From Trueperaceae bacterium (lineage in GTDB: Bacteria; Deinococcota; Deinococci; Deinococcales; Trueperaceae), in the NCBI GenBank assembly GCA_003556805.1, contig PWQI01000275.1:1-42516 (forward strand): 42,516 bases of DNA. The letters are read 5' to 3'. How positions within the stretch are numbered: position 1 is the stretch's first letter; each line of letters begins with the position of its first letter. Made by a program: the position numbers and the translations under genes. A model generated the notes under the pieces. The model was not told where the DNA came from, searched no databases, and saw only the letters and a program-made list of their open reading frames with translations. Of this stretch, positions 1 through 42,516 are shown piece by piece.

Positions 1-212
1 AGGTAGCCGTCCCACCAGCTGTGGTGGTTCGCGACGACGACGCAGCCGGCCGTCGGAGCAGCTCCCTCGGCGATGCCCCACACGCCCGCCAGGTCGCGCC
101 GCAGCGAGCGCTCGACGACCAGCGGGAGCACCTGCGCGATCCCACCGTGCACGCGTTGCAGCGCCCGCTCGCGCCACCACGCAGGCCCGTAGGGACTTGG
201 TTGCGAGCTCAC
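1..212 (-). CDS. PlsC-like lysophospholipid acyltransferase, 5' part only
   Basis: The first 70 codons are visible and the gene runs off the left edge of the window. I chose the GTG at 212, whose bases overlap the TGA stop of the upstream cyclase gene (GTGA overlap), so it looks co-translated as the last visible gene of the carotenoid cluster. Near codons 62-69 the frame reads VANHHSWWDGY, which matches the NHxSxxD-type catalytic motif of glycerolipid acyltransferases (His and Asp of the HX4D motif are present). Family knowledge: PlsC-type enzymes transfer an acyl group to lysophospholipids at the membrane, but relatives in carotenoid clusters acylate carotenoid glycosides. Which of these applies cannot be decided from a fragment. 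No track ORF covers it; it was read directly from the reverse complement. Confidence 0.8.
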   Translation of the reverse strand, partial: MSSQPSPYGPAWWRERALQRVHGGIAQVLPLVVERSLRRDLAGVWGIAEGAAPTAGCVVVANHHSWWDGY

Positions 213-1813
213 GACGCCCGTTGGGCAGCCGGCAACCAGCGCCAGGTCGATGCGACCGCGAGCATGGCGGCCGTCGACAGGAGCGCCGCCCACGGTAGGT
301 CGAACACGACCAGCCCGACGCCCACGAGGAACGCCTGCGCCAGGAAGACGGCGCGCAGGTCACCGGACTGATCGTCCGCCAGTCGCGGTTCGAGCCGAAC
401 GAGCAGCGCCACGAGGACGATGCCGGCCAACCACCACCCGACGAAGTTCGACAGTGGGACGCCGTAGTAGGCGGCCTCGCCAGCGAACGTCCAGAACCCC
501 TGATCCACCATGAGCGGATCGAGCCCGAGGTCCCACGCGACGAGCACGAGCGGCGCCACGAGCAACGCCCGCCCGCGCGGTGCCACGGCGATGGCGATCA
601 TCGCGAACGCCCACCAGCCGAGCGGCACCAACAGCGGTACCCCGAGCACGGCGGGTCCGGGCGCGCTGTACGCGTACTGGCCGAAGGGCACACCGGTGTT
701 CTCGCCGAGCCACTCCACCGCGACGCCGAAGGTGAACGCGACCGCGAACAGCGCCAGGCTCAACCGACCGTAGCGCCGCCAGGCGTAGACCAGCACGGCC
801 AGGGCCAGGAACGTGGTCGACACGTAGGCGAAGGTCGCGAAGTAGTCCGGGGCGAGCGGCGTCGGCACCATCGACAGCGCCCACAACACGAGCAACGGAC
901 GCCATGGCGCGCTCAACGCATCGCGCAGCAGGTTGCGGAGGCGCGGGAGCGAGGCCGGATGGAGCGCCAGCGTCATCCCGAACACGATGAGCACGTTGGT
1001 CACGACGAAGAAGAGCGCCTCCTCGAACGGCAGGCCGAAGGGGCGCCAACCGATGGTCAGCTCGGGGCTGATCCACCAGATCGTCCAGCCGATCGCCAAG
1101 CGGTCGGCGATCCACAGGTACACCGTCGGGACCGCGATTGCCATCGCGACGAGGCGCCACCGGCGCACCAGCAGGTCGCCTCCGAAACCCCACTGCAAGG
1201 CGACGACGGGCAGCGCCCAGGCGGTGATCAGGCCGAGGTAGGTGCCGGACTCGGTCGTCAGCGCCAGAACGCCACCCGCGGCGCAACCGAGCAGCAGCGC
1301 GGCGCCGACCGCGCGCACGCGCCGACCCGCCGGACCCGGATCGCGATGATCGAGGCGTCCGAACGCGCGGGCGAGCGCGAACAGGAAGAGGCCCACGCCG
1401 AGGGTCTGGATCACGAAGAAGGCGTACTCCTCGACCGGAACGTACCCGATCGTCGCCAGCACGCGCCCGGCCGGGTACCCCCACACCTCCCGGTACACGA
1501 GGTAGTTGTCCCACGGCGTGGTGTAGACGAAGGCGATGACCACGTGGATGGCCAGGACCATCCACGCGAAGCGGTCGCCCCGCCCCATGTCGCCGGCGAC
1601 CGGCCGCCCGAGGCGTGGCGCGCGCCACGCTGCGAACGCCAACAGCCCCAGCCACGGCAACGTGAACGCGACGTGGAACTGCGCGTACGTCATCTCGGGT
1701 GCCCAGGCCAGGCTCGCCGCGATCGCCACGAGGGGTGGCAGCGCCCAGGACCACGCCGGAACGACGGGCGTCGCACGCCGAGCGACGACGCCAGCGCTCA
1801 CCCCGCCGCTCAC
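209..1813 (-). CDS. Fused lycopene cyclase (CrtYc-CrtYd type) and CruF-type carotenoid hydratase
   Basis: A 534-residue polytopic membrane protein. The first half has two heterodimer-type lycopene cyclase repeats: [15 protein letters not shown] (about 100-114) with VPVEEYAFF (125-133), and LPFEEALFF (261-269) after a second transmembrane set. The second half (about 300-530) looks like the CruF/DUF422 family, with [18 protein letters not shown] (366-383) and a later WDLGLDPLM segment. Known roles: CrtYcd closes a beta-ring on lycopene, and CruF adds water at C-1' of a linear end. Having both in one chain suggests one polypeptide that cyclises one end and hydrates the other. The ATG at 1813 overlaps the crtO stop by 4 bases, so the two are translationally coupled. 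The substrate order is inference. Confidence 0.85.
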
Positions 1814-3378
1814 GGCGGCGCCGCCCCACCACCCAGCCCGAAGAGCGGCCTGGCATCGAGGTCACGCAGCACGGTGCGCGCGGCGTTGCGGCCCGAGGCG
1901 CCCATGATGCCCCCACCCGGGTGCGTGCTGGCACCGGTGAGGTACAGGCCCTTGACGGGTGCGCGGTAGTCGGAGGCACCGAGGAAGGGGCGCAGCGCGA
2001 ACATCTGGTCGAGCGACATCTCGAGGTGCATCACGTTGCCCCGGAAGAGCCCGAGCTCACGCTCGAGCCACAGCGGATGCTGGAACAGCGAGCCGACGAC
2101 CGAAGCCTTGGTGCCCGGCGCGTACGGCTCGAACGTGTCCAGGAATGACTCGGCCACCTCGGGCCCGATGTCGTCCCACGAGCGGCCGCCGGCCAAGGCA
2201 TAGGGGAAGTACTGGGCCCACAGCCACAGCACCTCGCCACCGGGCGGCGCGAGCGTGTCGTCCACGGCCGAGAACGACATCGCGACGATCGGCGGGTCGT
2301 GTGCCGGCCGTCCTGCGGCGTAGTCGCCGTAGGCGGCCATGATCTGGGCGCGATCGCGCGCCACGAGCTGCAATGCGACGCGCGCGTCGCGCTCCGGGAA
2401 CGCCGCGTAGCGCACGGGCTTGTCGAGCGCGAGCCTGAGCACCGCGCCGAAGCCGTTGCCGACCCGGAGCGAGCGCGCCGCGGGTGGCCGATGCTCCTCG
2501 GGCAGCAGCCGGCCGAACGTCTCGAGCGCATGCGCACCGCTGACGACGGCCCGGGCCGTGTAGTGCTGACCGGCGACGCTCACACCCGTCGCGCGCCCCC
2601 CCTCGACCGTGATGGCGTCGACGGGCGCGCCGGCGTGCACCTCGCCTCCGTGGGCGACCACGTGGCGCGCAAGGGCCTGCGTGAGCATGCCCGAACCGCC
2701 GCGCGGCCGCGCCATGCCGCCCTCGTGGTACAGCGGGTGCCACAGCAGGAACGGCGACGTCATCGGCTCCGACGGCGGCGGTCCGGACTGCGCGGCCATC
2801 CACACCAGGGGCGTCTTGACCTTCTCCTCCCGGAAGTACTGGTCGACCAGCTCGCCGTACGGCGCCAGGATGCGCGGCAACGCGCGCTTCCAGTCGCCCT
2901 CGACGGCCTTGCCGAACATGGCCGTCCGGCCGAGCGTCAGCGGATCGGGAGTCTGCAGGAAGAGGTCGCGCACGGTCCGTGCGAAGGGTCGCCACTCGGC
3001 CAAGAAGCGCGCGTACGCCTCGCCCTCACCCGGGAACTTGGCCTCGAGCTCGGCCACGGTCCGCTCCTCGGAGCGGTGGATGAAGAGGTGATCGCCGTCC
3101 GGGTAGGGCGCGAAGAAGAGCGGATCGCACTCGATGTACTCCAGACCGAAGCGCTCCAAGCCGAGCTCCTCGACGACGGGAGTGAGTCGGATCAGGATAT
3201 GGGCGGAGCCGCCCAAGTCGAAGCGATAGCCTGGCACCATCTCGACCGTGCTGACGGCGCCGCCGACGATGTCGCGACGCTCGAACACGGCCACCTTGTA
3301 GCCGGCCTGGGCCAAGTACGCACTGGTGATCAGGGCGTTGTGCCCCGCTCCCACGGTGATGACGTCAAAATCGGGCAC
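1810..3378 (-). CDS. crtO: CrtO-type beta-carotene ketolase (FAD-dependent)
   Basis: A 522-residue flavoprotein of the CrtI/CrtO superfamily. The N-terminus has the dinucleotide-binding pattern VGAGHNA (9-15) and an ERRDIVGGA segment. Several stretches match what I recall of Deinococcus CrtO closely: [56 protein letters not shown] and the C-terminal [20 protein letters not shown]. Known role: introduces a 4-keto group on a beta-ring. The start is the GTG at 3378, preceded by a good Shine-Dalgarno (GAGAGGAC, about 5 nt away); a longer reading from 3441 would run back into crtB. It lies 25 bp after crtB and overlaps the fused cyclase gene. A plain phytoene desaturase (CrtI) is not in this window and must be elsewhere. 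CrtI activity is the main alternative call. Confidence 0.82.
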
Positions 3379-3403
3379 GGTGTCCTCTCGACGGGCGCGG
3401 CGG

Positions 3404-4273
3404 TTACGTGTGTCCGCCGAAAGCGGCTCCCACGACGGCACGTGGGATGAGCGCGAGCCGCTCGAGCGGCTTCAAGTGCGCGCGGCGGGTCAGGTTGTCG
3501 TAGCCGTTCTGGCGGAGCTTGCGCAGGATCGCCTCGTAGTTCACTGCTGCGACCCCGACCGCGCTGGCGGCCACCCCGTGCAGCTTGGGGATGCCTCGCC
3601 AGCCTTCACGGTACAGCGCGTGGGTGCGTTCGGCCAGCGACTCGACGAGGTCCACGTACCCCGCCGTGATCACGCCACGGTGCAGGTCGTCGAGTTCGAC
3701 GCCATGGCGCGCGCGCAGGTCCGCCGGCAGGTAGCAACGCCCCATGGCGAGGTCCTCACCGACGTCGCGCAACACGTTGGTCAGTTGCATGGCCTGGCCG
3801 AGGGCGAGGGCCTGGTCGAGCGTCTCCTGCCCACCCCGATAGCCCGCGATCGGCGCGACGAGGAAGCCGACCACGCCTGCCACACGGCGGCAGTAGAGCA
3901 TGAGCTCCTCCACGGTCTGAACGTCGGGCACGCACAGATCGCTCTCGAGGCCGAGCCGCAGCTCCTCGAAGGCGTGGCGCGGCACGTCGAAACGCTCGAG
4001 CGTCCACGCGAGTCCGACCTCGGCAGCGGCGTCGCTCCGCGGCACTCCGTCGTAGGCGCGTTCGACACCAGCCCACCAGGCGGCGAGGCGCGCGCGGCCC
4101 GCGCGCGGATCGTCCGCTTCGTCGACGGCGTTGTCGCCGTGCCGACAGACGGCGTACACCACCGTGACGGCGCTGCGTTTGTCGCCACGGAAGAAGCGCG
4201 TACCGAGGTAGAAGGTGCCCGAGTGGGCCTTCGTCACCCGCGTACAGTCGGCGATCGCCTCGGCGATGGTCAT
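3404..4273 (-). CDS. crtB: Phytoene synthase
   Basis: A 289-residue squalene/phytoene synthase that joins two geranylgeranyl diphosphates into phytoene, the first committed carotenoid step. The first Asp-rich motif is DNAVDEADD (about 45-53) and the second is [18 protein letters not shown] in the middle of the protein, which together bind the Mg-diphosphate. The start at 4273 (MTIAEAIAD) has a strong GAGAGGGG Shine-Dalgarno. A seven-codon-longer start exists but would sit on that ribosome site. crtO follows 25 bp downstream on the same strand. The gap back to ispG (81 bp) holds a possible TATCGT -10 box (4340-4345), so crtB may be read from ispG and from its own promoter. Confidence 0.93.
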
Positions 4274-4354
4274 GCCGCCCCTCTCCCGTCCCACCGGCAG
4301 CGTTCCACGAACGCGACGCCAGGAACGGTGACGCGGCGCACGATATCGAGGCGC

Positions 4355-5629
4355 CTACGCGCCAGGCAGTTCGACGCGTTCGAGTGCGCGGTCCGACGCT
4401 TCGGAGCCGTGACCACCACCGAAACGGCGTTCGACGTAGGCGTCGAGCATGCGGTTGAACTCGGGCACGATGGCGTCGCCCTGCAGCGTCGTGACGAAGG
4501 CGCCATCGCGGTACACCGGCGCCTTCGGCGACTCGCCGGTGCCCGGCAGCGAGATGCCGATGTCGGCGTGCTTGGACTCGCCGGGACCGTTCACCACGCA
4601 GCCCATGACCGCCACCTTGAGGGCCTCCACCCCGGGGTAGCGCTCCTTCCAGTGCGGCATCTGCGCCTTCAGGTAGGCCTGGATGTCGCGCGCCATCTCC
4701 TGGAACAGCGTGCTCGTCGTCCGACCACACCCCGGACAGGCGGTGACGCTGGGCGCGAAGCGACGCAGATCGAGGGCCTGCAGCACCTCTTGCGCGATCT
4801 CCACCTCACGCTCCCGCGGTGCGCCGGGATCGGGCGTGAGCGACACGCGGATGGTGTCGCCGATGCCCTCCGCCAGCAACACCGCGAGACCCGCCGTCGA
4901 AGACACGGCACCCTTGACCCCCATGCCCGCCTCGGTCAATCCCAGGTGCAGCGGGTAGTCGCAGCGCTGCGCCAGGCGCCGGTAGACGTCCCAGAGATCG
5001 CGAGCGTTGCTGACCTTGGCCGAGAGGAGGATGTGATCGTGCGGAAGGCCGATGCGCTCGGCCAGCTCGGCAGAGTCGAGCGCCGAGCGGAGCATCGCCT
5101 CGATCATCACCTCGCGCGCCGGGAGCGGTTCGCTGAGGCGCGCGTTCTCGTCCATCAACGCGGTCAGGAGCGCCTGGTCGAGCGAACCCCAGTTGACGCC
5201 GATCCGCACCGGGCGGCCGTACGCCTTGGCGACCTCGATCATCGTGGTGAAGTTGGTGTCGTGGTGCCGTCCGGCCCCGACGTTGCCGGGGTTGATCCGG
5301 TATTTCGCCAGCGCCTCCGCCGTGGCTGGGAACTCGCGCAACAGGATGTGTCCGTTGTAGTGGAAGTCCCCGACGAGCGGCGCGACGACGCCCATGTCGT
5401 CGAGGCGCGCACGGATCTCCGGCACCGCCGCGGCGGCACCTGCGTCGTTCACGGTGATCCGGACGATCTCGCTGCCGGCCCGGGCGAGCGTGGCGACCTG
5501 CTCCGTGGTCGCGAGCACGTCGCGCGTGTCGGTGTTCGTCATCGACTGGACGACGATGGGGTGTTGACTCCCGACCGGGACGTGGCCGATGGTGGAGGTG
5601 ACGGTGGGACGGCGCGCGGGACCTTGCAT
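4355..5629 (-). CDS. ispG: 4-hydroxy-3-methylbut-2-en-1-yl diphosphate synthase (IspG/GcpE)
   Basis: A 424-residue MEP-pathway enzyme that converts MEcPP to HMBPP, the step before IPP and DMAPP. Signature segments are present: [12 protein letters not shown] near the N-terminus, a TIM-barrel region with [10 protein letters not shown] and GVNWGSLD, and the [4Fe-4S] site made by CPGCGRT plus GCVVNGPGE near the C-terminus, with the catalytic Glu in NGPGE. The ATG at 5629 is 6 nt after a TACACT box, so the mRNA is probably leaderless. Its position just upstream of crtB on the same strand places isoprenoid supply next to carotenoid synthesis. Confidence 0.96.
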
Positions 5630-5635
5630 GCACCC

Positions 5636-5641
5636 AGTGTA
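5636..5641 (-). promoter_or_regulatory. -10 box of ispG (leaderless layout)
   Basis: On the minus strand TACACT ends 6 nt before the ispG ATG. This is too close for a Shine-Dalgarno, so transcription should start at or next to the start codon. No clear -35 was seen. Confidence 0.6.
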
Positions 5642-5695
5642 GTGCCGGACGCCACGGCGGAGGTGTGGCGACGGACCCAGGCCGGCCGTATGCGC

Positions 5696-6481
5696 TCAGC
5701 CGGAGGCGTCGTCTCGCAGCGCCAGCAGCGGCGCCAAGGCCGGCCACAGCGCAGCGCTGCACGACACGGCCTCGCCGCCGTGGATCGTCTCGCGACCGTC
5801 CCAGGCACCGAAACGGCCACCAGCCTCACGCAGCAGGACGGGGAACGGTCCGCAGTCCCAGGCGTGCATCACCGGGTCGAGCATCGCGTCGAGACGACCC
5901 GACGCCACCAGCGCGTGGCCGTATGCATCGGACCAGCCCGGTCGGTAGGCCGAACGCGCCTGGACCTCGTGCCAGGCTCGCGCACGCCCATGCCGTGCGA
6001 ACGACGCGGCGTCGGTGAAGCCGACGAAGGCGTCGTCGAGTGCCGCGGCCGCCCGGACCGTGACGCGTCGACCGTTCCAGCGCGTCCCCCCACCAGACGC
6101 GGCGGCGACCGTGTCGCCCAGCGCCGGGAAGTGCGCCACGCCCACCTCCACGCGCCCCTCGATCTCGAGGCCCACGAGCACGCCGTAGAGCGGCACGCCC
6201 CTGACGAACGACTTCGTCCCGTCGATCGGATCGAGGTACCACTGATGGCTCGCGCCGGGACGGCTCGCGCCGAACTCCTCACCCACGATGCCGTGATCGG
6301 GGAACGCACGCTCGAGACGCTCGCGCAGCAGCGTCTCGGCCTCGCGGTCGGCGATGGTCACGGGGCTGTCGTCGGCCTTGCGCTCGACGTCGAGGGGTGT
6401 CTGGAAGTACGCCAGGGTGCGCCGACCGGCCGCGAAGGCGGCCTCGAGCGCGACGTCGAGATAGCGGTCCAAGACGCTCAC
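5696..6481 (-). CDS. hisN: Inositol monophosphatase-family phosphatase, HisN (histidinol-phosphatase) type
   Basis: A 261-residue Mg-dependent phosphatase of the IMPase family. The metal and catalytic motifs are all present: GEE in IVGEEFG, the DPIDGTKSF signature, and WD in HAWDCGPF near the C-terminus. The segment following DPIDGT ([16 protein letters not shown]) is the form seen in HisN-type histidinol-phosphatases rather than in classic inositol monophosphatase, so histidinol-phosphate hydrolysis (last-but-one part of His synthesis) is the favoured role. Substrate is not provable here; a general phosphatase is the alternative. The start is a GTG 7 nt after a TAGGCT box, facing the divergent dgt gene across 65 bp. 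Confidence 0.8.
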
Positions 6482-6488
6482 GGAGCGC

Positions 6489-6497
6489 AGCCTACCA
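6489..6497 (-). promoter_or_regulatory. Extended -10 promoter of the hisN-like gene
   Basis: Minus-strand reading TGG-TAGGCT, then 7 nt, then GTG. The TGN extension before TANNNT may replace a -35 element. It is back to back with the dgt promoter. Confidence 0.6.
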
Positions 6498-6531
6498 GCC
6501 GCACGAGGCGGTCGGCGGCCAGCGACGGCGC

Positions 6532-6540
6532 TGCTACGAT
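6532..6540 (+). promoter_or_regulatory. Extended -10 promoter of dgt
   Basis: TGC-TACGAT followed by 6 nt and the ATG of dgt; leaderless layout. Confidence 0.6.
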
Positions 6541-6546
6541 GCGTCC

Positions 6547-7695
6547 ATGATCATGACCCGTGCCCGCCTCGAAGCAGCCGAGCGCGCCGTCCTCGCCCCG
6601 TACGCGGCCTTCGCCGACGCGAGTCGTGGTCGTGTCCACTCGGAGAGCGAGAGCGCACATCGCACCGCCTTCCAGAAGGACCGGGACCGTGTGATCCACA
6701 CCAGCGCCTTCCGGCGCCTCGAGTACAAGACCCAGGTCTTCGTGAACGACGAGGGCGACTACTACCGGACGCGCCTGACGCACACGCTCGAGGTCGCACA
6801 GGTGGCGCGCTCCATCGCCCGCGCTCTGGGCGTCAACGAGGACCTCGCCGAAACGGTGGCCCTGGCCCACGACCTGGGGCACCCGCCCTTCGGCCACGCC
6901 GGCGAGCGCACCCTGAACCGGTTGGCGGATGGCATCGGTGGTTTCGATCACAACCAGCAGAGCCTGCGCATCGTCACCGAGCTCGAGAGCCGCTACGCTG
7001 CCTTCCCAGGCTTGAACCTGACCTGGGAGACGCTCTAAGGCATCATGAAGCACGAGACCGAGTACGACGTCCCGGATGCGTCGTGGGAGCCCGACCTCCG
7101 CCCTGGGATCGAAGCGCAGGTCGTGAACGTCGCGGACGAGATCGCGTACAACGCCCACGACCTCGACGACGGGCTCCGCTCGGGACACCTCGACGTCAAG
7201 GAGGTCGCGCGCGTCCCACTGATCGCCCGCTTGATGGACCGGCTCGCGATCGACCCGAACGCGTTCGAGACGCGTGACCGCTACGTGCTGGTGCGCGAAC
7301 TGTTGGGCATGGCGATCGACGCCGTCATCGAACACAGCGAGGAGCGCATCCGGGCGGCCGCGGTCGCGAGCATCGACGACGTACGCGCGCAGCCGCTGGT
7401 GCTGGTGGGACCTGACGACGCCTTGGCAGGGCAGCTCGCCGAACTCAAGCGCTTCCTGTACGAGCACTTCTACTTCCACCACCGGCTGATCCGCATGACG
7501 CGCAAGGCCGACCACATCCTGGAGCGGATCTACGGCGCCTACTGCGAGACGCCGAGCATGTTGGCCCCCGACGTGCGCCGGCAGGCCGAAGCGCTGGGTC
7601 TCGAGCGGGCGGTCGTGGACTACCTCGCCGGCATGACCGACCGCTTCGCGATCAAGGAGTACCGACGCCTGTTCGACCCCACGACCCTGACCTGA
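6547..7695 (+). pseudogene. dgt: dGTPase-like dNTP triphosphohydrolase interrupted by an in-frame TAA
   Basis: Read through one stop, this is 382 codons, the usual length of this HD-domain family, which removes triphosphate from dNTPs. The first part (6547-7035) has [13 protein letters not shown] and [14 protein letters not shown], giving the metal-binding H...HD; the second part (from 7039) has NVADEIAYNAHDLDDGL, giving the later Asp. The reading frame is unbroken apart from TAA at 7036-7038. Relatives read LTWETLEG there, so the stop stands in for a Glu (GAA to TAA, one base). The downstream half could restart at the ATG at 7045 (MKHETEYDV), but neither half alone has the complete metal site. 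Either a true nonsense mutation or a base error; the start is leaderless. Confidence 0.85.
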
Positions 7696-7754
7696 TTCGC
7701 GCTGCGACCGACGGGGGCGCGGCGGTGCCACGCGAGTGCCGGCGCAACGCGCGC

Positions 7755-8828
7755 TCAGTCGTCGCGGCGCGCGACCGCGAAGAGGCGACCGTCGTCCGGG
7801 TCGCGGAACCAGGCAGCACTGACGCCGCCACGCAGCACGCGCACCACCGCCCACGGGCTGGTGAGGGCACTCGTGGTCACGGCGCCGGACGAGGGCTCGA
7901 CCAGGCGGACGTCGACGAACAGGTCGGTGCCCTCGAGCGAGACGCCGCGAACGTCCACGCTGTAGCCGCCCGTCGGCCGCTGGCCCATCATCACGACCAG
8001 CACCGTCTCGCGCGCGAGGTCGACGCTCGGCAGCGCTGGAACGGTGAGTTGCGATCCGTGCAGTTGATTCCAGATGGAGCGCAGCTCCGCCTCGCTGCGC
8101 ACGAGCCTGAAGGTCGGCCGCTGCACGTTGACGGCCTGCTGGCCGCTGGCGACGGTCTCCCACTGCACCGTTCGGGGCGCGGGGCGGAACGCGCCGGCAT
8201 CGGTGGCCAGGCCCGTCTGGACGTGCAGCGCGCTGGCGCGGTACTCGGCGAGCCCGTCCACGCTGCGGCGCGGCACGTCGGGGCCGCCCAACACGCTGAC
8301 GACGAGCGGTTCGCCGAGCGACTCGAGGTAGTTGGCGATGGCGTCGGCCTCGGTCAACGTGAGTTCGCCGAGACCCCGCAACCTGGCGCTGCGCGGTCTC
8401 GGGGTCACGCGCAGGTCGAGCCCCGCCTGGTCGTCCTCGCCGAGGACGAACCAGCTGTTGCCGTCGTAGTAGAGCAAGGCTCGGGTGGAGGCGACGGTGC
8501 GGACTTGGACGTCGGTCGTCAGCGGGATGCGGCGCACGTCCACCGGTGCCGAGATCGGCTCGACCGGGGTCCGCAGGAACGGCTCGCCGTCGACGGTCAG
8601 GCTCCCCGTGACGGAGAGCGGCACCCGGAGGGCGTCGGGGTCGGCTGGGGCGAGCGTGACCGTTTCGCCGTCCAGCGTGAAGCTGCGGGGCTCGCCGTAG
8701 AAGTAACTCAGGCGGGCGTCCTCCACACCCGTGATGGTGACGTCGTGCAACTGCGGCGCAGCATCGGGATCGCACGCGACGAGCAGCGCAAGGGCAGCCA
8801 GACATCCAAACCGAACGAGACGGCGCAT
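7755..8828 (-). CDS. Lipoprotein with C-terminal PrcB-type domain
   Basis: A 357-residue exported protein. Residues 1-19 form a lipoprotein signal (positive MRRLVR, hydrophobic core, lipobox LLVAC with Cys19). The C-terminal third contains VVMMGQRPTGGYSVDV, the hallmark of the PrcB_C domain, named after a small component of the Treponema dentilisin (PrtP/PrcA/PrcB) protease complex. The middle (about 30-230) is beta-rich with no recognised domain. The role is unknown; a surface or protein-binding function is inferred. The ATG has a clean GAGGAGGA ribosome site, unlike many neighbours. It converges with dgt across 59 bp and diverges from the glycosyltransferase gene. Confidence 0.75.
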   Translation of the reverse strand: MRRLVRFGCLAALALLVACDPDAAPQLHDVTITGVEDARLSYFYGEPRSFTLDGETVTLAPADPDALRVPLSVTGSLTVDGEPFLRTPVEPISAPVDVRRIPLTTDVQVRTVASTRALLYYDGNSWFVLGEDDQAGLDLRVTPRPRSARLRGLGELTLTEADAIANYLESLGEPLVVSVLGGPDVPRRSVDGLAEYRASALHVQTGLATDAGAFRPAPRTVQWETVASGQQAVNVQRPTFRLVRSEAELRSIWNQLHGSQLTVPALPSVDLARETVLVVMMGQRPTGGYSVDVRGVSLEGTDLFVDVRLVEPSSGAVTTSALTSPWAVVRVLRGGVSAAWFRDPDDGRLFAVARRDD

Positions 8829-8836
8829 CGGTCCTC

Positions 8837-8869
8837 CTCAGCGTCCGAACGTACCACCCAGACGCTGAG
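8837..8869. promoter_or_regulatory. 9-bp inverted repeat around the prcB-like gene promoter
   Basis: CTCAGCGTC (8837-8845) and GACGCTGAG (8861-8869) are perfect inverted copies 15 nt apart. On the minus strand the spacer holds TACGTT, a candidate -10 box, and the proximal arm touches the Shine-Dalgarno. It could be an operator or, if transcribed, a hairpin hiding the ribosome site. Confidence 0.45.
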
Positions 8870-8930
8870 CGCGATGAGGACGCGGCGGCGTACCTGCGCG
8901 ACGTCGGGGACGAGCGCGACGGCGGAGCGT

Positions 8931-8939
8931 TGGTAGACT
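8931..8939 (+). promoter_or_regulatory. Extended -10 promoter of the glycosyltransferase gene
   Basis: TGG-TAGACT, then 6 nt, then the GTG start at 8946; leaderless layout. Confidence 0.6.
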
Positions 8940-8945
8940 CCTCTG

Positions 8946-10079
8946 GTGTCCACGCGCCGAGTCCTCATCGTGTCCGCGTCCATCGGCAGCGGGCACGTCG
9001 CCGCCGGCCGGGCGCTCGAGACCGCCCTAGGCAGGGTCGGAGCCGAGACGAGCCACGTCGACCTCCTCGACTACACCACGGCACCGTTCCGCCGGCTCTA
9101 CCGCCAGGCGTACTTCGACCTGGTGCGTAGCGCGCCCGACTTGGTCGATTGGTTCGGCAAGCGGCTCGACCGCCGACCCACCGAGGACGAGACGCGGCTC
9201 TTGCGGCTGCGGGCCCGCTTCGCTCGACTCCTCAGCCACCACCTACCCCGCCAGATCGCGCGCGTATGCCCGACGCTCGTGATCCACACGCACTTCTTGG
9301 GACCCGAGATCCTCTCGGCCCAGCGCCGACCACTCGCGATCGCGCAGGTCCAGGTGATCACCGACTTCTTCGCCCACGCCCTGTGGCTGCGGTCGAGCAT
9401 CAGGCGTTACTACGTCGGGGCCGAGGAGATGGCGGTGCACCTGGCCGCTTCGGGCGTGGCGGCCGAGCGCATCCGGGTGACCGGCATCCCGATCGACGCG
9501 CGCTTCGCGGCCTTGCCGACGCGGGCCGAGGCGCGCACCCTGCTCGACCTCGAACCCGACCGTGACGTCCTGCTGATGATGGCCGGCGGCATGGAGGCGC
9601 GCACCGTGGTGGCGCTCCTCGAGCAGGTCGCGGGGCTGCGCTGGCCGCTCCACGTGGTGATCGTGTGCGGCCGCTCGCCCGATCTGGTCGCCCAGCTCAA
9701 GCCGATCGTGGCCGAGGCGCGCGGGCTCGTGCGCATGCGCCTGCTCGGGTTCACCGACCAGGTGCCCACGTACATGGCCGCCGCCGACCTGATGGCGGGC
9801 AAGCCGGGCGGCCTGACCTCCAGCGAGGCGCTCGCGGCCGGACTTCCGATGGCGATCGTGCAGCCGTACCCCCTCCAGGAGGAGGCGAACGCGACCTACC
9901 TGCTCGAGGCCGGGGCCGGCATGCGTATCGAGCCCTTGACGGTGTTCACCCACAAGCTCAGCCGCTTCTTCGCCGATCCAGCGCGTCGCGAACGCATGTC
10001 GACCGCGGCCGCCACGCTGGGCCGGCCTCACGCCGCGCGCGACGTCGTCGCCGACCTCGGCGAACTCGGAGTCCTATGA
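8946..10079 (+). CDS. MGDG synthase/UgtP-like glycosyltransferase (GT28 type)
   Basis: A 377-residue GT-B glycosyltransferase. The N-terminus VLIVSASIGSGHVAAGRALE is the typical opening of the monogalactosyldiacylglycerol synthase/UgtP family, and the N-terminal domain continues with a TDFFAHALW segment. The C-terminal domain has a sugar-nucleotide site with AADLMAGKPGGLTSSEALAAGLP and QEEANATYL. Known relatives move glucose or galactose from UDP-sugars to diacylglycerol at the inner face of the membrane, so a glycolipid role is likely; the sugar and acceptor are unknown. GTG start with a leaderless promoter. The next gene overlaps by 4 bases (ATGA), so the two form an operon. Confidence 0.82.
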   Translation: MSTRRVLIVSASIGSGHVAAGRALETALGRVGAETSHVDLLDYTTAPFRRLYRQAYFDLVRSAPDLVDWFGKRLDRRPTEDETRLLRLRARFARLLSHHLPRQIARVCPTLVIHTHFLGPEILSAQRRPLAIAQVQVITDFFAHALWLRSSIRRYYVGAEEMAVHLAASGVAAERIRVTGIPIDARFAALPTRAEARTLLDLEPDRDVLLMMAGGMEARTVVALLEQVAGLRWPLHVVIVCGRSPDLVAQLKPIVAEARGLVRMRLLGFTDQVPTYMAAADLMAGKPGGLTSSEALAAGLPMAIVQPYPLQEEANATYLLEAGAGMRIEPLTVFTHKLSRFFADPARRERMSTAAATLGRPHAARDVVADLGELGVL

Positions 10080-11890
10080 ACAAGACGACCACCACCATCG
10101 TCCGAAGCGCCGTCGCGTACGTGCTCGCCGTGTGGCTGTGCCTCGCCTTCGGGCAAGCCGTGGCGGTGACCGAACCGCAAGGTGCGTACCACGTCGTCGT
10201 CGTGGGATCGGAGCCCGAGGCCATCACAGCGGCGGTCGCCGCCGCCGAGTCGGGCGCACGAACGCTCCTCATCAGCGAGGACGAGCGGGTGGGCGGGCTC
10301 TTCGTTCGCGGGGCTATGAATGTGCTCGACCTGCGCGTGACGCCGGTCGATTACCAACGCGGGCTGTTCGAGCGTTGGTGGCGCGCGGTGGGGCGCGGCA
10401 ACGCGTTCGACGTCGCGCGTGGTGAGCGCGCGTTCCTCGACCTGCTCGACCGGGCCGGCGTCGAGGTACGGCTCGGCGCGCCGCCCCTCGCCCCCCTCGT
10501 GCACGAGGGGCGGGTGATCGGCGTGACGCCTGCGGGCGAGTCCCCGATCTGGGCGGACCACGTGATCGACGGCACCGCAGACGCGGACCTGGCGGCGGCC
10601 GCAGGCGCGCGCAGCACCATCGGTTTCGCCGCGATCGGCCTGGACGCGCGTATGGTCGACACGCTCGTGTTCCAGATCGACGGTGTCGATTGGGGAGCGC
10701 TGCGGCAAGGCGCCCGGGCGCGGGGCCGGAGCTACGCGTACGTCGACGACCGCGTCGCCTACGGCCACTTCGCCGGGCATCCCGCGGCGTTCCAGGCCAG
10801 CGACCCGGACATCCGCCTGCGCGGCCTGAACCTGGGTCGGCAAGACGACGGCAGCGTGTTGGTCAACGCCCTGTTGATCTACGGCCTCGACCCGTTCGAT
10901 CCGGCCAGCCGCGCCGATGGGTTGGCTCGCGCCGCCGCGGAGGTCGACGCGGTGATCGCCTGGTTGGCGCTCGACGTGCCTGGCTTCGCCGCGGCGCGCT
11001 CGGGAGGTGTCGCCGAGGCGCTCTACGTCCGCCAGACACGCCACCTGGTGGCGACGTGCACCCTGACCGTCGACCACGTCTTGGACTCGGTCGTGACGGA
11101 TCAGGACGTCGCCGCGGGCGGGTACCCACTCGACGTCCAGACGCTGCGTCCGAGCGACGACGGTTTCGTGTTCGGCCTGCCCGACATCTACGGGGCGCGT
11201 TTGTGCATGAGCGTTCCCGTCGACGTCGACGGCGTGTGGGTCGTGGGCCGGTCGGCCGGCTTCGATCCGATCGCGCAGAGCAGCGCGCGCGTCGTGCCGT
11301 TCGGCATGGCTCTCGGCGAGGCCGTCGGCGTGGCTGCCGCCCTCGGCACGGCGCTCGACATGACGCCGCGCGAGGTGGCACGCGACCCGGAGGTGGTGCG
11401 CGACGTCCGCGAGTCGCTCGCGTCGCGCGGTGCCTATCTCCCCGCCGTCCGACCGCGCCGCTCCGTCGGGCCCGTCGGACACCCGCACTACGCCGAGTAC
11501 CGGGCGATGCTGCGCTGGGGATTGGCCGTCGGGGGCTACGACAACGATCCGCGCCTCGGTGTCGAGTCGAGCCGCACGGCGCTGGTCTTCTTGTTGTCCA
11601 ACGTGTTCCAGCGCGCCTACCATGACGAGGTGACCGGCCAGGTCCTGGTGGCGCGCTTCGGTCTCGACAGCGGTCCGCTGGACGCCGCGACCGCGGCGCG
11701 CATCACGGCGGCGGCCCTGTGCGAACTCGAGCGCTGTCCGGCGGGCGAGACCTGGGCGGACCTCCAGGCGAGCGGCCTGCGCGTGCCCGAGCCCTCAGGC
11801 ACCGTACGGCGCGGCGAGGCCTACGCCCTTGCGGGCCTCGTCTTGGACGGCCGCAGGCCCGGGCCGGACCATGCCGCCAGGCGGCCCTGA
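10076..11890 (+). CDS. Exported FAD-dependent oxidoreductase
   Basis: A 604-residue protein with an N-terminal signal (hydrophobic VAYVLAVWLCLAFGQAVA, about 12-29). The FAD-binding start is YHVVVVGSEPEAITAAVAAAE, a GxxxxA variant of the Rossmann pattern, followed by GARTLLISEDERVGGLF. The middle has YVRQTRHLVATCTLT and the later FDPIAQSSARV region, typical of the FAD_oxidored group (PF12831), whose members are diverse and often exported. The last 150 residues are an unassigned alpha-helical part that resembles a repeat of S-layer-homology-like spacing, but I cannot confirm that. Overlap with the upstream glycosyltransferase (ATGA) suggests joint expression. The substrate is unknown. It converges with the DUF815 gene 13 bp downstream. 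Confidence 0.75.
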   Translation: MNKTTTTIVRSAVAYVLAVWLCLAFGQAVAVTEPQGAYHVVVVGSEPEAITAAVAAAESGARTLLISEDERVGGLFVRGAMNVLDLRVTPVDYQRGLFERWWRAVGRGNAFDVARGERAFLDLLDRAGVEVRLGAPPLAPLVHEGRVIGVTPAGESPIWADHVIDGTADADLAAAAGARSTIGFAAIGLDARMVDTLVFQIDGVDWGALRQGARARGRSYAYVDDRVAYGHFAGHPAAFQASDPDIRLRGLNLGRQDDGSVLVNALLIYGLDPFDPASRADGLARAAAEVDAVIAWLALDVPGFAAARSGGVAEALYVRQTRHLVATCTLTVDHVLDSVVTDQDVAAGGYPLDVQTLRPSDDGFVFGLPDIYGARLCMSVPVDVDGVWVVGRSAGFDPIAQSSARVVPFGMALGEAVGVAAALGTALDMTPREVARDPEVVRDVRESLASRGAYLPAVRPRRSVGPVGHPHYAEYRAMLRWGLAVGGYDNDPRLGVESSRTALVFLLSNVFQRAYHDEVTGQVLVARFGLDSGPLDAATAARITAAALCELERCPAGETWADLQASGLRVPEPSGTVRRGEAYALAGLVLDGRRPGPDHAARRP

Positions 11891-11903
11891 CGAGGCCTTC
11901 GCG

Positions 11904-13160
11904 TCACCCGCCGTCGTGCTCGGCGCGCTCGCGATCGACGAACTGACGAGCCGTACGGCCCGAGTACCCGTTGCCCCACGTGGCGAAGCGCAGCGCGCGG
12001 CCTTCGCGCGTCTCGTCGGCGGGCAGGCCGGCCGCGGCCGCAAGCGCCGCGACGATCGCGAGGAAGGCACGCCTGTCGGCCGTCGGGAACGTGATCGTCA
12101 GGCCGAACCGGTCGGCCAGCGCCAGACGATCGTGGTGCGTGTCCCAGGCGTGGACGTCGGCGTCGAGCGGGTCGGGCCTGTCACCGTGGCGTTCGCGCAC
12201 CAGGTGCCGACGGTTCGACGTCGCGATCACCAGCACGCGTTCGCGCCGCGTCAGCAGGCTGCCTTCGAGCAGGCTCTTCAGCGGCCGCAAGCGCTCGTCG
12301 CCGTCGTCGAAGGCGAGGTCGTCGAGCATCAGGACCGCCGGCCGCGGCTGGCGCGCGAGCTCGGCGAGCACGCGACCGAGCTGACCCAAGTGCGCCACGG
12401 GGAGCTCGACCAGTTGCAGCCCACGGCTGGCGAAGCGCTCGAGCAGCCCGCGCACGGTGGTCGACTTGCCGCTGCCGCGCGGGCCGTACAGCAGCGTGGC
12501 CAACGCGGGCTGGCCCGCCAGGAAGGCCTCGACGTTGGCGAGGAACGGCTCGAGCTGACGCTCGAGGCCGATCAGGTCGTCGAGTCGGGCACTCGCTGGG
12601 GCGCGCACGCCGACGAGTCGTGCGCCGTCCCAGGCGAATGCGTGGTGCCGCGCGAGGGGGCCCGCGCCCGCCGTGCGCGCCGCCTCGGCGAGCGCAGCGC
12701 TGGCGCGCTCGACGTCGCCGCTCGACAGCGCCGCAGCCAGCCGGTGCGCGCCGACCGTCGCCGCCTCGACGCTCGACGCAGCCGCGAGGTCGCGCCAGTG
12801 CGGCAGCGCTCGACCGACCAGCGTCTCCACCTCGCGCTGCCAGTCGCGCCGCACGAGTGCCGACAACGCGTGGAGGTCCGCGAGCGCGGCTTCACGCACA
12901 CCGCCGGGGACGAGTGGATCGCGTTGGCGCTCGACGGCGTTCCCGACGTGGCGCGCCCACGAACCTTCCTCGAACAGCACCGCATCCGCCACGGCGTAAG
13001 CGAGGTCGGGGCTGCCGGCGTCGATCAGCGCACGCGCCACACCCGCGTGCGCCTCGGTGGCTGACGCCACGGCGCCTGCGGCCAACGCCGACTCGATCGT
13101 CGCGACGTACGGCCACCACGCCGCGGCGCGCGGTCCGTCGAGCAGGTACGGATGGAACAC
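11904..13160 (-). CDS. DUF815-family AAA-type ATPase
   Basis: A 418-residue P-loop ATPase. Walker A is YGPRGSGKSTTV (about 225-236), Walker B is VLMLDDLAFD (about 271-280), and IATSNRRHLVRE matches a sensor/arginine segment typical of DUF815 proteins. The C-terminus NGYSGRTARQFVDRE is also family-typical. The N-terminal 190 residues are helical with no known domain. The start is GTG at 13160, set by the strong AGGGGAGGG six bases upstream; the open frame runs on upstream into antisense of dnaX without any ATG, GTG or TTG near the 5' end, so that extension is not used. Family function is unknown beyond ATP use. It is divergent from dnaX. Confidence 0.85.
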   Translation of the reverse strand: MFHPYLLDGPRAAAWWPYVATIESALAAGAVASATEAHAGVARALIDAGSPDLAYAVADAVLFEEGSWARHVGNAVERQRDPLVPGGVREAALADLHALSALVRRDWQREVETLVGRALPHWRDLAAASSVEAATVGAHRLAAALSSGDVERASAALAEAARTAGAGPLARHHAFAWDGARLVGVRAPASARLDDLIGLERQLEPFLANVEAFLAGQPALATLLYGPRGSGKSTTVRGLLERFASRGLQLVELPVAHLGQLGRVLAELARQPRPAVLMLDDLAFDDGDERLRPLKSLLEGSLLTRRERVLVIATSNRRHLVRERHGDRPDPLDADVHAWDTHHDRLALADRFGLTITFPTADRRAFLAIVAALAAAAGLPADETREGRALRFATWGNGYSGRTARQFVDRERAEHDGG

Positions 13161-13260
13161 CGCGAACCCTCCCCTGCACCACGCCGTCGCGACACCACCG
13201 AGCAGAGCCGCACGACCGTGCGACGCCCACGATACCGCCGTCAGGCCGTGCGGTTCGCCA

Positions 13261-13269
13261 TGGTAGCCT
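13261..13269 (+). promoter_or_regulatory. Extended -10 promoter of dnaX
   Basis: TGG-TAGCCT followed by 5 nt and the ATG at 13275. This sets the dnaX start at 13275 (MPAIYQRARP) rather than the ATG at 13260, which would lie upstream of the transcription start. Confidence 0.6.
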
Positions 13270-13274
13270 CCGTC

Positions 13275-14975
13275 ATGCCGGCCATCTACCAGCGCGCCCG
13301 TCCCGCGCGCTTCGACGAGGTCGTCGGCCAGGACCACGTCACGGGTCTCCTCGTCGCGGCGCTTCGCCGCGACGCCATCGGGCACGCCTACCTGTTCTCC
13401 GGTCCGCGCGGGGTCGGCAAGACGACCAGCGCGCGCCTCTTGGCGATGGCGGTCAACTGAGACGCAGCGGCCGACGAACGACCCTGCGGGCGGTGCACCG
13501 CGTGCTTGGCCGTCCAGTCCGGTGGGCACCCCGACGTGATCGAGCTCGACGCCGCCTCGAACAACTCGGTCGACGACGTTCGTGAACTGCGTGAGCAGGT
13601 GCGCTTGGCGCCGTTGCGCGGTGGTCGACGGGTGTGGATCCTGGACGAGGCGCACATGCTCTCGCGTGCGGCCGCGAACGCGCTGCTGAAGACGCTCGAG
13701 GAGCCGCCGCCGGGTCTGCTGTTCGTGCTCGCCACCACCGAGCCCGAGAAGCTCCCTGCCACGGTGTTGTCGCGCTGCCAACACTTCCGCTTCCGCCGCT
13801 TGTCGGACGACGAGATCCGCGGCAAGCTGCAACGCCTGGTGCGCGAGGCGGACCGCAGCGCCGACGAGGACGCATTGGCGCTCTTGGCCCGGGCGGCCGA
13901 CGGTGCCATGCGCGATGCCGAGTCGATGCTCGAGCGGCTCCTCGCCTCCGGCGAGCCGATCACGCGAGACGGTGTCGAGGGTGCGCTCGGATTGCCGCCG
14001 TTCGACCGCATGGCGCATCTGGTCGGCGCGCTCGCGGACGGCGATCTCGGTCCCGTGCTGAGCGCTGCGGCAGAGCTCTACGCCGACGGCTTCGCTCCGC
14101 GGACGCTGGCCGAGCAGGTGGGCCGCACCCTCCGCGACGTGCTCGTCGCGCGCGTCCGGGGCCGCGGTCCTGCGCCGTCACTCGACCTCGACATCGACGA
14201 GGATGCCATCGTCCGAGCGCTGCACGTGGTCGACGACGCCCACGAGCGGTTCGTCCGGCGCGGCGACCTCTACGCGCTCGAAGTCACGCTGATCCGCGTC
14301 GCGGCTGCGATGCGCCCACCGGCCCCTGCGCGGCCTGCGGTGCGCGCCGCGACCGCGTCCGAGGCCGAACACGCGCCCGCGCCCAGCGCCGTGCCGGCCC
14401 CGCAACCCCCCTCCAGGCCAGACGTCGCCACGCCTGGTGGGGCGCCTCCTGCGGCGCAGGGCGGGTTCGACCCCAACGCCCGGCCCGGACGTCAGGAGCG
14501 AACCAGCGCTGGCTCCGAGCGTCCCGCGCCCGTGAGCTGGCATGCCCTGCTCGCGCGCGCTGGCCCCCAGCTCAAGGCCTTCTTGCTCCCGGCCGAGGCG
14601 ACTCTCGAGGGCGACCGCCTCGACGTCCGGTACGACGAGCGGCATGCGTTCCACTTCGGCCAGTTGCAGCGCCGCGAGGCGGCTTTCCTCGAGCTCGTCG
14701 ACGCGGTTGGTGGTGCACACCTCCACGTGCTCGTCGTGGGCCCTGGCGGTCGCATGCAGCGCACAGCCGGCGCCGCCACGGACGCGGCAGCGGTCACCGC
14801 ACCCGCGCCCGCATCGGCACCCGCGCCCGCTTCGCTCTCCATGCCTGCACACGAGCCCGTGCCCGTACCCGAGCCTGCATCGGTACCCGCATCCGGGTCC
14901 GCGCCCGCATCCGCACGAGCATCTGGATCCGAACACCAGGACCCACCGAACGAGGAACCACCAAAAAAAGCGTGA
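13275..14975 (+). CDS. dnaX: DNA polymerase III gamma subunit (dnaX, zero frame), with an in-frame TGA at codon 62
   Basis: Clamp-loader ATPase of the replicative polymerase. The N-terminus MPAIYQRARPARFDEVVGQ is typical, with Walker A SGPRGVGKTT (42-51) and Walker B VWILDEAHML. Three of the four zinc ligands are seen as C71-x2-C74-x2-C77; the first ligand position, codon 62, is TGA (13458-13460), eight residues before C71 as in the family. Downstream come ELDAASNNSVDDVRELRE and LKTLEEPP. The zero frame continues through domain III and a Pro/Ala-rich linker (about 505-550) to EEPPKKA and stops at 14975, giving gamma (566 codons). An A7 slip site just before the stop leads to tau. If the TGA is real and not recoded, only a 61-residue fragment is made and translation could not supply an essential protein. 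Confidence 0.9.
13458..13460 (+). other. In-frame TGA replacing the first zinc-ligand Cys of DnaX
   Basis: The frame reads MAVN-TGA-DAAADERPCGRCTAC. In E. coli and Thermus the equivalent position is Cys, followed by the next Cys after a similar short spacer. TGC or TGT to TGA is a single change. A small hairpin follows (CGCAG 13463-13467 with CTGCG 13484-13488, plus a GG/CC pair), but it lacks the usual spacing and apical G/U features that I would want for a bacterial SECIS. Confidence 0.85.
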
Positions 14976-15001
14976 CGGGGGCGCCGCCCATTGCGCCGCC
15001 C
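14963..15001 (+). promoter_or_regulatory. Programmed -1 frameshift signal in dnaX
   Basis: A_AAA_AAA heptamer at 14963-14969 in the exact phase for -1 slippage (zero frame CCA AAA AAA GCG TGA). After a 7-nt spacer that contains the TGA stop, a hairpin runs 14977-15001: GGG and GGCGC pair with GCGCC and CCC, with one bulged G and an 8-nt loop. This is the standard arrangement of a -1 signal; RNA polymerase slippage on the A run is also possible, as in Thermus dnaX. Confidence 0.85.
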
Positions 15002-15382
15002 CCGAGCGATACCCTCGAGCGCCTACCGGAGGACTTCTGGGACTCTGCGACGCCTGGCGGTGATGCGAGCGAGGGTGCGCCACGGTCGGCGCCCATCGTC
15101 GAGCCAGCGGATGCCGTGCCTGTGCCGGAGCGGGCCGCGGTCAGCGACCCCCCACCTCAGCGCTCGTCAGGCGCGGAGGCGGGTGTCGAGACGGGTGTGG
15201 CCGTGCTGCAACGCCTCTTCCCCGGACGCGTGCTCGGCGTGGACGCGCATGCGGGTGACGACAGCGGCGCTGGCGACGCGATCGACGGCGGCGACGCTGC
15301 GACCGCAGTCGCGACCGGCGCCGACGCACCCGACGAAGTGCCCGCCGAGGGCGGGCTAGAATCCGACAGGAGTCCACTCTGA
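14969..15382 (+). CDS. dnaX: Tau-specific C-terminal extension of DnaX, reached by -1 frameshift
   Basis: After slipping at the A7 run, translation continues in the -1 frame from 14969 as SVTGAPPIAPPP and ends at the TGA at 15380-15382, adding 137 residues (tau about 702 codons in all). The extension has a conserved-looking start DTLERLPEDFWD and an island TGVAVLQRLFPGRVLGVD, similar to C-terminal motifs of tau proteins; the rest is acidic and Ala/Gly-rich. Its stop shares a base with the ybaB ATG (TGATG), as expected if ribosomes reach it. Tau joins the clamp loader to the polymerase core and helicase. This part has no start codon of its own. Confidence 0.82.
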   Translation, partial: SVTGAPPIAPPPSDTLERLPEDFWDSATPGGDASEGAPRSAPIVEPADAVPVPERAAVSDPPPQRSSGAEAGVETGVAVLQRLFPGRVLGVDAHAGDDSGAGDAIDGGDAATAVATGADAPDEVPAEGGLESDRSPL

Positions 15383-15693
15383 TGAACATCCAGAAGCTGA
15401 TGAAGGAAGCCCAGAAGGCACAGCGCCAGATGGCCGAGGCGCAGGAGCGGCTCGCCGCGATGCAGGTCGAGGGGAGCGCTGGTGGCGGCATGGTGACCGT
15501 GACGGCCACCGGCGACGGCACCGTCTCGAAGGTGCGCATCGACCCCGGTGCGATCGACCCCGACGACGTGACCCTGCTCGAGGACCTGGTCACGGCCGCG
15601 GTCGCCGACGCACAGCGCAAGGCCAAGGAGTTGCAGGAGAGCGAGCTGGGGTCGGCCGTGGGCGGGCTCGGCGCCATGCCGGGCCTGTTCTGA
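15382..15693 (+). CDS. ybaB: YbaB/EbfC nucleoid-associated protein
   Basis: A 103-residue protein with the family opening MNIQKLMKEAQKAQRQM, a helix rich in Gln and Lys, then GGGMVTVTATGDGTVSKVRIDP and a C-terminal helix. YbaB proteins form dimers that bind DNA and are nearly always found between dnaX and recR, as here. The ATG at 15382 overlaps the tau stop (TGATG) and has AGGAG a few bases upstream, so its translation is probably coupled to the frameshifted dnaX product rather than to gamma. Confidence 0.95.
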   Translation: MNIQKLMKEAQKAQRQMAEAQERLAAMQVEGSAGGGMVTVTATGDGTVSKVRIDPGAIDPDDVTLLEDLVTAAVADAQRKAKELQESELGSAVGGLGAMPGLF

Positions 15694-15705
15694 GGCCACC
15701 CCAAC

Positions 15706-16302
15706 GTGCGCTACCCGACGCCGCTCCTGACGTTGATCAGGGCGCTCAGCCGCCTGCCCGGCATCGGACCGAAGTCGGCGCAGCGCTTGGCCTTCCACCT
15801 GTTCAACCGACCTACCGAAGAGGTGCTCGCGCTCGCGCGTGCGCTCGAGGACGCCAAGACCGGTCTGGCCCGGTGTCCGCGTTGCGCGCACGTCATGGCG
15901 ACCGACGAGGCGGCCTGTGCGGTCTGCACCGACCCGGCTCGCGACACGGCTTTGCTGTGCGTGGTGGAGCAGCCGGCCGACGTGTTGGCGATCGAGCGGA
16001 GCGGCGAGTACGCCGGCCGCTACCACGTCCTGCACGGTGCGCTCTCCCCCATGCACGGCGTCGGTCCGGACGAGTTGACGATCGCGCTGTTGCTCGAGCG
16101 TCTCGACGGCGTGACCGAAGTGGTGTTGGCGACCTCCACGACCGTGGAGGGCGAAGCGACCGCGCTGTTCCTCGCTCAGCGCCTGCGCACGCTCGGCGTC
16201 CGGGTGACCCGGATCGCGTACGGACTGCCGGTCGGCGGCGACCTCGAGTACGCCGACGAGGTGACCCTGGGCCGCGCCATGACGCATCGGCGCGACCTCT
16301 GA
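15706..16302 (+). CDS. recR: Recombination protein RecR
   Basis: A 198-residue protein of the RecFOR gap-repair pathway that helps load RecA on SSB-coated gaps. The N-terminal helix-hairpin-helix is LSRLPGIGPKSAQRLAFHLF, followed by a four-Cys zinc finger CPRC...CAVC (about 56-73), a Toprim domain with VVEQPADVLAIE, and the C-terminal Walker-like GLPVGGDLEYADEVTLGRAM. GTG start, 12 bp after ybaB, same operon as dnaX. RecO, its partner, is encoded further along the same strand. Confidence 0.96.
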   Translation: MRYPTPLLTLIRALSRLPGIGPKSAQRLAFHLFNRPTEEVLALARALEDAKTGLARCPRCAHVMATDEAACAVCTDPARDTALLCVVEQPADVLAIERSGEYAGRYHVLHGALSPMHGVGPDELTIALLLERLDGVTEVVLATSTTVEGEATALFLAQRLRTLGVRVTRIAYGLPVGGDLEYADEVTLGRAMTHRRDL

Positions 16303-16339
16303 GCACAACTGTGAAGCAATCGTCGTACCCCCGCACGCC

Positions 16340-16367
16340 TTGACACGAGGCGGCGCGTCCGTATACT
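16340..16367 (+). promoter_or_regulatory. Sigma-70-type promoter of topA
   Basis: TTGACA (16340-16345), 16-bp spacer, TATACT (16362-16367). This is the closest match to the consensus in the window. It leaves a leader of about 24 nt with a GGAAGGGGGA ribosome site before the TTG start. Confidence 0.8.
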
Positions 16368-16397
16368 CGGGACCGCCTACGGAAGGGGGACGTCGCG

Positions 16398-19379
16398 TTG
16401 TCATCCGAGAAACGAACCCGCCGCCTCGTCATCGTCGAGTCGCCCACCAAAGCCCGAACCATCCAGCGCTACCTGCCAACCGGTTCGAGTGCCGCATCGG
16501 GCGACGCGTCCTACGTCGTCGAGGCCAGCATGGGTCACGTACGCGACCTCCCTGCGAACGCCGCAGAGATTCCCGAGGACGTCAAGAAGCAGCCCTGGTC
16601 GCGCCTCGCGGTGCGCACGGACGACGAGTTCCAGCCGCTGTACGTCGTCTCGCCGAAGAAGCGCGCCGTCGTGCAGAAGCTGCGCAAGGCACTCAAGAGT
16701 GCCGACGAGCTGGTCATCGCGACGGATGAGGACCGCGAGGGCGAGAGCATCGGATGGCACCTGGTGCAGGTGCTCGAGCCCACGGTGCCCGTCAAGCGCA
16801 TGGTGTTCCACGAGATCACCCGCGAGGCCATCGAGCGTGCGCTCGAGGAGACCCGCGACATCGACACCAACCTGGTCGAGGCGCAGGAGACGCGGCGCGT
16901 GCTCGATCGACTCGTCGGCTACACGATCTCGCCGCTGCTGTGGAAGAAGATCGCGCCGCGCCTGTCGGCCGGACGCGTGCAGAGCGTCGCGGTCCGGATG
17001 CTCGTGCTGCGTGAGCAGGAACGCCTACGCTTCAGGGCAGGCAGCTACTGGGACCTCTCCGCCACCTTGGCCACGGGTGCCACGCCGTTCGGTGCACAGC
17101 TCACGCACGTCGGCAGTCTGCGCGTCGCCAGCGGTAGGGACTTCGACGAGACCACCGGGCGCCTCAAGGCCGATTTGGTCGAAGGGCGGGACGTCGTCTT
17201 GCTCGACCGCACGTCGGCCGAGGAGCTGTCACGGCGGGCTCGGGACGGTCGCTGGTGGGTCGAGAGCGTGGAGTCGCGCGACGCCACCAGGCAACCGGCG
17301 CCGCCGTTCACGACGAGCACGCTGCAGCAAGAGGCGAGCCGCAAGCTCGGGCTCGGCGCTCGCGACAGCATGCGGGTCGCGCAGGGCCTGTACGAGCGCG
17401 GCTACATCACCTACATGCGGACCGACTCGACGAGCCTGTCGAGCGAGGCCCTCCAGGCGGCGCGTGCCGCGATCACAGCCCGCTACGGCGACGAGTACCT
17501 CCCCGACGCACCCCGCACGACGACGAAGAAGGGCCGCAACGTCCAAGAGGCCCACGAGGCGATCCGGCCCGCCGGCACGGCGATGAAGACGGCCGAGGAG
17601 CACGGCCTGAAGGCGTCCGACGCGGCCCTCTACGACCTCGTGTGGAAGCGCACCGTCGCGAGCCAGATGCGCGACGCGCGGCTGCGCTTCGTGACGGCGC
17701 GCATCGCGGTGACTGGCAGCGCCGAACAGCGCGGCGGGGCAGACGAGCGTGGTGGCACCTGGGAGGCGCGCTTCCGCGCCTCGGGTCGCACCACCGTGTT
17801 CCCGGGCTTCTTCCGCGCCTACGTCGAGGGCAGCGACGACCCTGACGCCTCGCTCGACGCGCAGGAGCAGCCGCTGCCGGCCCTCGAGGAGGGTGCGGCA
17901 CTCGAGGCGCGCGCCGTCGAGGCGCTCTCGCACGAGACGAAGCCGCCGGCTCGCTACACCGAGGCGTCGCTGGTCAAGCTGCTCGAACAAGAAGGCATCG
18001 GCCGCCCCAGCACCTACGCCAGCATCATCGACACCATCTTACGTCGCACGTATGCGCGAAAGCAGGGCAGCCAGCTGGTGCCCACCTTCGTCGCCTTCGC
18101 GACGAACGCACTGCTCGAGCACCAGTTCGAGGCGTTGGTCGACACCGAGTTCACCGCCCGCATGGAGGCGACGCTCGACGAGATCGCCAGCGGCAGCGTC
18201 GATCCACTTCCCTACCTGCGCGCCTTCTACGGCGGCGCGAACGGGCTCGAGTCGACGGTCGCTGCGGGCCTGGAGGCGATCGATGCGCGCGAGATCAGCA
18301 CCATACGGTCGCCATCGTGGGACCCGTACGTCGTGCGCGTGGGCCGCTACGGTCCGTACGTCGCTGGGACCCTGGACGGCGAGGAGAAGACGGCCAGCCT
18401 TCCCGACGACACGGCTCCGGCCGACCTGACGCGTGAGCAACTCGAGACCTTCCTGCGCGATGGGAACGCCGCCGATCACGTGCTGGGCAGCCACCCTGAC
18501 GACGGCCACGCCATGCTCTTGAAGCGCGGGCCGTACGGGCCGTACTTGCAGCTCGGCGACGGCACCGACGGGGAGCGGCCGAAGCGCGTCTCGCTGCCTC
18601 CCGGCGTCGCCCCCGAGGACGTCGACGCCGATCTCGCCCGACGCCTGCTCGACCTGCCGCGGCGGTTGGGCGAGCATCCCGAAACCGGCGAAGGCGTGGA
18701 GGCCCACATCGGCCGCTTCGGCCCCTACGTGCGGCACCAGCGGACGTTCGCGTCGATCCCCAAGGGAGCGCCGTTCGACCTGCTCACGGTCGACTTGCCC
18801 CAGGCGCTCGACCTCTTGGCGAAGAAGCGCGGTCGTAACGCCCCGCTGCGGGTGATCGGCGACCATCCCGACACGGGCGAGCCGGTCGGTTTGCACGACG
18901 GCAAGTACGGCCCGTACGTGTCGCACCAGAAGGTCAACGCGTCGCTGAAAGATGGCCAAGACCCAGACACGCTCGACCTCGACACCGCGCTCGCGCTGCT
19001 CGCCGAGCGCGAGGCAGCGAGCGGCACGAAGACCTCAGGCCGCGGCAAGCGCACGACGGCGAAGGGCCGCGCGACGCCACGTGCGAGCGCCTCGAAGCGC
19101 GGCGTCAAGAAGGCGCGCCCCACGAAGAAGAGCAAGCCTGCTGCGAAGCGGCCGAAGGCCACGACGGAGCAGCTCGAGGCTCACCTGGACGAGCTCGACG
19201 ACACCACGCGTTCGGTCGTGACGCGGCTGGAGGGCATGGGTGGCCGCTCGAAGCAGGCGCTCGTGGCCGTCGCCGACGAGTTGGGGCTGGCGCAGGAGGC
19301 CGTCGAGAGCCATCGCAAGCGTGGCCTGTTCAAGCTCCGCATGGCGTTCGGCAAGGCGCGCGCAGGCGACGACGGTTGA
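16398..19379 (+). CDS. topA: DNA topoisomerase I (type IA)
   Basis: A 993-residue enzyme that relaxes negative supercoils. The Toprim part has VIVESPTKARTIQRYL (from residue 11) and ATDEDREGESIGWHL; the active-site Tyr is Y339 in TYMRTDSTS. The C-terminal region has no zinc-finger cysteines but several Topo_C repeats with the GxYGPYV or GPYGPYL pattern (about 655, 715, 775, 840). After a Lys/Arg-rich linker (about 875-920), the last 60 residues look like sigma region 4 (see findings). Start is TTG at 16398 with a GGAAGGGGGA ribosome site and a clear promoter. The frame is intact. recO follows 34 bp downstream but has its own -10 box. Confidence 0.96.
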   Translation: MSSEKRTRRLVIVESPTKARTIQRYLPTGSSAASGDASYVVEASMGHVRDLPANAAEIPEDVKKQPWSRLAVRTDDEFQPLYVVSPKKRAVVQKLRKALKSADELVIATDEDREGESIGWHLVQVLEPTVPVKRMVFHEITREAIERALEETRDIDTNLVEAQETRRVLDRLVGYTISPLLWKKIAPRLSAGRVQSVAVRMLVLREQERLRFRAGSYWDLSATLATGATPFGAQLTHVGSLRVASGRDFDETTGRLKADLVEGRDVVLLDRTSAEELSRRARDGRWWVESVESRDATRQPAPPFTTSTLQQEASRKLGLGARDSMRVAQGLYERGYITYMRTDSTSLSSEALQAARAAITARYGDEYLPDAPRTTTKKGRNVQEAHEAIRPAGTAMKTAEEHGLKASDAALYDLVWKRTVASQMRDARLRFVTARIAVTGSAEQRGGADERGGTWEARFRASGRTTVFPGFFRAYVEGSDDPDASLDAQEQPLPALEEGAALEARAVEALSHETKPPARYTEASLVKLLEQEGIGRPSTYASIIDTILRRTYARKQGSQLVPTFVAFATNALLEHQFEALVDTEFTARMEATLDEIASGSVDPLPYLRAFYGGANGLESTVAAGLEAIDAREISTIRSPSWDPYVVRVGRYGPYVAGTLDGEEKTASLPDDTAPADLTREQLETFLRDGNAADHVLGSHPDDGHAMLLKRGPYGPYLQLGDGTDGERPKRVSLPPGVAPEDVDADLARRLLDLPRRLGEHPETGEGVEAHIGRFGPYVRHQRTFASIPKGAPFDLLTVDLPQALDLLAKKRGRNAPLRVIGDHPDTGEPVGLHDGKYGPYVSHQKVNASLKDGQDPDTLDLDTALALLAEREAASGTKTSGRGKRTTAKGRATPRASASKRGVKKARPTKKSKPAAKRPKATTEQLEAHLDELDDTTRSVVTRLEGMGGRSKQALVAVADELGLAQEAVESHRKRGLFKLRMAFGKARAGDDG

Positions 19380-19402
19380 CCCTCCCAGCGGTTGAGCGGC
19401 GC

Positions 19403-19408
19403 TAGACT
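19403..19408 (+). promoter_or_regulatory. -10 box of recO (leaderless layout)
   Basis: TAGACT, then 5 nt, then the GTG of recO. Confidence 0.55.
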
Positions 19409-19413
19409 ACGGC

Positions 19414-20235
19414 GTGCCGCGCTACACCGTCAGCGACGCTCTGGTGCTGCGTCGTTCGCCGCTTCCGAGCGGCGACGTCGTGCTCACCTTGCTGTCCGAG
19501 CACGGCAAGTGGCGTGCGGTCGCACGCAAGGGACGGCTGCCGGGTGGCAACCTCGCGCGGCTCTCGCTCTTCCACGACGTCACGGTGCAGGCCTACCGGC
19601 GCCGCGACGACGATCTAGCGGTGTTGACGCAAGTGCGCCTGAACGGGGCCCTCTCAGGCCTCACCAGGCCCGAGGCGTACCCCTACGCGCACGTCCTGGC
19701 CGAACTCACCGATGCCCTCACCGTCGATACCCACGTGGGCGAGCGGCTGCTCGCGGTCGTGGCGAGCGGCTTGCGCGGCATCGGCTCGCACGACGATCCG
19801 GAGGCGGTGGCACTCGCGTACGCCTGGCACGTGTTGGAGCTCGCGGGGTTGGCGCCGCAGGTCGGTGCGGCCGCGGCACGACCGACCACCGTGGGCGACT
19901 CGCCGTCGGCCACGGCCGGCCCTGCGCCGGCCAGGGCCGAGGCGATGGATACCGTGGCCGCGCCCGTCTGCGACCGCTGCGGCGCGCTCGCCACGCGCCT
20001 GGCCGTGGACGCCGGGCGCATGCGCTGTGACGACCACGGAGACCACGTCAGGGACGTCTGGCTCGGTGAGGACGGGGCCAGGTCGCTCGCCCTCGCCGTG
20101 CGCGGTCCGCTGCGCGCCGCCGTGCTCGCGCCCCCGGAGGACCGGAAGCGCGCGTGGCGGGCGCTCCAGGCGTACGTCCGGGAGCACGTGAGCGAGGTCC
20201 GCGCCGTGACCGCCCTCGCTCGGGAGCCCGCGTGA
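19414..20235 (+). CDS. recO: DNA repair protein RecO
   Basis: A 273-residue mediator that works with RecR to load RecA and can anneal strands. The N-terminal OB fold starts YTVSDALVLRRSPLPSGDVVLTLL, followed by KGRLPGG and a helical domain. A zinc-binding part has CDRCG in the C-terminal half with another Cys in MRCDDHGD; a fuller four-Cys set is not present. A low-complexity insert of about 30 residues (rich in Ala, Pro, Thr) lies just before the finger. GTG start with a leaderless promoter. plsY overlaps its end (GTGA), so the two are one transcript. Confidence 0.92.
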   Translation: MPRYTVSDALVLRRSPLPSGDVVLTLLSEHGKWRAVARKGRLPGGNLARLSLFHDVTVQAYRRRDDDLAVLTQVRLNGALSGLTRPEAYPYAHVLAELTDALTVDTHVGERLLAVVASGLRGIGSHDDPEAVALAYAWHVLELAGLAPQVGAAAARPTTVGDSPSATAGPAPARAEAMDTVAAPVCDRCGALATRLAVDAGRMRCDDHGDHVRDVWLGEDGARSLALAVRGPLRAAVLAPPEDRKRAWRALQAYVREHVSEVRAVTALAREPA

Positions 20236-20897
20236 GCGCCTTCGACCTGGTCGTCGCGCTCGCCGTCGGCTACCTGCTCGGAGGCTTCCCGACCGCCGCG
20301 CTCATCGCGCGGGCGCGAGGACGCCGCATCTTCGACGTCGGCTCGGGGAACATGGGAGCCATGAACACCGCACGCAACCTCGGGCCGGGGCTCGGGGTCC
20401 TGGTGCTGGTCGTCGACGTCGGGAAGGGCACCCTGGCGGCGCTGGCGGGCGCCGCGATGGGCGCCGCCCTCGGCGCCGGTGGCGACGCCCGCGTCGTGCT
20501 CGCCCTGGCCGCCGGGGTGGCGGCGGTGGCTGGGCACGCCTGGTCCCCGTACGTGGGGTTCCGGGGTGGGAAGGCGCTGGCGACCGCGTTCGGCGCAGCG
20601 CTCCCGGTGACGCCCTGGGGCGCCGCCGCAGCGCTGGTCCTGCTCGTCTCGTTGCTCCTCATGTTCCGCCGCGAACCACCCGCGACGGCGATCACGCTCC
20701 CCCTCTACCCCGTGCTCACGTACCTGAGCACCATGCGCGCGACGCTCGATCAGGACCTCGCGTTCGCTGGGGCGACGGGTGCGCTCGTCGTCGCGGCGCT
20801 GATCGGTCTGAAGCACCTCGCGCTGTTCCGCGCGAAGCGTCGCGCCGCTGCAGCGGTCGGCGACGAGGCCGTCGGCGCGGACGAGCGCGCGCGCTGA
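20232..20897 (+). CDS. plsY: Glycerol-3-phosphate acyltransferase PlsY
   Basis: A 221-residue integral membrane enzyme that transfers acyl groups from acyl-phosphate to glycerol 3-phosphate, the first step of phospholipid synthesis. Family motifs: GSGNMGAMNTARNLG (near residue 38) and GFRGGKALATAFG (near 111), with about five hydrophobic membrane segments. The GTG start at 20232 overlaps the recO stop by 4 bases. The C-terminal tail (about 200-221) is charged. It converges with the HD gene 28 bp away. Confidence 0.93.
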   Translation: MSAFDLVVALAVGYLLGGFPTAALIARARGRRIFDVGSGNMGAMNTARNLGPGLGVLVLVVDVGKGTLAALAGAAMGAALGAGGDARVVLALAAGVAAVAGHAWSPYVGFRGGKALATAFGAALPVTPWGAAAALVLLVSLLLMFRREPPATAITLPLYPVLTYLSTMRATLDQDLAFAGATGALVVAALIGLKHLALFRAKRRAAAAVGDEAVGADERAR

Positions 20898-20925
20898 GCC
20901 GCACTCGGACCGGTACGCCGCTGCC

Positions 20926-21426
20926 TCAGGTCCGTGCGTCGACGCGCCGGAGCAACGCCACCCCTTCGGGTCCATCGGCGTCATGGTGGTGGCGAACCAG
21001 TGCTGCAACGCGGGCGTCGCCACCAACCGCGAGGATCATGCTCGCGCCGCGCGCGGCGTGTTCACGGTGACGGCGCAACGCCTCCGAGACGGCGCGGGTC
21101 GGCGCACGCAGCGAGCCATCCGAGGCCGGCGTGTAGACATGGACGACGATGCGCTCCCAGGCCCGATAGGGGGTGTCTGCCTTGCCGACGTCGTGCAGCA
21201 GGGCGGCTCGGACGAGCGTCGGGTCGGCATCCGGCGCCAGCGCCAAGAGCGCGTGCGCGACGCGACAGGCGTGGTCGCGGTCGCGCGCATCCATGAGCCG
21301 GTAGAGGTCGTACTCGACGCGTGGCAACCACGACGCCGCGAACGCGTCGTCCGGCCGTGCGAGACCGGGGAGGAACGCCTTGGCGGTCCGCAGCGCCGCG
21401 TTCAGGTACCACGCCGGCGGCTTCAC
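20926..21426 (-). CDS. HD-domain phosphohydrolase
   Basis: A 166-residue protein with the HD pattern RDHACRVAHALLAL, then ALLHDVGKADTPY, and a later HHHDADGPEG. These give the H...HD...D metal site of HD hydrolases. Such small proteins act on nucleotides or phosphorylated compounds; the substrate is unknown. I prefer the GTG at 21426 (MKPPAWYLNAAL), which sits 7 nt after a TATGCT box; the alternative ATG at 21438 would overlap that box. Divergent from the SpoIIM-like gene. Confidence 0.8.
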   Translation of the reverse strand: MKPPAWYLNAALRTAKAFLPGLARPDDAFAASWLPRVEYDLYRLMDARDRDHACRVAHALLALAPDADPTLVRAALLHDVGKADTPYRAWERIVVHVYTPASDGSLRAPTRAVSEALRRHREHAARGASMILAVGGDARVAALVRHHHDADGPEGVALLRRVDART

Positions 21427-21433
21427 GCTGGCG

Positions 21434-21439
21434 AGCATA
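21434..21439 (-). promoter_or_regulatory. -10 box of the HD-domain gene (leaderless layout)
   Basis: Minus-strand TATGCT, 7 nt, GTG at 21426. Confidence 0.55.
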
Positions 21440-21494
21440 CCCGCGCCGGCCGCGCCGGTCACCCACGCACGGGCGCCCCAGCCGGAACGTCCCG

Positions 21495-21500
21495 TACAAT
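21495..21500 (+). promoter_or_regulatory. -10 box of the SpoIIM-like gene (leaderless layout)
   Basis: TACAAT, 7 nt, GTG at 21508. The in-frame ATG at 21499 overlaps the box and is therefore unlikely to be used. Confidence 0.6.
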
Positions 21501-21507
21501 GGTGGGC

Positions 21508-22653
21508 GTGACCGTCGCCGCCTACACCCTGCGCCGCTGGATCCTCGCATGCGCGCTGCTCGCCGCCGCCCTGATCGGCGGCGGCCATGCGCAGCAGGAG
21601 ACGGCCCCCGAAGCACGCATGTCCGCTCCAGAGGGTGCGGTGCTGCTGAGCGGCGACGCCCCCGCCGTCGTCGCGGACGAGGCCGTGCAGGCGTGGTTGG
21701 ACCGTCCTGCGACGGCCCTCACCGACCTGTTGGGGCGCGACGCCAGCGAGGTGTGTGCGCTGCTCCCCGACCTCGTCGCAGCACCGCCGCCGCCGGAGGG
21801 GACCCGCGTCAACCTGGAGGACCGCCGCGAGCTCGAGCTCGACGACCCAGACATGCGCCGCTTCAGCTACAGCGCGGTGCGACCGGTCGACCAGCTCGAT
21901 GTGGTGCAGGTCGACCTGCAGCGCGTCGACGAAGGCTGGGAGGCGGTTTCGGTGGGGTTCCGGGTCGACACGGTGGACCGCGGTTGGCTGGGCTCGCCGA
22001 TCAGCGGAGGTGTGTTCGCCGGCCTGTCGCTGCTCGTGCTCGCCCTGTTGCTCAGGCCGTCGCCGCTCAGGCGCGTGCTGGCCAGCGGCACCGAGTACGT
22101 TCGCGAGCACCGTCGCCTGGTGTTCGGCACGATGGTGCTCTTGTATGGCGCCTTCGCGCTCGGCGTGTGGAGCGGCGCGGCGCTGCCGCCGGCGTGTGAC
22201 GACGCGGTCTTGGCCGTGCTCGGCCAAGCCCTCGGTCAGGTCGGTGCCACCGACGCGCTGCTGTCAGGCGACCCGTTGCGCCTCGGGGTCACGATCTTCT
22301 ACCAGAACTTCGGTGTGGTGACGTTGCTGCTGTTCTGGCTCGGGCTGCTGTTCGGCATACCGGCGTACCTCCTGGCGTTCCCACAGTTCTTCGCCAACGG
22401 CTTGCCCTTCGGCGTGCTGTACGACGTGACCAGCCCGGTCGCCCTGCTCGGCACGGTGCTGCTCATCGTCATCGAGCTCACCGCGTACTTCCTCGTCGTC
22501 GCCGGCGGCGGCATGCTGCTCGTGACCATCGTGCGCCAGGGGTTCGGTGCGTTCCCGCTGGCGCTTCGCAAGACCCTCGCCATGCTCACGATCGCGGGCG
22601 TCTTGCTGTTGCTCGGTGCGTGGTACGAGGTCGCGCTGATCCTGTTGGGTTGA
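21508..22653 (+). CDS. SpoIIM-family (stage II sporulation protein M-like) membrane protein
   Basis: A 381-residue protein. Residues 1-30 are a signal or anchor (RRWILACALLAAALIGGGHAQ). Residues 35-155 form an extracytoplasmic domain with no recognised family. From about 165 there are five or six membrane segments, with GVTIFYQNFGVVTLLLFWLGLL and FGIPAYLLAFPQFFANGLPFG, which match the SpoIIM/DUF95 fold. In Bacillus SpoIIM acts in engulfment, but the family is widespread in bacteria that do not form spores, where its role is unknown. GTG start with a leaderless promoter; converges with the metalloenzyme gene. Confidence 0.65.
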   Translation: MTVAAYTLRRWILACALLAAALIGGGHAQQETAPEARMSAPEGAVLLSGDAPAVVADEAVQAWLDRPATALTDLLGRDASEVCALLPDLVAAPPPPEGTRVNLEDRRELELDDPDMRRFSYSAVRPVDQLDVVQVDLQRVDEGWEAVSVGFRVDTVDRGWLGSPISGGVFAGLSLLVLALLLRPSPLRRVLASGTEYVREHRRLVFGTMVLLYGAFALGVWSGAALPPACDDAVLAVLGQALGQVGATDALLSGDPLRLGVTIFYQNFGVVTLLLFWLGLLFGIPAYLLAFPQFFANGLPFGVLYDVTSPVALLGTVLLIVIELTAYFLVVAGGGMLLVTIVRQGFGAFPLALRKTLAMLTIAGVLLLLGAWYEVALILLG

Positions 22654-22675
22654 GCGAGCCCGCGGGCGCTGCGTG

Positions 22676-23626
22676 TCACGAAGCGCGTAGGACCTGCCTG
22701 GCGGCCCCGGCCACGTCGAGCAGCGAGTCCGCTCCGGCGAAGGCGCTCGCGTGGGGACCGAGGGCGAGCAGTGGCACGTGTGCATGCGTATGGCGCGGGC
22801 TCGAGAGGTCCTCGAGGTTGCCGTGGTCGCTCGTGACCAAGAGGGTCACGTCGTCGCCCAGGGCGTCGCGCAGTGCGCCCAGGAACGCATCGAGGTGTGC
22901 GACGAACGCGGCCGCCTCGCCGAGGTCCTGGCGATGACCTGCCCGATCGCTGCTCCAGACGTCGAAGAAGGTGAGCGCGTGCGCTGCCGCAAGCCGTGCC
23001 AACACGCCCGCTTGGGCGTGGGTGCCGAGCAGCCCGGGGTCCACCGGCGTCTCCGCGGCGAACGCAGCGAGGCGGCGCCCATCGAGGTCGGCGGAAACGG
23101 CCCGACCCTCCGCGAACGCGACCATGTCCGCGATCGGGACGCCGGCCGCCGTGGCCGCCACCAGCGGCGCGGACGCGCGCACGCGCCGCCGGCGCCCCAC
23201 CGCCCCCGCGACCGTACCGTTTGCAGCTGCACCGAGCGCGTCGCTGTAGGCACGCGGATAGGCGTTGGCGAGCACGGCGCCGCCCAGCGTGCGCGCGGTG
23301 TGGAACAGGCTGTCCTGCCCGAGGAGCGCCCGCAACGTCGGCCCTGGCCACGGTCCGTAGTGGCGCCCCATCGCAGACGCCGCGTTGTGGCCCGTCAGCA
23401 GCGTCGTCTGGCCGGTCGCCGACTGCGGCAGACCCGGTACGCCGAGGCGAGCGTCGAGGGCCGCCCTGACACGCCCGCTCTCTGCCACCGCACGCCATGC
23501 GTCCGCGTGCCAGTCGCTGCCGGCGAGCGAGCGCAGGTGGGGCCAGTCACTGGCGAAGGGATTGGACGCGGCGTCGGAGGGACCGAGACCGACCCCGTCG
23601 AGGAACACGAACAGCAGCCGCGCCAC
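22676..23626 (-). CDS. Metalloenzyme-superfamily protein (phosphomutase/alkaline-phosphatase fold)
   Basis: A 316-residue protein with the metal-binding pattern of the alkaline phosphatase superfamily: FLDGVGLG (Asp10), a nucleophile region SATGQTTLLTGHNA (about 69-82), DVWSSDRAGHRQD and TSDHGNLED, where the Asp and His residues would hold two metal ions. It resembles cofactor-independent phosphoglycerate mutase and phosphopentomutase in these motifs but is far shorter than the former. The substrate is not known. GTG start at 23626, 11 bp after the trpS stop, so likely in the same transcript as trpS. Confidence 0.75.
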   Translation of the reverse strand: MARLLFVFLDGVGLGPSDAASNPFASDWPHLRSLAGSDWHADAWRAVAESGRVRAALDARLGVPGLPQSATGQTTLLTGHNAASAMGRHYGPWPGPTLRALLGQDSLFHTARTLGGAVLANAYPRAYSDALGAAANGTVAGAVGRRRRVRASAPLVAATAAGVPIADMVAFAEGRAVSADLDGRRLAAFAAETPVDPGLLGTHAQAGVLARLAAAHALTFFDVWSSDRAGHRQDLGEAAAFVAHLDAFLGALRDALGDDVTLLVTSDHGNLEDLSSPRHTHAHVPLLALGPHASAFAGADSLLDVAGAARQVLRAS

Positions 23627-23637
23627 GCGCGGCGTCC

Positions 23638-24660
23638 CTAGGTCCCGACCCCGAGAGCCGCCTTCACACGCGCCAGCGTCGCCGCGGCGCGCTCGCGTGC
23701 TGCTGCGGCTCCGCGCGCCAGGATCGCGTCGAGCTCCGCGGGGTCGCCCATCAAGGCATCGAAGCGCTCACGGATCGGTGTCACCGTCTCCGTGACGGCC
23801 TCGAGGACCGCCTTCTTGAGGTCACCGTAGCCGCGACCGGCGAACCGCGCCTCGATCTCGGGCATCGGCTCGGCCGTCAACGCTTGCAGGATGACGAGCA
23901 GGTTGCGCACACCGGGGCTGGCGTGCTCGCTGCGGAACTCCCGCTCAGAGTCCGTCACGGCCGACATGATCGTCTTCTTCAACACGTTGGGGGAATCGAG
24001 GAGGCCGATGCCGTGCCCGGGGCGCTCCGCCATGATGCTCTTGCTCATCTTGACGGTGGGGTCGTCCATCCCCATGATGCGTGCGCCCGCCGTCGGAATC
24101 ACGGCCTTGGGCAGCACGAAGGTGTCTCCGAACAGGCGGTTGAAGCGCGTGGCGATGTCGCGCGTCAGTTCGACGTGTTGGACCTGGTCCTCGCCCACCG
24201 GTACCTCGTCGGTGTCGTAGAGCAGGATGTCGGCGGCCTGCAGCACCGGGTAGGTGAGGAGCCCGGTCCCGACCGACTCGCGGCCCTCGGACTTCGACTT
24301 GAACTGGGTCATGCGGTAGAGCCAACCGAGCGGGGTGGTGCACGTGAGGAGCCAGCTGCACTCGGCGTGCTCCGGCACGTGCGACTGCACGAACACCACG
24401 TTGCGTTCCGGGTCGAGCCCGCACGCGAAGTAGAGCGCGGCGACCGCACGCGAACGGTGGCGCAACAGGTGCGGATCGATGGCCTCGGGCACCGTGAGCA
24501 CGTGCAGGTCGACGACGCAGAACAGCGCGTCCTGCTCGTCCTGGCGTGCCACCCACTGCCGCAGCGCACCCAGGTAGTTGCCGAGGTGCAGGGCGTCGGT
24601 CGGTTGCATGCCGGACAGCACGCGCGGCCGTGCAGGCGTGTCGGGGACGGATACGGTCAT
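23638..24660 (-). CDS. trpS: Tryptophanyl-tRNA synthetase
   Basis: A 340-residue class I synthetase that charges tRNA-Trp. Class I signatures: the HIGH-like site in LSGMQPTDALHLGNYLGAL (HLGN) and the KMSKS loop in DPTVKMSKSIM. FKSKSEGRESVGTGLLTYPVLQAADILLYD and VPVGEDQVQHVELTRDIATRFN are also typical. The ATG at 24660 follows a TAGACT box by 7 nt (leaderless). The TAG of that box is also the stop codon of the upstream amylase gene. The metalloenzyme gene follows 11 bp downstream. Confidence 0.96.
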   Translation of the reverse strand: MTVSVPDTPARPRVLSGMQPTDALHLGNYLGALRQWVARQDEQDALFCVVDLHVLTVPEAIDPHLLRHRSRAVAALYFACGLDPERNVVFVQSHVPEHAECSWLLTCTTPLGWLYRMTQFKSKSEGRESVGTGLLTYPVLQAADILLYDTDEVPVGEDQVQHVELTRDIATRFNRLFGDTFVLPKAVIPTAGARIMGMDDPTVKMSKSIMAERPGHGIGLLDSPNVLKKTIMSAVTDSEREFRSEHASPGVRNLLVILQALTAEPMPEIEARFAGRGYGDLKKAVLEAVTETVTPIRERFDALMGDPAELDAILARGAAAARERAAATLARVKAALGVGT

Positions 24661-24667
24661 GCCGCGG

Positions 24668-24673
24668 AGTCTA
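24668..24673 (-). promoter_or_regulatory. -10 box of trpS, overlapping the amylase stop codon
   Basis: Minus-strand TAGACT, 7 nt, ATG of trpS. Its first three bases are the TAG stop of the amylase gene. Confidence 0.6.
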
Positions 24674-26296
24674 CCGCGGGAGGGGGCGCAGGACGCGCAG
24701 GCTGGTGCCGTCCAAGGCGACGTCGCCGCTGCCCCCTTCGCCGCCGAGGAGGTCTTCGAAGCCGCCCGCCGGCAGGCCCAACGTGCCGGCGTCCACGGTC
24801 GCCGCCCCCGCGCCGAGGTTCGCCACCACCAGGACGCGTTCACCTTCGTACGACCGCCAGACCGCGAGGAGCGAGCTCGGCAGCCCCTCGACGACCTGGA
24901 GATCGCCGTCGGCGAGGGCGTCAGACGCGGAGCGCAGTGCGACGAGGCGCACGTACCACTGCAGCAGCGAGTCGGGGTCGGCGCGCTGTGCTGCGACGCT
25001 GATGGTGGGATCGGTCGTCGATGGCGCTCGCCACGGCGGCGCGGCGCTGAAGCCACCGGACTCGTCGGCGCTCCAGCGCATGGGCGTGCGCTTGTCGGGA
25101 TCGATCTCGCTCGGCCCGTTGGGCAGACCGATCTCCTCGCCGTAGTACAGGAACGGCGTTCCGGGAAGGGTCAGCAGCAGCGCGGCGGCGAGGCGGATGC
25201 GCGCGCTGTCGCGCCGCAGCGGGCTGAGCGCGGTGGCGGGACGGGTGTGGTCGTGGTTCGCGAGGAAGGTGCCGCGCCAGGCGCCCGCCGGGTAAGCGTC
25301 TTCGTCCTGCTGGAGTTGGGCGCGCAGGCCGATGGCGCTGCGGCTCTGGACGGCTGCGTTCAGTTCCCGCCACAGCGGGTAGTTGAACGACATGTCGAGA
25401 CCGGCATCGCGGTGGTAGCCGGCGATGGCAGGCGTGGACGTCCACGTCTCGCCCACGATGAACGCACCCGGATGACGCGCGCGCAGAGCGGCGTTGAAGT
25501 CACGCACCCAGGCCAGGTTCTCGGGCGTGTTGGCGATGACCCCGTCGTCGCTCTCGATCACGTGCTGGATCGCGTCGACCCGGAAGCCGTCGACGCCGAG
25601 GTCGAGCCAGAAGGCAGCGATGTCGAGCATGGCTTCGGTCACGGCTGGATTGCGGTAGTTCAGGTCCGGCATTCCCCCCTCGAAGAGCCCGAGGTAGTAG
25701 GTGCCGTCGCCCGCGGCGTGCCATGCCGGCCCACCGCCGGTGCCGCGCCACGGCAACCGCTCGTCCGACCAGACGTACATCGCCCGGTACTCGGGGTCGC
25801 CCGCCACCGCTCGCTGGAACCAGGGGTGAGCGCTCGACGTGTGGTTCACGACCAGATCGAGCACGACGCGCAGGCCGCGTGAGTGAGCGGCATCGACGAA
25901 GACGAGGAAGTCCGCCATGCTGCCGTAGTCGGGGTTGATCGCGCGGTAGTCGGTGACGTCGTACCCGTGGTAGGTGGGGCTGGGATGGATCGGCATCAAC
26001 CACACGCCGGTGGCGCCCAGCGAGACCACGTGGTCGAGGCGCGAGGTCAGGCCGCGCAGGTCGCCGATGCCGTCGCCGCTGGTGTCGGCGAAGCTGCGCA
26101 CGAACACCTCGTAGTACCCCCCGGCGCTCGGATCGGTCGGCCAGCGCTGCTCGGGGGGCGGCGCCGTCCAGCCGCCCTCGCGAGCAGCGAGCGGTGGTGC
26201 GGCGTGCGTCGCGCCGAGCGCGGCGCCGAGCGCGACGACCAGCGCCACCACGAGCGCGACGAGGCGACGGGTGTCGGCGCGAAGACGCAGCGTCAC
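24671..26296 (-). CDS. Secreted GH13 alpha-amylase-family glycosidase
   Basis: A 541-residue protein with a signal peptide (ALVVALVVALGAALGATHA, about 14-32). The GH13 barrel holds the four conserved regions: DLVVNHT (147-153), GFRVDAIQH with nucleophile Asp241, VGETW with acid/base Glu283, and ANHDHTR with Asp349. YYEVFVRSFADTSGDGIGDL near residue 61 and NGPSEIDPDKRTPMRW further on are seen in oligo-1,6-glucosidase and maltogenic-type members. The C-terminal 80 residues form the usual beta domain. It acts outside the cytoplasm on starch-like glucans; exact bond specificity is not shown. The GTG start overlaps the stop of the M23 peptidase gene by 4 bases. Confidence 0.9.
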   Translation of the reverse strand: MTLRLRADTRRLVALVVALVVALGAALGATHAAPPLAAREGGWTAPPPEQRWPTDPSAGGYYEVFVRSFADTSGDGIGDLRGLTSRLDHVVSLGATGVWLMPIHPSPTYHGYDVTDYRAINPDYGSMADFLVFVDAAHSRGLRVVLDLVVNHTSSAHPWFQRAVAGDPEYRAMYVWSDERLPWRGTGGGPAWHAAGDGTYYLGLFEGGMPDLNYRNPAVTEAMLDIAAFWLDLGVDGFRVDAIQHVIESDDGVIANTPENLAWVRDFNAALRARHPGAFIVGETWTSTPAIAGYHRDAGLDMSFNYPLWRELNAAVQSRSAIGLRAQLQQDEDAYPAGAWRGTFLANHDHTRPATALSPLRRDSARIRLAAALLLTLPGTPFLYYGEEIGLPNGPSEIDPDKRTPMRWSADESGGFSAAPPWRAPSTTDPTISVAAQRADPDSLLQWYVRLVALRSASDALADGDLQVVEGLPSSLLAVWRSYEGERVLVVANLGAGAATVDAGTLGLPAGGFEDLLGGEGGSGDVALDGTSLRVLRPLPR

Positions 26297-27519
26297 GGCC
26301 CCTCCTCCTCACGCTCGATCGGTCCGCCTGGCCAGCGCCGATCGACCCACGCCAGCGGGGCCGTCGGGACCCCGTCGACGCGCATCTCCCAATGCAGGTG
26401 TGGCCCAGTCGAGAGACCGGTGCTGCCCACGAAACCGATCACCTGGCCGCGCTTCACGACGTCGCCCTCGGCGACGGCGAGGGCGGACTGGTGGAAGTAG
26501 AGGCTGGTGACGCCGAAGCCGTGGTCCAGGACCACGAGGCCCCCCTTGATCGGGTACATGCCGGCGACGCGCACCACGCCGTCGTTGGTGGCGTGGATGG
26601 GCGTGCCGGTCGGGGCGGCGATGTCGGTCCCGAGGTGGAAACTGACGGGCCCACCGGGCGCATAGCGCCGCGGCAGGCCGAAGGCGGACGTGGCTCGGCC
26701 CTCGAGTGGGAGCACGAACGTCCGAGCCCAACGCGGTTCGGGCCCGACCGCAGCGAAGGCGCGCTCCAGCGTCTCGGCCTCGAGTTCGCGCCCAGCCGGC
26801 GTGATGACCGCGAGGGTGCTGGCCGCAACGTTGAGCTCCTGAACGGGGTGCGGGTTGGCCTCGATCGTGACCACGCCGAGCACCTCGTGTTCGTCGCCGA
26901 AGGCGTCGATCACGACCCCGCGCACCGTGCGGACGCCGGGATCGGTCTGGAGGGGCACGGGGACCAGGACCGTCAACTCGTCGTGGCGGAGGAGGCCCGA
27001 GAGGCGCCGTCCGTCGAGTTCGAGGAAGGCGTCGACGACCTCGAGCATCGGCACGCGGGCCGGGTCGCCGCGCCAGGCGAGCCGCAGCGTCAGCGCGTCG
27101 CCGACGGTCAGCGTATCGGTGGAGGTGAGGCGCGGTGCGGGTGGCCAGGCCGCCCGGATCCTGCGGTCCTCGCGAGCCACGCGACCCGCGGCGTCCTCGG
27201 CCTCGACCTCGAGATCCCACGTTCCGGCCTCCGCCAGGAGCGACACGCGCAGGTCCTGCGTGACCTCCTCGATCGTCGTGTCGGCGTAGCGCACCCGCAC
27301 CGTGGCAGGCACGTCGACGGACACGAAGACGTCGAGCGGGCGACCGGCCACGGCGTCGTCGGGGGCCTCCAGGTAGATGCGCGGAGGCTCGCCGGGTGGC
27401 GCCGCCGAGCCCAGGACGAAGCCCAGCGCCACGCTCAGGATCGCTCCAACCACGATCAACGGCAGCATGCGAGGCCAACGGTTGGCTCGCTCGGTGCCGG
27501 GCACCGGCGGCGCGCTCAC
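26293..27519 (-). CDS. Membrane-anchored M23-family metallopeptidase
   Basis: About 408 residues. An N-terminal membrane segment (MLPLIVVGAILSVALGFVLG) is followed by immunoglobulin-like beta regions (about 45-220) and a C-terminal LytM/M23 domain. The zinc site is seen as SFHLGTDIAAP (first His and Asp) and GPHLHWEM (HxH), with SLYFHQS between. M23 enzymes cut peptidoglycan cross-links; the beta region may hold the wall or a partner. GTG at 27519 is 1 nt past the hpt stop; GTG at 27537 is an alternative overlapping hpt. Co-transcribed with hpt upstream and the amylase downstream. Confidence 0.85.
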   Translation of the reverse strand: MSAPPVPGTERANRWPRMLPLIVVGAILSVALGFVLGSAAPPGEPPRIYLEAPDDAVAGRPLDVFVSVDVPATVRVRYADTTIEEVTQDLRVSLLAEAGTWDLEVEAEDAAGRVAREDRRIRAAWPPAPRLTSTDTLTVGDALTLRLAWRGDPARVPMLEVVDAFLELDGRRLSGLLRHDELTVLVPVPLQTDPGVRTVRGVVIDAFGDEHEVLGVVTIEANPHPVQELNVAASTLAVITPAGRELEAETLERAFAAVGPEPRWARTFVLPLEGRATSAFGLPRRYAPGGPVSFHLGTDIAAPTGTPIHATNDGVVRVAGMYPIKGGLVVLDHGFGVTSLYFHQSALAVAEGDVVKRGQVIGFVGSTGLSTGPHLHWEMRVDGVPTAPLAWVDRRWPGGPIEREEEGP

Positions 27520-27520
27520 C

Positions 27521-28075
27521 TCACGGCTCGCTCTCACCGGATCGCAGGCTCGTCACGAAGGGCAGGTTGCGGTAGCGGTGATCGATGTCGAGACCGTATC
27601 CGTACACGTACGCGTCCTCGATCTCGAAGCCGAGGTAGTGGACCGGTACCTCGACCAGGCGACGCGACGGCTTCGACAGGAGCGACGCGACGCGCACGGA
27701 GCGCGGGCCGCGGCCCTGCAGGTAACCGAGCAGGTACTGCATCGTGAGTCCGGTGTCGACGATGTCCTCGACCAGCAGCACGTGCTTCCCCTTGAGCGAC
27801 TGATCGAGGTCCTTGACGAGCCTGACCTCGCCCGACGACTCGGTGCGCGAGCCGTAACTCGACACCGACAAGAAGTCGACGGTCAGCGGCAGCGCGATCG
27901 CCCGAACCAGGTCGGACATGAACGGGAACGCCCCGTTCAGGACGCAGACGACGTGCAGCGGCTCGGAGCCGTAATCGGCGGTGATCCGGGCCCCGAGTTC
28001 GCGCACGCGCGTGTCGAGCGCGTCGCGGCTGATCTGGACGGGTCCTGGACCTGGGGTGAGGTAGCGCTCGCTCAT
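27521..28075 (-). CDS. hpt: Hypoxanthine phosphoribosyltransferase
   Basis: A 184-residue type I phosphoribosyltransferase that salvages hypoxanthine and guanine with PRPP. The PRPP loop VLLVEDIVDTGLTM is in the middle, preceded by VVCVLNGAFPFMSDLVR, and followed by a C-terminal FEIEDAYVYGYGLDIDHRYRNLP segment that is characteristic of Hpt. The ATG at 28075 overlaps the stop of the pseudouridine synthase gene (TGATG), with GGAGA upstream. Confidence 0.95.
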   Translation of the reverse strand: MSERYLTPGPGPVQISRDALDTRVRELGARITADYGSEPLHVVCVLNGAFPFMSDLVRAIALPLTVDFLSVSSYGSRTESSGEVRLVKDLDQSLKGKHVLLVEDIVDTGLTMQYLLGYLQGRGPRSVRVASLLSKPSRRLVEVPVHYLGFEIEDAYVYGYGLDIDHRYRNLPFVTSLRSGESEP

Positions 28076-28842
28076 CAAGAGTGTCTCCGGCGCGCGCCGG
28101 TTCGACGGGCCTCGGCACGGCCCGGGTCGCGACCGGCGACGTCCCGAGTATACCGGAGCCGCTCCACCTCCTCGGCGCCGAGTTCGCGCCACGCACCGGC
28201 TGGCAGGTCGCCGAGCGGCAGCGAACCGACATGCGTTCGCAACAGCCGTTCGACCGGCGCACCGACCGCGGCGAACATCCGTCGCACCTGGCGCTTCCTG
28301 CCCTCGCGCAGCACGAGCATGGCGCCGCCCGCGACCGGCCGGACCGCATCGGCGCGCGCCCAACCGTCGTCGAGCAGCACGCCGTCTCGCAGGCGGGCCA
28401 GCGCCTCGGCGTCGGGCGTGCCAGCGAGGCACCACACCCGGTACGTCTTGGCGTGACCGTAGCGCGGGTGGGTGAGGCGCAGCGTCAACGCTCCATCGGT
28501 GGTCAGGAGGAGCAGACCCTCGCTGTCGAGATCGAGGCGGCCGACCGGGTGCATCCCCGCGACCGGCGGCAACAGGTCGAACACCGTCCGGCGTCCGCGT
28601 TCGTCGGCGGCGCTCGTCACGACGCCACGCGGCTTGTGGAGGGCGAACGTCCGGTGGTCGGCAGCCGGTTCGACGACCCGGCCGTCGACCCGCAGCTCGT
28701 CACCGGGGGCGACGCGGTCGCCGAGCACCGCACGGCGGCCACCGATCGTCACGCGTCCGGCCGCGATCAACGCCTCGGCCCCACGACGGCTCGCGACGCC
28801 GGCCCGCGCCAACACCTTCTGCACCCTCACGCCAGGCGTCAC
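28075..28842 (-). CDS. Pseudouridine synthase of the RsuA/RluB/E/F family
   Basis: A 255-residue RNA modification enzyme. An S4 RNA-binding domain opens the protein (VRVQKVLARAGVASRRGAEALI), and the catalytic motif GRLDLDSEGLLLLTTDG carries the active Asp. Later HPRYGHAKTYRVW and EGRKRQVRRMF are family-typical. RluB-like action on 23S rRNA is the best guess, but RsuA or RluE/F specificity cannot be excluded. GTG start with a TATCCT box 6 nt upstream (leaderless). Leads an operon with hpt, the M23 peptidase and the amylase. Confidence 0.9.
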   Translation of the reverse strand: MTPGVRVQKVLARAGVASRRGAEALIAAGRVTIGGRRAVLGDRVAPGDELRVDGRVVEPAADHRTFALHKPRGVVTSAADERGRRTVFDLLPPVAGMHPVGRLDLDSEGLLLLTTDGALTLRLTHPRYGHAKTYRVWCLAGTPDAEALARLRDGVLLDDGWARADAVRPVAGGAMLVLREGRKRQVRRMFAAVGAPVERLLRTHVGSLPLGDLPAGAWRELGAEEVERLRYTRDVAGRDPGRAEARRTGARRRHS

Positions 28843-28848
28843 TCGCTC

Positions 28849-28854
28849 AGGATA
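28849..28854 (-). promoter_or_regulatory. -10 box of the pseudouridine synthase gene (leaderless layout)
   Basis: Minus-strand TATCCT, 6 nt, GTG at 28842. It faces the aminopeptidase promoter across about 35 bp. Confidence 0.6.
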
Positions 28855-28888
28855 CCGGTCGATCGCGTCGGAGACGACGAGGTGCCCG

Positions 28889-28897
28889 TGGTAGCGT
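28889..28897 (+). promoter_or_regulatory. Extended -10 promoter of the M29 aminopeptidase gene
   Basis: TGG-TAGCGT, 7 nt, ATG at 28905. Confidence 0.6.
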
Positions 28898-28904
28898 CGC
28901 CCAC

Positions 28905-29990
28905 ATGCTGCACCCCCTGCATGAGCGCTACGCAGACCTGCTCGTCGGTTACTGCACGTCCGTCCGCGAAGGCGACGTCGTCAGCATCAACGTCGAGAGC
29001 GAGGCGCTGCCGATGGCGCGGGCGCTCACGACCGCCGTGCTGCGCGCCGGCGCCCGGCCACTGCTTCGCATCACGTACCCGCAGTACGAGGCCGATCTCG
29101 TCACCCTCGCCAGCGACGCCTACCTCGCGGCGGAGCCGGTCGTCGAACTCGAGGAGATCCGCCGCACCGACGCCTTCATCCGCGTCGCCGCACCACACGA
29201 CCTGCGCGCCATGCAGGGCGTGGACAAGTCACGCATCGCCCGCCTCGCCAAGCACCGCGAGAGCGTCCAAGAGCACCGCATTGACCACACCCGCTGGGTG
29301 GGCACGCTCTACCCCACCGTCGCCGGCGCCGTGTCGGCAGGCATGGGCCTCGACGAGTTCGAGGCCTTCGTGTTCGGCGCGATGTATCTCGACGACGCCG
29401 ATCCCGTCGCCCGCTGGAGCGAGCTTCGCGACCTTCAGGCGACGCTGATCGAACGCCTGGCCCGGGCGCGGACGCTCCGCATCGTCAAGGACAACACCGA
29501 CATCACGCTTTCCGTGGCGGGGCGGTCGTGGGTCAACTCGGACGGGAAGCGCAACATGCCCTCGGGCGAGGTCTTCACGGGACCCATCGAGGACAGTGCA
29601 GAGGGCGTCGTGCGCTTCGACGTGCCGAGCAGCGTCAGCGGGACGGTGGTCAGCGGCGTGCAGCTGCGCTTCGAGCGCGGTGTGGTGGTGGAGGCCTCCG
29701 CCGAACAGGGTGAGGACCTGCTGTTGGCGCAGCTCGACGTCGACGCAGGCGCACGGCGCTTGGGCGAGGTCGGGATCGGCACCAACGCCAAGATCCAGCG
29801 CGCGATCATGAGCACGCTGTTCGACGAGAAGATCGGAGGCACGGTGCACCTCGCGCTCGGTCGCTCGTACGTCGAGACGGGCGGTGTGAACACCAGCAGC
29901 CTGCACTGGGACCTCATCACCGACCTTCGCCAGGGCGGGCGGATCGAGCTCGACGGCGAACCCTTCCAGGTCGACGGCCGGTTCGTCTGA
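28905..29990 (+). CDS. M29-family aminopeptidase (aminopeptidase T type)
   Basis: A 361-residue thermophilic-type metallo-aminopeptidase. Characteristic segments are MPSGEVFTGPIEDSAEG (metal-binding Glu), the ASAEQGEDLL region, LGEVGIGTNAKI and a C-terminal GRSYVETGGVNTSSLHWDLI that supplies the His and Asp ligands. The family was first known from Thermus aquaticus aminopeptidase T and is common in Deinococcota. It removes N-terminal residues from peptides in the cytoplasm; no signal peptide is present. ATG start with a leaderless promoter. Confidence 0.93.
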   Translation: MLHPLHERYADLLVGYCTSVREGDVVSINVESEALPMARALTTAVLRAGARPLLRITYPQYEADLVTLASDAYLAAEPVVELEEIRRTDAFIRVAAPHDLRAMQGVDKSRIARLAKHRESVQEHRIDHTRWVGTLYPTVAGAVSAGMGLDEFEAFVFGAMYLDDADPVARWSELRDLQATLIERLARARTLRIVKDNTDITLSVAGRSWVNSDGKRNMPSGEVFTGPIEDSAEGVVRFDVPSSVSGTVVSGVQLRFERGVVVEASAEQGEDLLLAQLDVDAGARRLGEVGIGTNAKIQRAIMSTLFDEKIGGTVHLALGRSYVETGGVNTSSLHWDLITDLRQGGRIELDGEPFQVDGRFV

Positions 29991-30003
29991 CGCGCCTCGG
30001 GAC

Positions 30004-30033
30004 TTGCGCCGGATCGGTGCCGGGCGCTACACT
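30004..30033 (+). promoter_or_regulatory. Promoter of the tRNA-Leu gene
   Basis: TTGCGC (30004-30009), 18-bp spacer, TACACT (30028-30033), about 90 nt upstream of the mature tRNA. The leader between shows no ORF that I can support. Confidence 0.55.
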
Positions 30034-30123
30034 CTGTTCTTGTCGCTCACGACCACGCCCAGCGCCGCACGGCGCCGTGTGGTCTGGGGTCCGGGTCCTG
30101 TCTGGACGCTGTGAGCGCGCCGC

Positions 30124-30210
30124 GCCGAAGTGGCGGAATTGGTAGACGCGCACGATTCAGGGTCGTGTGTCCGCGAGGACGTGTGGGTTCAAGTCCCACC
30201 TTCGGCACCA
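30124..30210 (+). tRNA. tRNA-Leu (CAG)
   Basis: 87 nt with encoded CCA. Acceptor GCCGAAG pairs with CTTCGGC; the anticodon stem CACGA/TCGTG encloses loop TTCAGGG, giving anticodon CAG. A long variable arm (GTGTCCGCGAGGAC region) and T loop GGTTCAAGTCC are as expected for a class II leucine tRNA. Confidence 0.97.
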
Positions 30211-30217
30211 ACCGAGA

Positions 30218-30244
30218 GGCCCCGGAAGCGTCGCTTCCGGGGCC
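30218..30244 (+). terminator. Hairpin terminator after tRNA-Leu
   Basis: GGCCCCGGAAGC pairs perfectly with GCTTCCGGGGCC around a 3-nt loop, followed by a weak T-rich stretch (TTCCGTTCG). It may also stop glyS transcription on the other strand. Confidence 0.8.
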
Positions 30245-30274
30245 TTCCGTTCGTAGCGATGCGCTACCGCGCGC

Positions 30275-32404
30275 TCACGCCTCGGCCGGAGCCTCGAGGT
30301 ACGACAACGCTCCCAAGTCGCTCAGCGCATCCGCCACCTCGCCGAGGAGGGCGAGGCGATTGCCTCTGACCTCGGCGTCGTCGACCATCACCATCACGCC
30401 CTCGAAGAAGGCGTCGAGCGGCGTCTTGAGGCGCACGACTTCGGCGACAGCCGCGTCGAGGCCGTGCAGTTCCGCTCCGGGTCCGTGGCCCAGATCCCAC
30501 GGCGCGAGTTGCTTGCGAACACCCGCCATCAGCCGCTCGACGCCGCGCCGCGCCTCCGGGAGCGCGTCGTGTAGCGGCCCCTCGACGGGGTCACGGAAGA
30601 GCCCGGGCTTGACTCGTGCTGCGCCGCCGGTCTGCTTGGCCAAATTGGCGGCGCGCTTGTGGAGGGTGAGGAGGTCGGAGAACCCGGGCACTGCCACGAG
30701 GCCCTGGAGGAGATGCGCGCGCCTGGCGGCGCCGATGACCGAGCGCGAGCCGTGCACGGCGGCGCGGACCACCATCGGTGCGATCCCCTCCTCGGCGAGC
30801 AGGCCGGCGACGCGGTCCCAGAGGTAGCGCTCGACGTCGGCGAGGACGTCGTCCTCGACCACTGGCGCGGAGTACGAACTGGCCACCGCCTGGAGCACCT
30901 TCGGTAGCGGGACACGCCACCCCTGTGCCGTCAGGGTACGAAGCGCGCCGAGCGCTGCGCGGCGCACGCCGAAGGGATCGGCCGAGCCGCTCGGACGTCG
31001 TCCGATCGCGAAGAACCCCGTCACCGTGTCGAGCCTGTCGGCGATGGACAGCAGGGCCCCGACCCGGCTCGCGGCGAGCGCGCCGCTCGGACCGCGCGGC
31101 AAGACCCCGTCCTCCAGTGCGATCGCGACCGCCTCGGGCAAGCCCTCCGCACGCGCGTAGGCACAGCCCATCGTGCCTTCGAGTTCGGGGAGCTCGTACA
31201 CCATCTGCGTCGCCAGGTCCGCGCGGAAGAGCGGCAGCGCCTGCTTGAGCACCGCGGCCTCCTCCTTGCTGACGCCGAGCAGCTCGGCGAGCCGGCGCGT
31301 CGCCTTCGCCACCCGCGCGACCTTGTCGGCCATCGATCCGAGCTCCTTGTGGAACGCGATGCCGGCCAACGCCCAGGCATGCTGTGCCAGCGTGGCGCGC
31401 CGATCGGCGTCCCAGAAGAAGCGCGCGTCGTCGAGCCGTCCGCGCAGCACCTGCTCGTACCCAGCGCGCACCACCGTGTCGTCGGAAACACGATTGTTCG
31501 AGACCGCGACGAACGAAGCCGCGAGGCTGCCACCCTGCTCGCGGGTCGGGAAGAAGCGTTGGTGGTGGATCATCACCGTCGCGAGCACGGCCTCCGGCAG
31601 GTCGAGGAAACGCGCGTCGAACGAGCCGAGGATCGCGCTGGGCGACTCGACCAGGTCGGTGACCTCTTCTTCGAGCGCGTGGTCGCGCTCGAGCAGGAGC
31701 CCCGCCGTCGCGGCCGCCGACTCGGCGGACGCGATCACGGAGGCCTTGCGCTCGCTGCGGTCCGCGCTGACCGAGGCGCGATCAAGCGCGTCCGGGTAGT
31801 CGCCGGCGTGGGCGAGCTCGACCGGTCCTTCGTGCAAGAAGCGATGGCCGCGGCTGGTGCGCCCCGCCTCGATGCCCGCGAAGCGCACCGGGACGACGGC
31901 GTCGTCGAGCAGCGCGACCAGCCACGCCAGCGGCCGGACGAAGGCGACGTCGCCATCGCCCCAGCGCATCTTGCGTGGCGCGGGGAGGTCGTCGATCACG
32001 CCGGCGAGCAGCGGTGGCAGCAGCTCCGCGGCGGGATCGCCTCCGAGCTCGCGGCGGGCGAAGACGTACCGACCCTTGTCGGTCTCCTCGACCAGCAGGT
32101 CGGCCGGATCGACGCCGCTCGCGCGTGCGAAGCCGATCGCCGCCTTGGTGGGCCTGCCGTTCGCGTCGAAGGCGGCACTTTCGGCTGGCCCGCGCCGGAC
32201 GTCTGGGCGGCGCTCGCTGAACGCTGCCAGGTCGTCGACCAGCACGGCCAAGCGCCGGGGCGTCGAGAAGCGGCGGATCGCGCCGTGAGCGAGCCCGGCA
32301 CCACCGAGGCGCGCCGACACGATGCCGACGATCGCGTCGTCCGCGTGTCGCACGAACCAGCTCGGCAGCTCCTCGGTCCCGATCTCGAAGAGCAGCGTGG
32401 CCAT
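30275..32404 (-). CDS. glyS: Glycyl-tRNA synthetase beta subunit
   Basis: A 709-residue subunit of the alpha2-beta2 enzyme that charges tRNA-Gly. The opening [18 protein letters not shown] is the family signature, and the body has TPRRLAVLVDDLA, KMRWGDGDVAFVRPLAWLVALL and RFLHEGPV. The C-terminal third carries an HD-like and anticodon-binding region with DPFGVRRAALG (about 560) and an ending rich in small residues. The ATG at 32404 shares a base with the glyQ stop (TGATG), so the subunits are made together. The longer open frame that reaches 33217 runs through glyQ in another frame and is not real. Confidence 0.96.
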   Translation of the reverse strand: MATLLFEIGTEELPSWFVRHADDAIVGIVSARLGGAGLAHGAIRRFSTPRRLAVLVDDLAAFSERRPDVRRGPAESAAFDANGRPTKAAIGFARASGVDPADLLVEETDKGRYVFARRELGGDPAAELLPPLLAGVIDDLPAPRKMRWGDGDVAFVRPLAWLVALLDDAVVPVRFAGIEAGRTSRGHRFLHEGPVELAHAGDYPDALDRASVSADRSERKASVIASAESAAATAGLLLERDHALEEEVTDLVESPSAILGSFDARFLDLPEAVLATVMIHHQRFFPTREQGGSLAASFVAVSNNRVSDDTVVRAGYEQVLRGRLDDARFFWDADRRATLAQHAWALAGIAFHKELGSMADKVARVAKATRRLAELLGVSKEEAAVLKQALPLFRADLATQMVYELPELEGTMGCAYARAEGLPEAVAIALEDGVLPRGPSGALAASRVGALLSIADRLDTVTGFFAIGRRPSGSADPFGVRRAALGALRTLTAQGWRVPLPKVLQAVASSYSAPVVEDDVLADVERYLWDRVAGLLAEEGIAPMVVRAAVHGSRSVIGAARRAHLLQGLVAVPGFSDLLTLHKRAANLAKQTGGAARVKPGLFRDPVEGPLHDALPEARRGVERLMAGVRKQLAPWDLGHGPGAELHGLDAAVAEVVRLKTPLDAFFEGVMVMVDDAEVRGNRLALLGEVADALSDLGALSYLEAPAEA

Positions 32405-33270
32405 CAGGCGACCTCGGCCGGCGCAGCGGCAGCGCGCGCTGACAGGTAGGCGCGAGCGCAGGCCTCGGTCAGGCGCCGCACCCGTTGCACGAAGCCCTGA
32501 CGCTCGGTGTGCGAGAGCACCCCGCGGGCATCGAGCAGGTTGAAGGCATGCGAACAGCGCAGGGCGAACTCGTAGGCGGGGTGGACGAGGTCCAGCCCGA
32601 GGAGGCGCTGCGTCTCGGCCTCGAAGCGATCGAAGAGCAGGCGCTGCAGGTCGGCGTCGACGTGGTCGAAGTTGTACGCGCAGTGCTGGCGCTCGAAGTC
32701 GGCGCGCATGTCGCCGAGCGTCACGCCCGGCGCGACCTCGACGTCGAACGCGTGCTCTACCCCTTGGAGGTACATCGCGAGGCGCTCGAGGCCGTACGTG
32801 AGCTCGACCGAGACCGGAGCGCAGTCGATCCCACCGATCTGTTGGAAGTACGTGAACTGCGTGATCTCCATGCCGTCCATCCACACCTCCCAACCCAGGC
32901 CCCAGGCACCGAGGGTCGGCGACTCCCAGTTGTCCTCGACGAAGCGGATGTCGTGAGCCAGCGGGTCGATGCCGAGGTGGTAGAGCGAGGCGAGGTAGGT
33001 GTCTTGCACGTCGGATGGCGACGGCTTGAGCACCACCTGGTACTGGTAGTAGTACTGGAAGCGGTACGGGTTCTGGCCGTAGCGGCCGTCGGCCGGGCGT
33101 CGGCTCGGTGCGATGCCCGCGACGCGCCATGGTTCTGGACCGAGGGCGCGCAGGAACGTCGTCGGGTAGAAGGTGCCGGCGCCGACTTCGGTGTCGTGCG
33201 GGGGGGCGATGACACAACCCCGGTCGGCCCAGAACCGGTCGAGCGCCATCGTCATCTCTTGGAATCGCAT
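32404..33270 (-). CDS. glyQ: Glycyl-tRNA synthetase alpha subunit
   Basis: A 288-residue catalytic subunit. Start [19 protein letters not shown] is typical, followed by [38 protein letters not shown] and [20 protein letters not shown], which carry the class II active site. The ATG has a strong GGAGGAACC ribosome site. The upstream 107 bp to the clpC promoter hold no T-box-like element that I can recognise. Heterotetrameric GlyRS differs from the single-chain enzyme known from Thermus and Deinococcus. Confidence 0.96.
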
Positions 33271-33365
33271 GATGGTTCCTCCGCGCGCGCGCTGGGTGAG
33301 GCGTGCATGAACACGTGCTGAACGAGATTGTTACGCATGTCCTACCCTCACCACCGTCGACCGCG

Positions 33366-33371
33366 TACTAT
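33366..33371 (+). promoter_or_regulatory. -10 box upstream of the clpC leader ORF
   Basis: TACTAT, 6 nt, ATG of a 35-codon ORF (leaderless layout). No good -35 is visible. Confidence 0.55.
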
Positions 33372-33377
33372 AGCACC

Positions 33378-33481
33378 ATGCGGCCGATCACCACAAAGCC
33401 CGTTCCAGACGGCGTTCACGCCCACCCACACGGGCCTTTCGGTGCGTTCGAGCCTGGCCGTCACCCCTCCAAGGCCGCGCC

Positions 33482-33485
<4 letters not shown>
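33378..33485 (+). CDS. Small leader ORF of clpC (35 residues)
   Basis: The ATG at 33378 follows a -10 box by 6 nt and the ORF runs to the TGA at 33483-33485, which overlaps the clpC GTG (GTGA). The peptide is rich in Pro and His (for example GVHAHPHGP) and has no known domain. Overlap implies that ribosomes finishing it can restart on clpC. It could be a regulatory leader peptide, a true small protein, or chance; conservation would decide. Confidence 0.45.
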
Positions 33486-35689
<2,204 letters not shown>

Positions 35690-35710
35690 CGCAGGCCGTC
35701 TGGATGACGC

Positions 35711-35716
35711 TATGCT
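35711..35716 (+). promoter_or_regulatory. -10 box upstream of the radA leader ORF
   Basis: TATGCT, 7 nt, ATG of a 17-codon ORF. Confidence 0.5.
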
Positions 35717-35723
35717 GACGCGC

Positions 35724-35777
35724 ATGACTGACGGTGCGGAGGTCCCTCCGGAGTGGTGGTCGCGATGGCGAAACTGA
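35724..35777 (+). CDS. Small leader ORF of radA (17 residues)
   Basis: Leaderless-type ATG at 35724; the ORF reads MTDGAEVPPEWWSRWRN and stops at 35775-35777, ten bases inside radA in another frame. It has three Trp codons, two of them adjacent after a Pro-Pro pair. Inside it, CGGAGG (35737-35742) can pair with CCTCCG (35745-35750), a small hairpin. Function unproven; it may be a translational attenuator for radA. Confidence 0.35.
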   Translation: MTDGAEVPPEWWSRWRN

Positions 35778-37102
35778 TCAGGTCGTACGTGTGTACGGCC
35801 TGTGGCGCTCGGTCACCCGGACCGCTGGGACGCTGCCCGCGCTGTGCGGCTTGGGGGACGATCGACCTGGAACGCGAGGCCGCCGCGGCGCCCAGGCCGA
35901 CCCGGGAGCGTGCGCTGCGCCAGCTCGTGCTCGACGACGTCGACGCGCTCGCCCTGGAGCGCGTGTCGAGCGGCATGCCAGAGGTCGACCGTGTGCTGGG
36001 TGGCGGTTGGGTGGCGGGCAGCGCGCTGCTCCTTGCCGGTGAGCCGGGCGTCGGCAAGTCGACGTTGTTGCTCCAACTCGCTGACGCCGCCGCGCTGGCG
36101 GGCCGCACGACGCTGTACGTCGCGGGCGAGGAGTCGCCTGGGCAGGTAAAGTTGCGCGCCGGTCGGCTCGGGGTCGCGGGGCGACTCGCGGTGACACGCG
36201 AGACGGATGCGGCCACGCTCGCCGCCCACCTGCGCGCTGCGGCGCCCGATCTGGCGATCGTCGACTCGATCCAGACGCTCACCAGCGAGGACGGGGCGGC
36301 GCCTGGTTCGCCGAGCCAAGTGCGCGACGCGACGGCGCTGTTGACGCTCGCCGCCAAGGAGGCCGGCACGACGCTGGTCTTGATCGGCCACGTGACCAAG
36401 CAGGGCTCCATCGCCGGACCGAAGGTGATCGAACACGTGGTGGACGCCACGTTCGCCTTGGAGTCTGCCGCCGGCCTGCGCGTCTTGCGCTCGCTCAAGA
36501 ACCGTTTCGGCCCCACTGGCGAAGTCGGCGTGTTCGAGATGGCGACGACTGGACTCGTCGCGGTGGCCAACCCGAGCGCCGCCTTCTTGGCAGAGCGTCC
36601 GCTCGGAGTGCCTGGTTCGGTCGTGGCCGCCGTCCTGGAAGGGCAGCGGGCCTTGCTCGTCGAGGTTCAGGCGCTCGCCTCCAAGAGCCCCTATGCCAGC
36701 CCGAGACGCGTCGTGCAGGGGCTCGATGGACGTCGAGTCGACGTCGTGCTGGCGGTCCTCGAGCGGCGGCTCGGACTACCGCTCGAAGGCCTGGACGTGT
36801 TCGTCAACGTCGCTGGCGGGTTGCGTGTCACCGATCCCGGCGCCGACTTGCCGCTCGCGGCCGCCGTCGTCTCGGCGGTCACCAACCGCGCGGTGCCCGA
36901 AGGCTACGCGCTCGTAGGCGAGGTCGGCCTGGCCGGCGAGCTGCGGCAGGTGGCGCAGCTCGAGCGTCGGGCGCGTGAGGCGGAGCGCGCCGAGCACCCT
37001 CACCTGGTCGCGCCGCCGCAGCGCGGGGCGTCGGTCGGCTCGGGTCACATCGCCGTCACCACGGTGCGCGCAGCGCTCGACGCACTCTGGGGCCAGGCAT
37101 GA
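35765..37102 (+). CDS. radA: DNA repair protein RadA (Sms)
   Basis: A 445-residue RecA-like helicase that processes recombination intermediates. The N-terminal zinc finger is C10-x2-C13...C24-x2-C27. Walker A is GEPGVGKSTLLL, and the RadA signature KNRFGPTGEVGVFEM is present, followed by the Lon-like domain. The ATG at 35765 (MAKLIRSYVC) gives the usual N-terminus; GTG codons at 35753 or 35756 would add four residues or fewer. The PIN/TRAM gene overlaps its end (ATGA), a pairing often seen. Confidence 0.95.
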   Translation: MAKLIRSYVCTACGARSPGPLGRCPRCAAWGTIDLEREAAAAPRPTRERALRQLVLDDVDALALERVSSGMPEVDRVLGGGWVAGSALLLAGEPGVGKSTLLLQLADAAALAGRTTLYVAGEESPGQVKLRAGRLGVAGRLAVTRETDAATLAAHLRAAAPDLAIVDSIQTLTSEDGAAPGSPSQVRDATALLTLAAKEAGTTLVLIGHVTKQGSIAGPKVIEHVVDATFALESAAGLRVLRSLKNRFGPTGEVGVFEMATTGLVAVANPSAAFLAERPLGVPGSVVAAVLEGQRALLVEVQALASKSPYASPRRVVQGLDGRRVDVVLAVLERRLGLPLEGLDVFVNVAGGLRVTDPGADLPLAAAVVSAVTNRAVPEGYALVGEVGLAGELRQVAQLERRAREAERAEHPHLVAPPQRGASVGSGHIAVTTVRAALDALWGQA

Positions 37103-38247
37103 AGAGCATGAAGAGCGCCCCCGAGCGTCACGCCGACACGTCGTCCGGTCGCTCCTCGTCGCTGGCCAGCGTCATCATCCGGGTCCCCCTGGCCGCGGTG
37201 GGGGCCGTGCTCGGCCTCGGTTGGGGGAGCTGGTGGCTCGACCTGGGCTGGTTGACCGGCCCGAACACGCTGCTCTACATGAGCATCGTGGGCCTGCTGA
37301 TCGGTTACCTGGTGAGCGGGCGGATCTCGGAGCGTTGGAGCCACCATCTCGAAGGCTGGCTGCAACGTATCGGCGACCTCCCTCCCGACGTCGTGCTCGC
37401 GGGCGGCACCGGCGCCACGGTGGCGCTGCTGATCACGGTGCTCCTCAACACCGTGCTCGCCGCGGTGCCGGGGTTCACATGGTACTGGTCGCTGCTGATC
37501 GCCTTCTTGCTGGTGACCGCTTCGTCGTGGTTCTTCATCGAGAACCGTCGCTTCGTGGGCCTCGGGCGCGTCCTCCTGCCGTCGGCATCGACGTCCCACC
37601 GCTTCGGTCGCGACAAGGTCGTCGACACGTCCGCGATCATCGACGGACGGCTGGTGGACGTGGTGGAGGCGAACTTCATCGACGGTCGCCTGCTGGTTCC
37701 CCAGTTCGTGCTGGCCGAGTTGCAGCGCATCGCCGATGCCGACGATCCGCTGCGCCGTCAGCGCGGGCGCCGCGGCCTCGAGGTCCTGGACCGCCTGGTC
37801 CAACAGTCGAGCGTGCCCACCGAGGTCGTGCAGGACGACCCCGGATCGGGCGCCGTCGACGATCGCCTGATCCGGCTGTGCCTCCAGCGTCCCGCCGACC
37901 TCGTCACCACGGACTTCAACTTGAACCGTGTCGCCGCGTTGCAGGGTGTGCGCGTCTTGAACCTGCACCAGCTCGCCAACGCGGTCAAGGCCGCGTTCTT
38001 GCCGGGTGAGCGGCTCTCGCTCACGGTGGCCAAGCCCGGGCGCGAGGCGGGCCAGGGCCTGGCGTACCTCGAGGACGGCACGATGGTCGTGATCGAGGAC
38101 GCCGCGGAGCTCGTTGGGCGCACGGTCGAGGTCCAGGTGACGAGCAGCCTCCAGACGAACATGGGCCGCATGATCTTCGCTCGGCCGAACGGAGCGCGCG
38201 GTGAGGGTTCGGAGTCGGCACGGGAGGCACGTGCGGCCGACGCTTGA
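37099..38247 (+). CDS. PIN/TRAM-domain membrane protein (YacL-like)
   Basis: A 382-residue protein. About four membrane segments occupy residues 20-155. A PIN nuclease-like domain follows, with the acidic residues in KVVDTSAIIDGRL, FVLAELQRIAD and DDRLIRL plus VTTDFNLNRVA; the C-terminal 70 residues are a TRAM RNA-binding domain (GQGLAYLEDGTMVVIEDA). The family is widely found next to radA; its substrate is not known, though a RNA-cutting role is inferred from PIN. The second ATG (37108) is an alternative start. The tail after 365 is charged and low in complexity. Confidence 0.9.
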   Translation: MKSMKSAPERHADTSSGRSSSLASVIIRVPLAAVGAVLGLGWGSWWLDLGWLTGPNTLLYMSIVGLLIGYLVSGRISERWSHHLEGWLQRIGDLPPDVVLAGGTGATVALLITVLLNTVLAAVPGFTWYWSLLIAFLLVTASSWFFIENRRFVGLGRVLLPSASTSHRFGRDKVVDTSAIIDGRLVDVVEANFIDGRLLVPQFVLAELQRIADADDPLRRQRGRRGLEVLDRLVQQSSVPTEVVQDDPGSGAVDDRLIRLCLQRPADLVTTDFNLNRVAALQGVRVLNLHQLANAVKAAFLPGERLSLTVAKPGREAGQGLAYLEDGTMVVIEDAAELVGRTVEVQVTSSLQTNMGRMIFARPNGARGEGSESAREARAADA

Positions 38248-38270
38248 CGCCTCGGCGGGCGGCGCGTACG
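38244..38270 (+). promoter_or_regulatory. Promoter of the tRNA-Ala gene
   Basis: TTGACG (38244-38249), 15-bp spacer, TACGCT (38265-38270), about 37 nt before the mature tRNA. The -35 overlaps the stop codon of the PIN/TRAM gene. The spacer is short but both boxes are good. Confidence 0.6.
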
Positions 38271-38307
38271 CTGCCTGCGGCCCTGGCTGCGGGCGAGTCC
38301 GATTCGA

Positions 38308-38383
38308 GGGGCCTTAGCTCAGCTGGGAGAGCGCTCGCTTTGCAAGCGAGAGGTCGCGGGTTCGAATCCCGCAGGCTCCACCA
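38308..38383 (+). tRNA. tRNA-Ala (TGC)
   Basis: 76 nt with encoded CCA. Acceptor GGGGCCT pairs with AGGCTCC (one G-T pair); D loop AGCTCAGCTGGGAGAGC; anticodon stem CTCGC/GCGAG around TTTGCAA gives anticodon TGC; T arm GCGGGTTCGAATCCCGC. Confidence 0.98.
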
Positions 38384-38409
38384 TCTGCACGACGCCCGGC
38401 CTCGGGCAC

Positions 38410-38451
38410 GTAGGAAAGGCCCGGACGCCTCGGCATCCGGGCCTTTCCTAC
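38410..38451 (+). terminator. Long hairpin terminator after tRNA-Ala
   Basis: Two 16-nt arms (38410-38425 and 38436-38451, running from GTAGGAAAGG into CCGGA and back) pair perfectly around a 10-nt loop. The 3' arm contains a TTTCC run. It insulates the act operon from the tRNA. Confidence 0.8.
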
Positions 38452-38453
38452 GC

Positions 38454-38492
38454 CGTGTCACCTGACACGCGTGTCGTCATTCCTCCGACACG
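38454..38492. promoter_or_regulatory. Paired inverted repeats (CGTGTC half-sites) upstream of the act operon
   Basis: Two adjacent palindromes: CGTGTCA-N2-TGACACG (38454-38469) and CGTGTCG-N9-CGACACG (38470-38492). All four half-sites share CGTGTC. They end about 43 bp before the act -10 box, a typical activator or operator position. Confidence 0.5.
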
Positions 38493-38532
38493 ACCCGGGA
38501 CATTCGTCCCGCAGGCGGTGGTCAAAACGCTA

Positions 38533-38541
38533 TGCTACAGT
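38533..38541 (+). promoter_or_regulatory. Extended -10 promoter of the act operon
   Basis: TGC-TACAGT followed by 7 nt and an ATG at 38549. No clear -35 is seen, which fits the need for an activator. Confidence 0.5.
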
Positions 38542-38548
38542 GCGCGCT

Positions 38549-38590
38549 ATGCCACAGGCCACGAAAGTCCGCGCAGGACGGCATGGCTGA
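38549..38590 (+). CDS. Mini-ORF at the start of the act transcript (13 residues)
   Basis: MPQATKVRAGRHG from a leaderless-type ATG; its stop at 38588-38590 overlaps the start of the next small ORF (38583). Basic peptide with no known family. May serve only to bring ribosomes onto the next ORF. Confidence 0.3.
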   Translation: MPQATKVRAGRHG

Positions 38591-38723
38591 GTCAACTGCG
38601 CGATTCCTGCAACCCGAGGAGGTCGCCCTGTACAGCCTCGTCGAGTGCGCCGCGAGACGCGGCGCCGCCACCGCTCAGCGCCCAGGGCGCGCCGTATCCC
38701 ATCCCGCCGAGGTCACCGTCTGA
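38583..38723 (+). CDS. Small ORF upstream of actA (46 residues)
   Basis: The ATG at 38583 has AGGA four bases upstream and the ORF ends in TGATG with the actA ATG, so it is placed for coupled translation. The product starts MAESTARFLQPEEVALYSLV, and the second half is basic. There is no signal peptide or recognised domain. It could be a small subunit, a leader or chance; reading frame conservation in relatives is the test. Confidence 0.45.
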   Translation: MAESTARFLQPEEVALYSLVECAARRGAATAQRPGRAVSHPAEVTV

Positions 38724-39376
38724 TGCCGCAGTATTTTCCGCCCAACACCAACGCGTTCGTCCGCTGGGCGCTGCTCGGTGGCGGTGCGTTCATGGTCGCG
38801 CTGATCGTCGCGCTGCCCATCTACGCTCGCACGATGAACAACGCAGTGGGGGTGCCCGTCGAGCAACCTGTTGCCTTCGCGCACAACCTGCACGTGACGC
38901 AGCTCGGCCTCGACTGCCGCTACTGCCACACCTCCGTCGAGGTGGCGGCCTCCGCGAACGTTCCGGCCAGCGAGACGTGCATGACCTGCCACTCGCAGAT
39001 CCGGGTCGGATCACCGGAGCTCGCCGCGCTGTGGACGTCGTGGGAGGCCGATGCGCCGCTCGAGTGGAACCGCGTCCACGACCTGCCCGAGTACGCGTAC
39101 TTCAACCACAGCGCCCACATCACCAACGGTGTCGGCTGCAGCACCTGCCACGGGCGCGTCGACCAGATGGAGGGCATCTGGAAGAACGAACCCCTGACCA
39201 TGGGTTGGTGCATGGAGTGCCACCGTGCCCCCGAACGATTCGTGCGACCCCGGAGCGAGGTCTTCAACATGGCGTACCAGCCACCCAGCGACCAACTGAC
39301 CCTCGGCCGCGAGCTGGTCGCCGCCTACCACATCGACACCGAGCTGCTCATCTCATGCTCGACCTGCCACCGATGA
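38723..39376 (+). CDS. actA: Alternative complex III pentahaem cytochrome c subunit ActA
   Basis: A 217-residue membrane-anchored cytochrome. One membrane segment near the N-terminus (LLGGGAFMVALIVALPIYA, about 18-36) is followed by five CxxCH haem sites: CRYCH, CMTCH, CSTCH, CMECH and CSTCH. Five haems is the known number for ActA. In alternative complex III it passes electrons from the quinol-oxidising core to cytochrome c or an oxidase outside the membrane. The ATG at 38723 overlaps the upstream small ORF; actB overlaps its end by 4 bases (ATGA). Confidence 0.93.
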   Translation: MPQYFPPNTNAFVRWALLGGGAFMVALIVALPIYARTMNNAVGVPVEQPVAFAHNLHVTQLGLDCRYCHTSVEVAASANVPASETCMTCHSQIRVGSPELAALWTSWEADAPLEWNRVHDLPEYAYFNHSAHITNGVGCSTCHGRVDQMEGIWKNEPLTMGWCMECHRAPERFVRPRSEVFNMAYQPPSDQLTLGRELVAAYHIDTELLISCSTCHR

Positions 39377-42300
39377 ACGAGACACCGAACACAGCACCCG
39401 ACGACAGCGCCGTCGATCCCCTCGTACGGGGCGAACGGCTCGACCTCGAGACCATCCGCGCGCGCCTCGAAGGCGAACGTGGCGACGGCTTCTGGCGCAG
39501 CCTCGACGAGATCGCCGAGACCACCGAGTTCGTCGAGTTCATGCGCAAAGAGTTCCCCCGCCAGGCGGCGCCGCTCGAGAGCGCGCTCGACCGTCGCTCG
39601 TTCCTGAAGCTGCTCGGCGCCTCGATGGCGCTCGCCGGCCTCTCAGCCTGTGCTCGGCCGCCCGCACCGCGCGAGACGATCGTGCCCTACGTGCGTCAGC
39701 CGGAGGACGTCGTCCCGGGCCGCCCCCTCTACTTCGCCACCGCGATCAGCGAGGGCGGTTACGCCGAGGGCGTCCTGGCCGAAAGCCATCAGGGCCGGCC
39801 CACGCGCGTCGAGGGGAACCCGGACCACCCGGCCAGCCTCGGCGCCGCCGCGCCGGCGGTGTCGGCCACGGTCCTGTCGCTCTACGATCCGGATCGCTCG
39901 CAGGGCGTCAGCCAGAGCGGCAACGCACGCTCCTGGTCGCAGTACGTCACCGCGCTTCGCGACGCCCTCGAAGCCTCGGGTGACGGCTCCGGCGTTCGCG
40001 TCCTGACCGAGAACGTCACGTCGCCGACCGTGGGCGACGCCCTGCGCCGCTTGCTCGAGGCCCATCCCGAGGCCCGCTGGCACCAGTGGGACGCTTTGCG
40101 CCCAGACGCGCCCGTGGCCGGCGCTCGCCTCGCCTTCGGCGAGGACGTCGCTCCCGTCTTCGATCTCGGCAACGCCGACGTGGTCGTCTCGTTCGACGCC
40201 GACTTCACGAACCGAGGACCTGGTCGACTGCGCTATGCGCGCGACCTCGCACGCCGCCGCCGGGTCCGCTCGGCCGACGACGACATGAACCGCCTCTGGC
40301 TCGTCGAGAGCCATCCGACGCCCACCGGGTCGATCGCCGATCACCGCCTGCCGCTCGCACCGGCCGACATCGCAGCGCTCGCGGCCTGGGTGGCGACGGA
40401 GCTCGGCGTGACGGGCGCACCCACCGCCTCGCTGCCAGAGCGCGTGCCGCGCCCCTGGGCCGACGCCCTCATCGACGACCTGCGCTCGAACGCAGGTCGG
40501 TCGCTCGTGCTCGCCGGCCCTGAACAGGCGCCGGTCGTGCACGCACTGACCCACGCGATCAACGACCTCCTCGGCAACGTCGGCACCACCGTTCGTTACA
40601 TCGCGTCGCCAGAGGCCAGGCCGGAACTCCACGCTGCCTCGTTGCGCGCGCTCACCGACGCGATGCACGCCGGTACCGTCGACGTGCTCGTCGTGATCGG
40701 CGCGAACCCCGCCTACACGGCGCCGGCAGCGCTGCGCTTCGACGAGGCGATGGGTCGCGTCGCGACCTCGTTCCACCTCGGTCAGGGCTTCGACGAGACG
40801 GCAGCGCTCGCGACGTGGCACGCTCCACAGGCCCACGTCCTCGAGACCTGGGGTGACGTGCGCGCGTTCGACGGCAGCGTGACCATCACGCAGCCGCTGT
40901 TCAGCCCCTTCTACGGGGGGCGGAGCGAGCTCGAGCTGCTCGCGGGAGCGCTCGGCGACGAGGGAGGCAGCGCGTTCGACATCGTGCGCTCTGCCTGGCG
41001 CGACCGGGTCGAGGGCGACTTCGACACCTTCTGGCAGCGTGCGCTCTACCGCGGTGTCGTCGACGACAGCGCGTCGCCCGAACGCAGCGTGACGCTGCAG
41101 GCGTTCGAGGCCGAGCTGCCGACGGCGAGCGAGCTCGTCCTCCATGTCATGCCCGACCCGTCGTTGGGCGACGGCCGGCATGCCAACAACGGCTGGCTGC
41201 AGGAGCTGCCCCAACCGTTCACGAAGCTCACCTGGGACAACGTCGCGGTGATCGCTCCGGCGACCGCCGAGGCGCTCGGAGTGACCAAGGAAGACCTCCT
41301 CACGATCAGCACCGCCGACGGCGAGGTCACCCTGCCGGTCTGGGTGCAACCAGGCCAGGCGCAGGGCGTGATCAGCACCACGACGGGGTATGGCCGACGG
41401 GCAGCCGGTCGCGTCGGCAACGGCGTCGGCGTCGACCTCGCACCCATCCGGAGCCTCACTGCTGCCGTGACGCGGGTGACGGGCGCCACGCGAGCGCGTG
41501 GCCGTCATCGGCTGGCGACCACGCAGCCGCACCACAACCTCGACGGCACCGGCGAGCGGCGCCACATCGTGCGCGCCGGCACGATCGCGGAGCTGCGCGC
41601 CGAGCCCGACTACCCGACCTTCGTCCATCCCGTCGCGCACCACGAGTCGGACATCTTCCCCGACTGGGAGTACAACTCCTACCAGTGGGGCATGGTCATC
41701 GACATGACCGTCTGCACGGGCTGCAACGCCTGCGTCACGGCCTGCCAGTCCGAGAACAACATCCCGATCGTCGGCAAGGACCAGGTCCTGGTCGGGCGCG
41801 AGATGCATTGGATCCGCGTCGACGCCTACCACCGCGGCGGGATCGACGACCCCGAGTTCTTCCACATGCCCATGGCCTGCCAGCACTGCGAGAAGGCGCC
41901 CTGCGAGCCCGTATGCCCCGTCGCCGCGACGGTCCACGACAGCGAGGGCCTGAACGTGATGGTCTACAACCGCTGCGTCGGCACCCGTTACTGTGCCAAC
42001 AACTGCCCCTACAAGGTGCGCCGGTTCAACTACCTGCAATACGCCGAGCTCTCGACCAACGCTACCGAGTTGTCGTTGGCCAACAACCCCGACGTCACCG
42101 TCCGCAGCCGCGGCGTGATGGAGAAGTGCACCTACTGCACGCAGCGCATCTCCGGCGCCCGGATCGACGCCCACAACCAGGGCCGACGCATCCGCGACGG
42201 CGAGGTCGTCACCGCCTGCCAGAGCGCCTGCCCCACCGAGGCGATCGTGTTCGGCGACCTGGCCGACGAGACGAGCCGCGTCAGCGAAGCCAAGCGCTCG

Positions 42301-42408
42301 GTGCTCGACTACGCACTGCTCGAAGAACTCAACACCGTGCCGCGCACGACCTACCTCGCCCGGGTGAGCAACCCGCACCCGGCGCTGGCCGAGAACGGGA
42401 GCGCCTGA
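39373..42408 (+). CDS. actB: Alternative complex III iron-sulfur subunit ActB
   Basis: A 1011-residue fused protein. Residues 1-80 include a short cytoplasmic part and a Tat-type signal LDRRSFLKLLGASMALAGLSAC, whose last residues also form a lipobox. Residues about 90-720 match the molybdopterin oxidoreductase fold but without an evident cofactor site, as known for ActB. Residues about 775-990 are a ferredoxin-like domain with four Cys clusters: CTGCNACVTACQ, CQHCEKAPCEPVCP, CVGTRYCANNCPY and CTYCTQ with CQSACPTEA. It sits outside the membrane and carries electrons to ActA. The open frame extends upstream into actA but this is not coding in that frame. Confidence 0.95.
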   Translation: MNETPNTAPDDSAVDPLVRGERLDLETIRARLEGERGDGFWRSLDEIAETTEFVEFMRKEFPRQAAPLESALDRRSFLKLLGASMALAGLSACARPPAPRETIVPYVRQPEDVVPGRPLYFATAISEGGYAEGVLAESHQGRPTRVEGNPDHPASLGAAAPAVSATVLSLYDPDRSQGVSQSGNARSWSQYVTALRDALEASGDGSGVRVLTENVTSPTVGDALRRLLEAHPEARWHQWDALRPDAPVAGARLAFGEDVAPVFDLGNADVVVSFDADFTNRGPGRLRYARDLARRRRVRSADDDMNRLWLVESHPTPTGSIADHRLPLAPADIAALAAWVATELGVTGAPTASLPERVPRPWADALIDDLRSNAGRSLVLAGPEQAPVVHALTHAINDLLGNVGTTVRYIASPEARPELHAASLRALTDAMHAGTVDVLVVIGANPAYTAPAALRFDEAMGRVATSFHLGQGFDETAALATWHAPQAHVLETWGDVRAFDGSVTITQPLFSPFYGGRSELELLAGALGDEGGSAFDIVRSAWRDRVEGDFDTFWQRALYRGVVDDSASPERSVTLQAFEAELPTASELVLHVMPDPSLGDGRHANNGWLQELPQPFTKLTWDNVAVIAPATAEALGVTKEDLLTISTADGEVTLPVWVQPGQAQGVISTTTGYGRRAAGRVGNGVGVDLAPIRSLTAAVTRVTGATRARGRHRLATTQPHHNLDGTGERRHIVRAGTIAELRAEPDYPTFVHPVAHHESDIFPDWEYNSYQWGMVIDMTVCTGCNACVTACQSENNIPIVGKDQVLVGREMHWIRVDAYHRGGIDDPEFFHMPMACQHCEKAPCEPVCPVAATVHDSEGLNVMVYNRCVGTRYCANNCPYKVRRFNYLQYAELSTNATELSLANNPDVTVRSRGVMEKCTYCTQRISGARIDAHNQGRRIRDGEVVTACQSACPTEAIVFGDLADETSRVSEAKRSVLDYALLEELNTVPRTTYLARVSNPHPALAENGSA

Positions 42409-42516
42409 TGGCCGTCACCACTGGCACCCAGTTGGTCAAGGAGACCACCCGCGTCCTCGGCCCCGGTCAAACGCCGGGAGGCATCGACGACACCGTCAAC
42501 ACGCCGGTCCTCTCCG
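42408..42516 (+). CDS. actC: Alternative complex III NrfD-like subunit ActC, start only
   Basis: The ATG shares a base with the actB stop (TGATG) and opens MAVTTGTQLVKETTRVLGPG; 36 codons are visible before the window ends. No diagnostic motif falls in this part. The call rests on the fixed gene order actA-actB-actC, in which ActC is a ten-helix quinol-binding membrane subunit. Confidence 0.75.
   Translation, partial: MAVTTGTQLVKETTRVLGPGQTPGGIDDTVNTPVLS

Follow-up and report, generated by a model that had tools for sequence, protein, structure and literature searches.

Uncultured relatives of the radiation-resistant Truepera carry a gene in which a CrtYcd-type lycopene cyclase and a CruF-type hydratase are joined in one open frame, and this fusion is real, old and conserved among them. 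We consider it likely, with a probability of about 0.72, that the product is a bifunctional membrane enzyme that would close one ring on lycopene and hydrate the other end, leading to a keto-monocyclic acylated glycoside similar to salinixanthin. The fusion unites two known enzyme types and is itself apparently undescribed, since no CrtYcd-CruF fusion was found in the parts of the open-licence PubMed Central literature that were covered.

Domain architecture of the fusion protein

In the window, the whole 42,516-nucleotide stretch of a Trueperaceae genome analysed here, the fusion gene occupies positions 209..1813 of the minus strand and encodes 534 amino acids in one open frame from a GTG start at 1813. 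The first-pass annotation had described a single protein with CrtYcd-type repeats and a CruF domain at 209-1813; the open reading frame is exact, and TIGR03462 and PF04240 both matched it. Two CrtYcd-type repeats are N-terminal and the CruF domain follows, both domains being detected by independent profile libraries. TIGR03462 recognizes the two repeats with 115.3 bits against a cut-off of 39.4. Repeat 1 (1385..1693, minus strand, 57.7 bits) contains PWD at residues 100-102 and VPVEE at 125-129, and repeat 2 (977..1243, minus strand, 75.5 bits) contains DRLAI at 237-241 and LPFEE at 261-265. The Pfam cyclase model PF18916 gave 21.2 bits, below its cut-off of 27. The cyclase assignment therefore draws on TIGR03462, the motifs and the relatives, four of which (L017, L019, L020 and L023) exceed the PF18916 gathering score. 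We class the N-terminal half, from its profile match, as a TIGR03462-type cyclase-domain protein.

The annotation had staked its reading on a CruF domain turning up in a search with cyclase and CruF profiles, and that search returned PF04240 at about 260..823 (minus strand) with 122.8-124.5 bits over a cut-off of 25. The CruF equivalog models all stayed below their cut-offs: TIGR03460, the archaeal bisanhydrobacterioruberin hydratase, reached 86.3 of 154.7 bits, NF041333 56.0 of 300, and NF045693, the gamma-carotene 1'-hydroxylase, 55.6 of 400. This half is assigned only to the PF04240 superfamily and not to any CruF equivalog.

The acidic motifs of both cyclase repeats, which we take to be catalytic, are intact. 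PWD, VPxEE, DxxAI and LPxEE are all present in the window's protein, and an alignment of 18 of the fused proteins contained all four patterns in 16 sequences and three of the four in the remaining 2. P100, W101, D102, P126, E128 and E129 of the first repeat and D237, P262, E264 and E265 of the second are invariant across these 18 sequences, as are E367, D428 and N456, among others, in the CruF half. Unfused cyclase homologues carry PWD in 57/57 cases and [LSG]PxEE likewise in 57/57.

Operon context

The gene belongs to an operon on the minus strand. Upstream of it lie a crtO-like ketolase gene (1810..3378, in a frame open to 3441 with its likely start at 3378), a crtB-like phytoene/squalene synthase gene (3404..4294; PF00494, 238.9 bits) and ispG (4355..5629; NF001540, 447.2 bits, cut-off 345), which encodes an isoprenoid precursor enzyme. 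The crtO and crtB genes that the annotation had placed beside the fusion were confirmed at 1810-3441 and 3404-4294, with both names standing as best-family calls below cut-off: NF045689 (CrtO) is the best family for the former, yet scores 329.8 bits against a cut-off of 1000, and the latter gave 178.7 of 550 for phytoene synthase and slightly more, 214.4 of 278.6, for HpnD. A HisN-like gene of the histidinol-phosphatase or inositol phosphatase family (5696-6481, minus strand) sits upstream of ispG, and relatives have it in the same place.

On the other side, the contig end cuts a PlsC-type acyltransferase gene of which the 5' part remains (1..212, minus strand); it includes NHHSWWD, an HX4D motif. 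GTGA overlaps link the stop of crtO to the start of the fusion and the stop of the fusion to the start of the acyltransferase. Against the complete gene of a close relative (locus L031), the start fragment matches residues 1-70 with 84% identity, and residues 85-239 were recovered at the end of another contig of the same genome, C2. There, the rest of the acyltransferase is accompanied by a GT2 glycosyltransferase, a CrtD/CrtI-like desaturase and a cobalamin adenosyltransferase, in the gene order of L031 (94-96% identical DNA). The gap between the two contigs, C445 and C2, is about 40 bases, and the operon runs on from the window contig into C2.

Distribution of the fusion

Among 41 genomes, comprising the window's own and 40 relatives, some match was found in 30: both halves are fused in one frame in 20, one half only is present in 9, and in one (G003) the match is cut by a contig end; the other 11 had none. 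A second scan covered 84,980 species genomes, and 80 of its 347 related loci were kept. These 80 comprise 21 fused loci, 1 cut off, 1 with CruF alone, 3 with separate neighbouring genes and 54 with a cyclase only within the stretch covered. The fused loci are labelled Trueperaceae, Deinococcales or Deinococci, save one labelled 'bacterium' (L081). Three of the 57 unfused loci (L084-L140), each from Chloroflexota, have cyclase and CruF genes as separate neighbours arranged as in the fusion, which plausibly represents the pre-fusion state. Of the genomes with an unfused cyclase, 39 were selected; 29 of them contain CruF as well, and at none of the cyclase loci of the 39 is CruF in frame with the cyclase.

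Longer fusions were also detected. Two genomes, G018 and G020, encode a triple fusion of cyclase, CruF and acyltransferase in one frame, at L036:8166-10358 (minus strand, the locus of G018) and L017:1807-4227 (plus strand). The same form was suspected from long reading frames in L038 and L040 and rejected, the acyltransferase frame there differing from that of the fusion. A CruF-acyltransferase fusion had been expected in Rhodothermales; phytoene synthase was found as the fusion partner instead, in four genomes to which Rhodothermales, Rhodothermia or unnamed loci had led (L182:391-2250, minus; L185:1321-3204, plus; L186:391-2256, minus; L187:1-2427, minus). For Rhodothermus marinus, the cited passages report a CruF homologue as absent (PMC5822342).

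Loss of the cyclase half

The history of the family offers a natural experiment on the role of each half. We calculated a CruF tree from 54 rows, to which the Deinococcota and Chloroflexota set contributed 28 and other genomes 26; one weak match and three duplicates were excluded. A single clade (support 99/98) holds every one of the 18 fused rows, with the unfused L022, L024 and L025 nested inside it at two places, which points to a single fusion event and two subsequent losses of the cyclase half. A family of CruF-only rows, presumably Deinococcaceae-like, lies outside the clade. In the cyclase tree, which is poorly resolved, the fused rows do not form one clade, and that tree is not decisive as proof of a single origin.

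Two of the nested genes, L024:7399-8535 and L025:6636-7799, retain about 140 residues of a degraded repeat 2, in which a WG(G/A)DLLW stretch survives but all four motifs are missing; close upstream of each is a gene for a PF05834 lycopene cyclase. L161:1366-2523 (genome G037), judged by eye and outside the tree, has the same remnant, no motifs and a PF05834 neighbour. L022 (genome G015) is without the cyclase half, and its PF05834 gene stands elsewhere in the genome. CruF matches were usable in 28 of the 41 genomes; the other 13, in which CruF had no match or the match was truncated or covered the cyclase alone, were set aside. PF05834 exceeds 200 bits in 7 of the 8 without an intact CrtYcd half versus 4 of the 20 with the fusion (Fisher p 0.0019). 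This contrast is uncorrected for the relatedness of the genomes, and its weight lies in the only two independent losses that the tree gives. One of the 8, G040, encodes an isolated CruF and gave no strong match for a cyclase. Both losses thus pair with a non-homologous FAD-type lycopene cyclase in the same genome, the strongest indication that lycopene cyclization is indeed the role of the N-terminal half.

Proposed pathway and product

General carotenoid biochemistry and the genes of the operon point to a route from lycopene through formation of one ring, hydration of the other end, ketolation, desaturation and glycosylation to acylation. We infer that the fusion carries out the first two of these steps, in this order. 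The N-terminal repeats would turn lycopene into gamma-carotene by forming a beta ring at one end, and the CruF half would add water across C-1',2' of the remaining open end. CrtO would introduce a 4-keto group into the ring, and the desaturase, glycosyltransferase and acyltransferase would desaturate, glycosylate and acylate the molecule at its 1'-hydroxyl end. Joining the halves would favor one ring and one hydrated end per molecule, because a hydrated end could no longer be cyclized.

The monocyclic glycoside is a good prediction from the gene content. The annotation had anticipated a pigment like deinoxanthin, which is probably not the end product: an acyltransferase and a glycosyltransferase continue the same operon, so an acylated glycoside is predicted, nearer to salinixanthin, whose structure we take to be the better match.

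Comparison with known systems

A close parallel in step sequence is Deinococcus radiodurans, in which lycopene passes through gamma-carotene to 1'-hydroxy-gamma-carotene and CrtO and CrtD likewise take part, as far as the cited account goes (PMC11306087). There, however, the two steps belong to separate proteins, CrtLm and CruF, and the cyclase is not of the CrtYcd type, in line with what the annotation had stated for this species (PMC11306087). Algoriphagus, in the part of the study cited, combines the same CrtYcd and CruF families for a predicted monocyclic flexixanthin, but as two genes of one cluster (PMC10784355). In Thermomicrobium roseum, trd_1162 fuses a CruF-type hydroxylase/hydratase to an acyltransferase, with a glycoside acyl ester as product; unlike the fusion it has no cyclase, and the cited section describes linear carotenoids only (PMC2615216). 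Fungal CrtYB/CarRA and thraustochytrid crtIBY also join a CrtYcd-type cyclase to another carotenoid enzyme, although the partner in these accounts is a phytoene synthase or desaturase rather than a hydratase (PMC2889829, PMC10016063).

Other cyclases and rhodopsins

The window's genome has two lycopene cyclases of different families, the fusion and an FAD-type enzyme (G000 C325:1318-2397, minus strand), so the fusion need not be the sole cyclase there; of the 20 genomes with the fusion, 4 have a CrtY-type cyclase as well, this one included. It also encodes a Blh-type carotene cleavage enzyme (G000 C252:2165-3016, plus strand) and two rhodopsins (L142:384-1178, plus; L143:2436-3107, minus). One of these is a xanthorhodopsin-like, proton-pump type whose nearest matches are psXR, Gloeobacter rhodopsin, Kin4B8 and xanthorhodopsin; it has DTE-type pump residues, with a WG-ST stretch that we place at the xanthorhodopsin Gly156/Thr160 sites, residues named in the cited section (PMC3587595). 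The other has NDQ-type residues, like sodium pumps. An antenna role of the pigment for rhodopsin is possible. Rhodopsins occur in 11 of the 41 genomes and in only 5 of the 20 with the fusion, and are therefore not a general reason for it. Two genomes, G012 and G024, have a rhodopsin and a Blh-type enzyme and no PF05834 match above 200 bits, so the fusion likely supplies the rings there.

Structure and a possible shared fold

AlphaFold2 modelled the whole protein with pLDDT 91.6 and pTM 0.85, and the CruF half alone with 94.6 and 0.91. A sequence search of the fusion protein found no solved relative and no match to the Insig homologue MvINS. By structure, MvINS (4xu6) ranked top in VIA-align 2 for residues 80-294, the cyclase half (Z 9.0, rmsd 4.3, 163 aligned), and for the CruF half alone (Z 8.3, rmsd 2.9, 129 aligned; residues 342-477), values to be read with caution, since helical bundles may reach a Z of up to about 13 by chance; the next unrelated rows had Z of 5.4 and 4.7. 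Foldseek returned no match reaching E 0.001 for either model.

With narrow alignments, hhalign related the halves to each other at a probability of 19% (E 0.0012), aligning the cyclase segment PWDNYL..W..VPVEEY with a stretch of the CruF half. The score of 30.2 compares with maxima of 17.3 (cyclase) and 19.6 (CruF) against 11 control families, mostly not membrane families. The signal was gone with the broader 54-row CruF alignment (probability 1.2%), and repeat-by-repeat comparisons between halves reached 3.9% at best, against 93.6% for repeat 1 versus repeat 2 as positive control. Sequence therefore does not establish homology of the halves. A distant relationship between them, with an Insig-like membrane fold in common, is a doubtful though interesting idea, a lead for which the models give a hint. 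If so, both halves would begin with protonation of the same type of open carotenoid end; in one pocket a neighbouring double bond would close the ring, and the other would admit water, two variants of one machine acting on the two ends of one lycopene without release. We found no paper linking MvINS to carotenoids in open-licence PubMed Central.

Alternative explanations

The CrtYcd family includes both mono- and bicyclases (PMC2889829, in the part cited), so a monocyclic outcome stands as a prediction. The cyclase half might instead be a bicyclase making beta-carotene, partly for retinal, with the CruF half acting on a separate lycopene pool and mixed products resulting. The rhodopsin and Blh-type genes of the window's genome would suit this, as would the Thermus CrtYcd loci (G063, G067), in which no CruF was found. 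Yet the FAD-type cyclase of the window's genome could supply beta-carotene, and a Blh match over cut-off is missing in 15 of the 20 fusion genomes, which leaves a bicyclase unlikely. The CruF half could also, as in haloarchaea, hydrate another substrate, for example an acyclic C40 or a C50 carotenoid, a reading that its best equivalog match, TIGR03460, would suit; all CruF models are so far below cut-off, however, that substrate is unreadable from them, and the operon includes CrtO, a ring ketolase by best match, with no prenyltransferase among its genes scanned. We give this little credence.

One half could also be catalytically dead, a membrane anchor or scaffold for the other. Vestigial halves do happen, as the decayed cyclase halves of L024, L025 and L161 attest, but the motif patterns are complete or lack one of four in every aligned fusion, and D237 and the CruF residues E367, D428 and N456 are kept in 18/18, making a dead half quite improbable. 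The window's genome is a fragmented MAG of 466 contigs, in which a frameshift or misassembly might join two genes. Recurrence in 20 of 41 genomes, two of them single-contig (G018 and G022), refutes such an artefact, whose chance is negligible, and the AlphaFold2 model is continuous and of high confidence. The bifunctional enzyme remains the likely reading.

Implications for Truepera and its relatives

Truepera radiovictrix is red, and its genome paper states that data on its pigments are lacking (PMC3072082); a section of another paper notes crtO, two crtI genes and four rhodopsins and does not name the fusion (PMC3587595). The operon offers a concrete prediction for the pigment of this species. 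A shared fold, if true, would be a mechanistic link between carotenoid ring closure and hydration. The fusion and its triple form, which adds an acyltransferase, would allow asymmetric carotenoids to be made with one gene.
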